This document shows positions 1 through 64,000 of a stretch of DNA of 64,000 nucleotides, piece after piece. Each line of letters begins with the position of its first letter. The first letter of the stretch is position 1. This stretch comes from Cyclobacterium sp. SYSU L10401 (GTDB taxonomy: Bacteria; Bacteroidota; Bacteroidia; Cytophagales; Cyclobacteriaceae), in contig NZ_WOFO01000001.1 in assembly GCF_010993705.1 (NCBI RefSeq), positions 1,020,132 through 1,084,131 on the forward strand. Reading direction: 5' to 3'. The notes under the pieces are model-generated. The model saw nothing but the letters and a program-made list of their open reading frames with translations, was not told the origin of the DNA and ran no database searches. The position numbers and the translations under genes were made by a program.

Positions 1-1
1 T

Positions 2-802
2 AGTAGACAATTTTTTCGGGAAATGAATGTAGGTACCGCCAAACCAGATAAAAAGGATTTGCATCAAGTCCCCCATTATTTTATAAATAACAAATCTATT
101 CATGAGGCCTATGATGTAAAAGCATTTGAAAAAGAGGCAATGGATCTGCTGAACAGACTTTTCTTGGACCAGGACCTGCTGATCATGACCGGAGGCTCCG
201 GTTTGTATATTGATGCGGTGGTGGATGGGCTGGATGAAATGCCAGCGATTGATTTGCAAATCAGGGAAAAACTTAACCTGGAATACCGCAAGAATGGCCT
301 GCCTGAATTGCAAAAAAAACTATTGGATCTGGATCCTGATTATTATCGGCAGGTTGATCTCAACAACCCCCAACGCCTGATCAGGGCGCTTGAAGTCTGC
401 CTGAGTACGGGTGAGCCTTTCAGCCGATTCAGGATAAAAAGGAAAAAATACAGGCCATTCCAGGCATTGAAAATAGCACTTAACAGGGATAGAGGGGAGC
501 TTTATGACAGAATTGACCAAAGAATGGATGAAATGATCCAACATGGCCTTTTTGAAGAAGCAGCTCAACTGTACCCCTATCGGGAATTGAATGCCCTTCA
601 GACGGTAGGTTATAAAGAAATATTCGGGAACCTGGATGGTGAATACGATAAGAAGGAGGCCATTAGGCTACTGAAAAGGAATTCCAGGAGGTATGCCAAA
701 CGACAGTTGACCTGGTTACGGAAGGATCCGGATTATACCTGGTTTCATCCGGATTCATACCCGGAAATACTGGCCTGGGTGTTGGCTCATATGTCACGGT
801 GA
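2..802 (+). CDS. miaA: tRNA dimethylallyltransferase MiaA (5' end cut by window)
   Basis: MiaA transfers a dimethylallyl group to N6 of A37 in tRNAs that read UNN codons. The reading frame is open from base 2, and the residues before the first ATG read SRQFFREM followed by NVGTAKP. This matches the family motif DSRQ-x-Y-R-x-M-x-IGTAKP, so the start and P-loop lie upstream of the window and the ATG at base 23 is internal. Further family features are MTGGSGLYIDAVVDG, the NPQRLIRALEV helix, LQTVGYKEIF and a C-terminal KRQLTWLRKD segment. The last 16 bases overlap the convergent small gene that follows. Identification is firm; only the extent is incomplete. Confidence 0.95.
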   Translation, partial: SRQFFREMNVGTAKPDKKDLHQVPHYFINNKSIHEAYDVKAFEKEAMDLLNRLFLDQDLLIMTGGSGLYIDAVVDGLDEMPAIDLQIREKLNLEYRKNGLPELQKKLLDLDPDYYRQVDLNNPQRLIRALEVCLSTGEPFSRFRIKRKKYRPFQALKIALNRDRGELYDRIDQRMDEMIQHGLFEEAAQLYPYRELNALQTVGYKEIFGNLDGEYDKKEAIRLLKRNSRRYAKRQLTWLRKDPDYTWFHPDSYPEILAWVLAHMSR

Positions 803-1161
803 CCCAGTAGCCTGGCAACAAAGGAGTAAGGCTTTGTTTTTATGAGCTTATTGTGTTCATACCGGATCCTTTTTGCTTGAAGGATCTTTTCTCCTAGCAG
901 AGCGATTTTTTCAGGGTCATGGTTTTCCTGAGGTGATTTCCGGATTTCACTGAATTGCTGCTCCGCCAGGGTCAGTTTAAAGTCAGCCCTTGGAGGTTGA
1001 TCTTTCTGTGCCGGATCAGTATTTAGTTGATCCAAAAGCCCGAAGATATCTATCAATCCTGCCTGCATGCTTTTTCTTTTTTGTAGCAGGTTATAATGTA
1101 CCAGTATGGCAAACAAAAAGACGAACCCTCCAAGAGAGATAAAAATCGGTATAAATCCCAT
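787..1161 (-). CDS. Small single-pass membrane protein, unknown function
   Basis: This 124-residue protein was not assigned to a family. Residues 4-24 are a hydrophobic membrane segment; the remainder is charged and mostly helical, ending in RLLGHRDI. It starts one base after the pfkA stop on the same strand, so it is probably the second gene of a pfkA transcript. Its 3' end overlaps the end of miaA by 16 bases in convergent orientation. The tight spacing and clean reading frame argue that it is real. Confidence 0.6.
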   Translation of the reverse strand: MGFIPIFISLGGFVFLFAILVHYNLLQKRKSMQAGLIDIFGLLDQLNTDPAQKDQPPRADFKLTLAEQQFSEIRKSPQENHDPEKIALLGEKILQAKRIRYEHNKLIKTKPYSFVARLLGHRDI

Positions 1162-1162
1162 G

Positions 1163-2137
1163 TCAAATGCTCAACAATTCCTGAAGCCTGAGGTATTCCT
1201 CTTTCAGGGGTTTGCTTTTGCTGATACAGTCTTCAAACGGGGAGTAAACAACCTGATCATTGATGATACCTGCCATGCAGTTTGATTCACCTTTCAGTAA
1301 TCCTTCCACGGCTGCCATGCCGCTTCTGCTCCCCAATATCCTGTCCTTGGCAGTAGGACTCCCGCCTCTTTGGATGTGTCCAAGGGTGGTCACTTTGAAT
1401 TCCTTGTCATCCCCCTTAAACTGGGATTTTACCCGATCCATGATTTGAGCAGCTCCGCCTTCTTCATCACCTTCGGCTACCACCACAATACTTGAAGTCT
1501 TGGATTTCCTAAGCCCCTTCAGGGACTTTACCACATCTTCGATGGTGGTAGTGGTTTCAGGGACCATGACGAGTTCTGCTCCACCGCCTATACCACATTC
1601 TATAGCGATATATCCGCTATCCCTTCCCATTACTTCAATAAAAAAGATGCGGTCATGGGCTGCAGCCGTATCCCGGATCTTGTCTATGGCTTCCAAAGCT
1701 GTGTTTACTGCCGTATCAAAACCAATGGTGTAATCGGTACCAAATATATCATTGTCAATGGTGCCTGGACACCCTACGGTAGGTACGCCATATTCTTCGT
1801 AAAATATTTTGGCCCCTGTGAAAGTACCATCCCCTCCGATGGCTACCAAACCTTCTATGCCATGTTTTCCCAATTCCTCAAAAGCCTTTTTTCTACCCTC
1901 TTTGGTCCGGAAATCCTCACTTCTGGCTGATTTCAATATGGTTCCACCTCTTTGAAGGATATTGCTTACAGAGTGGGATTGCATTTTTTTAATGTTCCCA
2001 TGAATCATCCCATCATAGCCATACATGATGCCATAAACATCAATCTCGTGGTAAATACCGGTTCTGACTACAGCCCTGATACAGGCATTCATTCCGGGAG
2101 AATCCCCTCCTGATGTAAATACTGCAATTTTTTTCAT
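1163..2137 (-). CDS. pfkA: ATP-dependent 6-phosphofructokinase
   Basis: This cytosolic glycolytic enzyme phosphorylates fructose 6-phosphate to fructose 1,6-bisphosphate. The 324-residue length is normal for bacterial PfkA. The sequence shows the N-terminal TSGGDSPGMN nucleotide loop, GGDGT at residues 101-105 and PGTIDND at 124-130 with the catalytic Asp. GGDGT rather than GGDD indicates ATP, not pyrophosphate, as phosphoryl donor. MGRDSGYIA and GHIQRGGSP are also present. A 7-6-7 palindrome lies about 90 bases upstream. The small membrane protein gene follows one base after the stop. Confidence 0.96.
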   Translation of the reverse strand: MKKIAVFTSGGDSPGMNACIRAVVRTGIYHEIDVYGIMYGYDGMIHGNIKKMQSHSVSNILQRGGTILKSARSEDFRTKEGRKKAFEELGKHGIEGLVAIGGDGTFTGAKIFYEEYGVPTVGCPGTIDNDIFGTDYTIGFDTAVNTALEAIDKIRDTAAAHDRIFFIEVMGRDSGYIAIECGIGGGAELVMVPETTTTIEDVVKSLKGLRKSKTSSIVVVAEGDEEGGAAQIMDRVKSQFKGDDKEFKVTTLGHIQRGGSPTAKDRILGSRSGMAAVEGLLKGESNCMAGIINDQVVYSPFEDCISKSKPLKEEYLRLQELLSI

Positions 2138-2224
2138 AGTATTGTTCTGTAATATATGGAAACCTAATAGTGAAAAAACAGGATGTTTTCCTTATGGTAT
2201 CAATAATTCGAATGAGCTTATAAA

Positions 2225-2244
2225 ATTAAGGAAATAACCTTAAT
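2225..2244. promoter_or_regulatory. Palindrome upstream of pfkA
   Basis: ATTAAGG-N6-CCTTAAT is a perfect 7-bp inverted repeat between the typA terminator and the pfkA start. It has no T run on either side, so an operator is more likely than a terminator. The binding protein is unknown. Confidence 0.3.
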
Positions 2245-2259
2245 CGCTCCGCATGAATT

Positions 2260-2291
2260 AAAAAAAGGATGGAAAATTATTTCCATCCTTT
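2260..2291 (-). terminator. Rho-independent terminator of typA
   Basis: Read on the minus strand, a GGATGGAAA / TTTCCATCC stem is followed by seven T. It begins about nine bases past the typA stop. The position and T tract make this a textbook intrinsic terminator. Confidence 0.9.
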
Positions 2292-2299
2292 CGGTAATC

Positions 2300-4108
2300 T
2301 TATGCTCCCTGCATTTTTGCAGCTTTATTCCTTTCATTTTCATTCAGGTGAATTTTCCTCATCCTGATACTCTTAGGCGTGACTTCGAGGTATTCATCTT
2401 TTTGAATATATTCCATGGCTTCTTCCAGGGAAAACTTCCTGGCAGGAGCAATTTTTGTATTCGTATCTGATCCGGAAGCCCTCATGTTGGTGAGCTGTTT
2501 TCCTTTCTGCACATTGACGACAATGTCATTGTCACGAGAGTGTTCACCAATTACCTGTCCGGCATATAGCTCTTCTCCCGGGTCTACAAAAAAGAATCCC
2601 CTGTCCTGTAACTTGTCAATGGCATATGCCGTGCAGGCACCACCCTCCATTGAAATCAAAGAACCATTGATTCTTCCCGGAATTGTTCCCTTAAAAGGTT
2701 CGTAAGCAGAAAACCGGTGATTCATGATGGCCTCTCCTTGTGTTGCGGTCAAAACATTGTTTCTCAATCCGATCAATCCCCTGGAAGGAATTTTAAATTC
2801 AAGGTGCTGCAAATCGCCTTTTGGCTCCATGACCAGTAGCTCACCTTTTCTTTGGGTAGCCAACTCGATTACTTTACCGGCAGCACTATCGGGGACATCT
2901 ACTACCAGGGTTTCGATGGGTTCATGTTTTTCTCCATCGATGGTTTTGTAGATTACCTGAGGTTGGCCTACCTGTATTTCATACCCTTCCCTGCGCATGG
3001 TTTCTATCAGTACAGACAAGTGAAGGATACCCCTTCCATAAACCAAAAACTTGTCCTCACTGTCCGTGGATTCAACACGCAAAGCAAGATTTTTCTCTGT
3101 TTCTTTCATGAGCCTGTCCCTCAGGTGCCTTGAGGTTACAAACTTGCCTTCTTTTCCGAAAAACGGAGAGTTATTGATGGTGAAAAGCATGTTCATGGTA
3201 GGCTCGTCAATGGAGATCCTGGGTAAGGGCTCCGGATTCTCCAGGTCTGCCACCGTATCTCCTATATCAAAACCTTCTATGCCAGTGATGGCACAAATAT
3301 CTCCCGGCTGTACCTCAGTGACCTTGTTTTTACCCAGGCCTTCAAAGACATGCAATTCTTTTACTTTGATTCTTTTGGTACTGCCGTCAGCTTTGCAAAG
3401 TGCATACTGCTGTCCTTCTATGATTTTGCCTCTTTTTACCCTTCCAATGGCAATTCTGCCCACAAAGTTGGAGTAGTCCAAAGATGTTATTTGCATTTGG
3501 GTTGTTCCTTCATCAATTTTTGGTTCAGGAATGTATTTGACTATGGCATCCAAAAGAGGAATAATGGAGTCGGTTGGTTGCTTCCAGTCAGGCCCCATCC
3601 AGTTGTTCTTGGCAGAGCCATAAAGGGTATGGAATTCCAATTGCTCTTCGGTTGCGTCCAGATTAAACATCAGTTCAAAAACCGCTTCCTGCACTTCGTC
3701 AGGCCGGCAGTTTTCTTTATCCACCTTGTTGACCACCACAATAGGAGTAAGGCCTAATTCAAGGGCTTTTCCTAAAACGAAGCGTGTTTGGGGCATGGGT
3801 CCTTCAAAGGCATCTACTAATAGTATGACGCCATCAGCCATCTTTAAAACCCGTTCCACCTCTCCCCCAAAGTCTGCGTGACCCGGAGTGTCTATGATAT
3901 TAATTTTGATGTCCTGATACCGGACAGAAACATTCTTGGAAAGAATGGTAATGCCTCTTTCCCTTTCCAGGTCATTGTTGTCCAGGATAAGGTCCTCAAA
4001 TTGCTGGTTTTCTCTGAAGATTTTTGAGGCATGAATGATTTTGTCAACCAGGGTAGTTTTGCCATGGTCAACGTGTGCGATGATCGCAATATTACGGATA
4101 CTCTGCAT
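2300..4108 (-). CDS. typA: Translational GTPase TypA/BipA
   Basis: TypA/BipA is a ribosome-associated GTPase of the EF-G family involved in ribosome assembly and stress adaptation. The 602-residue length is standard. The G1 loop AHVDHGKTT is at residues 11-19, followed by RGITI (G2), DTPGHADFGGEVERVL (G3) and NKVDK (G4). The C-terminal half carries the family's EF-G-like domains and SRGLIGLRN. A good Bacteroidota -7 box lies about 20 bases upstream of the ATG and a strong terminator follows the stop, so it is probably transcribed alone. Confidence 0.96.
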   Translation of the reverse strand: MQSIRNIAIIAHVDHGKTTLVDKIIHASKIFRENQQFEDLILDNNDLERERGITILSKNVSVRYQDIKINIIDTPGHADFGGEVERVLKMADGVILLVDAFEGPMPQTRFVLGKALELGLTPIVVVNKVDKENCRPDEVQEAVFELMFNLDATEEQLEFHTLYGSAKNNWMGPDWKQPTDSIIPLLDAIVKYIPEPKIDEGTTQMQITSLDYSNFVGRIAIGRVKRGKIIEGQQYALCKADGSTKRIKVKELHVFEGLGKNKVTEVQPGDICAITGIEGFDIGDTVADLENPEPLPRISIDEPTMNMLFTINNSPFFGKEGKFVTSRHLRDRLMKETEKNLALRVESTDSEDKFLVYGRGILHLSVLIETMRREGYEIQVGQPQVIYKTIDGEKHEPIETLVVDVPDSAAGKVIELATQRKGELLVMEPKGDLQHLEFKIPSRGLIGLRNNVLTATQGEAIMNHRFSAYEPFKGTIPGRINGSLISMEGGACTAYAIDKLQDRGFFFVDPGEELYAGQVIGEHSRDNDIVVNVQKGKQLTNMRASGSDTNTKIAPARKFSLEEAMEYIQKDEYLEVTPKSIRMRKIHLNENERNKAAKMQGA

Positions 4109-4127
4109 GTGTAATTGAATTAAGGTG

Positions 4128-4135
4128 CAAAAGTA
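4128..4135 (-). promoter_or_regulatory. -7 promoter box of typA
   Basis: On the minus strand this reads TACTTTTG, an exact match to the Bacteroidota -7 consensus TAnnTTTG, 19 bases before the typA ATG. No clear -33 TTTG was found. Three other minus-strand genes in the window have the same box at nearly the same distance. Confidence 0.55.
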
Positions 4136-4298
4136 TGAATTTTATTTAGAAAATATATTGAAATGATTGGATTTTAACGTTTTGAATTTTCAACCAGGAC
4201 CAATAATTTTACCGGAATGGGGTAAATTTCCTGAATGAGGCGCATTTGCTTACTTTCAGAAAATGAATTAATTGCATGAAAAAAACTGAAATAAAATT

Positions 4299-4337
4299 AC
4301 AGGTATACCAATTTGTAAATCAAACGGGTATACCTGT
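4299..4337 (-). terminator. Hairpin downstream of the susC-susD-ggt operon
   Basis: ACAGGTATACC and GGTATACCTGT form a perfect 11-bp inverted repeat about 105 bases past the ggt stop. On the minus strand it is followed only by AATTTTATTT, so the U tract is weak. It could be a terminator or an mRNA 3'-end stabiliser. Confidence 0.5.
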
Positions 4338-4443
4338 CTTTAACTTCAAATGAATTTACCTGAACAGCATTGCCAAAATTAATTTTAGGGCATCACCCGG
4401 ATGCCTGCGCTCCGGTAGGTCCTTAATTTTTAGCGTTAAACTT

Positions 4444-6144
4444 TTAGAAGCCACCAGCATAACCGTCTTTTCGTGATTCAGATGCGCCATAGTACACCTT
4501 GTTTTCATAATCAACCATGATTCCCTGGTAACCTCCAAATCCATCCGGCCTGCCATATTTGACATCATGTCCCAATTTGGATAAGCTTCTGATTTCTTCG
4601 TACCCAAAACCATATTCCAGGTAAAGTGTACCACCATCTTCCATGATACTTCCTGTAGGTTCGGAAGAGCCGGTATGGTTGATCCTGGGGGCATCACCAG
4701 CTTCCTGTACATTCATATCAAAATCGATGATATTGATAACGATTTGGGCATGTCCCTGGGGTTGAATCGCTCCCCCCATCAGGCCAAAACTCATGAATGG
4801 TTTTCCATCCTTTGTGATAAATGCAGGTATAATGGTATGAAAAGGTCTTTTTCCAGGTTCGAAGGCATTGAAATGCTCACTATCTCTTACATTGAACATT
4901 TGCCCCCTGTTATGTAAACCAAATCCCAATCCGGTAGGCACCATTCCTGATCCCATTCCTCCATAATTGCTTTGAATCAGGCTTACCATATTCCCCTCTT
5001 GGTCCGCAGTGGTTAGGTAGATGGTGCTACCCTGATTGAGTTCACCGGCATCCAGTGTCCTTAAGGCAGCATTGGGATCGATTAAGCTTCTCCGGTTTTC
5101 TGCATATTGTTTGGAAATCAATTCCTCAACAGGAATGGAATTAAAATCCATATCGGCATAATATTTTGCCCGGTCTTCATAGGCCAGCTTTTTTGCTTCA
5201 GTAAAAGTATGGATGTAGGCAGCACTTCCAAAACCCATTTCCCTAAGGTCAAAACCTTCTAAAATATTTAACATTTGCAAAGCTGCTATTCCTTGTCCGT
5301 TGGGAGGAAGCTCCCATATATCATATCCTCTGTAGTTAGCAGAAACTGGCTCTATCCATTCTGAACGGTGTTCGGCAAGGTCATTGTAGGACAAGAATCC
5401 TCCATTCTGTGCCATATAATCAGAGATGGTTTGAGCAATTTTTCCTTTGTAGAAAACATCCCTACCTTCTTCAGCAATCAATGTCAAAGTCTTGGCCAGG
5501 TCTGGATTTTTAAATATCTCCCCTTTTTTTGGTGCTTCTCCATCAAAAGTAAATGTTTCTTTAAAACCAGGGTATTGAATCCTTCTAGGGACTTCCCGTG
5601 CCCAACGGGCAGCAATTATTTCAGTTACCGGAAACCCTTCTATCGCATAACTAATGGCGGGCTGAAGTAAGTCTTTCATAGGTACAGTTCCAAATTTACC
5701 ATGAAGCTCATACCAGCCATCTACACATCCCGGCACTGATACAGGTAGTGGGCCCAGGTAGGGAATGACATTGAATCCCTTTTCCTGAAAATAATTGATA
5801 TCCAGACTTTTTGGGGACCTTCCGCTGCCGTTAATGGCATGTAATTTTTGCGATTTTTCATCCCAAACGATAGCAAATAGGTCGCCTCCGATACCGTTTC
5901 CGGTTGGCTCTACCAAACCCAGGACTGCATTCGCAGCGATAGCAGCATCCACGGCATTCCCTCCATTTCTCAATACATTTAATGCCGTCTCTGTGGCAAG
6001 TGGATGGCTGGTTGCAGCCATTCCGTTTTTTGAGATGGTTTCTGACCTGGTTGCAAAAGCCTTACCTGTGCTTCTTGTTTGAGCAAGAGATGAAGCCTGG
6101 CCGATAATGGTGATGAGCAATAGGGTGATCAGTAAGTTTTTCAT
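4444..6144 (-). CDS. Secreted gamma-glutamyltransferase family enzyme
   Basis: This Ntn-hydrolase family cleaves or transfers gamma-glutamyl groups (glutathione, gamma-glutamyl peptides). The protein has 566 residues and a signal peptide (about residues 1-21, ending SSLAQ). The conserved N-terminal block GGNAVDAAIA is at 61-70. The probable self-cleavage nucleophile is T374 in GSTIYLTTAD, which resembles the GDTVYL group (YwrD-like) rather than the TTHYS group of classic GGT. The stretch before KRPFHTI is shorter than the lid loop of E. coli GGT, suggesting an open active site. It lies 34 bases after susD and is probably the last gene of that operon. Acylase-type activity on other substrates is possible. 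Confidence 0.88.
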   Translation of the reverse strand: MKNLLITLLLITIIGQASSLAQTRSTGKAFATRSETISKNGMAATSHPLATETALNVLRNGGNAVDAAIAANAVLGLVEPTGNGIGGDLFAIVWDEKSQKLHAINGSGRSPKSLDINYFQEKGFNVIPYLGPLPVSVPGCVDGWYELHGKFGTVPMKDLLQPAISYAIEGFPVTEIIAARWAREVPRRIQYPGFKETFTFDGEAPKKGEIFKNPDLAKTLTLIAEEGRDVFYKGKIAQTISDYMAQNGGFLSYNDLAEHRSEWIEPVSANYRGYDIWELPPNGQGIAALQMLNILEGFDLREMGFGSAAYIHTFTEAKKLAYEDRAKYYADMDFNSIPVEELISKQYAENRRSLIDPNAALRTLDAGELNQGSTIYLTTADQEGNMVSLIQSNYGGMGSGMVPTGLGFGLHNRGQMFNVRDSEHFNAFEPGKRPFHTIIPAFITKDGKPFMSFGLMGGAIQPQGHAQIVINIIDFDMNVQEAGDAPRINHTGSSEPTGSIMEDGGTLYLEYGFGYEEIRSLSKLGHDVKYGRPDGFGGYQGIMVDYENKVYYGASESRKDGYAGGF

Positions 6145-6178
6145 GAATCTATGCGTTTAAGTTTTTGGATGCAGTTTA

Positions 6179-7627
6179 TCAGGGTACAAGATTAATGGGT
6201 GTAGGATCGAACAATCCAGGTACTGGTGAAGGAGCATTGGTATTGGAGTTGATTTCACTTTGGCTGTACAGAAACCTTTCGGGTAAAGTGTTGCCTACGT
6301 TGGGAGTAGGGTGAACCCCCGCTGCTTCCATTCTTGTTCTTCTGATATCGATAAAACCGAGCTTTTGCCCGAAAAATGCCACATACCTCTCCAGTAGAAT
6401 TTCATTTAATAATGATTCTTGCTCATCCAAACCCTGTTTATAAGCCATTCCACCGGCAGTAAAGTCCACTCTTTCGTAGGGCTCATAGCTGAATTCAAAG
6501 GCGCCGTTACTATAGGTAGGATGCAGGGATTCACCTGAATTTAAATAGGACCGATAAGCATTTAATTTTTCAAGCCCCATTTCAAACCCTTGAGATCGCA
6601 TTCCTGCTTCAGCCTGAATCAATAAATTTTCCTGATAGGTGATCAATGGGAAAGATGCATCCCTTGCAAAAATTCCGGTATTATCGCTTTCACTCGAGGT
6701 ATTGGGCGTAATATTGGAAATGTTATCTGTTTGGAGAAAATAAAATTCAAACCTGGCTTTCTCGTTGGTTTTGGGATTTCCTTTATACTCCGGGGCATCC
6801 GGGTTTAATATTTTACTTAAATAAGTGTTTAATGAACTCATGTCCCCGGATCTTCCCCGTTGAAGGAAGGCAAACATCAGGTTTTCATTGCTGTTGATTA
6901 CGGTGCCATGAGGTGCCATTAGTGAGTTTTCAGGGCTGCTTATCCCCATGCCGGCCTCTTCGAAGGCAGCAGGGTAATCTCGTTGTTCAAGATACAACCT
7001 TGCCTTGAGGGTATGAGCTACTTCAATCCATTTTTCTCTGTTGCCCTGAAGGAATATATCGGCATCAGCCGAAACCGATCCTATGCCTGAATTCAGTAAG
7101 TCCAAAGCTTCATCCAACATTGCCTGAAGGTTTTGGTATACCTCAGGTTGGGGATCAAATTTTGGGTTTGGAAATGAGCCAATATTGCTTGTCTCTGAAA
7201 AGGGGATATCTCCCCAGCAGGCTGTTGCAGTTCCCAATGCATTGGCTTGAATTACTTTCACTATACCCATCATCAGCCTGTTATCCAATGCCTCAGACTT
7301 TTCTATAATGATATTGCCGTTATTGATTACTCCTGCATAAATATTTTCCCATATTTGATCAAAAGTAGCCCCAGTTGCATTGTAATTGCTGAAGTCCGGG
7401 TATTGTCTGGCAATACCTGTAAAATATCCGGACCACATGCCGGCTACCCTTGCAGTATGTCCCTCATGAATGGACATATTGGCAAGTTCAATTCCTGTGA
7501 GCATCAGTTCTGCGGAGGCATCCGTGGGATTGTTAGGATCCGTATTCAGGTCATCGACGATCGATTCGCAGCCAAAATGACCAATTGTCAGTAAGATGAA
7601 AATGGTTTTTATTATAGGATTTTTCAT
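6179..7627 (-). CDS. SusD/RagB-like outer-membrane lipoprotein
   Basis: SusD-like proteins are surface lipoproteins that capture substrate over a SusC channel. The 482-residue protein begins with a lipoprotein signal ending in GHFGC (Cys at about residue 20). It then has the usual DLNTDPNNPTDAS motif, TPR-like helices with LGTATACWGDIPFSE, and a C-terminal LLERYVAFFGQKLGFIDIRRTR segment. It appears to belong to the SusD-like group often paired with peptide or unknown-ligand receptors. It lies 29 bases after susC and 34 bases before the gamma-glutamyltransferase gene, so the three are likely cotranscribed. Confidence 0.93.
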   Translation of the reverse strand: MKNPIIKTIFILLTIGHFGCESIVDDLNTDPNNPTDASAELMLTGIELANMSIHEGHTARVAGMWSGYFTGIARQYPDFSNYNATGATFDQIWENIYAGVINNGNIIIEKSEALDNRLMMGIVKVIQANALGTATACWGDIPFSETSNIGSFPNPKFDPQPEVYQNLQAMLDEALDLLNSGIGSVSADADIFLQGNREKWIEVAHTLKARLYLEQRDYPAAFEEAGMGISSPENSLMAPHGTVINSNENLMFAFLQRGRSGDMSSLNTYLSKILNPDAPEYKGNPKTNEKARFEFYFLQTDNISNITPNTSSESDNTGIFARDASFPLITYQENLLIQAEAGMRSQGFEMGLEKLNAYRSYLNSGESLHPTYSNGAFEFSYEPYERVDFTAGGMAYKQGLDEQESLLNEILLERYVAFFGQKLGFIDIRRTRMEAAGVHPTPNVGNTLPERFLYSQSEINSNTNAPSPVPGLFDPTPINLVP

Positions 7628-7656
7628 TTGTTTAGTGATTTTAGCAGTGGAATGTA

Positions 7657-10600
7657 TTAGTAATTCAGCTTGATGGAAAACAAAAAGGAACGGCTTCCGG
7701 GGCTGTTGAAATAATCATACCCTCTGGCAAAGATATTTCCGGAGTAATTGGTGTCCGGATCAATACCTGACACATCTGTCCACAAAAGAAGGTTTCGACC
7801 AGTTACTGAAATTTCAGCTGACTGGAACCTTGTAAGGTTCCGGAAACCAGCAGAGTTAATAAGGTAGCTTAGGGATAACGCCCTTAATCTCGTCCAACTT
7901 CCATCTTCAATGAATTGTTCTGGAGCAGAACCCAGTCCACTGCCGAGGGAAGTATAGTAAGATTGATCTAACAAGACAGGGCCTCCTCCAAAATCATGGA
8001 TATTACCTCTGACAGTACTTCCGGCAGGGAAACTTTCTCCTGCATAATTGGTGAGGGTTTGGTCCAGGACCACTTCATTGCCAACATCCTCATGGGTACC
8101 AAAAGTATACATTACCCCTCGTGTCAAACCGAAAAAGTCTCCTCCCTGGAAAGTTTCAAATAAAACATCAAGGGTAAGCTTTCTGTAGGTCAGGGTAGTA
8201 CCAAACCCACCTCTCCAATCGGGGTTCGGATCCCCGATCACACCAGAGGTTGGATCTGCCATAGGAAAATTGTTTTCATTCAATACCAGGCTTCCTCCTG
8301 CATCCCTTTCGAATCTACCTCCCCAGAAAACGCCGGCCTGATATCCTTCTACTGCGCGCATGTCAGCCCTATCGGCTCTACCAGCCAGAATTAGGGATTC
8401 TGTTCCAGCCAGATTTGAAACTGTATTTCTATTTCTGTTGAAGTTTCCGTTCAAACTCCACTTGAAATCGCCTTTTGAAATCAGGTCAATTCCCAAATCG
8501 ATTTCCCATCCTTTATTTTCCAAAGTGGCCGCATTGGTGTAAGTAGAGGAAAACCCTACCGACGGGGCCAGAGAAACGGGTATGAGCAAGTCTTCCACTG
8601 TATTGGCGTAATAGGTGATGGAAGTTCTGAGTTTATTGTCCATAAATCTCATGTCCGTACCCAGCTCATATTCTGTTTTCCTTTCAGGCCTCAATTCAGC
8701 ATCACCAAGTTCTGTATCAATCAGATAGGCTCCATTGCCAAACTGGGATCCGTTGATATTGTCTCCCCAGGGAGAATTCGAGAAACTCGTAGACGAAAAG
8801 GTCGTATTGGAGCGATAGGGCAGGGGCTGCACGCCTACTACCCCGTAAGATGCGCGGAGTTTACCAAAATTGATAAAGGATGAATTATTGACTATTCCCA
8901 ATTGGGAGAATTGCCAGGCGATATCAGAAGATGGATAATAAAATGTTTTGTCAGACATTTCTCCGAAAGTAGAGGCAGATTCACCAGCCAACGATACATT
9001 GATAAACAAAGCATCTTGTATGCTCAGGTTCAGGTTGGAGTAAACCCTGGCTACACGGACGTTTCTGTTATAATTTTGCGGAGTTCTGTTTTCTTCTATT
9101 GCGTTGGAAAAATTTGGGGGTGAATTGGGGATTAGAAAACTTCTCATTGTTCCTCCGCTGGAGACAAATTTCCTGTCATTGACATTAAACCCAACAATTA
9201 GACTGGTTGAAATACCCGGGCTGAAATCCTTTACCACCCTGCCAATTAAATCGAGGTTTACTTCAGATTCAGTGGTAATGGATTCAGAATAATATCCTTC
9301 ACCTGAACCGGCAGAATCACTAATTGGAAAATAAGTTTTCCTTTCATCGCTGTAATTGTCTATTCCCAATCTGGTATTGAATGTAAACCAGTCTACAGGT
9401 TTGACTTCAAGATCAAAACTATTGATGAATCGATGTACCAGGGAGGTGTTTTCGGGTTCATACATGGTCCACAAAGGGTTGTTGAAGATAGGAATAGGAG
9501 AATCGCCCAGGTATCGTCTGTATGACCTTTGTCGGTTTTCTATCGGAGTGGCATTTTGCCCCTCATAATAACTTCCTATATAATGTTCATTATTAAAATC
9601 AGGAGGAGTTCGCAATAGGCCCAGTTGTGCACCTGAGGTATTGTTACCCCTTCCTACCCTGTTGGAAAAACTTCTGGTATACCCTGTTCTGTTGGTGATT
9701 TTCACAAAATCATTGAATTTTCTGCTGGTATTCAAACGCAGGGTGGTCCGTCGGTAATCGTTATTGCCCCGCATCATGCCATTCTGATTTAAATCTCCTA
9801 TGCTAAAATAGTAGTCAGATCTATCATCCCCGCCGCTGATGTTGATGGCATTGTCCATAAAGGTACCTGTTCCATAGACTTGTTTGAAATTATGGTCAGC
9901 ATAGGTGTCTTGGGTATTTTTTTGAAGAATGGGATAATATCTGGTGCCATCCCGGGCTTCGAAAAAGCGACCGCTTTCATCCACCACATCAGGTGAACCT
10001 GGTCGATCAGCAATTTTATCTCCCCAGGAGTTGGGATGTGTTGGGCTGTAATTACCGTTTATTCCCTGACCAAAATTGCTTTGGCCGGTATGAAATGTAT
10101 TGACACGGTCAAATGATAAGGTGGAGGAGATGCCAATATTGATTTTATCTCCTTTTTTTCCGCTTTTGGTGTTGATTACAATAACCCCATTTGCTGCTCT
10201 GGAACCCCATAATGCAGCTGCAGAGGCACCTTTTAGTACCTGGATGGATGCGATGTCATTGGGATTGATGTCGTTTAGCCTGGATTGTTGGACTACGCCG
10301 CCACCTCCGGCCCCCTCTATGGAATTGCTGATGGGAACCCCATCCAGAATGATCAGTGGTTGGGTATTCCCGGTGATGGTGCTTTGACCCCTTATTTGAA
10401 TCAGAGCTCCGGCACCCGGGTCCGCTCCCTGTGCAGAGATCTGAAGCCCGGATGCCTTGCCTGCCATTCCTGAGATCAGGCTTGCTTCCCCTGATTTTAC
10501 AATGCTTTCTGATGTTATTTTTGAACTTGTGGCTGCAAGGTTGTCCGGATCTTCTTCAAAATTAAGCGCAGTTACTACGATTTCTCCCAGTAATTTTGTT

Positions 10601-10917
10601 TCTTCTTTCATGATCACATCAATGGTATTGGAAGCGCCTATTTCAATCTCACTCTTCAAAAAGCCAATAAAAGAAAATACCAGGGTGTTTTTGTCTTCGG
10701 GAACATTAATGGCGTATTTTCCATCCATGTCAGAGATGCTTCCGGTTTGGGTTCCCTTGATCACTACGCTGGCCCCGGGTATACCCTGGCCCTTTTCATC
10801 CATAATAGTGCCATTGATGTTTTTTTGCTGGGCCTGGGAAGTAATTAATGGTCCAGCAATCAACAAACAAATACAACAAAGTTGCTTGAGGTAATAATTT
10901 GGTAAAAGATTAAACAT
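7657..10917 (-). CDS. SusC/RagA-type TonB-dependent receptor
   Basis: This outer-membrane channel imports oligomeric ligands with energy from TonB. It has 1086 residues. After a signal peptide (ending TSQAQ) comes a carboxypeptidase-regulatory-like domain (about 33-110, with GQGIPGASVVIKGT and DGKYAI). The plug carries the SusC signature VLKGASAAALWGSRAANG and GVIVINTKSG, and the large beta-barrel ends in FLFSIKLNY. No N-terminal anti-sigma-interacting domain and no adjacent ECF sigma/anti-sigma genes were seen. It is the first gene of susC-susD-ggt and has a 624-base region upstream. The ligand cannot be read from the sequence; the linked gene suggests gamma-glutamyl compounds or peptides. 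Confidence 0.95.
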   Translation of the reverse strand: MFNLLPNYYLKQLCCICLLIAGPLITSQAQQKNINGTIMDEKGQGIPGASVVIKGTQTGSISDMDGKYAINVPEDKNTLVFSFIGFLKSEIEIGASNTIDVIMKEETKLLGEIVVTALNFEEDPDNLAATSSKITSESIVKSGEASLISGMAGKASGLQISAQGADPGAGALIQIRGQSTITGNTQPLIILDGVPISNSIEGAGGGGVVQQSRLNDINPNDIASIQVLKGASAAALWGSRAANGVIVINTKSGKKGDKINIGISSTLSFDRVNTFHTGQSNFGQGINGNYSPTHPNSWGDKIADRPGSPDVVDESGRFFEARDGTRYYPILQKNTQDTYADHNFKQVYGTGTFMDNAINISGGDDRSDYYFSIGDLNQNGMMRGNNDYRRTTLRLNTSRKFNDFVKITNRTGYTRSFSNRVGRGNNTSGAQLGLLRTPPDFNNEHYIGSYYEGQNATPIENRQRSYRRYLGDSPIPIFNNPLWTMYEPENTSLVHRFINSFDLEVKPVDWFTFNTRLGIDNYSDERKTYFPISDSAGSGEGYYSESITTESEVNLDLIGRVVKDFSPGISTSLIVGFNVNDRKFVSSGGTMRSFLIPNSPPNFSNAIEENRTPQNYNRNVRVARVYSNLNLSIQDALFINVSLAGESASTFGEMSDKTFYYPSSDIAWQFSQLGIVNNSSFINFGKLRASYGVVGVQPLPYRSNTTFSSTSFSNSPWGDNINGSQFGNGAYLIDTELGDAELRPERKTEYELGTDMRFMDNKLRTSITYYANTVEDLLIPVSLAPSVGFSSTYTNAATLENKGWEIDLGIDLISKGDFKWSLNGNFNRNRNTVSNLAGTESLILAGRADRADMRAVEGYQAGVFWGGRFERDAGGSLVLNENNFPMADPTSGVIGDPNPDWRGGFGTTLTYRKLTLDVLFETFQGGDFFGLTRGVMYTFGTHEDVGNEVVLDQTLTNYAGESFPAGSTVRGNIHDFGGGPVLLDQSYYTSLGSGLGSAPEQFIEDGSWTRLRALSLSYLINSAGFRNLTRFQSAEISVTGRNLLLWTDVSGIDPDTNYSGNIFARGYDYFNSPGSRSFLFSIKLNY

Positions 10918-11541
10918 AATTGTAATATTTAGTGGTTAAGTGATGATTTAAACCAGATTTTTGGTAATCCGAATAACGGGTCAAATGGACTGGTTTGGTC
11001 CGTGGGCTATTTGGGAGGAAGTTTTCTTATCGTGTAACAGAAAGCGGACTGGCTTCCCTGAAAAGGGAAATCAGATACGCTGACTATTCAGTCAATGGTT
11101 CAATATTCATCAACCAGGGAGTGTGAAATTAAAAAAATGGGCGATTAGGGCGAAACGCCCCAATTCAACGTGTTTTTTTCGAGTACTATTTTTCTACTGA
11201 AAATTTAATACTGAAAGGGATATAAGCTGTCGGATTGGTACAGGCAATAGGTTTTGAGATTTACCTGCTCCATTTATTGTTAAGGTTTTAATCTATTTGA
11301 AGTAAATATACATCATTTCTATTTTAGAAAAAAAATTATTTTTTCTAAAAAGGCTTATTTTTTAACCTAAAAAAGTAAAAAAAATGATTTTTAATTAAAA
11401 ATAGGTTTAAAATATATCTTATTAATTAATTCCCATTAATAAAAACACGTAAATAGGTTAAAAAATAAAGCAGTTGTATTTTTGAGGCTAAGTAGTAAGC
11501 CAAATGGGTAGGGAAAAACTTTTATCGAAATGAAGTTTTAT
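10918..11541. other. Long AT-rich leader region of susC
   Basis: This 624-base gap has no gene. It contains a short GC hairpin (GGGCG-AAA-CGCCC near 11148) and three copies of a TAGGTTWAA-like word (11361-11370 inverted, 11401-11410, 11453-11462) in a very AT-rich tract at 11320-11470. No TAnnTTTG box was recognised on the minus strand, so the susC promoter is not located. Confidence 0.4.
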
Positions 11542-11985
11542 TTATTTCACTTCAAAAGGACGACTTTTTAATACCACATGGCTGCCGGGATAATCTATTT
11601 CCAAATCATTTTCAGCAGTCACAAGGATCATTACAGGTTTGTTTCGGGTAGTCGCTTCAAAGGCTGCTTTTCCCCTGTTTCTGAAAATCCCACTGTTATT
11701 GGCTATTTCTCCCAGATTTTTTATTCCCTGATCGGTATCTATCCAAACCAAATAGTGTTTTTTAGGCGGAGATAGCCTTTCAGGCAAGGCCAGGTTATTT
11801 ACATTTAATTCCAACTCATAGGCTCCCTCTTTATTCTTACTGATTTTGGCAGAAGGCTCAGCAGCAGGTACCACGGCTGATACTGGAAAAGTGATTTTAG
11901 TAGCGCAAGAAGTAAACCCGCCGAAAATTAAAAGAATAAGGATGAAGAATGAATTGGCTTTTAGAAAGTGGATCATGCTTTTCAT
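11542..11985 (-). CDS. Small lipoprotein, unknown function
   Basis: This 147-residue protein has a lipoprotein signal with a lipobox-like GGFTSC (Cys at about 27) and a short linker. A compact beta-rich domain follows, containing KKHYLVWIDTDQGIKNLGEI and ending SRPFEVK. That stretch is faintly reminiscent of the extracytoplasmic domain of RskA-type anti-sigma factors, but this is weak and no membrane anti-sigma topology is present. It stands alone between the susC leader and the GH31 gene, both on the same strand. Confidence 0.6.
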   Translation of the reverse strand: MKSMIHFLKANSFFILILLIFGGFTSCATKITFPVSAVVPAAEPSAKISKNKEGAYELELNVNNLALPERLSPPKKHYLVWIDTDQGIKNLGEIANNSGIFRNRGKAAFEATTRNKPVMILVTAENDLEIDYPGSHVVLKSRPFEVK

Positions 11986-12150
11986 TTTATGTTTGTTAGG
12001 TAAAATTTAAAGTAAGCAGTACTCATTGAAAGATTGTATGCATACGCTTTGTCTAATAACTTATTCTTTTAAATATAGTTATTTTAACTCATTGTTTATA
12101 CTCTTTGAGCCAAGGATAGGGTACGCCTGAACAAGGTCAGCCTGTATCAA

Positions 12151-14298
12151 TCAAGGATGGGTCATGAATTTCCAGCTAATGGTACCTATGTGGTCTGGTT
12201 TTCCCTTTTCTGCTTTCGAAAGGCGCCCTTTCCAATTTCCATCCCCATCTTTTTCGACTTTGATCTCTCTCCATGAAAATTCCCCCTGCTCGTAGGCATA
12301 GGAAACCCCATCATCATCATAAAGTAGGTAGGTGGAGGGGGTTTTCCCATAATGCCTGATTTCCAGATCAAAGGTTTGTCCTTTTTCAGGCGCATGAAGC
12401 ATGGGTTCCATCATAGGGATAATTCCCCCATCTTTGACAAAAACCGGAATCTGGTCCAACCTTGACGCTATAGAGATGATTTCTCCATTACCGACAAAGG
12501 TTCCGTCATAGAAATCGTACCAATTGCCTTTTGGTAGTACCACTTCCCGCTGAGTTTCACCCGCAAAAAAAGGGGCAACCAAAAGAGAGGGACCTGCCAT
12601 GTATTGGTCTTTGATCTCCTTCTTCATCGCTTCCTGATAAGGGTTGGACTCCAGGTCGGAAACTTTGGGATCTTGGTTTTGTACTTTCTCTTCAAATCCC
12701 GGTTCCAGATTCATGCCTCTGAAAGGGGGTATGCCTTCAAAATGGTATTGGGCAAAGCTGCTGTACCAATAGGGCATCATTTGCATGCGTAATACTGCCA
12801 TGGCTTTTACTTCCTCTTCCACCTCAGGGTAGGTCCAGGGTTTGGTGCCACTGGCCCAGGCATTGATCATGGCCATGGGAGAAAATACCACCGTTTGAAA
12901 CCTCCTCAACCACTCCTCAGCGGTATCAGAGGCCCGGGCTTCAGGCGTCCATAAAATCCCTGCATAGCCGCTGTTGATGAGTGCGGTAATGAAATCCCGG
13001 TGGTTGTAATAATCATTGTAAAGCACATAGGGAAAGGAAACCCCACCACCATTGGAGGCCCTCACCAGTCCGTATGTTCGGCGGTCCTTTTCCCGAAAGA
13101 GTTGGGCACTCTGCTGCTGTACGAGTAATCCGTAGGTTTGTCGTAACTGTTCTGCTGCCAGACCTGAAGGGAAAGTGGCTACATCCGGCCACAGCCAGCG
13201 GTCATAGCCATCTACCTCATCGATCTTATATCCACCCACTCCCATGTCGATATGGTCTTTTTTGAATTTTTCCCAATAAATCGTGCGGGCCGTTTTCATG
13301 CTTAAATCAGGCACTGCTCCTGCCCAGACCGTGTGGCTGCCATAATAAGGTTTCAGCTCTTCATAAAACTCAGCCTCTGGTGATACATAAGGGTTGATCC
13401 ACAGGTTTAATCCCACACCTTTATTTTTCAGGCTGGCTGCCAGTGCTGCGGGATCCGGAAACCTTCCAGGGTCCCAGTCAAAGGTATTGGGGTAGGATTT
13501 ACTCAGCCATCCAGGTTCCAGACCTATGAAGTCCAGGGGAAAACCCCTCTTTTCAAATTCGTCTACTTCTGAAATAACATCCTCCTGATTATACAGCCGG
13601 TGAACCCTTTGGGTGAAACCCAGACCCCATCGTGGAGGCAAGGGGCCTCCTCCATTGAATAAGTTAAACCTTTGCACAGCTTCTAGCGGTGTGGGGCCTG
13701 CAAACAAATAGAAGTCCACACCATTGGCGGGGACAAGAATTTCCACCCCATCGGAGTAAGGGCTGGCTGTCCATTGAGGATCTGTATTGCGGTCTCTTGC
13801 CACCGCAGGATCCTTGCTGTCCAGCCGTGAAGCGGAGCCTGCATAAATATCCAGGTACCTGGCGGAGTTGATGAAAATTCCATATCCCCGGTCTGAAACA
13901 TAGAAAGGTACCGGAGCATGTGTTCTGCCATTATCAGCCCCACCATAATGATCCACATGGAGTCTCAATATCCGGCCTCTTTGATGTACTGTTTTGAAAT
14001 TCAAACCAAATCCGAAAAGTTGTTCCTCCCTTTTCAGGGGAAATTTCAAATAGGTCTTGCCATCTTTTTGCAGGGCCGCTATCTCATTTTTATCCAGCGG
14101 GAATGTTGCCTCTCCCAATTTTTCTAGAGCAGCCATTCTGGTGTCAGGAGCCGCAGCCGATAAAAGATCATAGCTTTCAGGCTCCCCAGTGGAGCCTTTC
14201 CAGATTCCAGGGGCGATAGGCTCCCATTGGATTTCCTGACCGAAGGAAGAAACCAACGATCCAATAAATAAAAATAAGCTGCATATGGAATTTTTCAT
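12151..14298 (-). CDS. Secreted glycoside hydrolase family 31 protein
   Basis: GH31 enzymes are mostly alpha-glucosidases or alpha-xylosidases acting on non-reducing ends. The 715-residue protein has a signal peptide (about 1-20, ending SSFGQ) and an N-terminal beta domain with the LFGFGL motif. The TIM barrel has PPRWGLGFTQR, FPLDFIGLEPGW and GYKIDEVDGYD; the Asp in KID is the expected nucleophile. The acid/base region reads VLYNDYYNHRDF instead of the common W-S-G-D. A C-terminal beta domain has LLYDDDG. The divergence at the acid/base motif makes substrate prediction unsafe. It is divergent from the DUF3748 gene (133-base gap). Confidence 0.88.
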   Translation of the reverse strand: MKNSICSLFLFIGSLVSSFGQEIQWEPIAPGIWKGSTGEPESYDLLSAAAPDTRMAALEKLGEATFPLDKNEIAALQKDGKTYLKFPLKREEQLFGFGLNFKTVHQRGRILRLHVDHYGGADNGRTHAPVPFYVSDRGYGIFINSARYLDIYAGSASRLDSKDPAVARDRNTDPQWTASPYSDGVEILVPANGVDFYLFAGPTPLEAVQRFNLFNGGGPLPPRWGLGFTQRVHRLYNQEDVISEVDEFEKRGFPLDFIGLEPGWLSKSYPNTFDWDPGRFPDPAALAASLKNKGVGLNLWINPYVSPEAEFYEELKPYYGSHTVWAGAVPDLSMKTARTIYWEKFKKDHIDMGVGGYKIDEVDGYDRWLWPDVATFPSGLAAEQLRQTYGLLVQQQSAQLFREKDRRTYGLVRASNGGGVSFPYVLYNDYYNHRDFITALINSGYAGILWTPEARASDTAEEWLRRFQTVVFSPMAMINAWASGTKPWTYPEVEEEVKAMAVLRMQMMPYWYSSFAQYHFEGIPPFRGMNLEPGFEEKVQNQDPKVSDLESNPYQEAMKKEIKDQYMAGPSLLVAPFFAGETQREVVLPKGNWYDFYDGTFVGNGEIISIASRLDQIPVFVKDGGIIPMMEPMLHAPEKGQTFDLEIRHYGKTPSTYLLYDDDGVSYAYEQGEFSWREIKVEKDGDGNWKGRLSKAEKGKPDHIGTISWKFMTHP

Positions 14299-14431
14299 GT
14301 TTGGAAAGTATTTTGGAGCAGGTAATATTCAGAAAAAAATCGGATTTTGAAAACCATACGTAATATGACTGTGATAAATGGTAGGAATGGGTGGTCGTTA
14401 AGTATATTTAAAAACCAATTGGTAAGCCTTC

Positions 14432-15817
14432 ATGGATACTGTCTTGTTTAAATTTTGTCTTTTTATGGCCTTTATGCCATTTTTGGTAAAGCCGTCGTCC
14501 TCGCAGGATTTATGGAGTGAAAGGCAATTGACCTTTAAAGCCCAAAATCATGAGTTGGACCATAACCAGAATTTTTCTCCCGATAGTCAGTGGATAGTAT
14601 ATGATACCCGACCTAATCCTGCTGGAATAGCCTTGAATGACCGGATTGAAAAGGTGCATGTGGACAATGGAAACACGAAAATTCTTTATCAGGTCGAATC
14701 CCCAACTCCCTTTGGTCCGGGAGTAGGAGCGGTGAGTTATCATCCTTTCCTTAACCAGGTGGTTTTTATTCATGGCCTGCCTGATTCCGATGCAGACAGG
14801 CCATATGCGGGCCACAGGCGCCTGGGAATGATTGTGGATGAATCTTCAGGAAACCAATCGTATTGGATGGATAGCAGGGATATTACACCCCCGTTTACCG
14901 CAGGAGCTTTGCGGGGAGGTACCCACCGCCACCAGTGGAGTGGAGATGGGAACTGGCTGGGCTTTACCTATAACGATGCCTTGATGGTAGCTCTGGAGGA
15001 AGAAACAGGTAAGGTCCATGATTTGAGGACGGTCGGTGTGGCAAAAAAGCAAGCCCCTGAGGTAAAACCAGATTTGGATCAGCCTGGAGAAAACATTCAG
15101 GGGAGTTGGTTTTCCGTATTGTTGGTCCAGGTGGTTGCTGCACCTGTACCTGGTAGCCAGGAAATCAGCCGGGCCTATAGTGACTGGTGGGTGGGAAAAA
15201 AAGGCTATCAAAAGGAAGACGGCTCCTGGCAGCTTTCAAGGGCATTTTTAGGAGATTTGGTAGATCGGAATGGAAGGAAGCTGACCGAGGTTTTTATCGT
15301 TGATATACCGGAGGACATTCACAAAGCCGGTGATGCCGGACCGCTGGAAGGGAGTCACACCACCATGCCCACGCCTCCCGGGAATACCGAATGGAGAAGG
15401 TTGACCTATACCGAAGACAGGAAATATCCCGGAGTAACTGCAGCACCGAGGCATTGGGTGAGTTCCTCCATGGATGGTGCCTTTGTAAGTTATCTGGCCA
15501 AAGACAATAAGGGACTTGTGCAGGTGTTTTTGGTGCCGACTTTGGGAGGGGAGTCCATGCAGGTAAGTTTCCATGATACCCCGGTCCAAAGCATGGTTCG
15601 CTGGCATCCTGAAACCAGAGAATTTGCCTATGTCTGCGACAATGCGCTTTACATTAACCGGCTGGATGGTCTGGGTAACCCAGGGAATCCGATCAGGATC
15701 AGTAATGAATTCGAAACAGCCCCCTTTTCTTTGGTTTATTCCCGCGATGGCAATCGGCTGGCTTTCAATAGGGAGGTGGAGGGATTCGTTCAGGTATTTA
15801 TCTCTGAAAGGCCATGA
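14432..15817 (+). CDS. Secreted DUF3748 beta-propeller-like protein
   Basis: The 461-residue protein has a signal peptide (about 1-25) and matches the DUF3748 family (E. coli YidR type). Its repeats resemble TolB/WD40-like propeller blades: HNQNFSPDSQWIVYDTRP, HRHQWSGDGNWLGFTYND, VRWHPETREFAYVCDN and FSLVYSRDGNRLAFNRE. No catalytic residues are known for the family; a binding role in the periplasm is likely. Codons 114-124 contain a strong 12-bp imperfect palindrome (14772-14804) encoding around GLPDSDADRP. It ends two bases before the convergent cytochrome gene. Confidence 0.8.
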   Translation: MDTVLFKFCLFMAFMPFLVKPSSSQDLWSERQLTFKAQNHELDHNQNFSPDSQWIVYDTRPNPAGIALNDRIEKVHVDNGNTKILYQVESPTPFGPGVGAVSYHPFLNQVVFIHGLPDSDADRPYAGHRRLGMIVDESSGNQSYWMDSRDITPPFTAGALRGGTHRHQWSGDGNWLGFTYNDALMVALEEETGKVHDLRTVGVAKKQAPEVKPDLDQPGENIQGSWFSVLLVQVVAAPVPGSQEISRAYSDWWVGKKGYQKEDGSWQLSRAFLGDLVDRNGRKLTEVFIVDIPEDIHKAGDAGPLEGSHTTMPTPPGNTEWRRLTYTEDRKYPGVTAAPRHWVSSSMDGAFVSYLAKDNKGLVQVFLVPTLGGESMQVSFHDTPVQSMVRWHPETREFAYVCDNALYINRLDGLGNPGNPIRISNEFETAPFSLVYSRDGNRLAFNREVEGFVQVFISERP

Positions 15818-15818
15818 T

Positions 15819-16274
15819 TCATTCTTTCAGTTCATACCATTCGATATCCGTAAGCGGAGGACGACGACCAGTTTTTACCGGGGCATAATTTTCGGACAAA
15901 TAATCCAGTATGGCTTCTTCCTGTTCTCCCAGTTCCCAGAGATTTTGGGTCGCTTGCATCCACCTGATCATCTTTTTCCAGCCCTCCCGGTCTGCCCGGT
16001 TTTGGGTAACCAGTTTGGCAGAATGGCAGGCAGTACAATGAGCAATGACCAGATCCAATCCTTCGCTGGCAATGAATCCCGTTGGTTCATGTATTCCGTC
16101 TTTGATTTCATTTTCCACACCTTCTACGGCCAGGGGCTTATCGGCATTTCTTATTTCTCCGTCGGCCGGGGGAGCCTCGGTGAAGGACTGGAAATAAATA
16201 CCGAAACCTATCAGCATCAGCACCAACAGTCCCGCTCCCATCAATAATCTTAAATTACCAGGTAAATGTTGCAT
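15819..16274 (-). CDS. Membrane-anchored monoheme cytochrome c (SorB-like)
   Basis: The 151-residue protein has one N-terminal membrane anchor (about residues 9-28), a linker and a single haem c site CTACH at 80-84. M106 (or M102) in KKMIRWMQATQ is the likely axial ligand. It begins four bases after the stop of the molybdoenzyme gene, so it is very probably the electron acceptor for that enzyme, passing electrons to the respiratory chain from the periplasmic side. This parallels SorA/SorB sulfite dehydrogenase, but with a membrane-tethered cytochrome. Confidence 0.82.
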   Translation of the reverse strand: MQHLPGNLRLLMGAGLLVLMLIGFGIYFQSFTEAPPADGEIRNADKPLAVEGVENEIKDGIHEPTGFIASEGLDLVIAHCTACHSAKLVTQNRADREGWKKMIRWMQATQNLWELGEQEEAILDYLSENYAPVKTGRRPPLTDIEWYELKE

Positions 16275-16278
16275 GCTT

Positions 16279-17508
16279 TCAGGATACTTTTATAGCTATT
16301 CGGTGGCAGGCATTATTGAGGTAACCTTTGGGATTCCATCCGGGGGGAAGCATGGGTTGACTGTTTCCTTCATTGTCTGTTGCTTTTGCCCAGACTTCAT
16401 AGTAGCCCTTCTGAGGAAAGTCGATTTCGGCTTCAAATTGTTGCCAGGCATAAGGGTTGACTGCAGGACGCAGGTTACAGGATTGCCAGGTTGCTCCGAA
16501 GTCAATAGAATACGCCATTTTACTGATATTTTGCGAGCCTGTCCAGGCATGTCCCCGGATATTTAATTTTTGGTTTTCCCTTAGGATGGCCCCGGATTTC
16601 GGATAAGTGATTAGAGATTTTACAGGCATTTTATCAATGGTGCACATGTTCTCATTAGCAACATTTGTTCCGGGTTCTACGGGCTCACAAGGAACAGCAT
16701 AGGAGGGTGGAGCCATTTTTTCTCCATCGTGTACCCTATCCCTTACCGCCAGGGTGTGAATCCACTTTCCTGAAACGGAGGCTGGAAATCCCGAAGCGAT
16801 CAGTCGCAATGGATGCCCATGGGCAATGGGGATATCCCGATCATTCATGGCAAAAGCCAAAAGGGTCTGATCTTCCATGGCTTTGGAAATGGGGATTCCC
16901 CTGGAAATGGGGTTTTTGTTAGGGTCCCTGCTGAGGTGTGTATCTGCACCATAATATCCGATGTAGACCGCATTGTCCTGTATACCTACGTCTTGAAGAA
17001 CATCTCTTAACCTGATTCCTGTCCATTTAGCACAAGAAACCGCTCCTACCGTCCATTGATTACCATCAGCAGGAGGATAGAATTCGCTTCTCCCATTTCC
17101 GCCACATTCCAAAACAAGGTGGTAGCTGTGTTGGCTAAATTTTGCTTTCAGCTCCTCCAGGGAATACGTTTTCTCCTGCCTGGAGGATTCACCTTTGATA
17201 GTCAGGGTCCATTTATCGACAGCTATGTTTTCGGGAATTATCCCATTGTTTCGGATAAACATTTTATCGGCCGGAGTAACGACATCATCGAGCAAATGTG
17301 CCTGGGCCTCCACATTCCATGGCTGGTCGTTGAGGACCACCATTTCTTCATGTTTTCCAAAGGGTGTGGCGGGATCTTTTTCCTGCGATAAAGCCAGGGG
17401 GAGGTAGCCCTCTGGAAGGGCATATACTATTTCAGCACCCAAAAGTGCTCCCAATGAGCTCAGTGTCGTTCTTTTAATGAAATGTCTTCTGTTGGAAGGG
17501 TTTTTCAT
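16279..17508 (-). CDS. Sulfite-oxidase-family molybdopterin enzyme (SorA-like)
   Basis: This family oxidises sulfite to sulfate with a Mo cofactor bound through one Cys. The 409-residue protein has a twin-arginine signal (NRRHFIK, residues 6-12), so it is exported folded. The Mo ligand is expected at C135 in ECGGNGR, equivalent to C-A-G-N-R-R of sulfite oxidase, and is followed by WTVGAVSCAKWTGIRLRDVL. Further conserved pieces are HGHPLRLIASG and VSGKWI, and a C-terminal Mo-co dimerisation domain contains IRGHAWTG. It is followed at four bases by a cytochrome c gene. Sulfite dehydrogenase is the best call; related reductases on other oxyanions are not excluded. Confidence 0.88.
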   Translation of the reverse strand: MKNPSNRRHFIKRTTLSSLGALLGAEIVYALPEGYLPLALSQEKDPATPFGKHEEMVVLNDQPWNVEAQAHLLDDVVTPADKMFIRNNGIIPENIAVDKWTLTIKGESSRQEKTYSLEELKAKFSQHSYHLVLECGGNGRSEFYPPADGNQWTVGAVSCAKWTGIRLRDVLQDVGIQDNAVYIGYYGADTHLSRDPNKNPISRGIPISKAMEDQTLLAFAMNDRDIPIAHGHPLRLIASGFPASVSGKWIHTLAVRDRVHDGEKMAPPSYAVPCEPVEPGTNVANENMCTIDKMPVKSLITYPKSGAILRENQKLNIRGHAWTGSQNISKMAYSIDFGATWQSCNLRPAVNPYAWQQFEAEIDFPQKGYYEVWAKATDNEGNSQPMLPPGWNPKGYLNNACHRIAIKVS

Positions 17509-17589
17509 ATTCGGTCAATTTTTTTAAAGCAAATTAGCCCTTTTGGGCGATTTTTTCAATTCTAAAACTGTCCATTTACCGGGACTGTT

Positions 17590-18288
17590 TCAACCCACAT
17601 TGAAATAAGCATTTAATTCTGCTGTCATATCGTATTTTTCCTGAAGGTCCTTGACCATTTCTCCTTTTTCCAACAGGACGATGCGGTCACATATTTCTAT
17701 GACATGGTTGAGATCATGGCTGGAAATCAAAAAGGTCACCTGATGGTCGGCCTTTTCCTTCAGGATTAATTTTTTCAGCCTGATCTGAGAGCTGGGGTCC
17801 AGGTTTTCAAATGGTTCATCCAGAAGAACGGCTTCCGGGTTTCCCAACATGGCGGCAGCGATCCCCACCTTTTTGATGTTCCCCTTTGAAAGATCACGGA
17901 TGTACTTTTTGTTACCCAGAATTTCACCATTGAAAAAATCACTGAATTTCTCCAGATGCAGGCTCAGGTCCTGTTCGGAAAGTTGGTATATTTTTCTTAA
18001 GGCGGTAAAATACTCCTCAGGACTCAAAAAGGAGAGCAACATGTTTTCATCCAGGTAAGCGCCTACTTTTGTTTTCCATTGTTCCCCTTTACTTACATCC
18101 TCTTCATCGACCCTTACTTCCCCCTCGGTAGCCCTAACCAGATCCAGCATGATACGGAACAAGGTAGTTTTGCCCGCACCATTGTTTCCTACCAAACCGA
18201 AACACTGGCTTTTAGGGATGCTTAGCTCCGGGATATTAAGCACCGTAGTTTCGCCGTAAATTTTCTTCAATGCATTTATTTTTATCAT
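17590..18288 (-). CDS. ABC transporter ATP-binding protein
   Basis: This is the cytoplasmic ATPase of a two-component ABC exporter. The 232-residue protein has Walker A GLVGNNGAGKTT (about 32-43), a Q-loop region, a signature RDLSKGNIKKVG in place of LSGGQ, Walker B EAVLLDEPF and the switch His in LISSHDLNHV. Its start overlaps the stop of the upstream membrane gene by four bases (ATGA), so the two are translationally coupled. The substrate is unknown. Confidence 0.92.
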   Translation of the reverse strand: MIKINALKKIYGETTVLNIPELSIPKSQCFGLVGNNGAGKTTLFRIMLDLVRATEGEVRVDEEDVSKGEQWKTKVGAYLDENMLLSFLSPEEYFTALRKIYQLSEQDLSLHLEKFSDFFNGEILGNKKYIRDLSKGNIKKVGIAAAMLGNPEAVLLDEPFENLDPSSQIRLKKLILKEKADHQVTFLISSHDLNHVIEICDRIVLLEKGEMVKDLQEKYDMTAELNAYFNVG

Positions 18289-19772
18289 AATTCCTGTCGA
18301 AATGAGGAGGAAATCTCATACTTATTCTGAATGATCTTCTCAGCAATAGAAGCAGATATGCGGCGAAATACCAGAATCCCAAAAGATCCGGCTATGCTCA
18401 TGGCCAACAATCCTGCGTAATCGCCAAATAAATAGGCAAATGGTAGAAATACAGCGTATGGTGCAGCTATCAGCGGAATAAACATGAGAAACTGGGATAT
18501 TCCCATCCCTTCATAATTGAACATAGAACCTTTATTCAGGTCCATTGGTTTGGGTTTCCATAGCGCCAGGTAAATGACCAGGTGCATCGTTACCCCAATA
18601 TTGAATAAAAAGGTGGCCAGGTGGATCAGCAAAACATCCCAGCCAAAATAGACATAAGGTACTGAGAGTATGAAACACAGTAGGGAAATACCTGTAAATA
18701 ACAGGTACTTTCCCCTGACCAGGGCTTTCAATCCATTTTTTTGGTGAACATAGAAATCAAAAGCAGGGGAATTCCAACTCAAAAAAAGTTGTCCGTATTG
18801 CAACATAAAAATGCCGGTGATAAAAGTTCCTACAAAGATGAATTCATAACTAAAGCCGGATGTGGTCTGATAGGCCGGGTTGTTGTAAAAGATCAGGCCG
18901 TACAGTAGGAAGATCAGGCATAACATCAGATAGGTTCGGCTTTTTTTATGCCGGATAATCAGTTTCCATTCCAAATTGGCCATTTCCCCGGCAAGTCCGA
19001 ATTTTGACAAAAACCCCAGGTTTTTATTGGCAAACTGCAGGTGCTCCCCTTCACTGAGTTCCTCCAAATAGGCATTTTGGCGGTAGAATGCAAAGCAAAG
19101 AAAATAGCTGAGGATCAACACTGTCAAAAGCAGAAAAATGGGTACCGGGCTTTCAAGGGCAAAGGTAAAAACGGGCTCAAAGAAAGCCCCCATATCATAA
19201 ATACCGAGATAATTGGCTCCAAGGCTAATCAGCAGCGTAGTGAAAACGGCTATAGTTCCTGTCATGCTGTCTTCAAACCGTTGCTTGAACCAAAGGATAA
19301 ACCAGTGTATGGACCAGCTGGTAAGTACTACCGCTGTCAACCAAATTCCGGCAGGAAATGTCCCATACAAGGGCTGAATCTCGAGAAATGCAAAAGGGCC
19401 GAAAACAAGTAATGAGATGATATTTAAAGGGGATATAAAACTACTTCCAAGTAGGAAATGAATGATCCTCGATTTGGAGAGGGGCAGGTGCAGAAAGCTG
19501 CCGAGGCTGATGACGGGTAATTGCTGTATGAAGTACCGGTATATGAGCTCTAAAAGGAAAAAATAAAGCAGGCAACTGTTGATGAATACCACAGCATCGT
19601 CTTTTCCCAGGACATCTTTGACCAGTTTATTCAATACCAGGCCAAATAGAAAAAGATAACCCAATAGAAAAATACCGATAAAAAACACGAAAATCCCAAT
19701 AGCGAGGCTTCTGGCAAAGGAAGTACTCCTTACCCTTTTTAATATTTCCAGTTTTATCAGGTTTTTCACCAT
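18285..19772 (-). CDS. ABC-type membrane protein, DUF5687-like
   Basis: This 495-residue polytopic protein has about 11-12 predicted hydrophobic segments and starts with the charged NLIKLEILKRVRSTSFARS. It matches my recollection of the DUF5687 family, permease-like subunits confined largely to Bacteroidota and encoded next to an ABC ATPase. It overlaps the ATPase gene by four bases, which supports a shared complex. No solute-binding protein is nearby, consistent with an exporter. It is divergent from the GNAT gene, with a cluster of TGTTAA words between them. Confidence 0.78.
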   Translation of the reverse strand: MVKNLIKLEILKRVRSTSFARSLAIGIFVFFIGIFLLGYLFLFGLVLNKLVKDVLGKDDAVVFINSCLLYFFLLELIYRYFIQQLPVISLGSFLHLPLSKSRIIHFLLGSSFISPLNIISLLVFGPFAFLEIQPLYGTFPAGIWLTAVVLTSWSIHWFILWFKQRFEDSMTGTIAVFTTLLISLGANYLGIYDMGAFFEPVFTFALESPVPIFLLLTVLILSYFLCFAFYRQNAYLEELSEGEHLQFANKNLGFLSKFGLAGEMANLEWKLIIRHKKSRTYLMLCLIFLLYGLIFYNNPAYQTTSGFSYEFIFVGTFITGIFMLQYGQLFLSWNSPAFDFYVHQKNGLKALVRGKYLLFTGISLLCFILSVPYVYFGWDVLLIHLATFLFNIGVTMHLVIYLALWKPKPMDLNKGSMFNYEGMGISQFLMFIPLIAAPYAVFLPFAYLFGDYAGLLAMSIAGSFGILVFRRISASIAEKIIQNKYEISSSFRQEL

Positions 19773-19840
19773 TTAGTTATTGGGTTTTACTGTCGCCTAT
19801 TCCAAACGAATCAAAATACAATTTCTAAAATATAAAAAAT

Positions 19841-19878
19841 TTAACAACTGCTGTTAAATATTTCCTGTTAACTGTTAA
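19841..19878. promoter_or_regulatory. Cluster of TGTTAA words between divergent genes
   Basis: TTAACA at 19841 and TGTTAA at 19852, 19866 and 19873 form an inverted pair plus a direct pair, and CTGTTAAATATT occurs twice. They sit 32-70 bases before the GNAT start and 69 bases or more from the divergent permease start. This looks like a multi-site operator. Confidence 0.4.
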
Positions 19879-19909
19879 ATATTACATCTTTGGAAGAATA
19901 CTCAAGCCT

Positions 19910-20770
19910 ATGGATTCAGAAATTTTCTTAAGTAACATGCAGCAAGAAGACCTGGTGGCTGCCATGGATTTAAAGACAGCTGAAGGTTGGAATCAAACAC
20001 AGGCGGATTGGGAGTTGTTCCTGACCCAGCATCCCCGCCTTTGTCTGGTGGCCAAGGCAGAAGAAAAAACAGTGGGTACGGTGACGGCCTTTGTGTATGA
20101 AGGTAAATTGGCCTGGATTGGGATGATGCTTGTGAATCCCCGGTTCCGGAGGAAGGGGATCAGTAACCGGTTGATGCTTGAACTGATGGACAGGTTGAGT
20201 TTCTGCCCTACCATCAAATTGGATGCTACGCCTGCAGGACAATTTGTATATGAGAAATTAGGTTTCAAGAAGGAGTATTCTCTTTTCAGATGGATCAGAA
20301 AACCAGTTTCTTTGCTGCCCAATAACGACCTTTCCCCGTCGGTTTTCAAATTGGGTATTTTAGAGCTCAGGGATTTAATGGAGCTTGATGCGCAGGTATT
20401 TGGTGCCAACAGGGAATTGGTGCTCCGGCATATCTGGCATTCTTTGCCCGGGGGAGCATTCGTATGCAGGGAGCAGGGTGGGGTAAAAGGCTTCCTGTTG
20501 TGCCGAAAAGGTAGTCGGTATATACAACTGGGTCCAATGGTAGCAGAAAATGACACCATAGCTAAGGCCCTTCTCCACCAGGCCCTGATGCAGTTGGGTG
20601 AAAAGGAAGTGGTATTGGACATGGCCGCTAACCGCAGCGAAATGAAAACCTGGCTGGAGCAACAAGGCTTTGAAATGCAAAGAGAGCTGATCAGAATGTA
20701 TTTGCATACCAATGCCTGCGCAGGCATTCCGGAAAAATATTATCTTATGGCAGGGCCTGAACTGGGATGA
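19910..20770 (+). CDS. Tandem-domain GNAT acetyltransferase
   Basis: The 286-residue protein has an N-terminal GNAT domain (about 5-130) with the acetyl-CoA loop NPRFRRKGISNRLML. A second, GNAT-like domain (about 140-280) has a weaker fold signature, an arrangement common in the Acetyltransf_18-type proteins. It probably acetylates a small molecule or peptide amine in the cytosol; the substrate is not evident. It is monocistronic between the divergent ABC genes and dnaX. Confidence 0.82.
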   Translation: MDSEIFLSNMQQEDLVAAMDLKTAEGWNQTQADWELFLTQHPRLCLVAKAEEKTVGTVTAFVYEGKLAWIGMMLVNPRFRRKGISNRLMLELMDRLSFCPTIKLDATPAGQFVYEKLGFKKEYSLFRWIRKPVSLLPNNDLSPSVFKLGILELRDLMELDAQVFGANRELVLRHIWHSLPGGAFVCREQGGVKGFLLCRKGSRYIQLGPMVAENDTIAKALLHQALMQLGEKEVVLDMAANRSEMKTWLEQQGFEMQRELIRMYLHTNACAGIPEKYYLMAGPELG

Positions 20771-20912
20771 GGTTTGCAGCCAGGATAGTTTTTGGATTTT
20801 TTTGGCGCACACTTTATTTTAAATGACAAATTTTCAGTGCCTTAACTTTTGGTAAGGGGTAAAAAGGAAAGATGAGGAGATTTAAGTTCAATTAATTTTA
20901 TAAATTGCGGTG

Positions 20913-22058
20913 ATGGAAAATTTTGTTGTTTCTGCCAGAAAATACAGGCCCTCCGACTTTAAAAGTGTGGTAGGGCAAGGTCATATTACCACTACCCTGA
21001 AAAATGCCATAAAAAACAACCACCTGGCACAGGCTTTTTTATTTTGTGGCCCGAGAGGAGTAGGTAAGACCACATGTGCCAGAATTCTGGCCAAAACCAT
21101 CAACTGTGAATCCAGGCAGGATACTGGAGAAGCCTGCAATTCATGCAGCTCATGCGAGGCATTTAATTCCAACAGTTCCTTTAATGTACATGAACTGGAC
21201 GCTGCATCTAACAATACAGTGGAGGAGATTCGTAACCTGGTGGAGCAGGTGAGGTATGTGCCTCAGAAAGGGAAATACAAAGTGTATATCATAGATGAGG
21301 TTCACATGCTCACTACTTCCGCTTTCAATGCTTTTTTGAAAACGCTGGAGGAACCCCCCAAACATGCTGTTTTTATCCTGGCCACTACCGAAAAACACAA
21401 AATCCTTCCTACGATTCTTTCCAGGTGTCAAATATTTGACTTCAACAGGATTCAAATTCAGGACATCAGCCAGCACCTGGCTTATATTGCCAAAGAAGAG
21501 GAAATCGATTATGAAGAAGAGGCCCTTAGGCTGATAGCCACGAAAGCTGACGGGGCACTCAGAGATGCCTTATCCATTTTTGACCTGATTGTTACTTTTT
21601 CTGCCGGCAATAAGGTTACCTATCAGGAAACCATCAACAACCTTCATATACTGGATTACGACTATTATTTTCAAGTAACGGAAGTCTTGCTGGAGGAAAG
21701 CATTTCCAGGGCCCTGTTGATTTTTGATGAAATTTTGAAAAAAGGATTTGACGGGCATAATTTTTTGATCGGATTGAGCGAGCATTTCCGGGAATTGATG
21801 GTTTGTAAAGACCCGGATACGGTTCAATTGCTTCAGGTTTCGGAGGCGGTAAAAAGTCGCTATACTACCCAGGCCGCCAAAGCACCGCTTTCTTTTCTTT
21901 TATCGGCCCTGAATATTTGTAATCAGGCAGACATGGCTTACAAAAGCAGTAAGAACCAACGGCTACATGTAGAACTGGTTTTGATGAAACTGGCGAAATT
22001 GCCCCACGCAATCAATCTTGCGGCTGTATCTGAGGCAGATCCAAAAAAAAAAGTATAG
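20913..22058 (+). CDS. dnaX: DNA polymerase III gamma subunit (zero-frame product of dnaX)
   Basis: DnaX is the clamp-loader ATPase. The zero-frame product has 381 residues: Walker A GPRGVGKTT at about 46-54, a zinc knuckle (CES...CNSCSSC), Walker B VYIIDEVHML, the sensor motif ILSRCQIF and the domain III helices. The ATG at 20913 gives the usual start MENFVVSARKYRP; a GTG lies one codon earlier. Reading ends at TAG just after CCA-AAA-AAA-AAA-GTA, a run of ten A (22043-22052). The length corresponds to a gamma form lacking the polymerase-binding C-terminus; the missing part lies downstream in the -1 frame. Confidence 0.95.
   Translation: MENFVVSARKYRPSDFKSVVGQGHITTTLKNAIKNNHLAQAFLFCGPRGVGKTTCARILAKTINCESRQDTGEACNSCSSCEAFNSNSSFNVHELDAASNNTVEEIRNLVEQVRYVPQKGKYKVYIIDEVHMLTTSAFNAFLKTLEEPPKHAVFILATTEKHKILPTILSRCQIFDFNRIQIQDISQHLAYIAKEEEIDYEEEALRLIATKADGALRDALSIFDLIVTFSAGNKVTYQETINNLHILDYDYYFQVTEVLLEESISRALLIFDEILKKGFDGHNFLIGLSEHFRELMVCKDPDTVQLLQVSEAVKSRYTTQAAKAPLSFLLSALNICNQADMAYKSSKNQRLHVELVLMKLAKLPHAINLAAVSEADPKKKV
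22043..22052 (+). promoter_or_regulatory. A10 slippery run, candidate -1 frameshift or transcriptional slippage site
   Basis: Ten consecutive A immediately precede the dnaX stop codon. A -1 ribosomal shift, or one extra A added by RNA polymerase, enters a frame that stays open to 22639. Thermus thermophilus dnaX uses a similar A9 run. A weak ACCTACC/GGTAAGGT pairing lies downstream, but no strong stimulatory hairpin is obvious. Confidence 0.75.
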
Positions 22059-22639
22059 CTAATGAAGACAAAAATCCTGGACAAGACCTACCCCCGCCCC
22101 CAACCGGACCTGGTAAGGTAAGAGAAGGATCGACTGTAAAAAAGACCATTTCCATACCCGCCAGTCTGACCGATGTCAGAAATCAAATGAAAGCCAGACC
22201 GGTAGATAAACCGGTCGGGGAGGAAGAAAAAAAGCAGGCACCACCCAAAGAAACAGGCGGCCAACCTCAGGAGGCACTCACGGAGCAGGGTGTAAAGGAC
22301 ATGCTGGAGGAGGTAAAGATGGCTTTCAGTGAAGACCACAAAAACATGGAAATGGCCCTGTTGAAACAACCCTTTGAAGTCAGGGACTATCAGCTGGTAT
22401 TTTTTCTAAGTAAGGGGCTTCAGGAGGATTTGTTTTCCAAACTCAAACCTGAACTCACCGGTATCCTGCGCAGAAAATTTAACAACCCCGAATTGGAAGT
22501 AAGTTTTGAGGTCAGGGAAGAGGCCATTGATCCCTCAAAAAACCTGTATACATCCAGTGAGAAGTTGGGATTCCTTTTAAAAAAATCACCCGCCTTGAAA
22601 GAACTTAAAAACCGTTTTGGCCTGGAAACAGATTTTTAG
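22053..22639 (+). CDS. dnaX: DnaX tau-specific C-terminal region (-1 frame)
   Basis: The -1 frame is open without a stop from the A10 run to TAG at 22639, giving a total tau of about 575 residues from 20913. It reads SIANEDKNPGQDLPPPPTG, a proline-rich linker, then a basic segment and a folded C-terminal region ending KNRFGLETDF. This end is typical of the tau domains that contact DNA polymerase III alpha and DnaB. An internal ATG at 22187 is unlikely to be a true start. A sequencing error in the homopolymer would give the same picture. The end overlaps the convergent DUF3078 gene by four bases. Confidence 0.82.
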
Positions 22640-23619
22640 AAGTCCAGCCCGATTCCAAAATTAATGAGGTTTTGTAGCTGTATGGCCCGGGAAGAGCTGC
22701 CGTCATCCTGTTCAATAAAAACACTTTCGTCGTAAATCAGGATGGTTTCAATTCTGGTAGTAATGTACCTGTTTACCTTCAGGCTGATGACGGAATTGAA
22801 ATTGACTACCATGTTTCCGAGTTTTTCATAATTTGAAAAGAGATTGAGATCTGTTTTCCACCGGATGTTTTCCATTACCTGAATGTCAGCTGTAGTGCCC
22901 ATAGAGACACCAGCCTCAGGCCTTACTTTTTCTCCCGGGATTACACCAAAAGCGCCTACCCGGCTGAGGGAATCATCCAGAACAATGGTAAACCTACCAG
23001 TAAATGGAGAGATAATGGTTGAAAATTTTCCATCGTTTTCTAAGGAGGTTTGGTAATTTAAACCGGTAGAGGATTGTATATAGCCCGGACTTAGAAAGTC
23101 TGAGATCCTGTTGCGACTGTCTCTTTCTGCGCCGGAGGGCCGGAAATACCTGTAACCTTCCAGGAGTTGGGTCCGGGCATCAATTTGAGTGGACAAGTAA
23201 ACTTTCTCACTCAACTGTCTCCCGTATTTACTTGAAAAATTAAAGTTGTCATTTGATTTCCGCGTGGGATAGGCCCTTCCCGTTTGTCGGTTTATTCCAT
23301 AGTTAATGGAAAGTTTCGTGTCCCAGATGATATTTTCTTTTTCGTAATTGGCAAAAAGCTGAACACCTGTATTCAGGGCAAAAGAGCTCGCTCCTCCTGC
23401 TGCCCAGTTACTTAAGCTTACCTGTTGCAGACTGAAATTAAAATTCCCGCCTTTTTTCCAATATATGGGAGGCGCTTCGGTGGTAAAAATCAAAGAATCG
23501 CCTTGCATTACCAGTGTATCTCCGCCAATGATGACCGTATCAGCCTTGGAAATATCCTGAGAAAATCCGGTTTTGGTAACCACAAATAAAATCAAAAAGA
23601 AAATAATCCTACCGGGCAT
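22636..23619 (-). CDS. DUF3078 outer-membrane beta-barrel protein
   Basis: The 327-residue protein has a signal peptide (about 1-20, ending GFSQ) and the DUF3078 core, with NFSLQQVSLSNWAAGGASSFAL and FSSKYGRQLSEKVYLSTQID. Alternating hydrophobic strands and a C-terminal aromatic (GIGLDF) indicate an outer-membrane barrel. The family's function is unknown. A -7 box lies about 20 bases before the ATG. It converges with dnaX, overlapping by four bases. Confidence 0.88.
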   Translation of the reverse strand: MPGRIIFFLILFVVTKTGFSQDISKADTVIIGGDTLVMQGDSLIFTTEAPPIYWKKGGNFNFSLQQVSLSNWAAGGASSFALNTGVQLFANYEKENIIWDTKLSINYGINRQTGRAYPTRKSNDNFNFSSKYGRQLSEKVYLSTQIDARTQLLEGYRYFRPSGAERDSRNRISDFLSPGYIQSSTGLNYQTSLENDGKFSTIISPFTGRFTIVLDDSLSRVGAFGVIPGEKVRPEAGVSMGTTADIQVMENIRWKTDLNLFSNYEKLGNMVVNFNSVISLKVNRYITTRIETILIYDESVFIEQDDGSSSRAIQLQNLINFGIGLDF

Positions 23620-23639
23620 GTTTGTCTTTAGCTTTGGGG

Positions 23640-23647
23640 CAAATATA
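23640..23647 (-). promoter_or_regulatory. -7 promoter box of the DUF3078 gene
   Basis: On the minus strand this reads TATATTTG, matching TAnnTTTG, 20 bases upstream of the start codon. The -33 element is not clear. Confidence 0.5.
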
Positions 23648-23663
23648 CAGTCAATTCGTTTAT

Positions 23664-25241
23664 TTATTTTCTGATTTCAAGTTTTTGTCCTACTGAAAGG
23701 AGGTTGTCAGGTCCGATATTGTTCCAGTCTTTTAGCTCCTTGACAGAGACGCCATATTTATTGGAAATGGCATAGAGCGTGTCTCCGGGCTGGACCTGAT
23801 GATAAAGTGGATCCACCTTTTTTTTCTCCTCCCTGTTTTCCCTGACCAGAATGTCTTTGGTCCCGGATTTTTCAGGCGTATTGATTTCCTGTTTTTCAAT
23901 ACTGATAGAAGGCGCCTGTTGTTTGGGTTTGGCGGGGATCAATTTTACCCTTGCAACCGGTTCATTTCTTTTGTAGTATTTTCTCAGACGCAGGACCATT
24001 CCCGGAAGGAGTTGTTTGTCTTTATAAATGCGGTTTTTGGCCATAAGGGAGTGCAGGCGGATTCCATATAGTTGTGCTATGCCCCAAAGTGATTCACCAG
24101 GTTGTACGACATGTTCCTCTTCCTCTGCCTTGCCTTTTTTTCTCCGGGTATAATAATACTTGCCACTTTGTACCGGATCAGCCGGTTTCAGGTCGTTTGA
24201 CCGCCTCAATTTTCTCACACTGATATTGGCCTGTTGAGCCACCTGGCTTTGATTGTTGCCGGATGCCAATATTCCTCTGACACCATTGATTCGAATCTGG
24301 TCGGGTTGTCTGGCTTTATTGATATTCCCCTCTACCCGGGGGTAGCCCAGGGCATTTTTTTTAAGTGGTGATAATCCCTCATCAGTTGCTACGGGAGCAT
24401 TACTGGCCAGGACGGGCCTTTCAGGAACAATCCCCTGGAGGATGTAGGTAACGACATAGGTCCGGTCTCCGGGTATCTTGCCCCTGATTGCCCATTTGTT
24501 ATACTCCTTCAGGTGGTTTTCACTCACTCCCAGAATTTTTGATACAGTTTTCAGGTCTGTAGGTCCTGTTACAGGATACTCATGTAGGTATTCCCCATTA
24601 CTCACCAATTGGTTAACCTGTTGTTCGTAAGCAATTTTGTGGGCCAGGAATTTTTTCAGGTACCAGTAGGTCGATCGGTCTATGTCCATGGTTTGCTGCC
24701 CTCTGTACCTGTCCTTGTAGTAGTTTCTGGCACCGCCCAGACCCATTTGGTAGGAGACCAGTGTGATGGCCCAGTTGTCGAGGTAACTTTGGTGCTTTTT
24801 GAGGTAGGTTGCTGCACCCCTGGTGGCGGAAACGATACTTTTCCTTTCGTCAATCTCCTGGTCTACCCGGAGGTTAACTTCTTCAGCAGTAGCTTTTTTA
24901 AATTGCCAGAAACCAACAGCATTTGACGTGGAGACGGCATCCGAAATCAGGCTGCTTTCCTGAATGACCAGAAATTTAAAATCCTCCGGCACGCCTTCTT
25001 CCCGCAAGACACGCTCCACAACAGGAAGGTAGAGGTTAATCCTGTCCAATTTGACCTGAAAATGGGTATTGCTCCTGTATTGGGCAGCTACATCTTCCTG
25101 TATTTCCTTTTGGGCAGCAGCATTGAGGCGTAGGGTCATGCCTGCAAAATAAATGGTTTTGGGCACCTGAGGCACCTGACCTGATACAGCAGACAAACTT
25201 AATAGTAAAACAACTAAACTGCTTATGGTTATTCTGATCAT
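23664..25241 (-). CDS. MltD-like lytic transglycosylase with two LysM domains
   Basis: This enzyme cleaves peptidoglycan glycan strands in the periplasm. The 525-residue protein has a signal peptide (about 1-21) and an SLT domain (about 65-230): catalytic E95 in VIQESSL, NAVGFWQF, and SYQMGLGG. Basic linkers separate two LysM domains, one around HVVQPGESLWGIAQLYGI and one at the C-terminus with YHQVQPGDTLYAISNKYGV. LysM repeats bind glycan strands. It follows the O-methyltransferase gene by six bases and is probably the third gene of an M16-methyltransferase-transglycosylase operon. Confidence 0.92.
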   Translation of the reverse strand: MIRITISSLVVLLLSLSAVSGQVPQVPKTIYFAGMTLRLNAAAQKEIQEDVAAQYRSNTHFQVKLDRINLYLPVVERVLREEGVPEDFKFLVIQESSLISDAVSTSNAVGFWQFKKATAEEVNLRVDQEIDERKSIVSATRGAATYLKKHQSYLDNWAITLVSYQMGLGGARNYYKDRYRGQQTMDIDRSTYWYLKKFLAHKIAYEQQVNQLVSNGEYLHEYPVTGPTDLKTVSKILGVSENHLKEYNKWAIRGKIPGDRTYVVTYILQGIVPERPVLASNAPVATDEGLSPLKKNALGYPRVEGNINKARQPDQIRINGVRGILASGNNQSQVAQQANISVRKLRRSNDLKPADPVQSGKYYYTRRKKGKAEEEEHVVQPGESLWGIAQLYGIRLHSLMAKNRIYKDKQLLPGMVLRLRKYYKRNEPVARVKLIPAKPKQQAPSISIEKQEINTPEKSGTKDILVRENREEKKKVDPLYHQVQPGDTLYAISNKYGVSVKELKDWNNIGPDNLLSVGQKLEIRK

Positions 25242-25247
25242 TTTTGC

Positions 25248-25886
25248 TTACAGCTTTCTTGCCAACATGATACCATCTCTGATCGGCAAAACAATATTTT
25301 CTACCCTTGGATCTGCCTGGACTTTTTCATTAAATGCCAATATGGCAGCCGTATCTTTGTCCAGTTTTTTACGGTTTTGGGCCAGCACTTTTCCAGACCA
25401 GAGGATATTATCGGCAAGGATCAATCCACCCGGCGCCATATCCTGAACGACAAGATCGTAATAATTGACATAGTTTCGCTTGTCTGCGTCAATAAAAACG
25501 AAATCAAAAGGCTGCTTAAACGCTGGCAGTAACTCCAGGGCATTCCCTATGCGGTAATCTATTTTAGCAGCCAATCCTGACCTGGAAAAAAAGCCCCTGA
25601 CCATGGTTTCCAACTCTTTGTTAATGTCCAGGCTTACGATTTCCCCCTCTTCTCCAAGACCTCTTGCCATGCAAATGGTAGCATATCCGGTAAAAGTACC
25701 AATTTCCAATACCCGCTTGGCACCACTTAACCTGACCAGCATTTCCAGTAATTTACCTTGCAGGGGACCTGAAAGCATACGGGGTTTGAGTACTTTCAAA
25801 TGTGTTTGCCGGCTGATATGGGCCAGCAATTCATCTTCCTGAGTACTATGTTGGAGACAGTAAGCAAATAATTCTTCACCGATCAT
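25248..25886 (-). CDS. Class I SAM-dependent O-methyltransferase
   Basis: The 212-residue protein matches the catechol/caffeoyl-CoA O-methyltransferase-like family. The SAM site is RVLEIGTFTGYATICMARGL (about 58-77), followed by IVSLDINKE and FVFIDADKRNYVNYYDL, whose Asp residues typically bind the divalent metal, and GGLILADNILWSG. It overlaps the upstream M16 peptidase gene by one base (TAATG) and precedes the transglycosylase by six bases. The substrate is unknown. Confidence 0.92.
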   Translation of the reverse strand: MIGEELFAYCLQHSTQEDELLAHISRQTHLKVLKPRMLSGPLQGKLLEMLVRLSGAKRVLEIGTFTGYATICMARGLGEEGEIVSLDINKELETMVRGFFSRSGLAAKIDYRIGNALELLPAFKQPFDFVFIDADKRNYVNYYDLVVQDMAPGGLILADNILWSGKVLAQNRKKLDKDTAAILAFNEKVQADPRVENIVLPIRDGIMLARKL

Positions 25887-27118
25887 TATCCTTTGGGTAA
25901 ATAAGTGAGAAAGCTGAATTTTTCATCATCATAAACCTCGTTAGCCAGGTCTTGCAGGTCTTCTGCCGTGCAGGAACGGATTTTGGAAAATATATCCTCC
26001 AACGATTCAATCCTGCCTTTATCCAGCAGGCTTTTGCCGTATACCAGCATCAAACCTGAATAATTCTCCTCTGCCATGGCCATTTGCCCAATGGTTTGTT
26101 CCTTTCCCATGTGCAACTGCATGGTGCCCAACTTTTTTTCGCGGATTTTTTTGATTTCCCTGAGCACGATTCTTTTTGCCTTGGCAGCAGTTTTTTCTTC
26201 GGTCCCATAATAAATACCTATGAAACCCGTATCAGTAAAGGCCTGATAGATGGATTCTATGCTGTACACCAGCCCATGTTTTTCCCTCAGGGCCATGTTG
26301 AGTCTGGAATTCATGCTCGGTCCCCCCAGGATATTATTCAGCAGGTAAAGCTGAAAACGCCTGTCATCTTTGATGGATAGAGCTGGTTTGCCTATGGCAC
26401 AATGGGTTTGGGTCAGTTCCTTGTAGTAGATGTTGGTTTTGGGTTGGTAGCCATTGGTGGATTGTCTTACCGCAAGACTTTGCTTCGCAGGGATAGCTTC
26501 CAGTAATGGTTCGAGCCTTTTCAGGGCCTTTTTAAAGCTGATATTGCCAACCACCGAACAAACAATCCTGGAGGTGTCCATGTGCTTTTGTATAAACTGT
26601 ATAAAATCCTCCTGGCTGAAACTGCCCACAGTTTCTTCCGTGCCCAGGATGTTATACCCCAGGGAATGGTCTGGATACAAAAGGGCATCAAATTCATCCT
26701 GTAATGAATCTTCAGGAGAATCCCTGTACATGGCCATTTCTTCCAAAATGACCTGCCTTTCTTTGTCTATTTGCTTTGGGGGAAAAATACTATGGAAAGT
26801 AATGTCACAAAGCAGGTCAGCCGCCTTATCCCAGTGCTGCTGGAGTACCGTTGCGTAAAAGCAGATTTTTTCCTTAGTGGTGTAGGCATTCAACTCGCCT
26901 CCTACGGAATCCAACCGATTGATGATGTGAAAGGCTTTTCTTTTTTCAGTGCCCTTGAATGCCATGTGTTCCCAAAAATGGGCCAATCCCTGCTGGGAAT
27001 ACAATTCATCCCTGCTGCCAATATCCAGCACAAATCCACAGTGCACCAACCTGGTACTATTGACCTCCTGATGAACGATTCTGATCCCGTTTTTTAATTC
27101 CTTGATTTGGTATGCCAT
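25886..27118 (-). CDS. M16 family zinc metallopeptidase
   Basis: This is an insulinase-type peptidase of 410 residues. The inverted zinc motif HFWEH is at residues 47-51, with a downstream GGELNAYTTKE region and the C-terminal M16 domain. The start MAYQIKELKNGIRIVH is chosen over an open frame that runs 39 codons further upstream, because a -7 box (27137-27144) lies within that extension 18 bases before this ATG. There is no signal peptide. It heads an operon with the O-methyltransferase and lytic transglycosylase. The lone single-chain form resembles processing-peptidase-type bacterial M16B. Confidence 0.92.
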   Translation of the reverse strand: MAYQIKELKNGIRIVHQEVNSTRLVHCGFVLDIGSRDELYSQQGLAHFWEHMAFKGTEKRKAFHIINRLDSVGGELNAYTTKEKICFYATVLQQHWDKAADLLCDITFHSIFPPKQIDKERQVILEEMAMYRDSPEDSLQDEFDALLYPDHSLGYNILGTEETVGSFSQEDFIQFIQKHMDTSRIVCSVVGNISFKKALKRLEPLLEAIPAKQSLAVRQSTNGYQPKTNIYYKELTQTHCAIGKPALSIKDDRRFQLYLLNNILGGPSMNSRLNMALREKHGLVYSIESIYQAFTDTGFIGIYYGTEEKTAAKAKRIVLREIKKIREKKLGTMQLHMGKEQTIGQMAMAEENYSGLMLVYGKSLLDKGRIESLEDIFSKIRSCTAEDLQDLANEVYDDEKFSFLTYLPKG

Positions 27119-27136
27119 GAGACGCTTTTCAAAGCA

Positions 27137-27144
27137 CAAAAATA
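27137..27144 (-). promoter_or_regulatory. -7 promoter box of the M16 peptidase operon
   Basis: On the minus strand this reads TATTTTTG, matching TAnnTTTG, 18 bases before the ATG at 27118. It lies inside the longer upstream reading frame and therefore decides the start. Confidence 0.55.
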
Positions 27145-27277
27145 AGAGCAAATATTGGGAAAGAAACCGGTAGGCCGAAAAAATGGATGCCCGTAGGTAT
27201 TGGTGACATTGGCAGTTTGGCCACAAAATCATCAAACCCCCATTAGTTGACCGGATAGTGTCAGTTTCTCCCTAAAC

Positions 27278-28882
27278 TTACCTGACGATTAATTTCAACC
27301 GTTGGACTTTTTTTTCATAATGGATTTCAAGAATCAACAGTCCTTTCGGTAAGTTTTTCATTTCCTCGTTCAGGTCAATGATGTTTTTGTTCCATTCCTT
27401 TTCTCTGCTGAAAGTTACTGCTGGAGAAATAAACCTTATTTTCACTGTTTGGAATTCAGGAATTACCGGTCCCACATAGTGTAACCAGAGGGCCTTTTCT
27501 TTAAAGGGGTTGGGATAAATTTTCCAATCAGGAGCATTTTGGGGTCTCTCCGGTACCATCGCAGAAATTGTTTCACCGTATTCACTGCTTCCGTCCAGGT
27601 TGAACTGCCGAATCCGGTAATATACCCTTTGCCCATTTTCTGGCACAAATTTATCCTTGAAAGTATAATGACTGGTAACTTGGCTGTTTCCCACACTTTT
27701 GACCTCTCCTATAGCCTCAAAATTGTTTATGGACCCGATGGATTTTTGAATGACAAAATGGCTGGACGCTGTTTCCTTGTAGGTGGACCAATTCAAAATG
27801 GCTGTCGACTGATCATGATTGAATGAAACTTTCATTTTTCCCCAGGTGATAGGCAATGCCCCAAAATACAACACTTCAAATGTCCACTCACTGGAGCAGC
27901 CAAAACTGTCAGTGACGGTAAGGAAATAATCACCTGCTACAAGTTCCGTGAGGTTTTGCTGGTCACTCGTGAAACCATCAGGTCCAGTCCAGGCAAGGGT
28001 GTAATCTCCAGTACTGTGGATATCCAGGCTGATGGCCCCATTGGGGTTTTCGTCATCTGTATGGTCTGTGGTTGTTCCCGTCAAATCAATTTCCTCAGGG
28101 ACTTGAACGGATAAATTGAAGGTGTTTTCGGTGCCATTGGCGTCAGTAACCGTAAGTTCAGCTGTTCCGGATCCGTTATACTCCACATTGGGATTGGCAA
28201 GGGTTGAGCTACTGACGGTGGCATTGGTAAAACTCCAATCGTATTGATAATTTTCCCTTCCACCATTCGTGGTGCTTGTGAAGTACACGGTACTTGTCCC
28301 ATCAGCTGGGCAATCATAGCTGTATTCAAACTGAACCGCCAGCGGAGCATCCACCACGATGTCCGAAGTTAACTGGCATTGACCTTTAGGGTAATCATTA
28401 CATACGTACTCCTCTGAGAAGTCCCCTGATCCACTGGTAGTCCATGCCATCAGCGAATTACTTAAGACTACTTCCTCTCCACAGACCCAGTTTAAGGGAA
28501 ATGCAGTCAGGGTCAGGGTATCAGCTGTGGTTTTTGCAGGTGGAATAATTCCAAAATAATAATTCAGAAACATGGTATTGCCACCCACCGACAGGTCAGC
28601 TAATAAACGCCCATTGCTTACCCCACTACTTGAACTCGTCTGGTAAACAAAGGAAATATAGGTAGTTTGCTCTATTCCCGGCGTACAGGTCAGCAGGGAG
28701 CTGGTGATGGGGCTGCCGTCCAGATCACTCAGGTAAACAGATTCTATGGTATAGTTGTTGGAGGTGCAAGACCCCTCACAATCCCTGAGATCTAGTAAAT
28801 CATCCTGATTTTGAGCAAATCCACCAAGGGCTAAACCCATTACCAGGCATGTCAAAAACAATATTCTAATGACAAACCTCAT
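27278..28882 (-). CDS. Secreted SprB-repeat-like protein with T9SS sorting domain
   Basis: The 534-residue protein has a signal peptide (about 1-23), a Cys-containing N-terminal domain (LLDLRDCEGSCTSNNYTIE) and PKD-like beta domains (about 170-260). A SprB-like repeat (about 270-340) follows, with PNGAISLDIHSTGDYTLAWTG... and GDYFLTVTDSFGCSSEW. The C-terminus has a type IX sorting domain with WKIYPNPFKEKALW and ends LKLIVR. It is probably exported across the outer membrane by T9SS and surface-attached or released. An adhesin or structural role is likely. No catalytic motif was seen. Confidence 0.82.
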   Translation of the reverse strand: MRFVIRILFLTCLVMGLALGGFAQNQDDLLDLRDCEGSCTSNNYTIESVYLSDLDGSPITSSLLTCTPGIEQTTYISFVYQTSSSSGVSNGRLLADLSVGGNTMFLNYYFGIIPPAKTTADTLTLTAFPLNWVCGEEVVLSNSLMAWTTSGSGDFSEEYVCNDYPKGQCQLTSDIVVDAPLAVQFEYSYDCPADGTSTVYFTSTTNGGRENYQYDWSFTNATVSSSTLANPNVEYNGSGTAELTVTDANGTENTFNLSVQVPEEIDLTGTTTDHTDDENPNGAISLDIHSTGDYTLAWTGPDGFTSDQQNLTELVAGDYFLTVTDSFGCSSEWTFEVLYFGALPITWGKMKVSFNHDQSTAILNWSTYKETASSHFVIQKSIGSINNFEAIGEVKSVGNSQVTSHYTFKDKFVPENGQRVYYRIRQFNLDGSSEYGETISAMVPERPQNAPDWKIYPNPFKEKALWLHYVGPVIPEFQTVKIRFISPAVTFSREKEWNKNIIDLNEEMKNLPKGLLILEIHYEKKVQRLKLIVR

Positions 28883-29306
28883 TTTTCATCAGTCGAAAAT
28901 TCTATATTATCCCTTATCTAATGATTTTTATGGGATAGTAAAGTAAATATACGAAATTTAATTCTATTTTTTAGTGAGAAGTTCAAATTGGGATACGGTA
29001 ACCAGTTATTATCAGTTGGGTAGTTGGCGACTATGTTTACAGGAAATGACATCCCTTTTTTCTGGTCTTTAATCTGTTCGAAAATTTCTTAATTTTTTTT
29101 TAAGGAGGTTTTTCGAGCCCAAATGCACTTTCCTTAAAACGATTTACATTTATCATTTTTCGTAATCAAGGTCACCGTAATCTATTGATTTTCATCACTT
29201 TTACAGGTTTGGAAATTTCCTTTTTTGTCCTCAACTTTGGCTTTAGATAGGTACTGAAAGGATAGAAAAACCTGTTGAATTGTTAAATTTTTAACTTTTA
29301 CATGTT
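28883..29306. other. Intergenic region without recognised gene
   Basis: This is a 424-base, AT-rich divergent region between the T9SS protein and the small membrane protein. I see no TAnnTTTG box, strong hairpin or coding frame, only a T8 tract near 29093. Confidence 0.4.
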
Positions 29307-29519
29307 ATGAAAAATCAATCGAAGTTAATTTTGGCCAATTTGTTTGCTTTGGTCTCTGTATTGGTGATTCTCGCCATTTCACAGCTTTTGAATGTGAACA
29401 TGGCTTTGGGGTCAGGAGCGGTGTTTCCACAGACGTTGCTATTGGTAGTCCCTCAACTGGGATTTGTATATTTACTCTGGAAGTCTTTCAAATTGGAAAA
29501 AGCCAAAGCATTTTCCTGA
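29307..29519 (+). CDS. Small two-TM membrane protein, unknown
   Basis: The 70-residue protein has two hydrophobic segments (about 8-28 and 40-60), separated by a short loop rich in Ala, Gly and Ser, and ends with the basic KSFKLEKAKAFS. It was not recognised. The free-standing gene is followed by a strong intrinsic terminator 30 bases past the stop, which supports that it is expressed. Confidence 0.6.
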   Translation: MKNQSKLILANLFALVSVLVILAISQLLNVNMALGSGAVFPQTLLLVVPQLGFVYLLWKSFKLEKAKAFS

Positions 29520-29549
29520 TTTTTTTAATTGGTTTATTTGTTGGTTCGG

Positions 29550-29589
29550 ACCGGCCATTCATAGGAAGTATGAGTGGCCGGTTTTTTTA
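29550..29589 (+). terminator. Rho-independent terminator after the small membrane protein gene
   Basis: A 13-bp stem (ACCGGCCATTCAT / ATGAGTGGCCGGT, one G-T wobble) with a 7-base loop is followed by seven T on the plus strand. There is no T run on the other strand. Confidence 0.93.
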
Positions 29590-29618
29590 TAGAAAAACAA
29601 TTACCTGCTGGTCCCATC

Positions 29619-31742
29619 TTACTTTTGTATAATGACTTTTTTAAAGATGTCATGGGCCTGCTTTCGTTGAACATGTATCAGGTAAACTCCCCCAGCCAGG
29701 TTGGAAACATCAAAAAATACCGTTCCCTCCCGGCTGTCCCGGGTCTCCATTGTTTGGCCCCATTGATTGATCAGGCTCACCGAATGAGAGGGTCCGATTT
29801 GATGAACGAATAAAATTTGGTTGGCCGGATTGGGATATATTTGGATAACATCTGAATCATCCGCATCAGAGACTCCCAAAATCAGGCTGTTGGCCAGGAG
29901 CTTTTTTGGGTCCAGTCGTATTTTTACTGGCAGGTGATCAGAGGTGTTGGTCAGAAAGTTAGTCCAGCCACGATCGGGTACTACTATCCTTGCAGATTGT
30001 GAAAGGTAGCTTTCAGCCAGTTCATGGCTGAGGATCACGTGATCAATGATATCTTCCGAAAGAATGTAAGACCTTAACCCCGCCTGGGACAGGGCAAGCG
30101 TAACCGGGAAATAGTTTTCCTGATCCAGCATAAAATGGATAAATGAAGTTTCGGAACCGGATACAGTAGAGGCACTGGTATCCGAAATGGTTTTGTCCAG
30201 GTCATCATTAAAATCTCCAAGGATAAGCAGGGGCTCTTTTCCATAATAATGATCCAAAGAATCCTTTAGTACCGCCAGGTCATATTTTCTCATGGCATAC
30301 CTTGGATTGGTGGCACTTTCCCCACCGCCATTGGACCGGGCATGCAGATTGACCAGCGAAATGGTTTGTTGGATACCATCCACCCGGGTTTCTGCTTCCA
30401 TTAAGAAAGGAAGTCGGCCACTGGCCCAAAAGCGGTTGGGGTCAGAGGGGTATTCCGCAAGCGCCTCTGAGGTGACTCCTTGTAAAAGTACCCTTGAGGA
30501 TAAGGGCTTTACGTTAGCGGTTTTGTAAAGGAAAGCCAGCTTTTGGGCAGAATCAAAGGCCTCCGGTCCATAGGAGACAGCCGGAGAAATCACTGCTTCA
30601 TAGCCTTCCAGTGTCGCCAGGAGCTTATCGAACTGATTGAGGTTGGTGATTTCCTGCAAGGCATAGATATCGGCATTAATGGATTGGATCAACCGGCTTA
30701 CATTTTCCAACTGCAGTCCGGGATCCGAGGGACCCTGATAGGGGAGGTCTGAGCCAAACCAGAACAAATTCCAGGTGACAATATCCAGGGTTTTTTCCTG
30801 ACTTAGGGTAGACCCGGAAAGAAATGAAACCTGCTGTAAGGTATCTGCGAAGGAGAAGGAAATCGGACCATGGAAAGCCCCATCTGATTGTGGTTCGAAA
30901 CGTATCCATAGCCTATTGTTTTGGCCAGCCTCTTCAGCGGTATAGGAAAGGCTTCGGGTGAATCCATTGGGTGTTTTGGAAATGCCAAAACCTTCCGCTA
31001 CCTGAATATTGAGATCCCCGACAGGCTCAGCCAATAAGAATTCAAAACCTTTGATTTCAGTACTGGCCTGCCCCAAAGGCACCGTTCCAAAATGCATGTA
31101 GTCAGTATTTCCCAGGTTGGTGCTAAGAAAGGGTTTTGGTGGTTTGTCAGCATTGGTGATGGTCCAATCGTCTAATGTCCAACGGGCGGCACCCTGTTCC
31201 GGAGAAGAAAAATAGACTATTGCCAGCCGTATTGGGTGGGTTTTAAATGGGGCAAGGTTGATTTTTCCTGAGTAGGTCCATTCATCCCCCCGGGCAAATC
31301 TGTCTCCGAGAGGAATCCACTGAGAGCTTGTAGGGTCGCCGGTATCATAATCTGTTGAAACATATAGTTTAGGCCTCGGTCCATCAAAGGCCACCCTGCT
31401 GAAAAATGAAAGTAAAGGGTACTGAAAATTATCCAGGTCATATTCAGGACTGATCAGCCAATTTTCATTTTTCAGTGCGGTACCTGCGTAGCCATTGACC
31501 TGTAGGGCATTTGATTGACCGCTTTTCGTATGGATGTCCTTATGGCCAAAAGTAGTACAGGCCCATTGTTGATTGCCGGCAACCCCGAAAATATACCAAC
31601 CTTGTGGAATACCCTCCACACAAGTCTGGTTAAAATCCTCTTTTATGGATAAGGCATCACCTGATGTTTGGGACGAAAGTGCCTGGGTATTAAAAAAATG
31701 TATTTTGCCAAACAACACCAAAAGGAAATACAGCAGGTACAT
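29619..31742 (-). CDS. Secreted endonuclease/exonuclease/phosphatase-family protein with T9SS domain
   Basis: The 707-residue protein has a signal peptide and an N-terminal jelly-roll domain of the cleaved-adhesin/choice-of-anchor-J type (about 35-195, LKNENWLISPEYDL, WTLDDWTI). Then comes a linker beta domain and an EEP domain (about 320-620) with DIVTWNLFWFG, DIYALQEITN, LILGDFND and the terminal TSDHLPV. These hold the metal Asn, Glu, Asp-x-Asn and Asp-His pairs of DNase I-like nucleases and phosphodiesterases. The C-terminal T9SS domain has IQIYPNPANQILFVHQ. It is probably a surface or extracellular nuclease or phosphodiesterase that degrades external DNA or phosphodiesters. Confidence 0.87.
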   Translation of the reverse strand: MYLLYFLLVLFGKIHFFNTQALSSQTSGDALSIKEDFNQTCVEGIPQGWYIFGVAGNQQWACTTFGHKDIHTKSGQSNALQVNGYAGTALKNENWLISPEYDLDNFQYPLLSFFSRVAFDGPRPKLYVSTDYDTGDPTSSQWIPLGDRFARGDEWTYSGKINLAPFKTHPIRLAIVYFSSPEQGAARWTLDDWTITNADKPPKPFLSTNLGNTDYMHFGTVPLGQASTEIKGFEFLLAEPVGDLNIQVAEGFGISKTPNGFTRSLSYTAEEAGQNNRLWIRFEPQSDGAFHGPISFSFADTLQQVSFLSGSTLSQEKTLDIVTWNLFWFGSDLPYQGPSDPGLQLENVSRLIQSINADIYALQEITNLNQFDKLLATLEGYEAVISPAVSYGPEAFDSAQKLAFLYKTANVKPLSSRVLLQGVTSEALAEYPSDPNRFWASGRLPFLMEAETRVDGIQQTISLVNLHARSNGGGESATNPRYAMRKYDLAVLKDSLDHYYGKEPLLILGDFNDDLDKTISDTSASTVSGSETSFIHFMLDQENYFPVTLALSQAGLRSYILSEDIIDHVILSHELAESYLSQSARIVVPDRGWTNFLTNTSDHLPVKIRLDPKKLLANSLILGVSDADDSDVIQIYPNPANQILFVHQIGPSHSVSLINQWGQTMETRDSREGTVFFDVSNLAGGVYLIHVQRKQAHDIFKKVIIQK

Positions 31743-32144
31743 TTATTGAAGAATTTGGCCTGTAAGTAAATTGATCAATTGAATTTAGTTAAAAAAAAGT
31801 AAAAAATAGAATCCAGCAATAAGGTATTTTGATAGCCTGTGTTTTTCCTGAAAGTCTGATTTACGTTTATTGGGTGTAGTATTAGGTTAGTAGGTTTAAT
31901 TTTTATTTAGGCAAGACCACAAGATATTTTTGATTGATGAATATTAGAATGCTGTTTTCGCTGAGTCATTTCTGAAACTTCTTAAAGAACGACAAAATTT
32001 CCGTGTACTTTTCCATAAGAAAAATTACCCAGTGCCCTTTCGCCGGGTCAGCCGATTTATTTTGCGGTTTATTCAAATTTTCAAAGAATTGGCACATTTT
32101 TTTCGGTAATTACTATTAACCAACAAAAAATAAAAATTTTGATT
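31743..32144. other. AT-rich region upstream of the superoxide dismutase gene
   Basis: This 402-base divergent spacer has one TATTTTTG box on the plus strand (31925-31932), but it lies over 200 bases from the dismutase start and has no matching -33. No gene or strong hairpin was seen. Confidence 0.35.
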
Positions 32145-32747
32145 ATGTTAAAGAAATTAAATCTCATACTACTTACTATAGGCATAGCAACATTTGCATT
32201 TGCCTGCGGTTCCGGAAGCAACAATACCAATGAAGAAATGAGTTCTGACGATGAAATGATGGCTATGGAAACCGAGCCTGAAACAACGGAACTCGAGTCA
32301 GCAGTAGCTGTAATTTCCGGAGCAAGTGGAAGCAATGTTAGCGGATCGGCAACATTCACGGAATTGGAAAATGGAAAGGTTAGCCTGGTGATCCATGTAG
32401 AAAATCTTTCTGAGGGAGAACATGCGCTCCACCTTCATGAAAATGGTGATTGCAGTGCAGCAGATGCTACTTCGGCAGGCGGGCATTGGAATCCAACAGA
32501 TGATCCCCATGGAAAACGGGGAGAAAATGAGTACCACAGTGGTGATATTGACAATATGGTCGTTGGGGAAGACGGGGTAGGTACCGTCGAGATGGAAGTT
32601 GAAGGTTGGACCATAGGCGATGGAGCAAATAGTGATATCCTTAACAAGGCGGTGATTATCCATGCTGATGCCGATGACTTTACTTCCCAGCCTTCCGGTG
32701 CAGCCGGTGCAAGGGTAGCCTGTGGAGTGATTCAGGCTGGCAGTTGA
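32145..32747 (+). CDS. Cu/Zn superoxide dismutase family lipoprotein
   Basis: This envelope enzyme dismutates superoxide. The 200-residue protein starts at ATG 32145; an in-frame TTG two codons earlier is less likely. A signal peptide ends AFAC (Cys 21), giving a probable lipoprotein followed by an acidic, Met-rich linker (SSDDEMMAMETEPE). The SOD domain has HALHLHENGDC (Cu His pair), GGHWNP (bridging His), HGKRGENEYHSGD (Zn ligands), a C-terminal VIIHADADD (Cu His) and GARVACGVI with the guide Arg and disulfide Cys. All ligands are present, so it should be active. A terminator follows. Confidence 0.94.
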   Translation: MLKKLNLILLTIGIATFAFACGSGSNNTNEEMSSDDEMMAMETEPETTELESAVAVISGASGSNVSGSATFTELENGKVSLVIHVENLSEGEHALHLHENGDCSAADATSAGGHWNPTDDPHGKRGENEYHSGDIDNMVVGEDGVGTVEMEVEGWTIGDGANSDILNKAVIIHADADDFTSQPSGAAGARVACGVIQAGS

Positions 32748-32893
32748 TCATTAAATTCCCTGGGAAAAATTATGCTTAAGGCATAGACCAATCTGGATTT
32801 TCAGAGCAAAATGGATAAATACATTTGCAGGGTGTGGTTTCAATTTCCCATTTAGGATCAAAAATTATCCAAAAAAGAAAAGGAAGAATCTTT

Positions 32894-32928
32894 AAAAAAA
32901 CCCAATGGTACCTACCATTGGGTTTTTT
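32894..32928. terminator. Bidirectional intrinsic terminator after the SOD gene
   Basis: AAAAAACCCAATGGTA and TACCATTGGGTTTTTT form a perfect 16-bp inverted repeat with a two-base loop. T runs occur on both strands. It ends the dismutase transcript; no minus-strand gene reads into it. Confidence 0.92.
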
Positions 32929-33082
32929 AAAGATTTACCACTTGCTAAGTGGAGGAAGACGCTTTTTCTAAGGGAAAAACTTGAATGATTAACCTCTAAA
33001 AACCGTAAATTTCTTTACGGAATAGAGAAAAAAAAATTACATTTATAATACAAGATTGATTTATACCCCATAAATAACCTTA

Positions 33083-33490
33083 GTGAATCGCTTCATTCAA
33101 CATATTAATAGGAACCATCCATTTTCAATAGGTATTTTATTTGGGTTTTTATTGTTCTTTTTGAACCTGACTCTTTACCAGAGTTGGTCTGGAAACAGCC
33201 GGGAAACAGTGGAAACCAAAGTCAGCAAAAGCGATTCAGAACGAAGCCCTATCCAAGACCCAGACAATAGTGATTCATCCCCGGTAGGAGAAGAAGACCA
33301 GAGAGACAGTCCGGATGAGCAGAATTGGGAGAGTTTCTACGGTTTTGGTGGTATACTTTATGTTTCAGAAAAAGGGAATACCATCTATTTGTTCTCCCTC
33401 AAGCAGCTGGAAGACAGCTATTTTAACCGAAGACATGTCTTGCTTTTTGTTCTTCACCATTCGTGGAGGAGTTTTATTTCTGATTATTAG
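33083..33490 (+). CDS. Small membrane-anchored protein, unknown
   Basis: The 135-residue frame starts with GTG directly after a TAG. One membrane segment (about 15-32) precedes an acidic Ser/Asp/Glu linker (about 42-80) and a short C-terminal domain with FYGFGGILYVSEKGNTIYLFSLKQLEDS. It was not recognised. The organised topology suggests a real gene, but there is no clear promoter and the start is uncertain. Confidence 0.45.
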   Translation: MNRFIQHINRNHPFSIGILFGFLLFFLNLTLYQSWSGNSRETVETKVSKSDSERSPIQDPDNSDSSPVGEEDQRDSPDEQNWESFYGFGGILYVSEKGNTIYLFSLKQLEDSYFNRRHVLLFVLHHSWRSFISDY

Positions 33491-33541
33491 CCAATGATAA
33501 AGGCTATCCCTGCCATCATACCTTTAATAATTAATCTCATT

Positions 33542-33557
33542 TATGGTGTTCACCATA
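33542..33557. promoter_or_regulatory. Palindrome upstream of the SpoIIAA-like gene
   Basis: TATGGTG-TT-CACCATA is a perfect 7-2-7 inverted repeat, 62 bases before the next start codon and without a T tract. It is operator-like. Confidence 0.3.
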
Positions 33558-33618
33558 CGAAAAGAATTTTTAAAGATTCAGTTTAAACCTGCCACATCTA
33601 AAATCAGAACTACAAGAC

Positions 33619-34017
33619 ATGTTATTAATATTAGGACCCACCCAAGGAAAAATTATTGCAGTAAAAGTCATGGAAAAAATTACCCATGAGGATTATGGAA
33701 AGCTTTTGCCTCTTTTGAACAATAAAATCAATTCCAATGGAGAGGCTTATTTTTACATGGAGATGGAGGAGTTTGATCTGGAGGCTTTTCATTCATTTTG
33801 GGAAGAGATGAAATTTGATACCAGTCACTTCTGTAATTTCAGTAAAATAGCGCTGATAGGAAGCACTGATTGGAAAACATCCAGGATGGAAATTGTCACC
33901 AAATTTGGTTTCAAAGCAACCCGTTATTATGACACTTCTGAAAAATCGCAGGCCTTATCCTGGTTAAAAAACAGTTCCAAAATAGATCTGCCAGCCAATA
34001 AAAAGCAAGTCGTATAA
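33619..34017 (+). CDS. SpoIIAA-like (STAS-fold) protein
   Basis: The 132-residue protein matches the SpoIIAA-like family: VKVMEKITHEDYGKLLPLLN at the N-terminus, YFYMEMEEFDLEAFHSFWEE in the middle and FSKIALIGSTDWKT towards the end. These proteins have a STAS-like alpha/beta fold and are usually single-domain and cytosolic. A role in stress or lipid binding has been suggested for the family, but no partner is encoded nearby. It converges with the membrane protein gene that follows. Confidence 0.75.
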   Translation: MLLILGPTQGKIIAVKVMEKITHEDYGKLLPLLNNKINSNGEAYFYMEMEEFDLEAFHSFWEEMKFDTSHFCNFSKIALIGSTDWKTSRMEIVTKFGFKATRYYDTSEKSQALSWLKNSSKIDLPANKKQVV

Positions 34018-34070
34018 ATTGTCTGTATTTCATTGGCCTGTCTTTCGGGATTTCTTGTCCCCCATCCGGA

Positions 34071-35315
34071 TCAGGCAAACCCAAAGATAAAGGGGAAAAG
34101 GAAGGTCACAATAATGCTCCAGATAAAATATACCGGAAGATATAGCCCAATGGTTTCCCCTACCCGGGTAATTTGCCCCTGCTTTAAAGTGACCTGATAG
34201 AGTTGAAAAGTCACCATCAGAAGATGGATTAAAATCAACACATTTCCTCCCAGAACAGCAGCCCTGTTTGGGCTCATGCCCCATTCGGAGATGCGGAAAA
34301 GGATGGCGGAAACTGCGATTCCGTTTACAATCAGGGTGAGCACTGATAACAGCAAAAGAACCCAGATTTCCCTTTTGTGGTTACTGATGTTGGCTATTTC
34401 AGAAACAGAAAACAATATGATGGCCATTACTCCAATCAAAAGCCCATTGAAAGTCAACAAAAACTCCCGGTCATTATAGGGGTCTTTTCCTGTAAAGCTC
34501 ATGGCCAGCAAATACATCAGCAGCATACCCAATACCAAAGGAGAGAAGATTTTAGCGATAACGGGAGAAACCTTCCCGACCAACTGGGGATTGGTCTGGG
34601 TCAGATAGGTCCCAGCTATGGGGGCTGCACAGAGCCCGAAAATACCGATATAATCAAAATAAAATCTTTCAATTTGAATGTCAATAGCAGTAAAAAGCCC
34701 AATGGTCAGGGCAGTCAAAAGTCCCCCTGCCATCAATATGAGTGTAGTCATGATGATGGTGTCACCATTATACCTCATGTATCCTAGCCATTTCCGGGGA
34801 TGGTTGCCATTTCCACCCATAAAAGCCCATCCCAAAATCACCCATAGAAATAGAAGCAGGTGCATACTGGAAAGTAGCAGGGTATCGCTTTCCGGCAAAT
34901 CGGGGAAAAGATTGATATAAACCAACCCCAGCAGGGAAGCCAATGCCATGGGTAAAATTTTCTTTAGAGGCAACTGGTGTTTTCGGATAAAATAGGCCGT
35001 TAAGCCCGGAAAGATGATGAATCCTATATTTCTGGCATAGAAGTAATCTTCTTCCAGGTGTAGAATGGCAGGTAATTTGGCAATAAGGCCAGCTATAGCT
35101 GAGACCATGATCAGGAACAACAGGTCCTTCCTTGTACCCCAAACAAACTCAGGTTCTGTATAATTTAACCTTTCATTCCAGTAAGCTGCCAGTGGGCTGC
35201 CTTTAATTTGAGGGTAAAGGGAATTGAATGTCTGTTTAAAAACTGTTTTGTTGGACCGGTATAGTTTTTCAAGTTGTCCGGGATCGTTTAAGTGGTCAAT
35301 GATTGATTTTTTCAT
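34071..35315 (-). CDS. Polytopic membrane protein (possibly DUF4153-like)
   Basis: The 414-residue protein has a soluble N-terminal region (about 1-60, MKKSIIDHLNDPGQLEKLYR) and about ten hydrophobic segments. A DUF4153-like relationship is possible but I am not certain. The upstream region carries two tandem copies of a hairpin repeat, the first starting over the start codon region, and an ACTTTG...CAAAGT palindrome like the one at the promoter of the neighbouring winged-helix operon. It may therefore be a target of that regulator. Function unknown. Confidence 0.6.
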   Translation of the reverse strand: MKKSIIDHLNDPGQLEKLYRSNKTVFKQTFNSLYPQIKGSPLAAYWNERLNYTEPEFVWGTRKDLLFLIMVSAIAGLIAKLPAILHLEEDYFYARNIGFIIFPGLTAYFIRKHQLPLKKILPMALASLLGLVYINLFPDLPESDTLLLSSMHLLLFLWVILGWAFMGGNGNHPRKWLGYMRYNGDTIIMTTLILMAGGLLTALTIGLFTAIDIQIERFYFDYIGIFGLCAAPIAGTYLTQTNPQLVGKVSPVIAKIFSPLVLGMLLMYLLAMSFTGKDPYNDREFLLTFNGLLIGVMAIILFSVSEIANISNHKREIWVLLLLSVLTLIVNGIAVSAILFRISEWGMSPNRAAVLGGNVLILIHLLMVTFQLYQVTLKQGQITRVGETIGLYLPVYFIWSIIVTFLFPFIFGFA

Positions 35316-35407
35316 GTGTCTATAATTTGTTCTTTAATGGTCACATGGAATCTCGCATGTCTGATAGTCATTCCAGTGTGTGACGGCTACGTCATGCTCG
35401 ATTTCAT
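35311..35407 (+). repeat. TTCAT-bounded hairpin repeat, copy A
   Basis: The unit starts TTCATGTGTCTATAATTTGTT, contains GGTCACATGGAATCT, then a GCATG...CATGC hairpin with a GTGTGTG loop, and ends CTCGATTTCAT. It is in tandem with copy B (they share a TTCAT) and matches copy C 10 kb away. Its left end reaches the start codon of the adjacent membrane protein gene. Confidence 0.75.
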
Positions 35408-35507
35408 CTGTTTATAATTTGTTTTAAGCGGTCAGATGGAATCTTTGACGATTAAAATAATCATTGCCCTGTGTGTTTAATGATTATTTTAATCGTGTCG
35501 ATTTCAT
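35403..35507 (+). repeat. TTCAT-bounded hairpin repeat, copy B
   Basis: It shares TTCATCTGTTTATAATTTGTT, GCGGTCAGATGGAATCT and TCGATTTCAT with copies A and C. Its central hairpin differs: 18-bp perfect arms (35448-35465 and 35479-35496) around a 13-base loop holding GTGTG. The ends are conserved and the stem sequence is replaced. Confidence 0.75.
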
Positions 35508-35610
35508 GAATTTATCGTTGAATGTGATGAAGCAATGGAATGGCTGAAACCAATAAAAGGAGGTTAACCTGAATGCCAAGGTTTAACAGGTCAATTGGTA
35601 TTTTAAAAGA

Positions 35611-35627
35611 ACTTTGTATTTCAAAGT
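35611..35627. promoter_or_regulatory. ACTTTG-N5-CAAAGT palindrome (site 1)
   Basis: A 17-base palindrome with 6-bp arms upstream of the polytopic membrane protein gene. It matches site 2 at the promoter of the winged-helix operon in 15 of 17 positions when site 2 is read on the other strand. Confidence 0.5.
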
Positions 35628-35725
35628 GTGTACAACTTTCTATTCTCGTCATGTTTTTTAAGGTCATAGGTTTTAGTTTGGGTCCTCCTGAATAATTTTG
35701 GCTATGGTGGTTTTAGGAAGTGCCT

Positions 35726-36028
35726 TTATTCCGAAAGTCCCTGTATCAGTTTTTCCAATGCCTCCAGGTGTGCATCAAAGGCCTTTTTTCCGCTTTCGGT
35801 TATGAAATATTTGGTATTGGGTTTTCTGCCCACAAAGGATTTTTTCACTCCAATAAAGCCTTCTTTTTCCAGGGCCTTTAGGTGGCTTGCCAGGTTTCCG
35901 TCCGTCAAATCAAGAAAGGTTTTCAGAGCATTGAAATCCATTTGATCATTTACAGCCAGGGAGGACATGATTCCGAGCCTGATCCGGCTTTCAAACGCTT
36001 TATGTAACCCATCGATTGATATTTTCAC
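35726..36028 (-). CDS. Winged-helix transcriptional regulator
   Basis: This is a small MarR/ArsR-like DNA-binding protein of the kind common in Bacteroidota. The 100-residue form starts VKISIDGLHKAFESRIRLGIMSSL; the helix-turn-helix spans FNALKTFLDLTDGNLASHLKALEKEGFI and the wing includes KSFVGRKPNTKYFIT. I choose GTG at 36028, because the 22 codons upstream in this frame actually encode, in another frame, the C-terminus of the preceding membrane protein. The GTG overlaps that gene's TGA (GTGA), so the two are translationally coupled. It probably autoregulates through the palindrome at 36539-36555. Confidence 0.85.
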   Translation of the reverse strand: MKISIDGLHKAFESRIRLGIMSSLAVNDQMDFNALKTFLDLTDGNLASHLKALEKEGFIGVKKSFVGRKPNTKYFITESGKKAFDAHLEALEKLIQGLSE

Positions 36029-36530
36029 CTTTCGTACCTGAAGTGCATATAGATTCCGTAAACAATATGTGCCAGTCCAAATCCCATTGCCCAAAGCAAA
36101 AGCCCGTAGCCAATGAACCAGGAACTGATCAGCCCCAAACCCAACTGAACAAGTCCCAAAATTTTGACTACCCTAAACGTAAAGTTTCCAGCATTATCAG
36201 ACCATAAAACAATAAAGAAAAGGGGGCCAAAAGTCCAAATAAACCCTTTGAAATCAGCATAAGGATCAACAGGCCTCCAGTGACCAGGATCAGGATGATT
36301 AAGGCCAAACCCATCAAATGCGGCAGGCCTGAATTACTGGTAAGAAAAGCATCGTCAGAGATAGTCGCCGGATTAAAATAAAGTACCTTATATGCGATCC
36401 AGGCACCGATCAGGGCACAGGTGCCTGCCAAAATACCTGTCCAACCGGATAGCGACAAGAATTTGGAGGAGCGCTCCATCATGGACCGAATCTCAGATAT
36501 GTCCCGTATATAATCCAGGTTATTTTTCAT
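36025..36530 (-). pseudogene. Four-TM membrane protein, frameshifted; partner of the winged-helix regulator
   Basis: The first frame gives 120 residues: MKNNLDYIRDISEIRSMMER, then membrane segments, stopping after FYGLIMLETLRLG. The -1 frame continues from about 36190: GNFTFRVVKILGLVQLGLGL then WFIGYGLLLWAMGFG and HIVYGIYMHFRYER, ending TGA at 36025. Joined, the two frames give about 167 residues, the expected full length for the membrane partner of these regulators. One base is missing near 36184-36200 (around ATGCTGGAAAC). No convincing slippery heptamer is present, so mutation or sequencing error is likelier than programmed shifting. Confidence 0.8.
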
Positions 36531-36538
36531 TTAAAAGT

Positions 36539-36555
36539 ACTTTTAAATTCAAAGT
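36539..36555. promoter_or_regulatory. ACTTT-N7-AAAGT palindrome (site 2), operator of the membrane/HTH operon
   Basis: This 17-base palindrome begins eight bases upstream of the operon ATG and overlaps the -7 box (36550-36557). Its similarity to site 1 and its position suggest that the winged-helix protein represses its own operon here. Confidence 0.55.
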
Positions 36556-36581
36556 TAAATCAAATCCAGTTTTTCTGCAAA
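36550..36581 (-). promoter_or_regulatory. Complete -33/-7 promoter of the membrane/HTH operon
   Basis: On the minus strand, TTTG (36581-36578) and TAACTTTG (36557-36550) are separated by 20 bases. This is the best full match to the Bacteroidota sigma-A promoter in the window. The -7 box ends 19 bases before the start codon. Confidence 0.65.
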
Positions 36582-36740
36582 GGTTGAACAAAATATTTTT
36601 TAGGCTTCCCTCAGAAAAAACTGCCATCTTATGTCACCGGCATAGGATGCATCCTGGGAAAATTTATTTCAGGTAAAAACTACGATCTCTGCCGGCTGTG
36701 TTTTGTGGATTATCCTGTAAATAAAATCTCCCTCTTCCCG

Positions 36741-37067
36741 CTAAAACTCTATACGGTAACTGATTAATGGAATTAAAGGGAACTGGTAGGCAGTTTCGAG
36801 GGCTCCTTCCATGGGCTCAAAATAGGTTCCCAATGGCTGCACCTGGCTGTGCAGGCCAAACCCCAGACTTAGTCGTTGTTTATCATCCATCGCATAAGAA
36901 GCACTCAATCTCGGTTCTATGGAGTTAGAATGATTCAATAGGAGTAGCAGGTAATGCACCCCCACATTCATGGTCCATTCCCTGCTTGCCTTGAAATTGA
37001 GTTCATGGCGCAAGGTTTTCTTTCCCAGGAAAGACAAACTGAGGGGGTATTCTCCCCTATTCAGGAT
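36741..37067 (-). pseudogene. Remnant of a TonB-dependent receptor
   Basis: The open frame reads NRGEYPLSLSFLGKKT, then FKASREWTMNVGVHYLL, SIEPRLSASYAMDDKQRLSLG and HSQVQPLGTYFEP, and ends IPLISYRIEF. The middle blocks are typical barrel strands of TonB-dependent receptors and the end is a typical receptor C-terminus, but the segments normally between them are missing. There is also no signal, carboxypeptidase-like domain or plug. It appears to be a receptor gene that lost its 5' part and an internal piece. It is not expected to make a functional protein. Confidence 0.7.
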
Positions 37068-37143
37068 TTAAATTTTTAGTAACCAATTATCCTTAAATAC
37101 GTTTTAATGAAAAAGTTCTGTTTTCAATTGAAATTCCCCGGCC

Positions 37144-37578
37144 ATGAAAAAAATACTACTTGTATTCATTGGAATCATTTTATACTCAAGTACTTCATTC
37201 GGGCAAAATTTATTTAAATTCAAGCCTCATACCTTTGGTATGGCTCAGTTACCCAAATTTCCCGTCCTATCTGGTTTTGCCTGGATACAAAACCCCTTGC
37301 CCAAACCCGGAGCTCAGGTAATAGCTGGTAATGAACTGCTCATGGCAAATATCAATAGGTTCAGGCAAATTGATGACATTAAAATGCCTTTGCCGGAAAA
37401 AGTCACCATGCCCATTATTGACCTTTCCAAAGGACTTTCTTCCAATTTGCCCATTAAAAAATTTCCAGCGGATTATCCCTCCAACATGCCCATAATAGGT
37501 GGGAAGACGCAAATTCTTCCAGAGGGTTTGAATGAGGGCGATGCCCCAATTATTATTCCTGATGCCAGGAAGCCCTAG
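37144..37578 (+). CDS. Secreted protein, unknown function
   Basis: The 144-residue protein has a clear signal peptide (about 1-21, ending TSFGQ). The mature part is rich in Pro, Lys, Ile and Asn and repeats a MPII-type motif (VTMPIIDL, SNMPIIGG, DAPIIIPD). No domain was recognised. It is monocistronic between the receptor remnant and the katG upstream region. The frame is clean and starts with a typical MKKILLVF, so I think it is real. Confidence 0.6.
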   Translation: MKKILLVFIGIILYSSTSFGQNLFKFKPHTFGMAQLPKFPVLSGFAWIQNPLPKPGAQVIAGNELLMANINRFRQIDDIKMPLPEKVTMPIIDLSKGLSSNLPIKKFPADYPSNMPIIGGKTQILPEGLNEGDAPIIIPDARKP

Positions 37579-37895
37579 ACCTTTTGGAGGACTTCTTTTG
37601 GATCAAAATCATCTTTACTTCATGTCTTTTTACTGCTGGTAACTAAATTTCGGTATTCTGGGTAGAAAAAATAAATTTTGTTATGGAATGAATCGATGGG
37701 TTGGATTAAATATTATTTTGTATCTGATTCTTTTTGTGGGATGCATGGGAAAGGACCTTTGTTAGTTTATTGGTTCATTGTAGTCTGAATATTTGGTAAT
37801 TATGATTTAATTCTGGATAAAACTTTTGGTATATCTCCTCATTTCAACAAATTATTTTGAATAGTTATTGTTTTTTTCAAACACCTATTGAAAAA

Positions 37896-40234
<2,339 letters not shown>

Positions 40235-40284
40235 GGTATGACTTCTTAAGGCTTACCTTTTTGGGTTAAAAATCAACTTTATAG

Positions 40285-40314
40285 AAAGCCAGATCCTTGG
40301 GTCTGGCTTTTTTA
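40285..40314 (+). terminator. Rho-independent terminator of katG
   Basis: AAAGCCAGA and TCTGGCTTT form a 9-bp stem with an 8-base loop, followed by a T-rich tract, 51 bases past the katG stop. Confidence 0.88.
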
Positions 40315-40427
40315 TTTTTCGCCTGGTGGTTTTCTGTTAATTCCCTTTGAGAAAACAATTTTTCCCATAAAAATGAGTAGATTTATTCTTGTAATAAAAC
40401 TAAACTGATACGCTGGTAACCAAGGTT

Positions 40428-40808
40428 ATGGGAATAATTAATTCAATATTAGGCAATGCAGGCGCAGTCAATAAAGAAACCCTCCAAAGGGATTACGGAA
40501 GAATACTGACCGCAGAAGAGCAAATAGAAACGGGGTTTAAGCTTTTCAGGGATACCTTCATCTTTACCAATAAACGACTGGTCCTGGTAGACAAGCAAGG
40601 GCTTACTGGGAGAAAATCCGAATACCTTTCCTTGCCCTACAAGAGCATTTCCCGCTTTAGTATAGAGACGGCAGGAACGTTTGATTTGGATGCAGAATTA
40701 AAAATTTGGATTTCTAGTGACTCGCAGCCGACGGTGAGTAAGAAGTTTAATAAATCGGTGGATGTCTATGAAGTACAGAAATTACTGGCGGGTTTTGTAC
40801 TTGGGTAA
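40428..40808 (+). CDS. Bacterial PH-domain protein (YokE/bPH_1-like)
   Basis: The 126-residue protein is almost entirely one bacterial PH domain: a short N-terminal helix, then LFRDTFIFTNKRLVLVDKQGLTGRKSEYLSLPYK and ISRFSIETAGTFDLDAELKIWI, ending in a C-terminal helix. No membrane segment is present. Such proteins are common stand-alone cytosolic domains of unknown ligand. The gene is free-standing between the katG terminator and the sulfatase operon. Confidence 0.85.
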   Translation: MGIINSILGNAGAVNKETLQRDYGRILTAEEQIETGFKLFRDTFIFTNKRLVLVDKQGLTGRKSEYLSLPYKSISRFSIETAGTFDLDAELKIWISSDSQPTVSKKFNKSVDVYEVQKLLAGFVLG

Positions 40809-40939
40809 TGGATTTTCCCAAATGCCTGCTTTTTAAAGCTTCATGTATACCCCATTAACCTGGCAAACCAATACAACTAACGATTGAGTAAATTTATTTT
40901 GTATAACGATAATTTTCCGTAATTAATGTCCCTTATTCT

Positions 40940-42397
40940 ATGCCCATGAAAAACCTGATAATCCCCTTTCTATCCAGTTGCTTTATGTTGCTTTCCTTTA
41001 CCGTTCTGTCCCAGGAGCGGCCAAATATCGTACTGATTATGGCTGATGACCTCGGCGGTAGAGACTTGCCAGCCTATGGAAATCGATTCAACGAGACACC
41101 CAATATTGACAAATTGGTCAGTCAGGGAATGCTGTTTCACAACGCTTATGCGGCTCCGGTTTGTTCGCCAACCCGGGCCAGTATACAAGCGGGTCAATAT
41201 CCTGCCAGAGTAGGTATATTCGATTTTATTCCCGGTCATTGGCGCCCTTACGAAGAGGTTACCGTTCCCCACCACCAGGTTCAGCACCTGCCAGATAAGA
41301 TAGTTACTATGGGCAATGCCATGCAATCGGCAGGCTATACTACTGGTTATTTTGGCAAATGGCATTTGGGAAATAACGCCGAGCACCTGCCCCACAACAG
41401 GGGATATGATAAAGCCTATATGTATGCAGGCGGTGGCTTCTACCAACCCCGATTTGTTCCGGAATATACGTCTGCTGAAGGGGCACGACTGAGTGAAACC
41501 CTCACCAGCATGGGGGTTGATTTCATCGCTGAGAATAAAGAAAATCCTTTTTTTCTCTTCATTTCTCATTACGATGTGCACGTGCAGTTGGACGCAGATA
41601 GGGACCTGATTGAAAAATACCTCAACAAACCGAAGGATCTGGATTATGCCAGCAATGCCGTGTATGCAGCGATGATTTCTCATATAGACGAAAGCGTGGG
41701 TACGGTCATGGAGGCCATCGATGAAATGGGCCTGGCTGACAATACGGTATTTATTTTCTATTCCGATAACGGAGGAGTGGATAACCGGTTTGACAATATT
41801 CCACTGCTAGGAGGGGATAGTAAAGACGTTTATCCGGAGGGTCATCCCCTCCGCTATATTGCCACGACCAATGCGCCGCTGCGGGCAGGAAAGGGAACGC
41901 TTTATGAAGGAGGGATCCGGGTGCCCTTAATCGTTCGCTGGCCGGAAAAGGTAGAAGCTGGGAGTACTTCTGAGGCAATTGTTTCCAGCGTGGACTTTTA
42001 CCCTACTTTTTTGGACCTGGGAAAGGGTGAACGGCCACCAGATCAGGTGCTTGACGGGTATTCTATGGTGCCTTCCCTGACAGAAAACAGGTATGACCCG
42101 GAACGGGAAGTGTTCACCCATTATCCTGTGTACCATCACGAGCAGCCCATGTCGGCTTTGAGAAAAGGCTCCTGGAAAATCATAGAAAACCTGGTTTCAG
42201 GAGAGTTTGACTTGTATAACCTGCGGTACGATGTCAACGAAATGACCGACCTTAAATTTAGTTATCCCGAAAAGTTGGCTGAAATGAAGTCCGCATTAAA
42301 AAAATGGCAAACGGAAACCAAGGCCCAAAACCCGGTCCCAAATCCTGATTTTGACCCGGCCAAAAGGTACGAATGGGGTACCAATCCATTCAGGTAA
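40940..42397 (+). CDS. Secreted formylglycine-dependent sulfatase
   Basis: Type I sulfatases hydrolyse sulfate esters, often from algal polysaccharides. The 485-residue protein has a signal peptide (about 1-25). Metal ligands D36 and D37 are in MADDLGG. The modification motif is C75-S-P-T-R79, with Cys converted to formylglycine by an FGE or anSME enzyme not encoded here. GYFGKWHLG and YSDNGG supply further catalytic residues, and GGIRVPLIVRWP is conserved. ATG at 40946 is an alternative start. It heads a same-strand set with a sugar isomerase-like gene 38 bases downstream. The substrate class cannot be fixed from the sequence. Confidence 0.93.
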   Translation: MPMKNLIIPFLSSCFMLLSFTVLSQERPNIVLIMADDLGGRDLPAYGNRFNETPNIDKLVSQGMLFHNAYAAPVCSPTRASIQAGQYPARVGIFDFIPGHWRPYEEVTVPHHQVQHLPDKIVTMGNAMQSAGYTTGYFGKWHLGNNAEHLPHNRGYDKAYMYAGGGFYQPRFVPEYTSAEGARLSETLTSMGVDFIAENKENPFFLFISHYDVHVQLDADRDLIEKYLNKPKDLDYASNAVYAAMISHIDESVGTVMEAIDEMGLADNTVFIFYSDNGGVDNRFDNIPLLGGDSKDVYPEGHPLRYIATTNAPLRAGKGTLYEGGIRVPLIVRWPEKVEAGSTSEAIVSSVDFYPTFLDLGKGERPPDQVLDGYSMVPSLTENRYDPEREVFTHYPVYHHEQPMSALRKGSWKIIENLVSGEFDLYNLRYDVNEMTDLKFSYPEKLAEMKSALKKWQTETKAQNPVPNPDFDPAKRYEWGTNPFR

Positions 42398-42435
42398 ATG
42401 AAGTAAAAACGCATCAGAAGCAAAATAAACATACT

Positions 42436-43284
42436 ATGGGAAAGAAAATGTGGGTATTCGTAGCCTTACCAGTACTCTTGCTGGGTATGGCGAGCATGGT
42501 AAAAGGCCCCTTTCGTGAACTTTCGCTGAAAAAAAGCGACTGGCGCATGGGCGTAGCTTTGTACTCCTTTAACCGGTTTCCTTTTTCCAGCTCCTTAGAA
42601 AAAGCGAAAGCTGCCGGAGTAAAATACGTGGAAGGCTTTGATTTTCATAAAATGGGTGGCGATTTTGGAGAAAAAACAATGAAAGATCTTGGACCCTCAG
42701 AGGCAAAGACAGTAATGATGCTCTTGAAGGACAATGGGTTAAAAATGAGATCCATGTACGTGGGAACAGCCCAGACTGAAGCCGACTGGCGCAAAGCCTT
42801 TGAACTGGCCAAATCTTTAAAAGTACAATACCTGGTAGCTGAACCCAAAAGAGCCCACTGGGACATGGTGGATCAGGTTGCGGGAGAGTTCAATATCAAA
42901 GTTGCGCTTCACCAGCATTCCAGAGAGGCCGGAAGTATTTACTGGCATCCCGATTCGGTATTGTCGGCGGTCAAAAATCACCCCAATTTCGGAGCTTGTG
43001 GAGATCTGGGACATTGGGTCAGAAGCGGGCTTAATCCCGTAGCAAGTTTGAAAAAGCTTGACGGCTACCTGATGAGTATCCACCTCAAGGATCTGGATGC
43101 TTACGGCCAGTCTGCCAAGGACCGGATGGTAGGCGAAGGAATAATTGATTTTGAAGCAGTGGTTGCCGAACTCGATAGGCAGGAATTTGATGGGGAGGTC
43201 TATGTGGAGTGCGAGCATAATATGGAGGATAACCTGAAGGATGTCCGGCATGCGGTAAGCTATTTTGACAAGCTAAGTCCTTGA
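42436..43284 (+). CDS. Sugar phosphate isomerase/epimerase-like TIM-barrel protein (exported)
   Basis: The 282-residue protein belongs to the xylose-isomerase-like TIM-barrel family. The start at 42436 is preferred over an upstream in-frame ATG inside the sulfatase gene. The N-terminus (MGKKMWVFVALPVLLLGMASM) looks like a signal or anchor. Barrel motifs include VKYVEGFDFHKMG, VALHQHSREAG, GACGDLGHW and VYVECEHN, which supply metal-binding His, Asp and Glu residues. Related Bacteroidota proteins are exported and linked to sugar loci; oxidised or keto-sugar isomerisation is likely. It sits between the sulfatase and DUF4838 genes. Confidence 0.85.
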   Translation: MGKKMWVFVALPVLLLGMASMVKGPFRELSLKKSDWRMGVALYSFNRFPFSSSLEKAKAAGVKYVEGFDFHKMGGDFGEKTMKDLGPSEAKTVMMLLKDNGLKMRSMYVGTAQTEADWRKAFELAKSLKVQYLVAEPKRAHWDMVDQVAGEFNIKVALHQHSREAGSIYWHPDSVLSAVKNHPNFGACGDLGHWVRSGLNPVASLKKLDGYLMSIHLKDLDAYGQSAKDRMVGEGIIDFEAVVAELDRQEFDGEVYVECEHNMEDNLKDVRHAVSYFDKLSP

Positions 43285-43331
43285 GGCAAGGTTCGTGCTT
43301 TTTTATCAATAAACGTTAAACCCAATTTGTC

Positions 43332-45218
43332 ATGAATGCCAAAGTATCTCATATTGCCATCATTTATCTGCTTGCCGCTGTTTGTTCCGGAGGCATGTCT
43401 CTGGCTCAGGATTTGAATTTAGTGGAGAATGGAACGAGCGAATACCAAATCGTGCTACCGGATGATGCGAGTGTCCAGGAGATTCAGGCGGCCATGGTGT
43501 TGCAAGATTATTTGCAACGCATTTCAGATGCCACTATTCCGGTACATCACGATGATGGAAATATTTCCGACCTGGAAATCCTCATTGGAAAAGTAAACAG
43601 GCCTGAGGTGAATGGTTTATCTCTTGAAGAACTTGGACCGGAAGGCCATTATATAGGGACCCGTGACCAAAAACTGATTATCCTGGGTGGGCCTGAGAAA
43701 GGCGTGATCTATGGGGTATATGCCTTTTTGGAAAATTACCTGGGTTGTAAAAAGTTCACTTCCCAAGTGGATCATATTCCCCGGCAACCTACCATTCACC
43801 TGGGGCAGATTGATGAGCTGGAAATTCCGGTTTTCTCTTACAGGGAAGTCTTTTACAATGACGTTTATGACCCCGAATTCATGGACTGGCACAGACTTCA
43901 TTCCTTTTCCGGCAAAGGTTCCTCCCCCACGGCCTGGGGGTATTGGGTGCATACCTTTCACCAACTTCTGGACCCAAAAGAATACGGAGAATCCAATCCG
44001 GAATATTTTAGCTATTATGAAGGAGAGCGACATGCAGGTCTGGTGCCATCCTGGGATGGGAAGAGTGTACAACCTGAGGCACAACTCTGCCTGACCAATC
44101 CCGAGGTGTTGGAAATCGTCTGCGAAAACCTGCAAAAGGCAATTGACCAGAATCCCGGTGCGAAATACTGGTCGGTGAGTCAGAATGACAATGTCAATTA
44201 TTGCCGCTGCGAACACTGTGCAGCCTTGGATGCCCAAAATGCTGCTTTTGCACCAGAGGAAAAGCTATACAAAACTCATGGGAGTGAATATCCCGCACTG
44301 GGGATGGGTTCCATGCTTACCTTTGTCAATAAAGTGGCAGAGCGGTTTCCGGATAAAATTATTTCTACGCTGGCCTATCAATACACCCGTGTACCCCCTA
44401 AGGATCTGGTGCCTGCAGATAATGTGAATATCATGCTTTGTAGCATAGAGAGCACCAGGAATGAACCTCTTGAGTCTGGAGATCCCGCATTCAGTGAAGA
44501 CCTGAAAGGCTGGGGTAAGTTGACAGATAATATACTGGTCTGGGATTATAACATTCAGTTTTCAAACCTGCTTTCTCCCTTTCCCAACCTGCGCACCCTG
44601 CAACCCAATATCAGGTTCTTAAAGGAAAACCGGGTAAGTGCTGTTTTTGCTCAGGGAAATATCCAGTCCGGAGGAGAATTTGCTGATCTGAGGGCTTACT
44701 TATTGACCAAATTGGTCAATGACCCGGAGATAGACCTGGAAAAAGAAATGACCGAATTTCTACTGGCTTATTATGGGCAAGCAGCCGGGCATATCAAGGC
44801 CTATATCAATTTGATGCATGAGCACAATCAGTGCGGTACCGGCCGGAAGCTTTCCATCTTTGGAGGACCTGTGCAGGAGCAAGATTCCTACCTGACACCG
44901 GACCTAATTGTAGCCTACAATGGTATTTTTGATAAGGCCGAAAGGGCGGTGAGGGATTTTCCGGATCAGCTGGAGCGCGTCAGGTCTGCACGATTACCGG
45001 TGACTTACGCCATGCTAGAGATAGAGAAAGAAAATGCCGCTGAGCAGTGGGAAATTTTGGAGTCAGGGAAAAAAAGGAAGTTGCCTAATGAAATCAGCGA
45101 ACTGCTTTACGACTTTATTTACCACTGTATGCGGACCAAGGTAAGCCGGCTTTCTGAGTGGCATACACCCCCGAAAGAATACCTGGAAAAGTATGCCAAG
45201 GTATCTTCAGATGAGTAG
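43332..45218 (+). CDS. Secreted DUF4838 (GH67-like) protein
   Basis: The 628-residue protein has a signal peptide (about 1-25, ending SLAQ), an alpha-glucuronidase N-terminal-like domain (about 35-140) and a DUF4838 domain with a TIM-barrel-like fold. The DUF4838 domain contains YWSVSQNDNVNYCRCEHCAAL, a Cys cluster that may bind metal. DUF4838 proteins are often found in glycan loci with uronic acid or rhamnose enzymes and resemble GH67/GH84-type hydrolases. Catalytic residues are not established. It lies 47 bases after the isomerase-like gene. Confidence 0.85.
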   Translation: MNAKVSHIAIIYLLAAVCSGGMSLAQDLNLVENGTSEYQIVLPDDASVQEIQAAMVLQDYLQRISDATIPVHHDDGNISDLEILIGKVNRPEVNGLSLEELGPEGHYIGTRDQKLIILGGPEKGVIYGVYAFLENYLGCKKFTSQVDHIPRQPTIHLGQIDELEIPVFSYREVFYNDVYDPEFMDWHRLHSFSGKGSSPTAWGYWVHTFHQLLDPKEYGESNPEYFSYYEGERHAGLVPSWDGKSVQPEAQLCLTNPEVLEIVCENLQKAIDQNPGAKYWSVSQNDNVNYCRCEHCAALDAQNAAFAPEEKLYKTHGSEYPALGMGSMLTFVNKVAERFPDKIISTLAYQYTRVPPKDLVPADNVNIMLCSIESTRNEPLESGDPAFSEDLKGWGKLTDNILVWDYNIQFSNLLSPFPNLRTLQPNIRFLKENRVSAVFAQGNIQSGGEFADLRAYLLTKLVNDPEIDLEKEMTEFLLAYYGQAAGHIKAYINLMHEHNQCGTGRKLSIFGGPVQEQDSYLTPDLIVAYNGIFDKAERAVRDFPDQLERVRSARLPVTYAMLEIEKENAAEQWEILESGKKRKLPNEISELLYDFIYHCMRTKVSRLSEWHTPPKEYLEKYAKVSSDE

Positions 45219-45292
45219 GGTAATAATGATAAAAGAAGGCTGTATTTATAATGTGAATTTCATTCTTGTTTCAAAAACCCTGCCTTTGATAA

Positions 45293-45426
45293 TTCATCTG
45301 TTTATAATTTGTTTACGCGGTCAGATGCCTGCCTGTCGGACGACAGGGAATCTCGCATGCTTTACAATTATCTCATCGTGTGACGTATTTGTCATGCCTG
45401 TCTGCTTCAGGTAGGCTCGATTTCAT
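45293..45426 (+). repeat. TTCAT-bounded hairpin repeat, copy C, with two nested mini-palindromes
   Basis: It starts TTCATCTGTTTATAATTTGTT and ends CTCGATTTCAT like copies A and B. Relative to B, about 20 bases containing CCTGTC-GGAC-GACAGG are inserted between CAGATG and GAATCT. Relative to A, 19 bases (CCTGTCTGCTTCAGGTAGG) are inserted between GTCATG and CTCGATTTCAT. The core retains GCATG...CATGC arms and GTGTG. It lies between the DUF4838 and transporter genes. Confidence 0.75.
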
Positions 45427-45462
45427 ACAGGATTGTATTTATGACATAACATACAAAGATAA

Positions 45463-46719
45463 ATGAGCTCTAAAATCCGCTGGTACATATTGGCATTGGT
45501 ATTCCTCGCCACCGGTCTGAATTTTCTGGACCGGCAAGTGTTGTCTATGACGATCATTAAAATCCAGGAGGAGTTGCAAATTTCTGATGTGGAGTATGGC
45601 TGGGTCAATACCGGCTTTTTGGTCAGTTATGCCCTGATGTTTACAGTTGGCGGGCGCTTGATTGATAAGGTTGGCGGCAAGTTAGGGTTAGGGTTGTCTG
45701 TGGGACTATGGTCTGTTGCCAGTGCACTTCACGGTATCATGAGCAATTTTTACCATTTATTGGGGTTCCGTTTTCTATTGGGAATGGGAGAGGGAGGCTG
45801 TTTTCCCGGTGCGGCGAAGACGGTCTACGAATGGTTTGATAAAAAAGAAAGGGCCCTGGCCAATGGAGTTGCCATTGGAGGAGCAGCTATAGGTGCGGTC
45901 GTTGCACCTCCCCTGACCATCCTGATATCCGGGCAATATGGATGGCGCTGGGCATTTATCATTCCCGGGATTATCGGCATTGTCTGGGTCATTGCCTGGT
46001 TTGCGCCATCCTGGAAGAAAAGCTTGCATGCCGTTTCACGTCGGGAAAGTAAGCAAGCAGGAAGCTCCCTTCAGGTACCGCTGCGCCATTTACTTAAAAA
46101 CCGGACCGTACAAGCGTTCATTCTGATCCGGTTTTTATTGGACCCGGTATTTTATTTTTTGATGTTTTGGGTCCCCAAATACCTCAATCAGGAAAGGGAC
46201 CTGTCCTTTGAACGGATAGGTGAACTCTTTTGGATTCCATTCCTGGCCCTCGGACTGTCCAATATCCTGGGGGGGTGGTGCTCTGACAAACTGGTGTCTC
46301 GTAACCTGACCATTAATGCTGCCAGGAAATGGGTCATGGGCTTTGCGGCTGCGCTCACGCTGGTGGCTCCGTTTATTTCCACCGTTTCTTCCGTAGCAGT
46401 GGCCATTTTACTCATGTCCCTGATGATGCTTGCCCACGGCTTCTGGATTACCAACTATATTACGGCTATAGGGGATGTGTTCGGGAATTATGCCACTTCT
46501 TCGGTAGTAGGGCTTTCCGGAACGGCAGGGGCGGTTTCCGGAATGATTTTGAATCCGGTTATAGGCTGGGTTGCCCAAAATCACTCTTATGGGCCTTTAT
46601 GGCTGGTTTCGGGGATCATGTACCCGCTGGCGTTTGTGATACTGCTGGTTTTTGTTCCGAAGATTACCTCAATGGAATTTTCAGCAAATGGGAAAATGGG
46701 CCATGTCATAAATGAATAG
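45463..46719 (+). CDS. MFS transporter, anion:cation symporter (hexuronate) type
   Basis: The 418-residue protein has 12 predicted membrane segments. LNFLDRQVLSM in the first helix and the loop GGRLIDKVGGKLGLGLSV match the ACS family, which includes ExuT hexuronate and GudP glucarate carriers. GMGEGGCFPGAAKTVYEWF is the conserved helix 4 region. It should import a sugar acid across the inner membrane. It follows the DUF4838 gene and precedes an isomerase-like gene by 33 bases, fitting a uronate/rhamnose catabolic set. Confidence 0.9.
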   Translation: MSSKIRWYILALVFLATGLNFLDRQVLSMTIIKIQEELQISDVEYGWVNTGFLVSYALMFTVGGRLIDKVGGKLGLGLSVGLWSVASALHGIMSNFYHLLGFRFLLGMGEGGCFPGAAKTVYEWFDKKERALANGVAIGGAAIGAVVAPPLTILISGQYGWRWAFIIPGIIGIVWVIAWFAPSWKKSLHAVSRRESKQAGSSLQVPLRHLLKNRTVQAFILIRFLLDPVFYFLMFWVPKYLNQERDLSFERIGELFWIPFLALGLSNILGGWCSDKLVSRNLTINAARKWVMGFAAALTLVAPFISTVSSVAVAILLMSLMMLAHGFWITNYITAIGDVFGNYATSSVVGLSGTAGAVSGMILNPVIGWVAQNHSYGPLWLVSGIMYPLAFVILLVFVPKITSMEFSANGKMGHVINE

Positions 46720-46752
46720 CCGTTGAAATTTCAAATTTTTAAACATAGAAAA

Positions 46753-48246
46753 ATGAAAAAGCCGATAAAAGATGTAAAGTCCGGGTCTGATACCTACCAG
46801 CTTGAAAGGCGCATGGAATCAAAACCCAGAATAGGGGTGTTTGGCGTTGGGTATTTCAAATATTGGTCTCAGTTTGACGGATTATTGGAAGATCTTTTGA
46901 AAAAGCAAGGGATATTCCTGGAGAAATTAAAAAAGCACCAGGTAGAAATCGTTGATTTTGGACTGGTAGATGATGCCCAATCTGCCTATGCCTTGGTGCC
47001 AAAACTCAAGGCTGCCCATTTGGATTTGATTTTTTGCGACATGCTCACCTATGCTACTTCCAGCACTTTTGGGGCGGTCATTAAAAACATAGATATCCCC
47101 ATCGTCCTGGTAGCCCTGCAGCCGGACAAAGCCATGGATTATACCCGGGCATCCACCTACATGCAATTGTATAATGATGATATTTGTTCCCTTCCGGAAT
47201 TTGCCGGGGTGGCGGTACGATTGGGAAAACAGGTGCCGGAGGTCATTATAGGAACCCTTTACGATGATCCGGGGGCAGAAGTGTTGATTGGAGAATATTG
47301 CCGCATTGCCAAGGTTTTGCACGGGCTAAAAACAGCCAGGATCGGACATATCGGGCATCCCATAGAAGCCATGCTGGACATGCATACGGATGCGACCATG
47401 CTTACTGCTCATTTTGGTGTACATGTGGTGCAGTGTGAGGCCAATCAAATCGTTCACCAGTACCTACACCAGGTGAGCGAGGCAGAGGTAGCCAGGGAAG
47501 AAAAGCGTATCCTTTCCTTCTTTGACACACCGGACCCGGTGTCCGATCCCATTTCGGAAAAATTAAAACCAGCTGATTTAAGCGTAGCCGCAAAGGCCTC
47601 CCTGGCCCTGAAAAAATTCGTAAATTCGGAAGAGCTGGATGGTTTGGCCTACTATTACAACGGGGAAGACAACAGTCCTACCCAACTGGTCATGTCTAAC
47701 CTGATCGTGGGCAATTCCCTGCTGACCAGTTCCGGTTTTCCCATGTGTGGGGAATCAGACTTAAAGACCTGTCTGGCCATGTTTATCATGGACCGCCTGG
47801 GGATAGGTGGAAGCTTTGCAGAATTTCACCCGGTAGATTTCAAGGAGAACTTTATTCTGGTCGGCCATGATGGCCCGCACAATATCTCCATCGCTCAGGG
47901 GAAGCCAGTCTTACGGAGTTTAAAGAAATACCACGGCAAGCCCGGTTTTGGAGCAGGGGTCGAATTTAAGATCAAGGAAGGCCCCATTACCATGCTGAGC
48001 ATCAGTTCCACCTTCGAAGGAAAATTCAAATTTGTAATCGCCGAAGGAGAATCGGTGGAAGGGCCCATTCCTCCCACAGGCAACACCAATACACGGGGCT
48101 TTTTCAAGCCGGATGTGCGAACCTTTCTCACGAAATGGATCAAGGAAGGCCCTACCCACCACTTTGCTCTGGGTATTGGGCATCATGCCGGCAGCATCCG
48201 GAAAGTCGCCCATTACCTGCAGATCGAATCGGTTATCGTGTCTTGA
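46753..48246 (+). CDS. L-fucose/L-arabinose isomerase-family protein
   Basis: The 497-residue cytosolic protein has the fucose/arabinose isomerase fold: an N-terminal Rossmann-like domain (RIGVFGVGYFKYW, VDFGLVDDAQSAY), DIPIVLVALQP in the centre, TARIGHIGHPIEAML, MCGESDLKTCLAMF with a candidate metal Glu, and a C-terminal domain with HHFALGIGHH. The ATG at 46753 is preferred to the TTG ten codons earlier. Family members interconvert aldoses and ketoses, but several relatives act otherwise. It lies between the transporter and the GH106 gene. Confidence 0.85.
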   Translation: MKKPIKDVKSGSDTYQLERRMESKPRIGVFGVGYFKYWSQFDGLLEDLLKKQGIFLEKLKKHQVEIVDFGLVDDAQSAYALVPKLKAAHLDLIFCDMLTYATSSTFGAVIKNIDIPIVLVALQPDKAMDYTRASTYMQLYNDDICSLPEFAGVAVRLGKQVPEVIIGTLYDDPGAEVLIGEYCRIAKVLHGLKTARIGHIGHPIEAMLDMHTDATMLTAHFGVHVVQCEANQIVHQYLHQVSEAEVAREEKRILSFFDTPDPVSDPISEKLKPADLSVAAKASLALKKFVNSEELDGLAYYYNGEDNSPTQLVMSNLIVGNSLLTSSGFPMCGESDLKTCLAMFIMDRLGIGGSFAEFHPVDFKENFILVGHDGPHNISIAQGKPVLRSLKKYHGKPGFGAGVEFKIKEGPITMLSISSTFEGKFKFVIAEGESVEGPIPPTGNTNTRGFFKPDVRTFLTKWIKEGPTHHFALGIGHHAGSIRKVAHYLQIESVIVS

Positions 48247-48271
48247 AACTTGTATTCAACCCAATTATGCC

Positions 48272-51241
48272 ATGAAAATTTATCATTGTCCATTTCTCAT
48301 CCTTGTCGGTTTTTGTTGTTTTTCTCTCCAGTCAACATATGGGCAGGAAGAAAACGCCTATCGCCAATTCAATGAAGGGTTTCAGTCGCCTCCTTCCTAT
48401 GCTTACCCTAACGTTTACCACTGGTGGTTGGGTGGTCATGTGGACCGCCTTCGGTTAAAAGAAGAAATTCATGCATTTAAGGAAGCGGGGGTATCGGGAT
48501 TTACCATCTTCGAGATCGGCTCCAGGGATACCGTTCTGGTAGGAACAGGCCCGGAATTTTTGGGGGATGAGTCCCTGAAAACCATTCAATTGGCCGTGGA
48601 GGAAGCCGGCAAGTTGGGATTGGAAGTAGGATTGAATACGGCCAGTAGCTGGAATGCAGGAGGAAACTGGTTGACCCCGGAGCATGCCGCCAAATCCATT
48701 TATCAATCGAAAGCAACCCTTACCGGAGGGAAAAATCAAAAAGTCACCATTCCTTTTCCCGAAATACCGGAAACCGATCCGAGAGGCAGGAAACGTATGA
48801 TTGAATTCGATAAGGATGAGCGACCGGTTTATTCCGAAGAGATAGTTGTGTTGGCCCTACCTGAGCTGCCCGGGAAGAGCCGGGCCGATACCAGCCAAAT
48901 CCGAGACATTTCCGAATTTTTCGATCCGGAAACGGAGATGCTGGATTGGGAGGCACCCGAGGGGGAATGGAAAATTATAAGGTACGTATGTTCCAATTCG
49001 GGCGAAAACCTGATCTTGCCGAGTAAATATTCTGCAGGTCCCATCGTGGACCATTACGATGCGGAGGCCACGGCCTTTCATTTCAATTACATCATCGACC
49101 GGTTGCAATCGGTGTTGGGGGACCTGAGGCAAACCGCCCTGAAAAGCCTCTACATGGCCAGTTATGAGGCCAGGGGCTTTACCTGGACCCCCACGCTACC
49201 GGAGAAATTCAAGTCGATCAACGGATATGAAGTGAAAAAACTCCTGCCTATCCTGTTTGAAGAAGCGGAATTTTCAGCCGAAACAACAGCCAATTTCCGG
49301 GCTGATTTTCAGCGGACCTTGTCCGAACTGATGATTCATAATTTTTACATGAAATCCAAAGAAGTCTGCCATGCCCACGGTCTTAAAAACAACAGTGAGG
49401 CCGGAGGACCAGGCCTGCCTTTGCACAATGTTCCCGTGGAACCGTTAAAAGCATTGGGCAAAGGGCTGGACATTCCCAGAGGTGAATTCTGGATCAATCA
49501 CGGCCGGTACAATGAAGACGGAATGGATATTTTGCGAGTAGTGAAAGAAGTTTCTTCGGCGGCTCATATCTATGGCCTGGGAATTGTTGAAATGGAAGCT
49601 TTCACCTCTTTTCAACACTGGCAAGAGGGACCTTTTGAAATGAAGCCGATCGGGGACCGGGCTTTTGCAGAAGGCATGAATAAAGTGGTCGTTCACGGGT
49701 CCACCCACAATCCGCAGGGAACAGGTGTACCGGGTATCGTGTATCATGCCGGTACCCATTACAATGACAAGCGGGTATGGTGGCCTAAAATCAGGCCTTT
49801 TAACGAATACCTGGCCAGGGTCTCCTATATCCTCCAGGAAGCGGATTTTCAGGCCGACTTTCTGTATTATTACGGGGATACCATACCCAATTATGGGGGA
49901 CACAAGCGGGGCAGATTTTCCCCGGGCGCAGGTTACGATTATGACCTGGTCAATACGGAAATTCTCCTGGGACTTGAAGTACAGGATGGCGAGATCGTAA
50001 ATCCCAGAAATGGAGCAAAGTTTAGGGCGTTGGCGTTGGCGGAGGAGTATGAAATCCATCCTGAAGTCCTGCTCAAACTGAAAGAGATGGCAGAAAAAGG
50101 TGCGGTGATCATGGGCCCGAAACCCAATGGGATCGCCCAACGGAAAGTGAAACCCGGTATGCCGGATATGGAGGGTTGGCTGGATGATTTATGGCAACAA
50201 TTCAATGCACAAGATTTCAATACAGGAGAGGCTGCTATTTATCGTGATGCAAGCCCTGCTGAAATATTGGATGCACTGGAACTTGCACCAGACCTTGATT
50301 ATGAAGACAAGGCGGTCTATACGCTCGATTATACCCATTACCAAAAAGAGGGAATGGATTTCTATTTTGTAGTCAATACCACCGGAGAATGGGTTTCCCG
50401 AAACCTAACTTTTCGCCAACAGGGAAAAGTACCCGAAGTATGGGATCCCGTTACAGGAAAGATATCCCTTGCATCCATTTATGAGCAAAAAGAAAAACAG
50501 CTTACCCTGCCACTTACATTGGCTCCTTACGAAAGCAAATTTGTAACGTTTAGACCAGGCAGAGAAACGGAACATTATGCCCAGATCATCGGAGCTGGTT
50601 TACATCCTCCGAAAATTAATTTTCTGGAAGATGGTTTTGAAATTTGGGAAGAGGGAATCTTTGTCTTGCAAGAAGGAGTCGGTGACCGGGAAATCCATGG
50701 TCATATCCATGAAAAGGAAATTGCCGGCGCCTGGGAAGTTTCCTTTCCAGAAGGCTGGGGTGCTCCTGAAAAGGCCATTTTTCCAGAACTGAAATCCTGG
50801 ACGACATCGGATGTGGAGGGTATTAAGTATTTTTCAGGAACAGCGCGTTATGAAAAGCAATTTGTACATGCCTTGCATCCTACCGACCATGCCGATGCCA
50901 AAACCTATCTTGATCTGGGGGACCTTTCGCATGTGGCGGAGGTCTGGTTGAACGATAAACCTCTGGGCATTACCTGGTCCAAGCCTTATCGCTTTGACGT
51001 AACCGATCTGCTTCGGCCCGGTGTCAATAGCTTGCGGATAGAAGTGGCCAATACCTGGTCCAACCGGATTACGGGAGATGCACTAACCGGAGAAACGTAC
51101 ACCCAAACCCATATCGAGGAAACCAATATCAAGGGGGTTGGGCATATCCGGGTACCCTGGGAGGAGGCACCCTTGATCCCGTCCGGATTGTTTGGGCCCG
51201 TGGCACTCCGTACAGTTGTGCCGGTCAAATTACCTCAGTAG
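48272..51241 (+). CDS. Secreted GH106-like alpha-L-rhamnosidase
   Basis: GH106 enzymes release L-rhamnose from plant or algal glycans. The 989-residue protein starts at 48272 with a signal peptide (about 1-25, ending STYGQ); the open frame upstream lies within the preceding gene. Family motifs are PPSYAYPNVYHWWLGGHVD and VSGFTIFEIG near the N-terminus, LGLEVGLNTASSWNAGG, YMASYEARGFTW, and NSEAGGPGLP. The C-terminal region (about 870-970) is a galactose-binding-like domain with YLDLGDLSHVAEVWLND and SLRIEVANTWSNR. It lies 25 bases after the isomerase-like gene. Confidence 0.9.
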   Translation: MKIYHCPFLILVGFCCFSLQSTYGQEENAYRQFNEGFQSPPSYAYPNVYHWWLGGHVDRLRLKEEIHAFKEAGVSGFTIFEIGSRDTVLVGTGPEFLGDESLKTIQLAVEEAGKLGLEVGLNTASSWNAGGNWLTPEHAAKSIYQSKATLTGGKNQKVTIPFPEIPETDPRGRKRMIEFDKDERPVYSEEIVVLALPELPGKSRADTSQIRDISEFFDPETEMLDWEAPEGEWKIIRYVCSNSGENLILPSKYSAGPIVDHYDAEATAFHFNYIIDRLQSVLGDLRQTALKSLYMASYEARGFTWTPTLPEKFKSINGYEVKKLLPILFEEAEFSAETTANFRADFQRTLSELMIHNFYMKSKEVCHAHGLKNNSEAGGPGLPLHNVPVEPLKALGKGLDIPRGEFWINHGRYNEDGMDILRVVKEVSSAAHIYGLGIVEMEAFTSFQHWQEGPFEMKPIGDRAFAEGMNKVVVHGSTHNPQGTGVPGIVYHAGTHYNDKRVWWPKIRPFNEYLARVSYILQEADFQADFLYYYGDTIPNYGGHKRGRFSPGAGYDYDLVNTEILLGLEVQDGEIVNPRNGAKFRALALAEEYEIHPEVLLKLKEMAEKGAVIMGPKPNGIAQRKVKPGMPDMEGWLDDLWQQFNAQDFNTGEAAIYRDASPAEILDALELAPDLDYEDKAVYTLDYTHYQKEGMDFYFVVNTTGEWVSRNLTFRQQGKVPEVWDPVTGKISLASIYEQKEKQLTLPLTLAPYESKFVTFRPGRETEHYAQIIGAGLHPPKINFLEDGFEIWEEGIFVLQEGVGDREIHGHIHEKEIAGAWEVSFPEGWGAPEKAIFPELKSWTTSDVEGIKYFSGTARYEKQFVHALHPTDHADAKTYLDLGDLSHVAEVWLNDKPLGITWSKPYRFDVTDLLRPGVNSLRIEVANTWSNRITGDALTGETYTQTHIEETNIKGVGHIRVPWEEAPLIPSGLFGPVALRTVVPVKLPQ

Positions 51242-51448
51242 TTCCAGGCAGCGAGGATTTTTCACGATCAATTGGTACTCCAAAGGGATTAACCGGTCCC
51301 AGTCTGGGGGGGCGGTACCCCTGAAGAAACAGTATCTGTTCAATTTGGAGACAAAACGGCAGCTATATTCATGGCTGCATAAAGGTGTCCATGACGCATA
51401 TCATATTTTTCATTGGTATCAGTCATAGCGCATCAAAGCCTGGCTCGT

Positions 51449-51456
51449 TAAATTTG
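51449..51456 (+). promoter_or_regulatory. -7 promoter box of the 404-residue protein gene
   Basis: TAAATTTG matches TAnnTTTG and lies 16 bases before the first ATG, the short spacing seen elsewhere in the window. It suggests that this gene is transcribed separately from the rhamnosidase operon. Confidence 0.45.
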
Positions 51457-51472
51457 CAATGTCAAAACGATA

Positions 51473-52687
51473 ATGATGAGTAATACCTGGTATTTATCCA
51501 ATTTATTTTCAGGGGGATGTGGTTTTTTACCGAAAGCCCTAAGAGGATTAATTTTATCAGCTGTCTTTATGGTTTCTTCAAACAACAACTTGTTCTCACA
51601 GGAATGGGTTTTCAATCCATTTAAGATTCAGATTGATCCAATGGAAAAGCTCTTATTGGTCAATTTTGAAAAAGATCCCGATTCACTTTATGTTGGCTTT
51701 GAACCGCAGGTATTCGATGATGGTAAAAACGGCAGGGGGCATTTGATCATCGGTTGGCGGGTGGATGGAAAGGTAGATGTCTACCACCAAGCTTCCTTAA
51801 CACTGGATCAGGCCAAATATGACATTGTGGGCAAAGGGCTGGCCAATATGGTTGAAGTGGAAATGCCCCTTGCTTCTTTTGAAATAAATGATTTCGGGGT
51901 GCAAGCGGATTACCAATTCATTGACCTTTTGGGCAGAACCATAAAAATCCAAATCTTTGAGCAGAACCCTAAGAGCCGAAAACCTTTTGGGCTACTGGCT
52001 CCGATGGGGGATGCTGCTGAAAAACCTTCCGCCATGCCTTTGGTGTTGTTGCACGATTTTTATTTTGTCAGAAGGAAAAGCACTGATTTTCTTGTATCCA
52101 TTGATGGGAAAGTTCATTCGCCGGATGTTCTTCCGTTACCTATGGACTGGATGAATATGTATTTTGCCAGGTACAGCCCCAAGCCTTTGATCGCAACCTT
52201 AAATCCAGCCTATGATGGTCCTCTATTGCAGGAACTGGTGGATGAGGGAGTAGAACAAGTTACGCAGGAAAATGCAACTTTGGAATTGGAGTGGGAGGGC
52301 GGTTTTCCCAAATTAAAATCCCTTACCAGACACAACCTGGTGCATGATATCAAGTTTTCGTTTGATCCTTCCTTTCCCCATTTGGAGGCGGTGAAGGCAG
52401 GAACATCTCAGGAAGGGCATTTTTTGGTTGAAGGCCACCCGTCTACGGGTTCGATAGCCGGAGATTATATGATCTGTGCCAATAAAGAAAGTATCCTCAT
52501 GGTATTGGTCCCTTCCAAAGGATGGAAACCCAGGCCAACAAAAATATCACTAAGGTTGCTGTACGCCGTGGGTAAGGTATTCAAGCAGTGGCCCGGTACT
52601 TACAGGTGGGAAGCCAGGCTGGAAAAATCCAAAGAGGGTGAATGGCACATGAAATCACATTGGAAAAGGACAGGTAAGGTTTTATAA
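51473..52687 (+). CDS. Secreted protein, unknown function
   Basis: The 404-residue protein has an N-terminal hydrophobic stretch (about 25-43, ending NLFSQEW) that looks like a signal peptide after a longer n-region; ATG at 51476 is an alternative. The rest is a beta-rich globular protein with FDDGKNGRGHLIIGWRVDG, EKPSAMPLVLLHDFYFVR and LPMDWMNMYFARYSP. I do not recognise a family. It follows the rhamnosidase gene by 231 bases with its own -7 box. A role in glycan binding is only a guess from context. Confidence 0.7.
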   Translation: MMSNTWYLSNLFSGGCGFLPKALRGLILSAVFMVSSNNNLFSQEWVFNPFKIQIDPMEKLLLVNFEKDPDSLYVGFEPQVFDDGKNGRGHLIIGWRVDGKVDVYHQASLTLDQAKYDIVGKGLANMVEVEMPLASFEINDFGVQADYQFIDLLGRTIKIQIFEQNPKSRKPFGLLAPMGDAAEKPSAMPLVLLHDFYFVRRKSTDFLVSIDGKVHSPDVLPLPMDWMNMYFARYSPKPLIATLNPAYDGPLLQELVDEGVEQVTQENATLELEWEGGFPKLKSLTRHNLVHDIKFSFDPSFPHLEAVKAGTSQEGHFLVEGHPSTGSIAGDYMICANKESILMVLVPSKGWKPRPTKISLRLLYAVGKVFKQWPGTYRWEARLEKSKEGEWHMKSHWKRTGKVL

Positions 52688-52710
52688 GATTGGAATGGGT
52701 TTCAGTATAA

Positions 52711-52991
52711 ATTACGGGAAGTAAGGAAACAAGTATTTTTTATTATCTTGATCACATAGGGAGGCATTCGTTTGTTGGGTTTCTAAAAAGGTCTTTGGAG
52801 AGGTTAAACCCGGATCAAGTATTGGCTTTCGTTATGAAGGCTGAAATTGCAAGAAAATCAGGCAGTTTGGAAACTAACACCGCCATGGTGAAGTTGAAAA
52901 CTACAACGAAGTGACTGATTTTGAAGTAATTTCAGTCTGTAATTATCATGAAAAGCGGAAACTCTATGTTATCAAACCCACTGGCGTTTAA
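52711..52991 (+). pseudogene. Decayed small ORF in two frames
   Basis: One frame reads YYLDHIGRHSFVGFLKRSLE, then RLNPDQVLAFVMKAEIARKSG. The -1 frame continues ENYNEVTDFEVISVCNYHEK and RKLYVIKPTGV, ending TAA at 52991. Both segments have protein-like composition and abut near 52885-52895, so this looks like one small gene broken by a frameshift. There is no convincing start codon, and I do not recognise the family. It lies 43 bases before the Uma2 gene. Confidence 0.45.
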
Positions 52992-53034
52992 ACCTGAAAT
53001 TGACTATCTTTAAAAACAGAATAAACGGAATAGT

Positions 53035-53592
53035 ATGGCAACTGAAGTAGTAAAACGGTTGATCAATGTAGATGAATACCACCAAATGGGGGAGATGGGC
53101 ATTTTAAAGCCGGACGACCGTTTGGAACTGATACACGGTGAAATATACGAGATGAGCCCCATTGGAAGTAAACATGCAGGCATCGTCAATAAATTGGCTA
53201 GCCTGTTGAATGAGCTGTTCAAAAATAAGGCAGTCGTCGGCGTTCAAAATCCGGTTCAAATCGATGACAGGAATGAGCCCGAACCAGACATTTCCCTATT
53301 AAAATATCGGTCGGACTATTATTCATCCGCGCATCCGGCCCCTTCCGATGTACTGGCAATCATCGAAGTGTCCGATGCTTCTATCAAGTTTGATAGGGAA
53401 GTAAAGCTGCCCCTCTATGCCTCCCACGGCATTCAGGAATACTGGATTATCGATTTGGGTAACAATTGGATTGAAGTCCATACGAATCCGAAAAAAGGAA
53501 CCTATGCCAGCATCCAACGATACCTGCCCGGCGAAGAAATTTCCCTGATGGAGCAAAAACTTTCTGTGAAGGAATTGCTCATATTAAGTTAG
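53035..53592 (+). CDS. Uma2-family PD-(D/E)XK-fold protein
   Basis: The 185-residue protein matches the Uma2 (DUF820) family. It has the N-terminal MGILKPDDRLELIHGEIYEMSP, EPEPDISLL with the core Asp, LAIIEVSDASIKFDREVKLPLY with the Glu-x-(Ser/Lys) and Arg/Lys residues, and GIQEYWIIDL. The family has a restriction-endonuclease-like fold, but its biological role is largely unknown; many genomes carry several copies. It stands between a decayed ORF and the GH43 gene and has no obvious link to sugar use. Confidence 0.88.
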   Translation: MATEVVKRLINVDEYHQMGEMGILKPDDRLELIHGEIYEMSPIGSKHAGIVNKLASLLNELFKNKAVVGVQNPVQIDDRNEPEPDISLLKYRSDYYSSAHPAPSDVLAIIEVSDASIKFDREVKLPLYASHGIQEYWIIDLGNNWIEVHTNPKKGTYASIQRYLPGEEISLMEQKLSVKELLILS

Positions 53593-53671
53593 GTTGGTGT
53601 CTTTTTTTTGGAGAGCCAATCCGGCATTTCGTTTTTACTCCTTTGTAATTCAACTTAACCGACCCAACCCC

Positions 53672-54682
53672 ATGAAACAGTTGATTGTCTTGTTACTTTT
53701 TATGCTGGCCCTACAGCCTCTTGCCTTTGCCCAAAACCGCCTGCCGGAAATCAGGGAAAACATTCCTTTGTATTCCATCCGGCTAAGCGATCCCTGTATT
53801 TTGGCAGACGCTGAAACTTCCATGTATTACATGACTGGAACAGGAGGCTTGCTCTGGAAAAGCAGGGATCTTAAATTCTGGACCGGACCATTTCGGGTTG
53901 TCAAAACCGACCCTGATTCCTGGATGGGACCCCGACCAATGATCTGGGCGGCCGAGCTGCATCAGTATAAAGACAAGTATTATAACTTTGCCACCTTTAC
54001 CAACCGGGAGGTAAAAATCGATACGGTAAAAGGGAATGTGATCGAACGCAGGGCCTCCCATATCTTGGTTAGCGATAAGGCGGAAGGACCGTATCGGCCT
54101 ATGGAAGATCCGACCTACCTGCCTGCTGACAAACCGACGCTGGACGGAACCTTCTGGGTGGATGAAGACGGTAAACCTTATATGGTATACTGTTACGAGT
54201 GGCTGCAAAACTGGAACGGGACCATCGAAAAAATCGAATTGAAACCGGATTTGAGTGGTGCGGTAGGGGAAAGCGAGCTCCTTTTCAAAGCCAGTGAATC
54301 CCCCTGGAGCCGGGAGCGGAATGAAAACGGAGACACCATTCCCAACAAGGTCACAGACGGACCCTGGCTATTTAAAACCCAAACCGGAAGGCTGGGCATG
54401 CTCTGGACCAGCTGGGTGTTCGGTGATTATACCCAGGGGCTGGCCTATTCGGAAAGCGGGACCTTGGATGGTCCCTGGATACATGAAGAAGAACCCATCA
54501 CTCCTCCTAATCACGGCCATGGAATGCTATTCAAGACGTTTGAGGGACAACTGCTGATGGCGGTCCACAGCCACCGGGTAGGGGAGAACGGCCGGTACAT
54601 ACGTATCCCCAAACTTTTTAAGGTGGATGATTCGGGAGATAAATTGGTCCTGGGACAGCCATTTAATGGGGAAGTATACTAA
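53672..54682 (+). CDS. Secreted glycoside hydrolase family 43 protein
   Basis: GH43 enzymes are five-bladed beta-propellers, often arabinofuranosidases or xylosidases. The 336-residue protein starts at 53672 with a signal peptide (about 1-20, ending AFAQ). The catalytic base region is IRLSDPCILADAETSMYYMTG, and the second Asp is in LDGTFWVDEDGKPYMVY. The position of the general acid reads VTDGPWLFKTQTGRLGMLW, with Asp where the canonical motif has Glu-Gly-Pro. The Asp may mark a divergent subfamily or altered catalysis. It follows the Uma2 gene by 79 bases on the same strand. Confidence 0.86.
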   Translation: MKQLIVLLLFMLALQPLAFAQNRLPEIRENIPLYSIRLSDPCILADAETSMYYMTGTGGLLWKSRDLKFWTGPFRVVKTDPDSWMGPRPMIWAAELHQYKDKYYNFATFTNREVKIDTVKGNVIERRASHILVSDKAEGPYRPMEDPTYLPADKPTLDGTFWVDEDGKPYMVYCYEWLQNWNGTIEKIELKPDLSGAVGESELLFKASESPWSRERNENGDTIPNKVTDGPWLFKTQTGRLGMLWTSWVFGDYTQGLAYSESGTLDGPWIHEEEPITPPNHGHGMLFKTFEGQLLMAVHSHRVGENGRYIRIPKLFKVDDSGDKLVLGQPFNGEVY

Positions 54683-54722
54683 ACACCCTAACTAAGCGTT
54701 TTTTAGTTAAATAAGGTGCCCG

Positions 54723-55370
54723 ATGATTAGAAATACTGCCTTTCTCGCTTTATTGATGCTTGTGTTTTCGTGTTCTGAGGATATCCCCGCACCCGGCGAG
54801 CCGGAAGAAATGGAAGAGCCTGCGGAAGTGGAGGAGACTACAGAAGATCCCGCCTATCCGGTTTGCGGATTTGACTTGGATCAGGAGGGAGACCCCTTAC
54901 CGCTAATAGGCAATTGGGAATTTGTCGGTTTTGAACATCTGGAAACAGGCAATTTTTACCCCTATACCTGTACGGCGAGATTGGCCCATCTTACCCATTA
55001 TCAGGGAGGATACGACAATCGGCTGGAAGACTATGATTTTCCATTATACCTGAAATTAACGGATCAGGAATGGGCGGAGGAAGATGAAGCATGTCAGGGA
55101 AGGTTTAAACTGGAAACCAGGACCCATTTGGGAGTACTTCATTCCTGTTTTTCTTATGATGAGCAGGGAGCGATTAAATTTGAAGTGGGGCTTCCCTATT
55201 GGGATTTTCCGGAAGGCGGCACCATTATTTTTCCGGAGGAAAGCCACCATATCGCCTACTCGGAGGGTCTTGAGAAGGCTTTTTCCTACGAAATTGAGGC
55301 CAACCGGCTGTATGTGTATTATGGCAACAAGGACTACCGGATGGTGTTTTTGGAGCTGAAAGAGAAATAA
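54723..55370 (+). CDS. Lipoprotein, unknown function
   Basis: The 215-residue protein has a lipoprotein signal (LLMLVFSC, Cys at 17) and a very acidic linker (EEMEEPAEVEETTED, about 28-43). The folded domain begins PLIGNWEFVGFEHLETGNFYP and ends YRMVFLELKEK. The domain outline resembles lipocalin-like or META-type small envelope domains, but the match is not certain. It follows GH43 by 40 bases and converges with the DUF4221 gene. Confidence 0.65.
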   Translation: MIRNTAFLALLMLVFSCSEDIPAPGEPEEMEEPAEVEETTEDPAYPVCGFDLDQEGDPLPLIGNWEFVGFEHLETGNFYPYTCTARLAHLTHYQGGYDNRLEDYDFPLYLKLTDQEWAEEDEACQGRFKLETRTHLGVLHSCFSYDEQGAIKFEVGLPYWDFPEGGTIIFPEESHHIAYSEGLEKAFSYEIEANRLYVYYGNKDYRMVFLELKEK

Positions 55371-55450
55371 TGGAGTTATTTTTCAACCTTGCACTGGCCC
55401 TTCTTTGAATAGTGGTTTGTATCCTTCTTTGCTTATTTATGAGGGAATGG

Positions 55451-56701
55451 TTAGAATTTTAAATCCATCACAGCAAATCCCAATTCATCGGCTACATTGA
55501 CATGGCTCCACAGCTTACCGTCTTTGAAAAACCCGCCTTTTGGCAATGCAGTCAGTCCCTTGATTTTTGTTTCTCCGATAAGCTCCAGATTCTCAGAAAA
55601 AGCCATCAGGAAGATTTCCAGTTCATCAGCCGTAGTCTCCGTTTTGTGAGACAGGACCCTACTCGCAAATCGAAAATACCGACCGGATTTTTCATCCCAG
55701 ATAAAGTTCCAATAACTGATTTGAGTAGCCAGTTTTTTTATTTCCTCCTCAAACTCCTCCTGGCTATGAACCCTGTTTTTCACCGCTTCCGTTTTTTCCA
55801 GGGGCAGCAAGGTTAGGGGGAATTCCCGGTAAAAAAGGCTATCCAACTTGGGCTTGTAGATGTAAATTCCATTTCCGACGGTGCAGGAAATCAGTACCCT
55901 ATCATCAAAATGCTGTAAAAAAGGCAATTCAATCTTCAGACCACCTCCTTCCGGGCCGCCTGTACGGATGGTGAATTGATGGGCTTTTTGGAATTGGGGT
56001 AGGGCCATCATCGCTTTCCGCTCAGCCGCAGAGTCCAGCACTGCAAGGTAATAGTCCCGGGTTTCATAGTTGAAGGGAAGTGAATACAATTGATCCAGCG
56101 AAGGATTGAATACAATCCTGTTGTTGACTGTTGCAGATTCTACCGGGAATCCTTCAATAATTGTTTCCGGATTCAGATTCCAGGACCTTACTTTTTCTCC
56201 GGATTGGTGGATAATGGCCGGCTCCCTGAAAGCAGGGAAGAAGAAGCGGTCATTCCCCAATGGCTGAAAAGTAATCGTAAATCCAGGACTGTTGGGTCCT
56301 TCTTTTTCAAAGAAATAGGAATCAGTTAGTTTTAAAGAATCAAGATTTATCCGTTGTAATTCCAACGTTTTGTAATTGAGGATATGGTAGTGGCGGGCAT
56401 CAGCAGACACAGCACCCATAAATGGAATACCAAAATTAATCAGGTCATCTCCTGTATCCACCATCAAGGTATCCATGGAAAAGGTGAAATTTTCAAGTAG
56501 ATTGCTTTTTTGGGTTTTTTCGTCGGTCCAATCAGAGGCATCTTTTTGCTTGCAGGAAGTAAGTAATATAAGCCAAACTATGACAAATATTTTGTTCGTC
56601 TTTACAAGGCATAATACATTTAAATGGTAGGGGTTGTTAACCAATTTGAATGGATTGGTGCAAATTTTTATGTTTTTATATCGTCGAACAAGCGTTTTCA
56701 T
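55451..56701 (-). CDS. DUF4221-family lipoprotein
   Basis: The 416-residue protein has a lipobox in VWLILLTSCKQKD (Cys at about 50) after an unusually long basic n-region of 32 residues. No ATG or GTG was found closer to the hydrophobic stretch, though TTG at 56644 is possible. The mature part is a beta-propeller-like DUF4221 domain with DDLINFGIPFMGAVSADAR, SLDQLYSLPFNYETRDYYL and GRYFRFASRVLSHK. The function of the family is unknown. The gene is monocistronic and flanked by other lipoprotein genes. Confidence 0.8.
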   Translation of the reverse strand: MKTLVRRYKNIKICTNPFKLVNNPYHLNVLCLVKTNKIFVIVWLILLTSCKQKDASDWTDEKTQKSNLLENFTFSMDTLMVDTGDDLINFGIPFMGAVSADARHYHILNYKTLELQRINLDSLKLTDSYFFEKEGPNSPGFTITFQPLGNDRFFFPAFREPAIIHQSGEKVRSWNLNPETIIEGFPVESATVNNRIVFNPSLDQLYSLPFNYETRDYYLAVLDSAAERKAMMALPQFQKAHQFTIRTGGPEGGGLKIELPFLQHFDDRVLISCTVGNGIYIYKPKLDSLFYREFPLTLLPLEKTEAVKNRVHSQEEFEEEIKKLATQISYWNFIWDEKSGRYFRFASRVLSHKTETTADELEIFLMAFSENLELIGETKIKGLTALPKGGFFKDGKLWSHVNVADELGFAVMDLKF

Positions 56702-56925
56702 ATAGATCAGAAACCTTTTTTAACCAGAAATGATAATTTCAGATCAATCACACCTCTTTTTGAGTTTGGTTTCATCTAAGATAGGATAAACGATCGTGAA
56801 TAACTAATAGTACCGTTTAAATGTGTATGATATTTTGAATGGCACTTGATATGTTCTGGTTTTAGAACAATAATGACAACCATTCATTTAGGAGTTACGT
56901 GTAGTAGGGGTACACTAAATCAGTA

Positions 56926-57243
56926 ATGATGAGAAGTCAGTTGTTTTTTGCGTTTGGATTTATATTGATTATTTCCTCTTGTTCACCTCACCTTTTTTCC
57001 TCCTTGAGAAGCAATAACATGAACCAGCTGGAGTTGGGGATGTCCAAGGAACAGGTTACAGATGTCCTGGGTATCAACTACACCATTGCAGAGAAACGTA
57101 TGGAAAATGGGATCCCTGTGGAAGTGCTTTCCTATAGAAATTTCCCAAACGATGATGAATTCTATCTTTTTGTGTTTAAGAATAATGAACTGGAAGAATG
57201 GTACAGGGAGTTATTGCCTGGTTTTGAAAATAGGGATAATTGA
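56926..57243 (+). CDS. Small BamE/SmpA-like lipoprotein
   Basis: The 105-residue protein has a lipoprotein signal (IISSC, Cys at 19). The segment MNQLELGMSKEQVTDVLG is the typical first motif of BamE/SmpA/OmlA-like folds, followed by two beta strands (IPVEVLSYRNFP, EFYLFVFKNNELEEWY). BamE-type domains bind other envelope proteins. Whether this is the true Bam subunit cannot be told; Bacteroidota have several proteins of this shape. ATG at 56929 is an alternative start. Confidence 0.7.
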   Translation: MMRSQLFFAFGFILIISSCSPHLFSSLRSNNMNQLELGMSKEQVTDVLGINYTIAEKRMENGIPVEVLSYRNFPNDDEFYLFVFKNNELEEWYRELLPGFENRDN

Positions 57244-57325
57244 TATTTTTGATCCTTTCACTAGCCGGAACAGGCTATGGTTCGGCAGGTAGCAGCAGTG
57301 GGAGGCATCCGGACAGGGTAAAAAA

Positions 57326-57365
57326 TTATCCAACAAGCCATCTGGAAGGATCGCTTGTTGGATAA
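57326..57365 (-). terminator. Terminator of the trypsin-like lipoprotein gene
   Basis: Inverted repeat TTATCCAACAAGC / GCTTGTTGGATAA (13 bp, 14-base loop). On the minus strand the hairpin is followed by a T tract, 24 bases past the protease gene stop. The plus strand has no such run. Confidence 0.8.
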
Positions 57366-57389
57366 GGAATTTTGCCTGAAATCACGGGC

Positions 57390-59111
57390 TTATTGCAGCT
57401 GGATTTTCAATCTATCGAAAATTTCGTAAGAGGGTATACCGAAGGCCACACCTTCAATACCCGGTCCGGTTAATTTGGCACTGACCACTCCCAATACCTT
57501 TCCGTTTTTGTCTACCAATGCGCCACCACTGTTGCCGCCATTGATACTGGCATCTGTCTGGATCAATTGGGCATCGCCCTCCAAGGAACGCAGCCCGGAA
57601 ATGATGCCCCTGGATATGGTTTGTGAAAGATCCTCCGCAGAAGGGGTTCCCAGTGCGTAAACTTCTTCCGCAATCCTGATGTCTTTTTCAGTACTGATCT
57701 GGAAGGGGAGCATGCCCTTGCAATCTTTTATCTGCAAGAGGGCCAGGTCATGCACCTTACTTACCCGGAGGACTTCTACCTCATGAACCGATTGGTCCTC
57801 AAAAACTGCCTGTATATTTTCCTGGTTGGAAATGACATGGTAATTGGTAATGATGTGTCCGGATTCACTGATCAAAAATCCGCTGCCATGGCCATTTTGG
57901 TGCTTGATGGTCATGGAAGACTTTACCGCATCATTCAGATTGCTAACAAATTTTGTAGGTTTTGGGAGGGTGAGTTCCTCAAATTGTTCCTCCAGCCTGT
58001 TCTGCTCCCTGTCATTCAGCAGTGCAATCATTTTGTCCTCATTCATCAATTCAATAAGTCCGAATTCCAGGGCATCTTTGATCGCATCATGGATAACCCC
58101 ATCGATGTGGTCATAATCCTGAATGGCAAATTGCCCGGACCTGGTTTGCGTTGTTTGAGAATATATCGGTGTCTTGTAGTAATCCAGGGCCTGCCATTTA
58201 ACCGCCAGGTCCACATATACCATACCTCCGTGATCCACTGTGTAATGGTTGGCTACATGATTAAGGGTATAATCCTGGATAGAAGCGTCTACCAGGAGGT
58301 CGTTTAAATAGGTGTTTTTAATAGCGCGCCTGCTGGTGTCAATGTAACCGTTTTCCTTCAGGACTTCGTTGAGCAAATCCGGAAAAACCGTCTGGGTCAA
58401 TTCGATTTTCTCTGTTTCATCCGAAGTTTTTGTGCGTTTTTTATCTTGCCTCCGCTTATGGTTACGGTAGGTTTGATAATACCGGTATTTGACATCTTCT
58501 GCATTCAGGTTGACTGCCACATTATTGATCTGGATGTTTTTGGTATGGGCATCACGATCAGGAATCCGAACCGGTTGTTGGTCCGTTACCAAAAACTTAT
58601 CATAATCATAGGATTTATCTCCAGTATCAAATAAAGGCCCCAGGGTGAAAATAAAAGGTACCCAGGAAAGGTAATAAAGGGGAGGCCGTTTGTATTGCAT
58701 AAGGGTATAATGTTCCTCTTTGTACCCTTCTTTTTTGATGGTCAGCTGTTTGGGTTTTCGGTCTCTTTCCAGAAGGTAGGCACCCTGTTGGGGTTTTACC
58801 GATTTACCATTTACCAGGACTTCCTGCTGCCCTCCCTGGACCGACACTTTCTGGTATTTTCCATTCCAGATGGTCGCACAACCCGAAAAAAACATGGATA
58901 CCACCAGACCCAGTGCCACTGTTTTATTGCCTGGAAACCGGGTATAGGAAGCCGAGATCCCGGTCCAAAACCCTTTCCCCATTCCGGGTTTTTTCTCCTG
59001 TCTTGGCCTGATCATTCTATTTTGCTGTACATGATCTGGACCAAATCTTTGATCGTTTCCTGTCCACCCTTCCCGGGTGCAGGCAGGAAAATTGCTGTTA
59101 AATTTTTCCAT
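57390..59111 (-). CDS. HtrA-like trypsin-fold lipoprotein with N-terminal PEGA-like domain
   Basis: The 573-residue protein starts at ATG 59111. The TTG at 59147 is rejected because it overlaps a -7 box; ATG at 58982 is an alternative. A lipobox LVVSMFFSGC has Cys at 78. Next comes a PEGA-like segment (about 85-135) with QEVLVNGKSVKPQQGAY, a hydrophobic stretch (PPLYYLSWVPFIF), a middle domain and a trypsin-like domain from about 385. Its triad is H425 (ITNYHVI), D455 (VHDLALL) and S528 (NGGNSGGAL). No PDZ domain follows. It probably acts in the periplasm as a tethered protease or protein sensor. Confidence 0.85.
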   Translation of the reverse strand: MEKFNSNFPACTREGWTGNDQRFGPDHVQQNRMIRPRQEKKPGMGKGFWTGISASYTRFPGNKTVALGLVVSMFFSGCATIWNGKYQKVSVQGGQQEVLVNGKSVKPQQGAYLLERDRKPKQLTIKKEGYKEEHYTLMQYKRPPLYYLSWVPFIFTLGPLFDTGDKSYDYDKFLVTDQQPVRIPDRDAHTKNIQINNVAVNLNAEDVKYRYYQTYRNHKRRQDKKRTKTSDETEKIELTQTVFPDLLNEVLKENGYIDTSRRAIKNTYLNDLLVDASIQDYTLNHVANHYTVDHGGMVYVDLAVKWQALDYYKTPIYSQTTQTRSGQFAIQDYDHIDGVIHDAIKDALEFGLIELMNEDKMIALLNDREQNRLEEQFEELTLPKPTKFVSNLNDAVKSSMTIKHQNGHGSGFLISESGHIITNYHVISNQENIQAVFEDQSVHEVEVLRVSKVHDLALLQIKDCKGMLPFQISTEKDIRIAEEVYALGTPSAEDLSQTISRGIISGLRSLEGDAQLIQTDASINGGNSGGALVDKNGKVLGVVSAKLTGPGIEGVAFGIPSYEIFDRLKIQLQ

Positions 59112-59776
59112 TTTTGTTATAAAAGTTAAACTAAAACAATACAACAAACATAAACTAAAAAAATAAAAAAATCAATAAAAATGTAATTTAAATACTTTAA
59201 AATGTATTTAGTAATTATTCTACACATGTATTCTCTTATTTTTAAAAATGTATTTGCTGCAACTAATTTCAGAAAATGGTATTATATAGCGGGTGTTTAT
59301 TAATTTATTTATCTGAAAATTTCATAGTTTTTCACTGATTCTCCGCGCCATTGAACCGCTATTTTTTTAAGTTTCAAACTCAAATTAGGCAAGTTGGGAA
59401 ACGTTTGCTTTATGATGGAAGCTTAACCCTGTACCTTTGCTTGCCGTTCTTTATAGATTAGGATATGTTTAGCGCCATCATTTTCATCGAAATCTTTTTG
59501 TATTTTTTTAGGGATAAATAAATGAATTATCCAGCATTTTGGTATAATAAATGTTTCTATTTAAAAGGCAAATATGTTTTTGATCCTGTATTTTAATAAA
59601 GTGCATTGATTTTAACTTGTTCAGTATCAAAATGAACACTAATATTAGAAAAATAAAGAAATTGCGGTTTGATTTGACATGTAAAAACGTATCAAATGGT
59701 AATTAGTAAGAAAATCATTTTAGCAATATGTTTTTAAAATATCAAACAGTGATTGATTGATAGTCAATTTAATTAT
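59112..59776. other. Long AT-rich divergent intergenic region
   Basis: This gap of 665 bases lies between the protease gene and the trehalose-phosphatase fusion. Apart from the protease -7 box it has one plus-strand TACCTTTG (59432-59439) with a TTTG 24 bases before it; this is a possible promoter giving a leader of over 300 bases. No gene, hairpin terminator or RNA gene was recognised. Confidence 0.4.
59145..59152 (-). promoter_or_regulatory. -7 promoter box of the trypsin-like gene
   Basis: On the minus strand this reads TATGTTTG, matching TAnnTTTG, 33 bases before ATG 59111. It excludes the overlapping TTG as a start codon. Confidence 0.5.
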
Positions 59777-61342
59777 ATGCCAATACCTTCAAATTTCACT
59801 CTTCAGGCAGTAATCCTGGATATGGACGGTGTCATCACAGATACCGCCAGGCTACATGCTAAGGCATGGAAGCAGATGTTTGATTCTTTTCTAGAGAAGA
59901 AGGAGGGAGTAGACTATATGCCCTTGGATATCGAAAAAGATTACAAGCGAAATATAGACGGAATATCCAGATTAGATGGTGTACGTAGCTTTGTTAAATC
60001 CCGAGATATTCATCTTCCGGAGGGTAACCCTGAAGACGGATCTGAAAGAGATACCGTTTATGGGTTGGCAAAAAGGAAAAACGATATTTTATTGCTGCTA
60101 CTGGAGAAGGAAGGGGTATCGGTTTTTGAGGATACGCTGGACATGCTGAAATTTTGGAAGAAGAAAGGCGTAAAATTGGCAGTTATTTCTGCGAGCAGGA
60201 ACTGCCGGTATATTCTGGAATCTGCAGGGATTTTAGATTGGTTCGAGGTAAGAGTGGATGGAGAAAGTGTTGAAAAGGAGCATTTGCCAGGCAAGCCTGA
60301 TCCAGCGATATTTCTCAGGGCCCAGGAACGTTTAGCGTCAGATTTGGACCAAACCCTGGTTATTGAAGATGCCATAGCTGGAGTGGAGGCAGCTAAGAAC
60401 GGGGGCTTTCCCATTGTAGTAGGTGTAGCCAGAAAGGGAAAATCAGGTGATCTTATTCGCGCAGGAGCAGATATTGTAGTTCATAAACTCACTGAAATAG
60501 ATTTAAAGATTCAAGAAACGATCGGATTGGATATTCCTGAGAATTTACCTCATGCCCTGGAGAGCATGGAGGAGGTATTCAAAAAGCTTATGAAGAAAAG
60601 TCCCGTTTTATTTTTTGATTATGACGGCACCCTTTCACCAATAGTTGATGATCCTGACGATGCCAAATTATCTGATGAGGGCAAAACTATACTCAAAAAA
60701 CTTTCGAAACTCCTGCCGTTGGCCGTGATAAGCGGTCGCGGTTTGGATGATTTAAAAGGTAATATTGGTATTAGGGATCTCATTTATGCCGGCAGTCATG
60801 GATTTGAGATCAGCGGCCCGGGGGGGCTGGATAAGCAGCATGAAGGGGGGATTGACATCCTTCCCGAACTGGACAAAGCAGAAACGCAACTCAATAAAAG
60901 GCTTGACATGGTTAGTGGATGTGTGGTGGAAAGAAAAAAATATGCCATAGCCGTGCATTATCGGAATGTAGATGTCAAGAAGGTAAGTGAAATTAAAAAT
61001 GCTGTTGAGGAGATTGTGAAGCAGCGGGACAAGCTGAAAATAGGCAAAGGAAAAAAAATATTGGAGCTGAAACCGGACTTTAATTGGCATAAAGGGCACG
61101 CCTTAAACTGGCTGCTGGAAAAGCTGGAACTGAAAACAAACCGTTACTATCCCATATTCTTCGGAGATGACATTACGGATGAGGATGCATTTGAAATGAT
61201 TCAATCTTCGGGACTGGGTATTCTTGTAGGTACCCATGGCCAGAAAACCCATGCCCATATGCGGCTTGAGGATACGGGGGAAGTGTATTTGTTTTTGGAA
61301 GAGTTGATAGAATGGCTTGAATCAGGGGCACGTAATTCCTAA
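59777..61342 (+). CDS. Beta-phosphoglucomutase-like / trehalose-6-phosphate phosphatase fusion
   Basis: This 521-residue protein has two HAD domains. Residues 8-245 form a subfamily-I HAD like beta-phosphoglucomutase (D15-M-D17-GVI nucleophile, VISASRNC, IEDAIAGVEAAKNGG). Residues 275-510 form a TPP domain (DYDGT at 281-285, SGRGLDDL, FFGDDITDEDAF). The start at 59777 is preferred over an upstream in-frame TTG. Beta-phosphoglucomutase converts beta-glucose 1-phosphate to glucose 6-phosphate; TPP removes phosphate from trehalose 6-phosphate. It lies 64 bases before the GH65 gene, whose phosphorylase product the first domain could use. Confidence 0.9.
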   Translation: MPIPSNFTLQAVILDMDGVITDTARLHAKAWKQMFDSFLEKKEGVDYMPLDIEKDYKRNIDGISRLDGVRSFVKSRDIHLPEGNPEDGSERDTVYGLAKRKNDILLLLLEKEGVSVFEDTLDMLKFWKKKGVKLAVISASRNCRYILESAGILDWFEVRVDGESVEKEHLPGKPDPAIFLRAQERLASDLDQTLVIEDAIAGVEAAKNGGFPIVVGVARKGKSGDLIRAGADIVVHKLTEIDLKIQETIGLDIPENLPHALESMEEVFKKLMKKSPVLFFDYDGTLSPIVDDPDDAKLSDEGKTILKKLSKLLPLAVISGRGLDDLKGNIGIRDLIYAGSHGFEISGPGGLDKQHEGGIDILPELDKAETQLNKRLDMVSGCVVERKKYAIAVHYRNVDVKKVSEIKNAVEEIVKQRDKLKIGKGKKILELKPDFNWHKGHALNWLLEKLELKTNRYYPIFFGDDITDEDAFEMIQSSGLGILVGTHGQKTHAHMRLEDTGEVYLFLEELIEWLESGARNS

Positions 61343-61406
61343 ATGGGAAGGATGACCCAGGTAGGTCGAAAGTCAGAGATTTTGCAAGCATAAAAGATTG
61401 AGAGTA

Positions 61407-63803
61407 ATGGAAAGATTTAGTATCACATACACAAACTGGAAACCTAAAACACAAAAATTAAGAGAAGCTTTATGCACCTTGGGAAATGGCTATATCGCTT
61501 CCCGGGGGGCGGTAGAAGAAAACCACAAAAATGAATTCAATTATCCCGGTACCTACCTTGCCGGAGGGTATAACCGTGCAAAGACTGAAGTGTCAGGTAA
61601 AATCATCGAAAATGAAGATTTTGTCAATTTTCCAAATTGGTTGTGCCTGACGTTTAGGCCTGAAGGTGGAGAATGGTTGAATCTTCAATCACAAAAAGTC
61701 TTGGATTATGAGCAAATCCTAGACATGAAATGCGGGATATTGACAAGGGTATTCCGAATAGAAGATGATGCTGGCAGGCGAACAGCGATCAGAAGCCGTA
61801 GATTGGTAAGCATGAGGGATAAACACATCGCTGCGCTGCATTGGTCATTTACACCTGAAAACTGGGATGGAATGGTGGAGTTCGATGTTGCACTGGATGG
61901 CACCGTTATCAATGATAATGTAGATCGTTACAAGGATCTGGAACGGCAGCATTTGGAGCCCCTCGAAACAGAAAAAATAGGGGATAATTCCATTTTTTTA
62001 ATGGTACAGACTCTCCAGTCCAGGATTATCATGGCTCAAGCCGCCAGAACCACTTTTTTAAAAAATAATAAAGTCCTGGAACCAGTGACCGAAACCTATC
62101 AGAGCAAAGGGTATATTGGTCAAGTATTGCGTACAGAGGTCAAGAAAGGCGAAACATATACCCTCGAAAAAATTGTAGGAATTTTTACTTCCAGGGATCG
62201 GGCGATCAGTGAACCTGCTGTGGAGGCGAAGAAGTCCATTGTACGTGCCGGGTGCTTTGAGGAAATCTTCCAGAGGCACACCGATGCTTTTAAAAATTTA
62301 TGGAACAGGGCAGATATTGGTATGGTCAATGGGGATCGAAACCAACAGTTGCTTAGGCTCCATATTTTTCATGTGTTTCAATCTGTTTCTACCAATGTTA
62401 TAGGAATGGATGTTGGGGTTACTTCCAGAGGACTTCATGGAGAAGCCTACAGGGGACATATATTCTGGGATGAGATTTATATTTTCCCATTTCTTAACCT
62501 GCGTTTTCCAGAATTGACGCGAAGTTTACTAATGTACCGTTATTATAGGATAGAGGAAGCCAGGTTTGCGGCAAAGGAGGATGGCAAAAAAGGAGCCATG
62601 TATCCTTGGCAAAGCGGAAGCAATGGCCGGGAGGAAACCCAGGTAGTACACCTGAACCCCAAGTCCGGAAATTGGATTCCTGATAATACCCATTTACAGC
62701 GGCACATCAACGCTGCCATAGCCTATAATATTTGGAGCTACTTTTTAACTACAGATGACCAGCAATTTCTTTCCATTTTTGGAGCGGAGATGTTCCTGAG
62801 CATTGCAGTTTTCTGGGAAAGCATGACTACCTATAATAAAGAAAAAGGCCGGTATGAAATTCTCGGCGTAGTAGGTCCGGATGAATACCACACTTCCTAT
62901 CCGGATACCGATCAATCGGGATTAAACAATAATGCTTACACCAACGTAATGGCCGCCTGGGTGATGCAAAAGGCACTGGAAATTCTTAGCCTCATTGAAA
63001 AAAGTAGGAAAAGAGAGTTACTTAGGGAGCTTGATATCAAAAATGAAGATTTGGCAGTATGGGAGGATATCAGTAAAAAAATGTATGTACCATTTATTGA
63101 TAAATATATTATTTCACAATTTGAAGGATATGAAAAACTAGAGGAATTTTCCTGGGAAGAATATCAAAACAAATACGATGATATCCAAAGGCTCGATAGG
63201 GTATTGGAAAGTGAAGGAGACAGTCCAAACCGATACAAGGCCAGTAAGCAAGCGGATGTACTGATGCTTTTTTATCTATTTTCCAAAAGCCAGATATCAA
63301 CGATTTTTGAAAATCTGGGGTATGATTTTTCTGAGGAAATGATCCTGAAAAACATCCGGTACTACAGCAAAAGGACTTCTCACGGGTCAACTTTAAGCCG
63401 ATTGGTGTTTTCCTGGATTTTAATCAAATATGATCAGCAAAGATCCTGGGAGAATTTTGAGGCCGTTTTAAAAAGTGACTTTGAAGACATACAGGGAGGA
63501 ACGACAGCCGAAGGTATACACCTGGGTGCCATGGCAGGATCATTGGATCTTGTGCAACGAGGATTTCTTGGGCTGGAGGTAGGGGAGGAGGCCTTGTGGA
63601 TAAAGCCTCCTATACTGGAACCCCTGAAAAAAATATCCATAAAGGTGCAATACCGCAGGCACTGGATTGCGATCTCTCTACATGAAAAAAAGTTGACCAT
63701 TTCATTTGAAGAGGGATGGAGAAATAAAGTTAAAATTGGCGTAGTGGACAAGGTCCATGAGTTTAAATTGGGCGAAGTAAGGGAATTTGACCTGGAGAAG
63801 TAA
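61407..63803 (+). CDS. GH65 disaccharide phosphorylase or hydrolase
   Basis: GH65 enzymes phosphorolyse maltose, trehalose, kojibiose or related alpha-glucosides, releasing beta-glucose 1-phosphate; some hydrolyse. The 798-residue protein has the N-terminal beta-sandwich (LREALCTLGNGYIASRGA), the linker, an alpha/alpha barrel with RGLHGEAYRGHIFWDEIYIF (341-360) and the catalytic acid E493 in VGPDEYHTSYPDT. The segment THGSTLS near the C-terminal side supplies the usual phosphate-binding region. The ATG at 61407 is chosen over a TTG three codons earlier. The partner upstream is a phosphoglucomutase/trehalose phosphatase. Confidence 0.9.
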   Translation: MERFSITYTNWKPKTQKLREALCTLGNGYIASRGAVEENHKNEFNYPGTYLAGGYNRAKTEVSGKIIENEDFVNFPNWLCLTFRPEGGEWLNLQSQKVLDYEQILDMKCGILTRVFRIEDDAGRRTAIRSRRLVSMRDKHIAALHWSFTPENWDGMVEFDVALDGTVINDNVDRYKDLERQHLEPLETEKIGDNSIFLMVQTLQSRIIMAQAARTTFLKNNKVLEPVTETYQSKGYIGQVLRTEVKKGETYTLEKIVGIFTSRDRAISEPAVEAKKSIVRAGCFEEIFQRHTDAFKNLWNRADIGMVNGDRNQQLLRLHIFHVFQSVSTNVIGMDVGVTSRGLHGEAYRGHIFWDEIYIFPFLNLRFPELTRSLLMYRYYRIEEARFAAKEDGKKGAMYPWQSGSNGREETQVVHLNPKSGNWIPDNTHLQRHINAAIAYNIWSYFLTTDDQQFLSIFGAEMFLSIAVFWESMTTYNKEKGRYEILGVVGPDEYHTSYPDTDQSGLNNNAYTNVMAAWVMQKALEILSLIEKSRKRELLRELDIKNEDLAVWEDISKKMYVPFIDKYIISQFEGYEKLEEFSWEEYQNKYDDIQRLDRVLESEGDSPNRYKASKQADVLMLFYLFSKSQISTIFENLGYDFSEEMILKNIRYYSKRTSHGSTLSRLVFSWILIKYDQQRSWENFEAVLKSDFEDIQGGTTAEGIHLGAMAGSLDLVQRGFLGLEVGEEALWIKPPILEPLKKISIKVQYRRHWIAISLHEKKLTISFEEGWRNKVKIGVVDKVHEFKLGEVREFDLEK

Positions 63804-63836
63804 TAGATATTTACTTTTTTTTCAACAAACAAGTCG

Positions 63837-64000
63837 ATGAATAATTCAAAAGAATCAAAATTGAAGGTGGAAGACGCTTACCAGAAGACCACGGAAGAAA
63901 TTCTGGAGTTGATGGCTGTAGATCAGCAGCACGGTCTTACTGACGAAGAGGTTGGAAAACGAAGGAAAGCTCATGGACCAAATATACTGGAAGAACAGGA
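63837..64000 (+). CDS. P-type cation-transporting ATPase, N-terminus (3' cut by window)
   Basis: The frame reads MNNSKESKLKVEDAYQKTTE, then EILELMAVDQQHGLTDEEV, GKRRKAHGPNILEEQ and continues past the window. The pattern GLTDEEVGKRRKAHGPN is the cation-transporting P-type ATPase N-terminal domain, seen in calcium and other type II pumps. Only 54 codons are visible, so ion specificity is unknown. It follows the GH65 gene by 33 bases and may belong to the same transcript. Confidence 0.85.
   Translation, partial: MNNSKESKLKVEDAYQKTTEEILELMAVDQQHGLTDEEVGKRRKAHGPNILEEQ

Follow-up and report, generated by a model that had tools for sequence, protein, structure and literature searches.

A ten-adenine run in Cyclobacterium dnaX as a probable transcriptional slippage site for the production of both gamma and tau

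The dnaX gene of Cyclobacterium sp. SYSU L10401 is, judging from comparative sequence analysis, quite likely to produce both clamp-loader subunits, gamma and tau, by transcriptional slippage at a run of ten adenines (A10). We infer RNA polymerase to be the main slipping machine, as we do the ratio of the two products and the use of both proteins. The gene lies within the 64,000-nucleotide stretch of DNA analysed here (the window), where its parts are arranged as follows.

20913..22058, + strand: zero frame of dnaX, giving the gamma subunit (381 aa), from ATG 20913 to the stop TAG at 22056-22058, read directly from the sequence
22031..22033, + strand: stop codon TGA of the -1 (tau) frame, separated from the run by 9 nt; from 22034 onwards this frame stays open
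22043..22052, + strand: putative A10 slippage site, made up of the third base of CCA and then AAA AAA AAA, followed by GTA TAG
22056..22058, + strand: TAG ending gamma in the zero frame, 3 nt after the run
22060..22062, + strand: TAA closing the frame used by neither gamma nor tau (the third frame), 7 nt beyond the run
22052..22639, + strand: 195-aa C-terminal extension of tau, encoded in the -1 frame and ending with TAG at 22637-22639

The zero frame ends CCA AAA AAA AAA GTA TAG and its protein ends PKKKV; the run in the window is exactly ten adenines long and the zero-frame stop comes two codons further, as the preliminary description of this DNA had it. Because of the upstream TGA in the -1 frame, a shift to tau must fall within 22034-22055, and the predicted tau would measure 380 + 195 = 575 aa. 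Messages lacking one A or carrying two extra would enter the frame that the TAA at 22060-22062 closes. The tau stop shares a few bases (22636-22639) with the end of a convergent minus-strand gene (22636-23619).

In the mechanism we propose, RNA polymerase transcribing the ten adenines would generate a mixed set of mRNA lengths. Messages of templated length, or with three A more or fewer, would be read to the TAG at 22056-22058 and give gamma, those with one A more or two fewer would bring the tau frame into line and give tau, and those in the remaining frame would stop at the TAA at 22060-22062, leaving a gamma-sized product.

The identity of the two open reading frames agrees with this assignment. 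The first matches the NCBIfam model PRK14971 (NF011531, DnaX gamma/tau) with 725.2 bits over model positions 1-366, so that gamma alone passes the curated cut-off of 685; it also matches TIGR02397 (438.4 bits) and contains the Pfam domains DNA_pol3_delta2, DNAX_ATPase_lid and DNA_pol3_gamma3. The second matches positions 436-613 of the 614 of PRK14971 (E 4.2e-12), and the tau C-terminal region is thus present. A single dnaX was found in the 5.9-Mb genome, the next match having an E of 5.6e-10. Over 55 pairs from 11 congeners (the congener with A9 was left out), the median pN/pS of the second frame is 0.38, falling to 0.21 in its last 115 codons, as compared with 0.084 for 300 codons of gamma. 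By this measure the second frame evolves as a protein, under purifying selection, which bears out the preliminary claim of a -1 frame that stays open for 195 codons and encodes a tau-like C-terminus. A PDB profile search with the tau C-terminus reached a best E of 0.17, and its AlphaFold model (mean pLDDT 78.2) found no match at E 0.001 or better in a fold search. The model is weakly similar to the E. coli tau C-terminal domain (2aya; E 0.22, rank 31), and its globular end shows a weak likeness to one chain of 4tps, which from its length we take to be DnaA domain I (TM by target length 0.72, E 0.25).

The break in the gene is shared throughout the genus. In all 12 Cyclobacterium genomes compared, two of them single-contig, the zero frame ends at about the same point (open frame of 382-386 codons), and in 11 exactly A10 is followed by one codon and the stop; the remaining congener, L015 (G006), has A9 and a stop a few codons further. 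The run and the stop that the preliminary description proposed to look for in close relatives are thus found there. The dnaX of C. lianum, which is identical to congener locus L007 over the stretch compared, shares 92% of gamma with the window. A chance origin of the run is ruled out by its conservation among these congeners and in the 338 loci described below. It is the position of the run and its conservation that go beyond chance, not the occurrence of runs of such length in the window, where nine-A matches number 4 against 7.95 expected from shuffles. Two more A9 runs lie in the window, at 29093-29101 (- strand) and 33028-33036 (+ strand). Genome-wide, 33 ten-A words collapse by hand to 26 runs, and among the 23 of these that were examined for other recoded genes only L405 was flagged besides dnaX; it looks like two neighbouring chance open reading frames and was rejected. 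The ten-A runs L392 and L397 lie within open frames.

We extended the comparison to the phylum. A family search matched 231 of 245 genomes, and from the 150 matches listed we read 130 loci, together with three further congeners; the order search contributed 60 regions plus given loci, the phylum search 40 regions plus 30 loci, and named loci were added to those of family, order and phylum. The resulting set, in which Cyclobacteriaceae are oversampled, comprises 338 distinct loci that have five or more consecutive A near the junction. Outside it stand seven loci that have no run of at least 5 A (L238, L245, L246, L247, L251, L274 and L230), the contig-end loci L364 and L367, and E. coli. Among the 150 family matches listed, 133 have open frames of gamma length and 17 are continuous. 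The gamma-length loci that were read carry A9-A12 at the junction in 119 of 120 cases, the exception being L088 with A6, and all 13 continuous loci read in the family carry A9-A11 there.

Over the whole set, a run of at least 9 A is present in 308 of the 338 loci (308 of 345 when the seven run-less loci are counted too), and in 265 it is exactly A10. If three lysine codons were AAA at each gene's own AAA share, at least 9 A would be expected in 96.6 of the 338. Even in genes with a GC3 above 0.6 such a run is found in 49 of 65, where 7.8 are expected. By default, 208 of the 338 loci make gamma (gamma-first) and 130 make tau (tau-first); at least 9 A are kept in 207 of the former and 101 of the latter. 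By this comparison the run is retained whichever product lies in frame, and the default frame is immaterial. Uninterrupted relatives without a homopolymer had been named in the preliminary description as evidence that would speak against its reading. Most of the uninterrupted relatives do keep the homopolymer, as the 101 of 130 attest; the seven loci without a run of 5, counted apart from these 130 distinct loci, do not.

On one FastTree gamma tree of all 338 loci, the default product changes at least 30 times among the loci with A9 or longer (17 changes on internal and 13 on terminal branches, as against an average of 84.7 with shuffled labels), a figure that rests on one quick tree and to which sequencing errors may have contributed some of the 13 terminal changes. 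Locus L183 (A9) differs in default from its near relatives, either through a real change or through a homopolymer error. The tau part follows the run in only a short open reading frame in L050 and L055 (about 344 and 173 nt), as if there were a second frame break.

Gamma-first loci require a -1 shift for tau in 204 of 208 cases. The other four (L015 (G006), L116 (G039), L205 and L259) require +1 or -2 and show an altered run or preceding base; these may be real changes or homopolymer errors, the latter applying in particular to the two that are A9. Such loci favour slippage, because slipped mRNAs can supply these shifts and a -1 ribosomal shift cannot.

A further signature lies in the stops that follow the run. 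Slipped mRNAs enter all three frames, whereas a -1 ribosomal shift uses two of them and never the third. Frame closure was scored in 255 representatives with A9 or more (172 gamma-first and 83 tau-first), with codon shuffles as the expectation; this test, like the folding test below, was made before 26 further loci joined the set. In 223 of the 255, stops close both non-tau frames no more than 21 nt past the run, where 37.8 such loci are expected (162 of the 172 gamma-first loci, with 27.1 expected, and 61 of the 83 tau-first loci, with 10.7 expected); for the third frame of the gamma-first loci, closure comes within 12 nt in 142 of 172, compared with 66.9 expected. Since per-locus counts overstate independence, we repeated the test with a single representative of each tree cluster. 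In this thinned set, a stop within 12 nt closes the frame tau-1, equivalent to the third frame in every locus that needs -1 (as the 204 gamma-first loci above do), in 63 of 80 gamma-first loci, where 31.0 are expected; among tau-first loci, 49 of 62 have both frames closed within 21 nt, where 7.9 are expected. In E. coli dnaX, a proven ribosomal case and the one gene available as a control, the stops lie at 3 and 35 nt. That the third frame is closed even though a -1 ribosomal shift never enters it favours slipped mRNAs. Frame closure alone does not prove slippage, because Pontibacter, with A7, has both frames closed too, at 2 and 7 nt, and some of the third-frame stops could go back to tau-first ancestors, where gamma is the product of that frame.

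Among the alternatives, the one that fares best is joint action, in which slipped mRNAs are accompanied by some ribosomal slipping on the long run. The site suits both processes, and Antonov et al. (2013; PMC3711429, in the portions available) describe the two mechanisms as interchangeable, at least at certain sites. However, no ribosome-specific feature stands out in the A10 loci, and we regard joint action as a tentative possibility, appreciably less probable than slippage by RNA polymerase as the main source of tau.

A purely ribosomal origin of tau, by -1 programmed frameshifting on A_AAA_AAA or A_AAA_AAG within the run, would amount to the E. coli mechanism with its roles reversed, and we consider it unlikely. 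Several observations do speak for it. The window's A10G contains the slippery heptamer A_AAA_AAA as well as AAAAAAG, both good sites for a -1 ribosomal shift, and -1 is both the shift needed in nearly all gamma-first loci and a natural one for the ribosome. Atkins et al. (2016; PMC5009743, as far as available) put forward Chlorobium phaeobacteroides as a candidate with reversed roles and signals like those of E. coli, and the one-direction-only rule of Antonov et al. (PMC3711429, available portions) would point to the ribosome. Ribosomal cassettes also seem to be present in the relatives Pontibacter, L088 and L179, to which we return below. However, slippage predicts the same -1 bias if single-A insertions dominate, and the statement, in the accessible part of PMC5009743, that Thermus makes 'mRNAs with extra bases' is in line with insertion-dominated slippage. 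The +1/-2 loci and the closed third frame argue against the ribosome, as does the length of the run. A heptamer is enough for a -1 ribosomal shift; ten adenines are nevertheless kept, which fits slippage.

The stimulators that accompany ribosomal frameshifting are likewise scarce at A10 loci. In the window no strong structure lies downstream of the run (folding z of +1.3 over 50 nt and -0.2 over 80 nt), in agreement with the preliminary remark that no strong hairpin was visible, and the Rfam DnaX element RF00382, which E. coli dnaX matches with 96.8 bits, has no match in window positions 20000-24000 at E up to 5. On average, 50-nt downstream folding is nearly absent from gamma-first loci, with a mean z of -0.13 in 120 of the 172 representatives against -0.08 in a control 200 nt further; in the 83 tau-first loci the corresponding values are -0.45 and -0.31. 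Over 80 nt there is a small excess at the run in both classes (-0.33 against -0.13 in 120 gamma-first loci, and -0.60 against -0.30 in 83 tau-first loci). A pseudoknot scan of loci with A9 or longer fires in 5% of 76 gamma-first loci (shuffles, 4%) and in 12% of 58 tau-first loci (shuffles, 2%), and it is because of this last difference that a few such loci may carry structures.

Upstream of the run, the 20 nt immediately before it are more similar to a Shine-Dalgarno (SD) sequence than those further up in 134 loci (-4.81 against -2.19 kcal/mol; share of loci at -6 kcal/mol or below, 0.39 against 0.07), and the window itself has a duplex of -5.6 kcal/mol compared with -7.2 for E. coli. As a sign of enrichment this signal was rejected, for synonymous resampling matches it (difference of -0.32, s.e. 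0.26, in 79 gamma-first loci and of -0.38, s.e. 0.26, in 55 tau-first loci). Moreover, Bacteroidia ribosomes do not recognise SD sequences, according to the available text of PMC9976891, and F. johnsoniae frameshifts poorly at the prfB motif, according to that of PMC12421855.

Lineages in which the run is short offer a natural contrast. The clearest is Pontibacter, whose dnaX is tau-first with A7 in 30 loci read of the 50 matching genus genomes and in 11 named loci:

L160, L406-L434, L334, L338, L342, L344-L346, L348, L351, L354, L355, L358: Pontibacter dnaX loci

Here the -1 stop lies 2 nt after the run, and 5 nt after the A7 follows GGUAG(C)...(G)CUACC enclosing GGCACC, which is able to pair with GGUGCC beyond; the element is a candidate H-type pseudoknot with stems GGUAG/CUACC and GGCACC/GGUGCC. 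In the 34 distinct rows of the alignment 93.1% of cells are paired, as against 20.8-58.3% in slid controls. These rows show no covariation beyond shuffles, because the paired columns hardly vary. A simple pseudoknot scan is positive in 41 of 41 Pontibacter loci and in 17% of their shuffles, although it is not specific, since E. coli dnaX also scores. Together, the A7 and the candidate pseudoknot look like a ribosomal frameshift cassette. G536 is the one genome of this genus (that of L160) with a dnaX open frame of 401, compared with 617-711 in the others.

Two further loci carry A6G (A_AAA_AAG). The gamma-first L088 (G242) has a perfect 7-bp hairpin from 6 nt on, with a folding z of -5.0 in one test and of -2.95 to -3.93 in another, whereas its seven congeners with A10 range from +1.2 to -2.7. 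The tau-first L179 (G363) has a long hairpin 6 nt on (MFE -25.5, z -7.1), a signal much like that of E. coli dnaX. Besides Pontibacter and L088 there are 17 short-run loci, and L179 alone among them reaches a z below -2 over 50 nt. Since the other 16 do not, a lost run is not in every case accompanied by structure; in several of the 17 the run is found away from the junction, and such loci may lack the site altogether. Pontibacter, L088 and L179 nonetheless look like exchanges of slippage for ribosomal frameshifting, and the presence of stimulator-like structures in these short-run lineages, set against their near absence from A10 loci, is at the level of predicted folding an internal contrast that favours slippage at the latter. 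Transcriptional slippage, which the preliminary description had offered as an alternative, thus emerges from the comparison as better supported than a ribosomal shift.

The remaining explanations fare worse. The second open reading frame could be translated separately as a C-terminal protein, by restart or from an internal start, and the window does contain an in-frame ATG at 22187. Between the upstream stop of the second frame and 30 codons past the run, however, an ATG occurs in only 11 of 207 gamma-first loci and any of ATG, GTG or TTG in 60 of 207, and the tau-first relatives fuse the same two parts, all of which makes separate translation very improbable. Phase variation, by which the run would change length in the DNA and some cells would make tau, is very improbable too: homopolymers do mutate, but 11 of 12 congeners, and 265 of the 338 loci, keep a length of exactly ten, and tau is expected to be necessary in every cell. 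Finally, error-prone as homopolymers are, a sequencing or assembly error or a pseudogene is a negligible prospect, already refuted by the congeners, in all 12 of which (two single-contig) the zero frame ends at this point, with purifying selection on the second frame and the gene's standing as the sole dnaX found in the genome arguing against it as well.

The organisation of this gene has precedents. Two-ORF dnaX genes were announced by Antonov et al. (2013; PMC3711429) from 17 genes in 12 genera, nine of them with 10 As. As the available portions of that paper describe it, gamma is encoded in the zero frame and tau in -1 with 10 As at the junction, and transcriptional realignment was proposed there too, so that the architecture is no different from the one reported here. 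The window has the same hallmarks (the tau frame in -1, poly-A at the junction and the gamma stop directly after it), and its dnaX is therefore a further case of a known gene organisation.

The preliminary description likened the gene to those of Thermus and E. coli, and in polarity the likeness fails: both of these genes encode tau in the zero frame and yield gamma through the shift (PMC3711429, PMC5009743 and PMC1088944, accessible portions), whereas here gamma is the zero-frame product. The gene of Thermus thermophilus is otherwise similar, with an A9 run at which transcriptional slippage occurs (Larsen et al., 2000, as cited in PMC1088944 and PMC5009743) and, according to the available text of the same two sources, nearby stops in both other frames, and it shares with the window a long run of at least 9 A and the close closure of both non-tau frames. 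E. coli dnaX, with A_AAA_AAG, an SD sequence and a hairpin (RF00382), also makes two products, the shorter of which ends at the shift site after the AAA+ part; besides the reversal of roles, the window differs from it in having A10 rather than A6G, no strong hairpin, no RF00382 match and ribosomes of a class that does not read SD sequences (PMC9976891, available text). The core of the preliminary proposal, gamma (381 aa) from the zero frame and tau (about 575 aa) through a shift at the A10, is supported by the comparative evidence.

A literature search found no paper on dnaX frameshifting in Cyclobacterium nor on dnaX in Pontibacter, and on dnaX slippage in Bacteroidetes only Antonov et al. 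(PMC3711429); a search for dnaX frameshifting and Flavobacteri gave none on dnaX recoding, as judged by titles and the beginnings of abstracts. The available portions of Antonov et al. contain no phylum-wide survey, default changes, third-frame closure or exchange of mechanism, and the default changes, the phylum-wide third-frame signature and the exchange of mechanism were not found in print by these searches.

We think it somewhat more probable than not that A10 has long served dnaX of the Bacteroidota as a slippage switch indifferent to frame, and that ribosomal signals replaced a lost run in at least three lineages (the candidate pseudoknot of Pontibacter and the hairpins of L088 and L179). 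Because RNA polymerase would make all three frames at such a switch, selection would keep the run and close the non-tau frames while ignoring the default product, and this indifference could explain why the default has changed so often on the tree.

If this reading is true, one gene shows natural exchanges between transcriptional and ribosomal recoding. Ordinary ORF calling in such genomes sees a gamma-only DnaX and misses the tau part, which lies in the adjacent frame and in E. coli connects polymerase with helicase. The loci assembled here form a natural comparison: to make the same two products, most lineages apparently rely on slippage and a few on ribosomal frameshifting, all in bacteria whose ribosomes make no use of Shine-Dalgarno pairing. 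Why gamma and tau are both kept, and which machine slips, thereby become directly testable questions.
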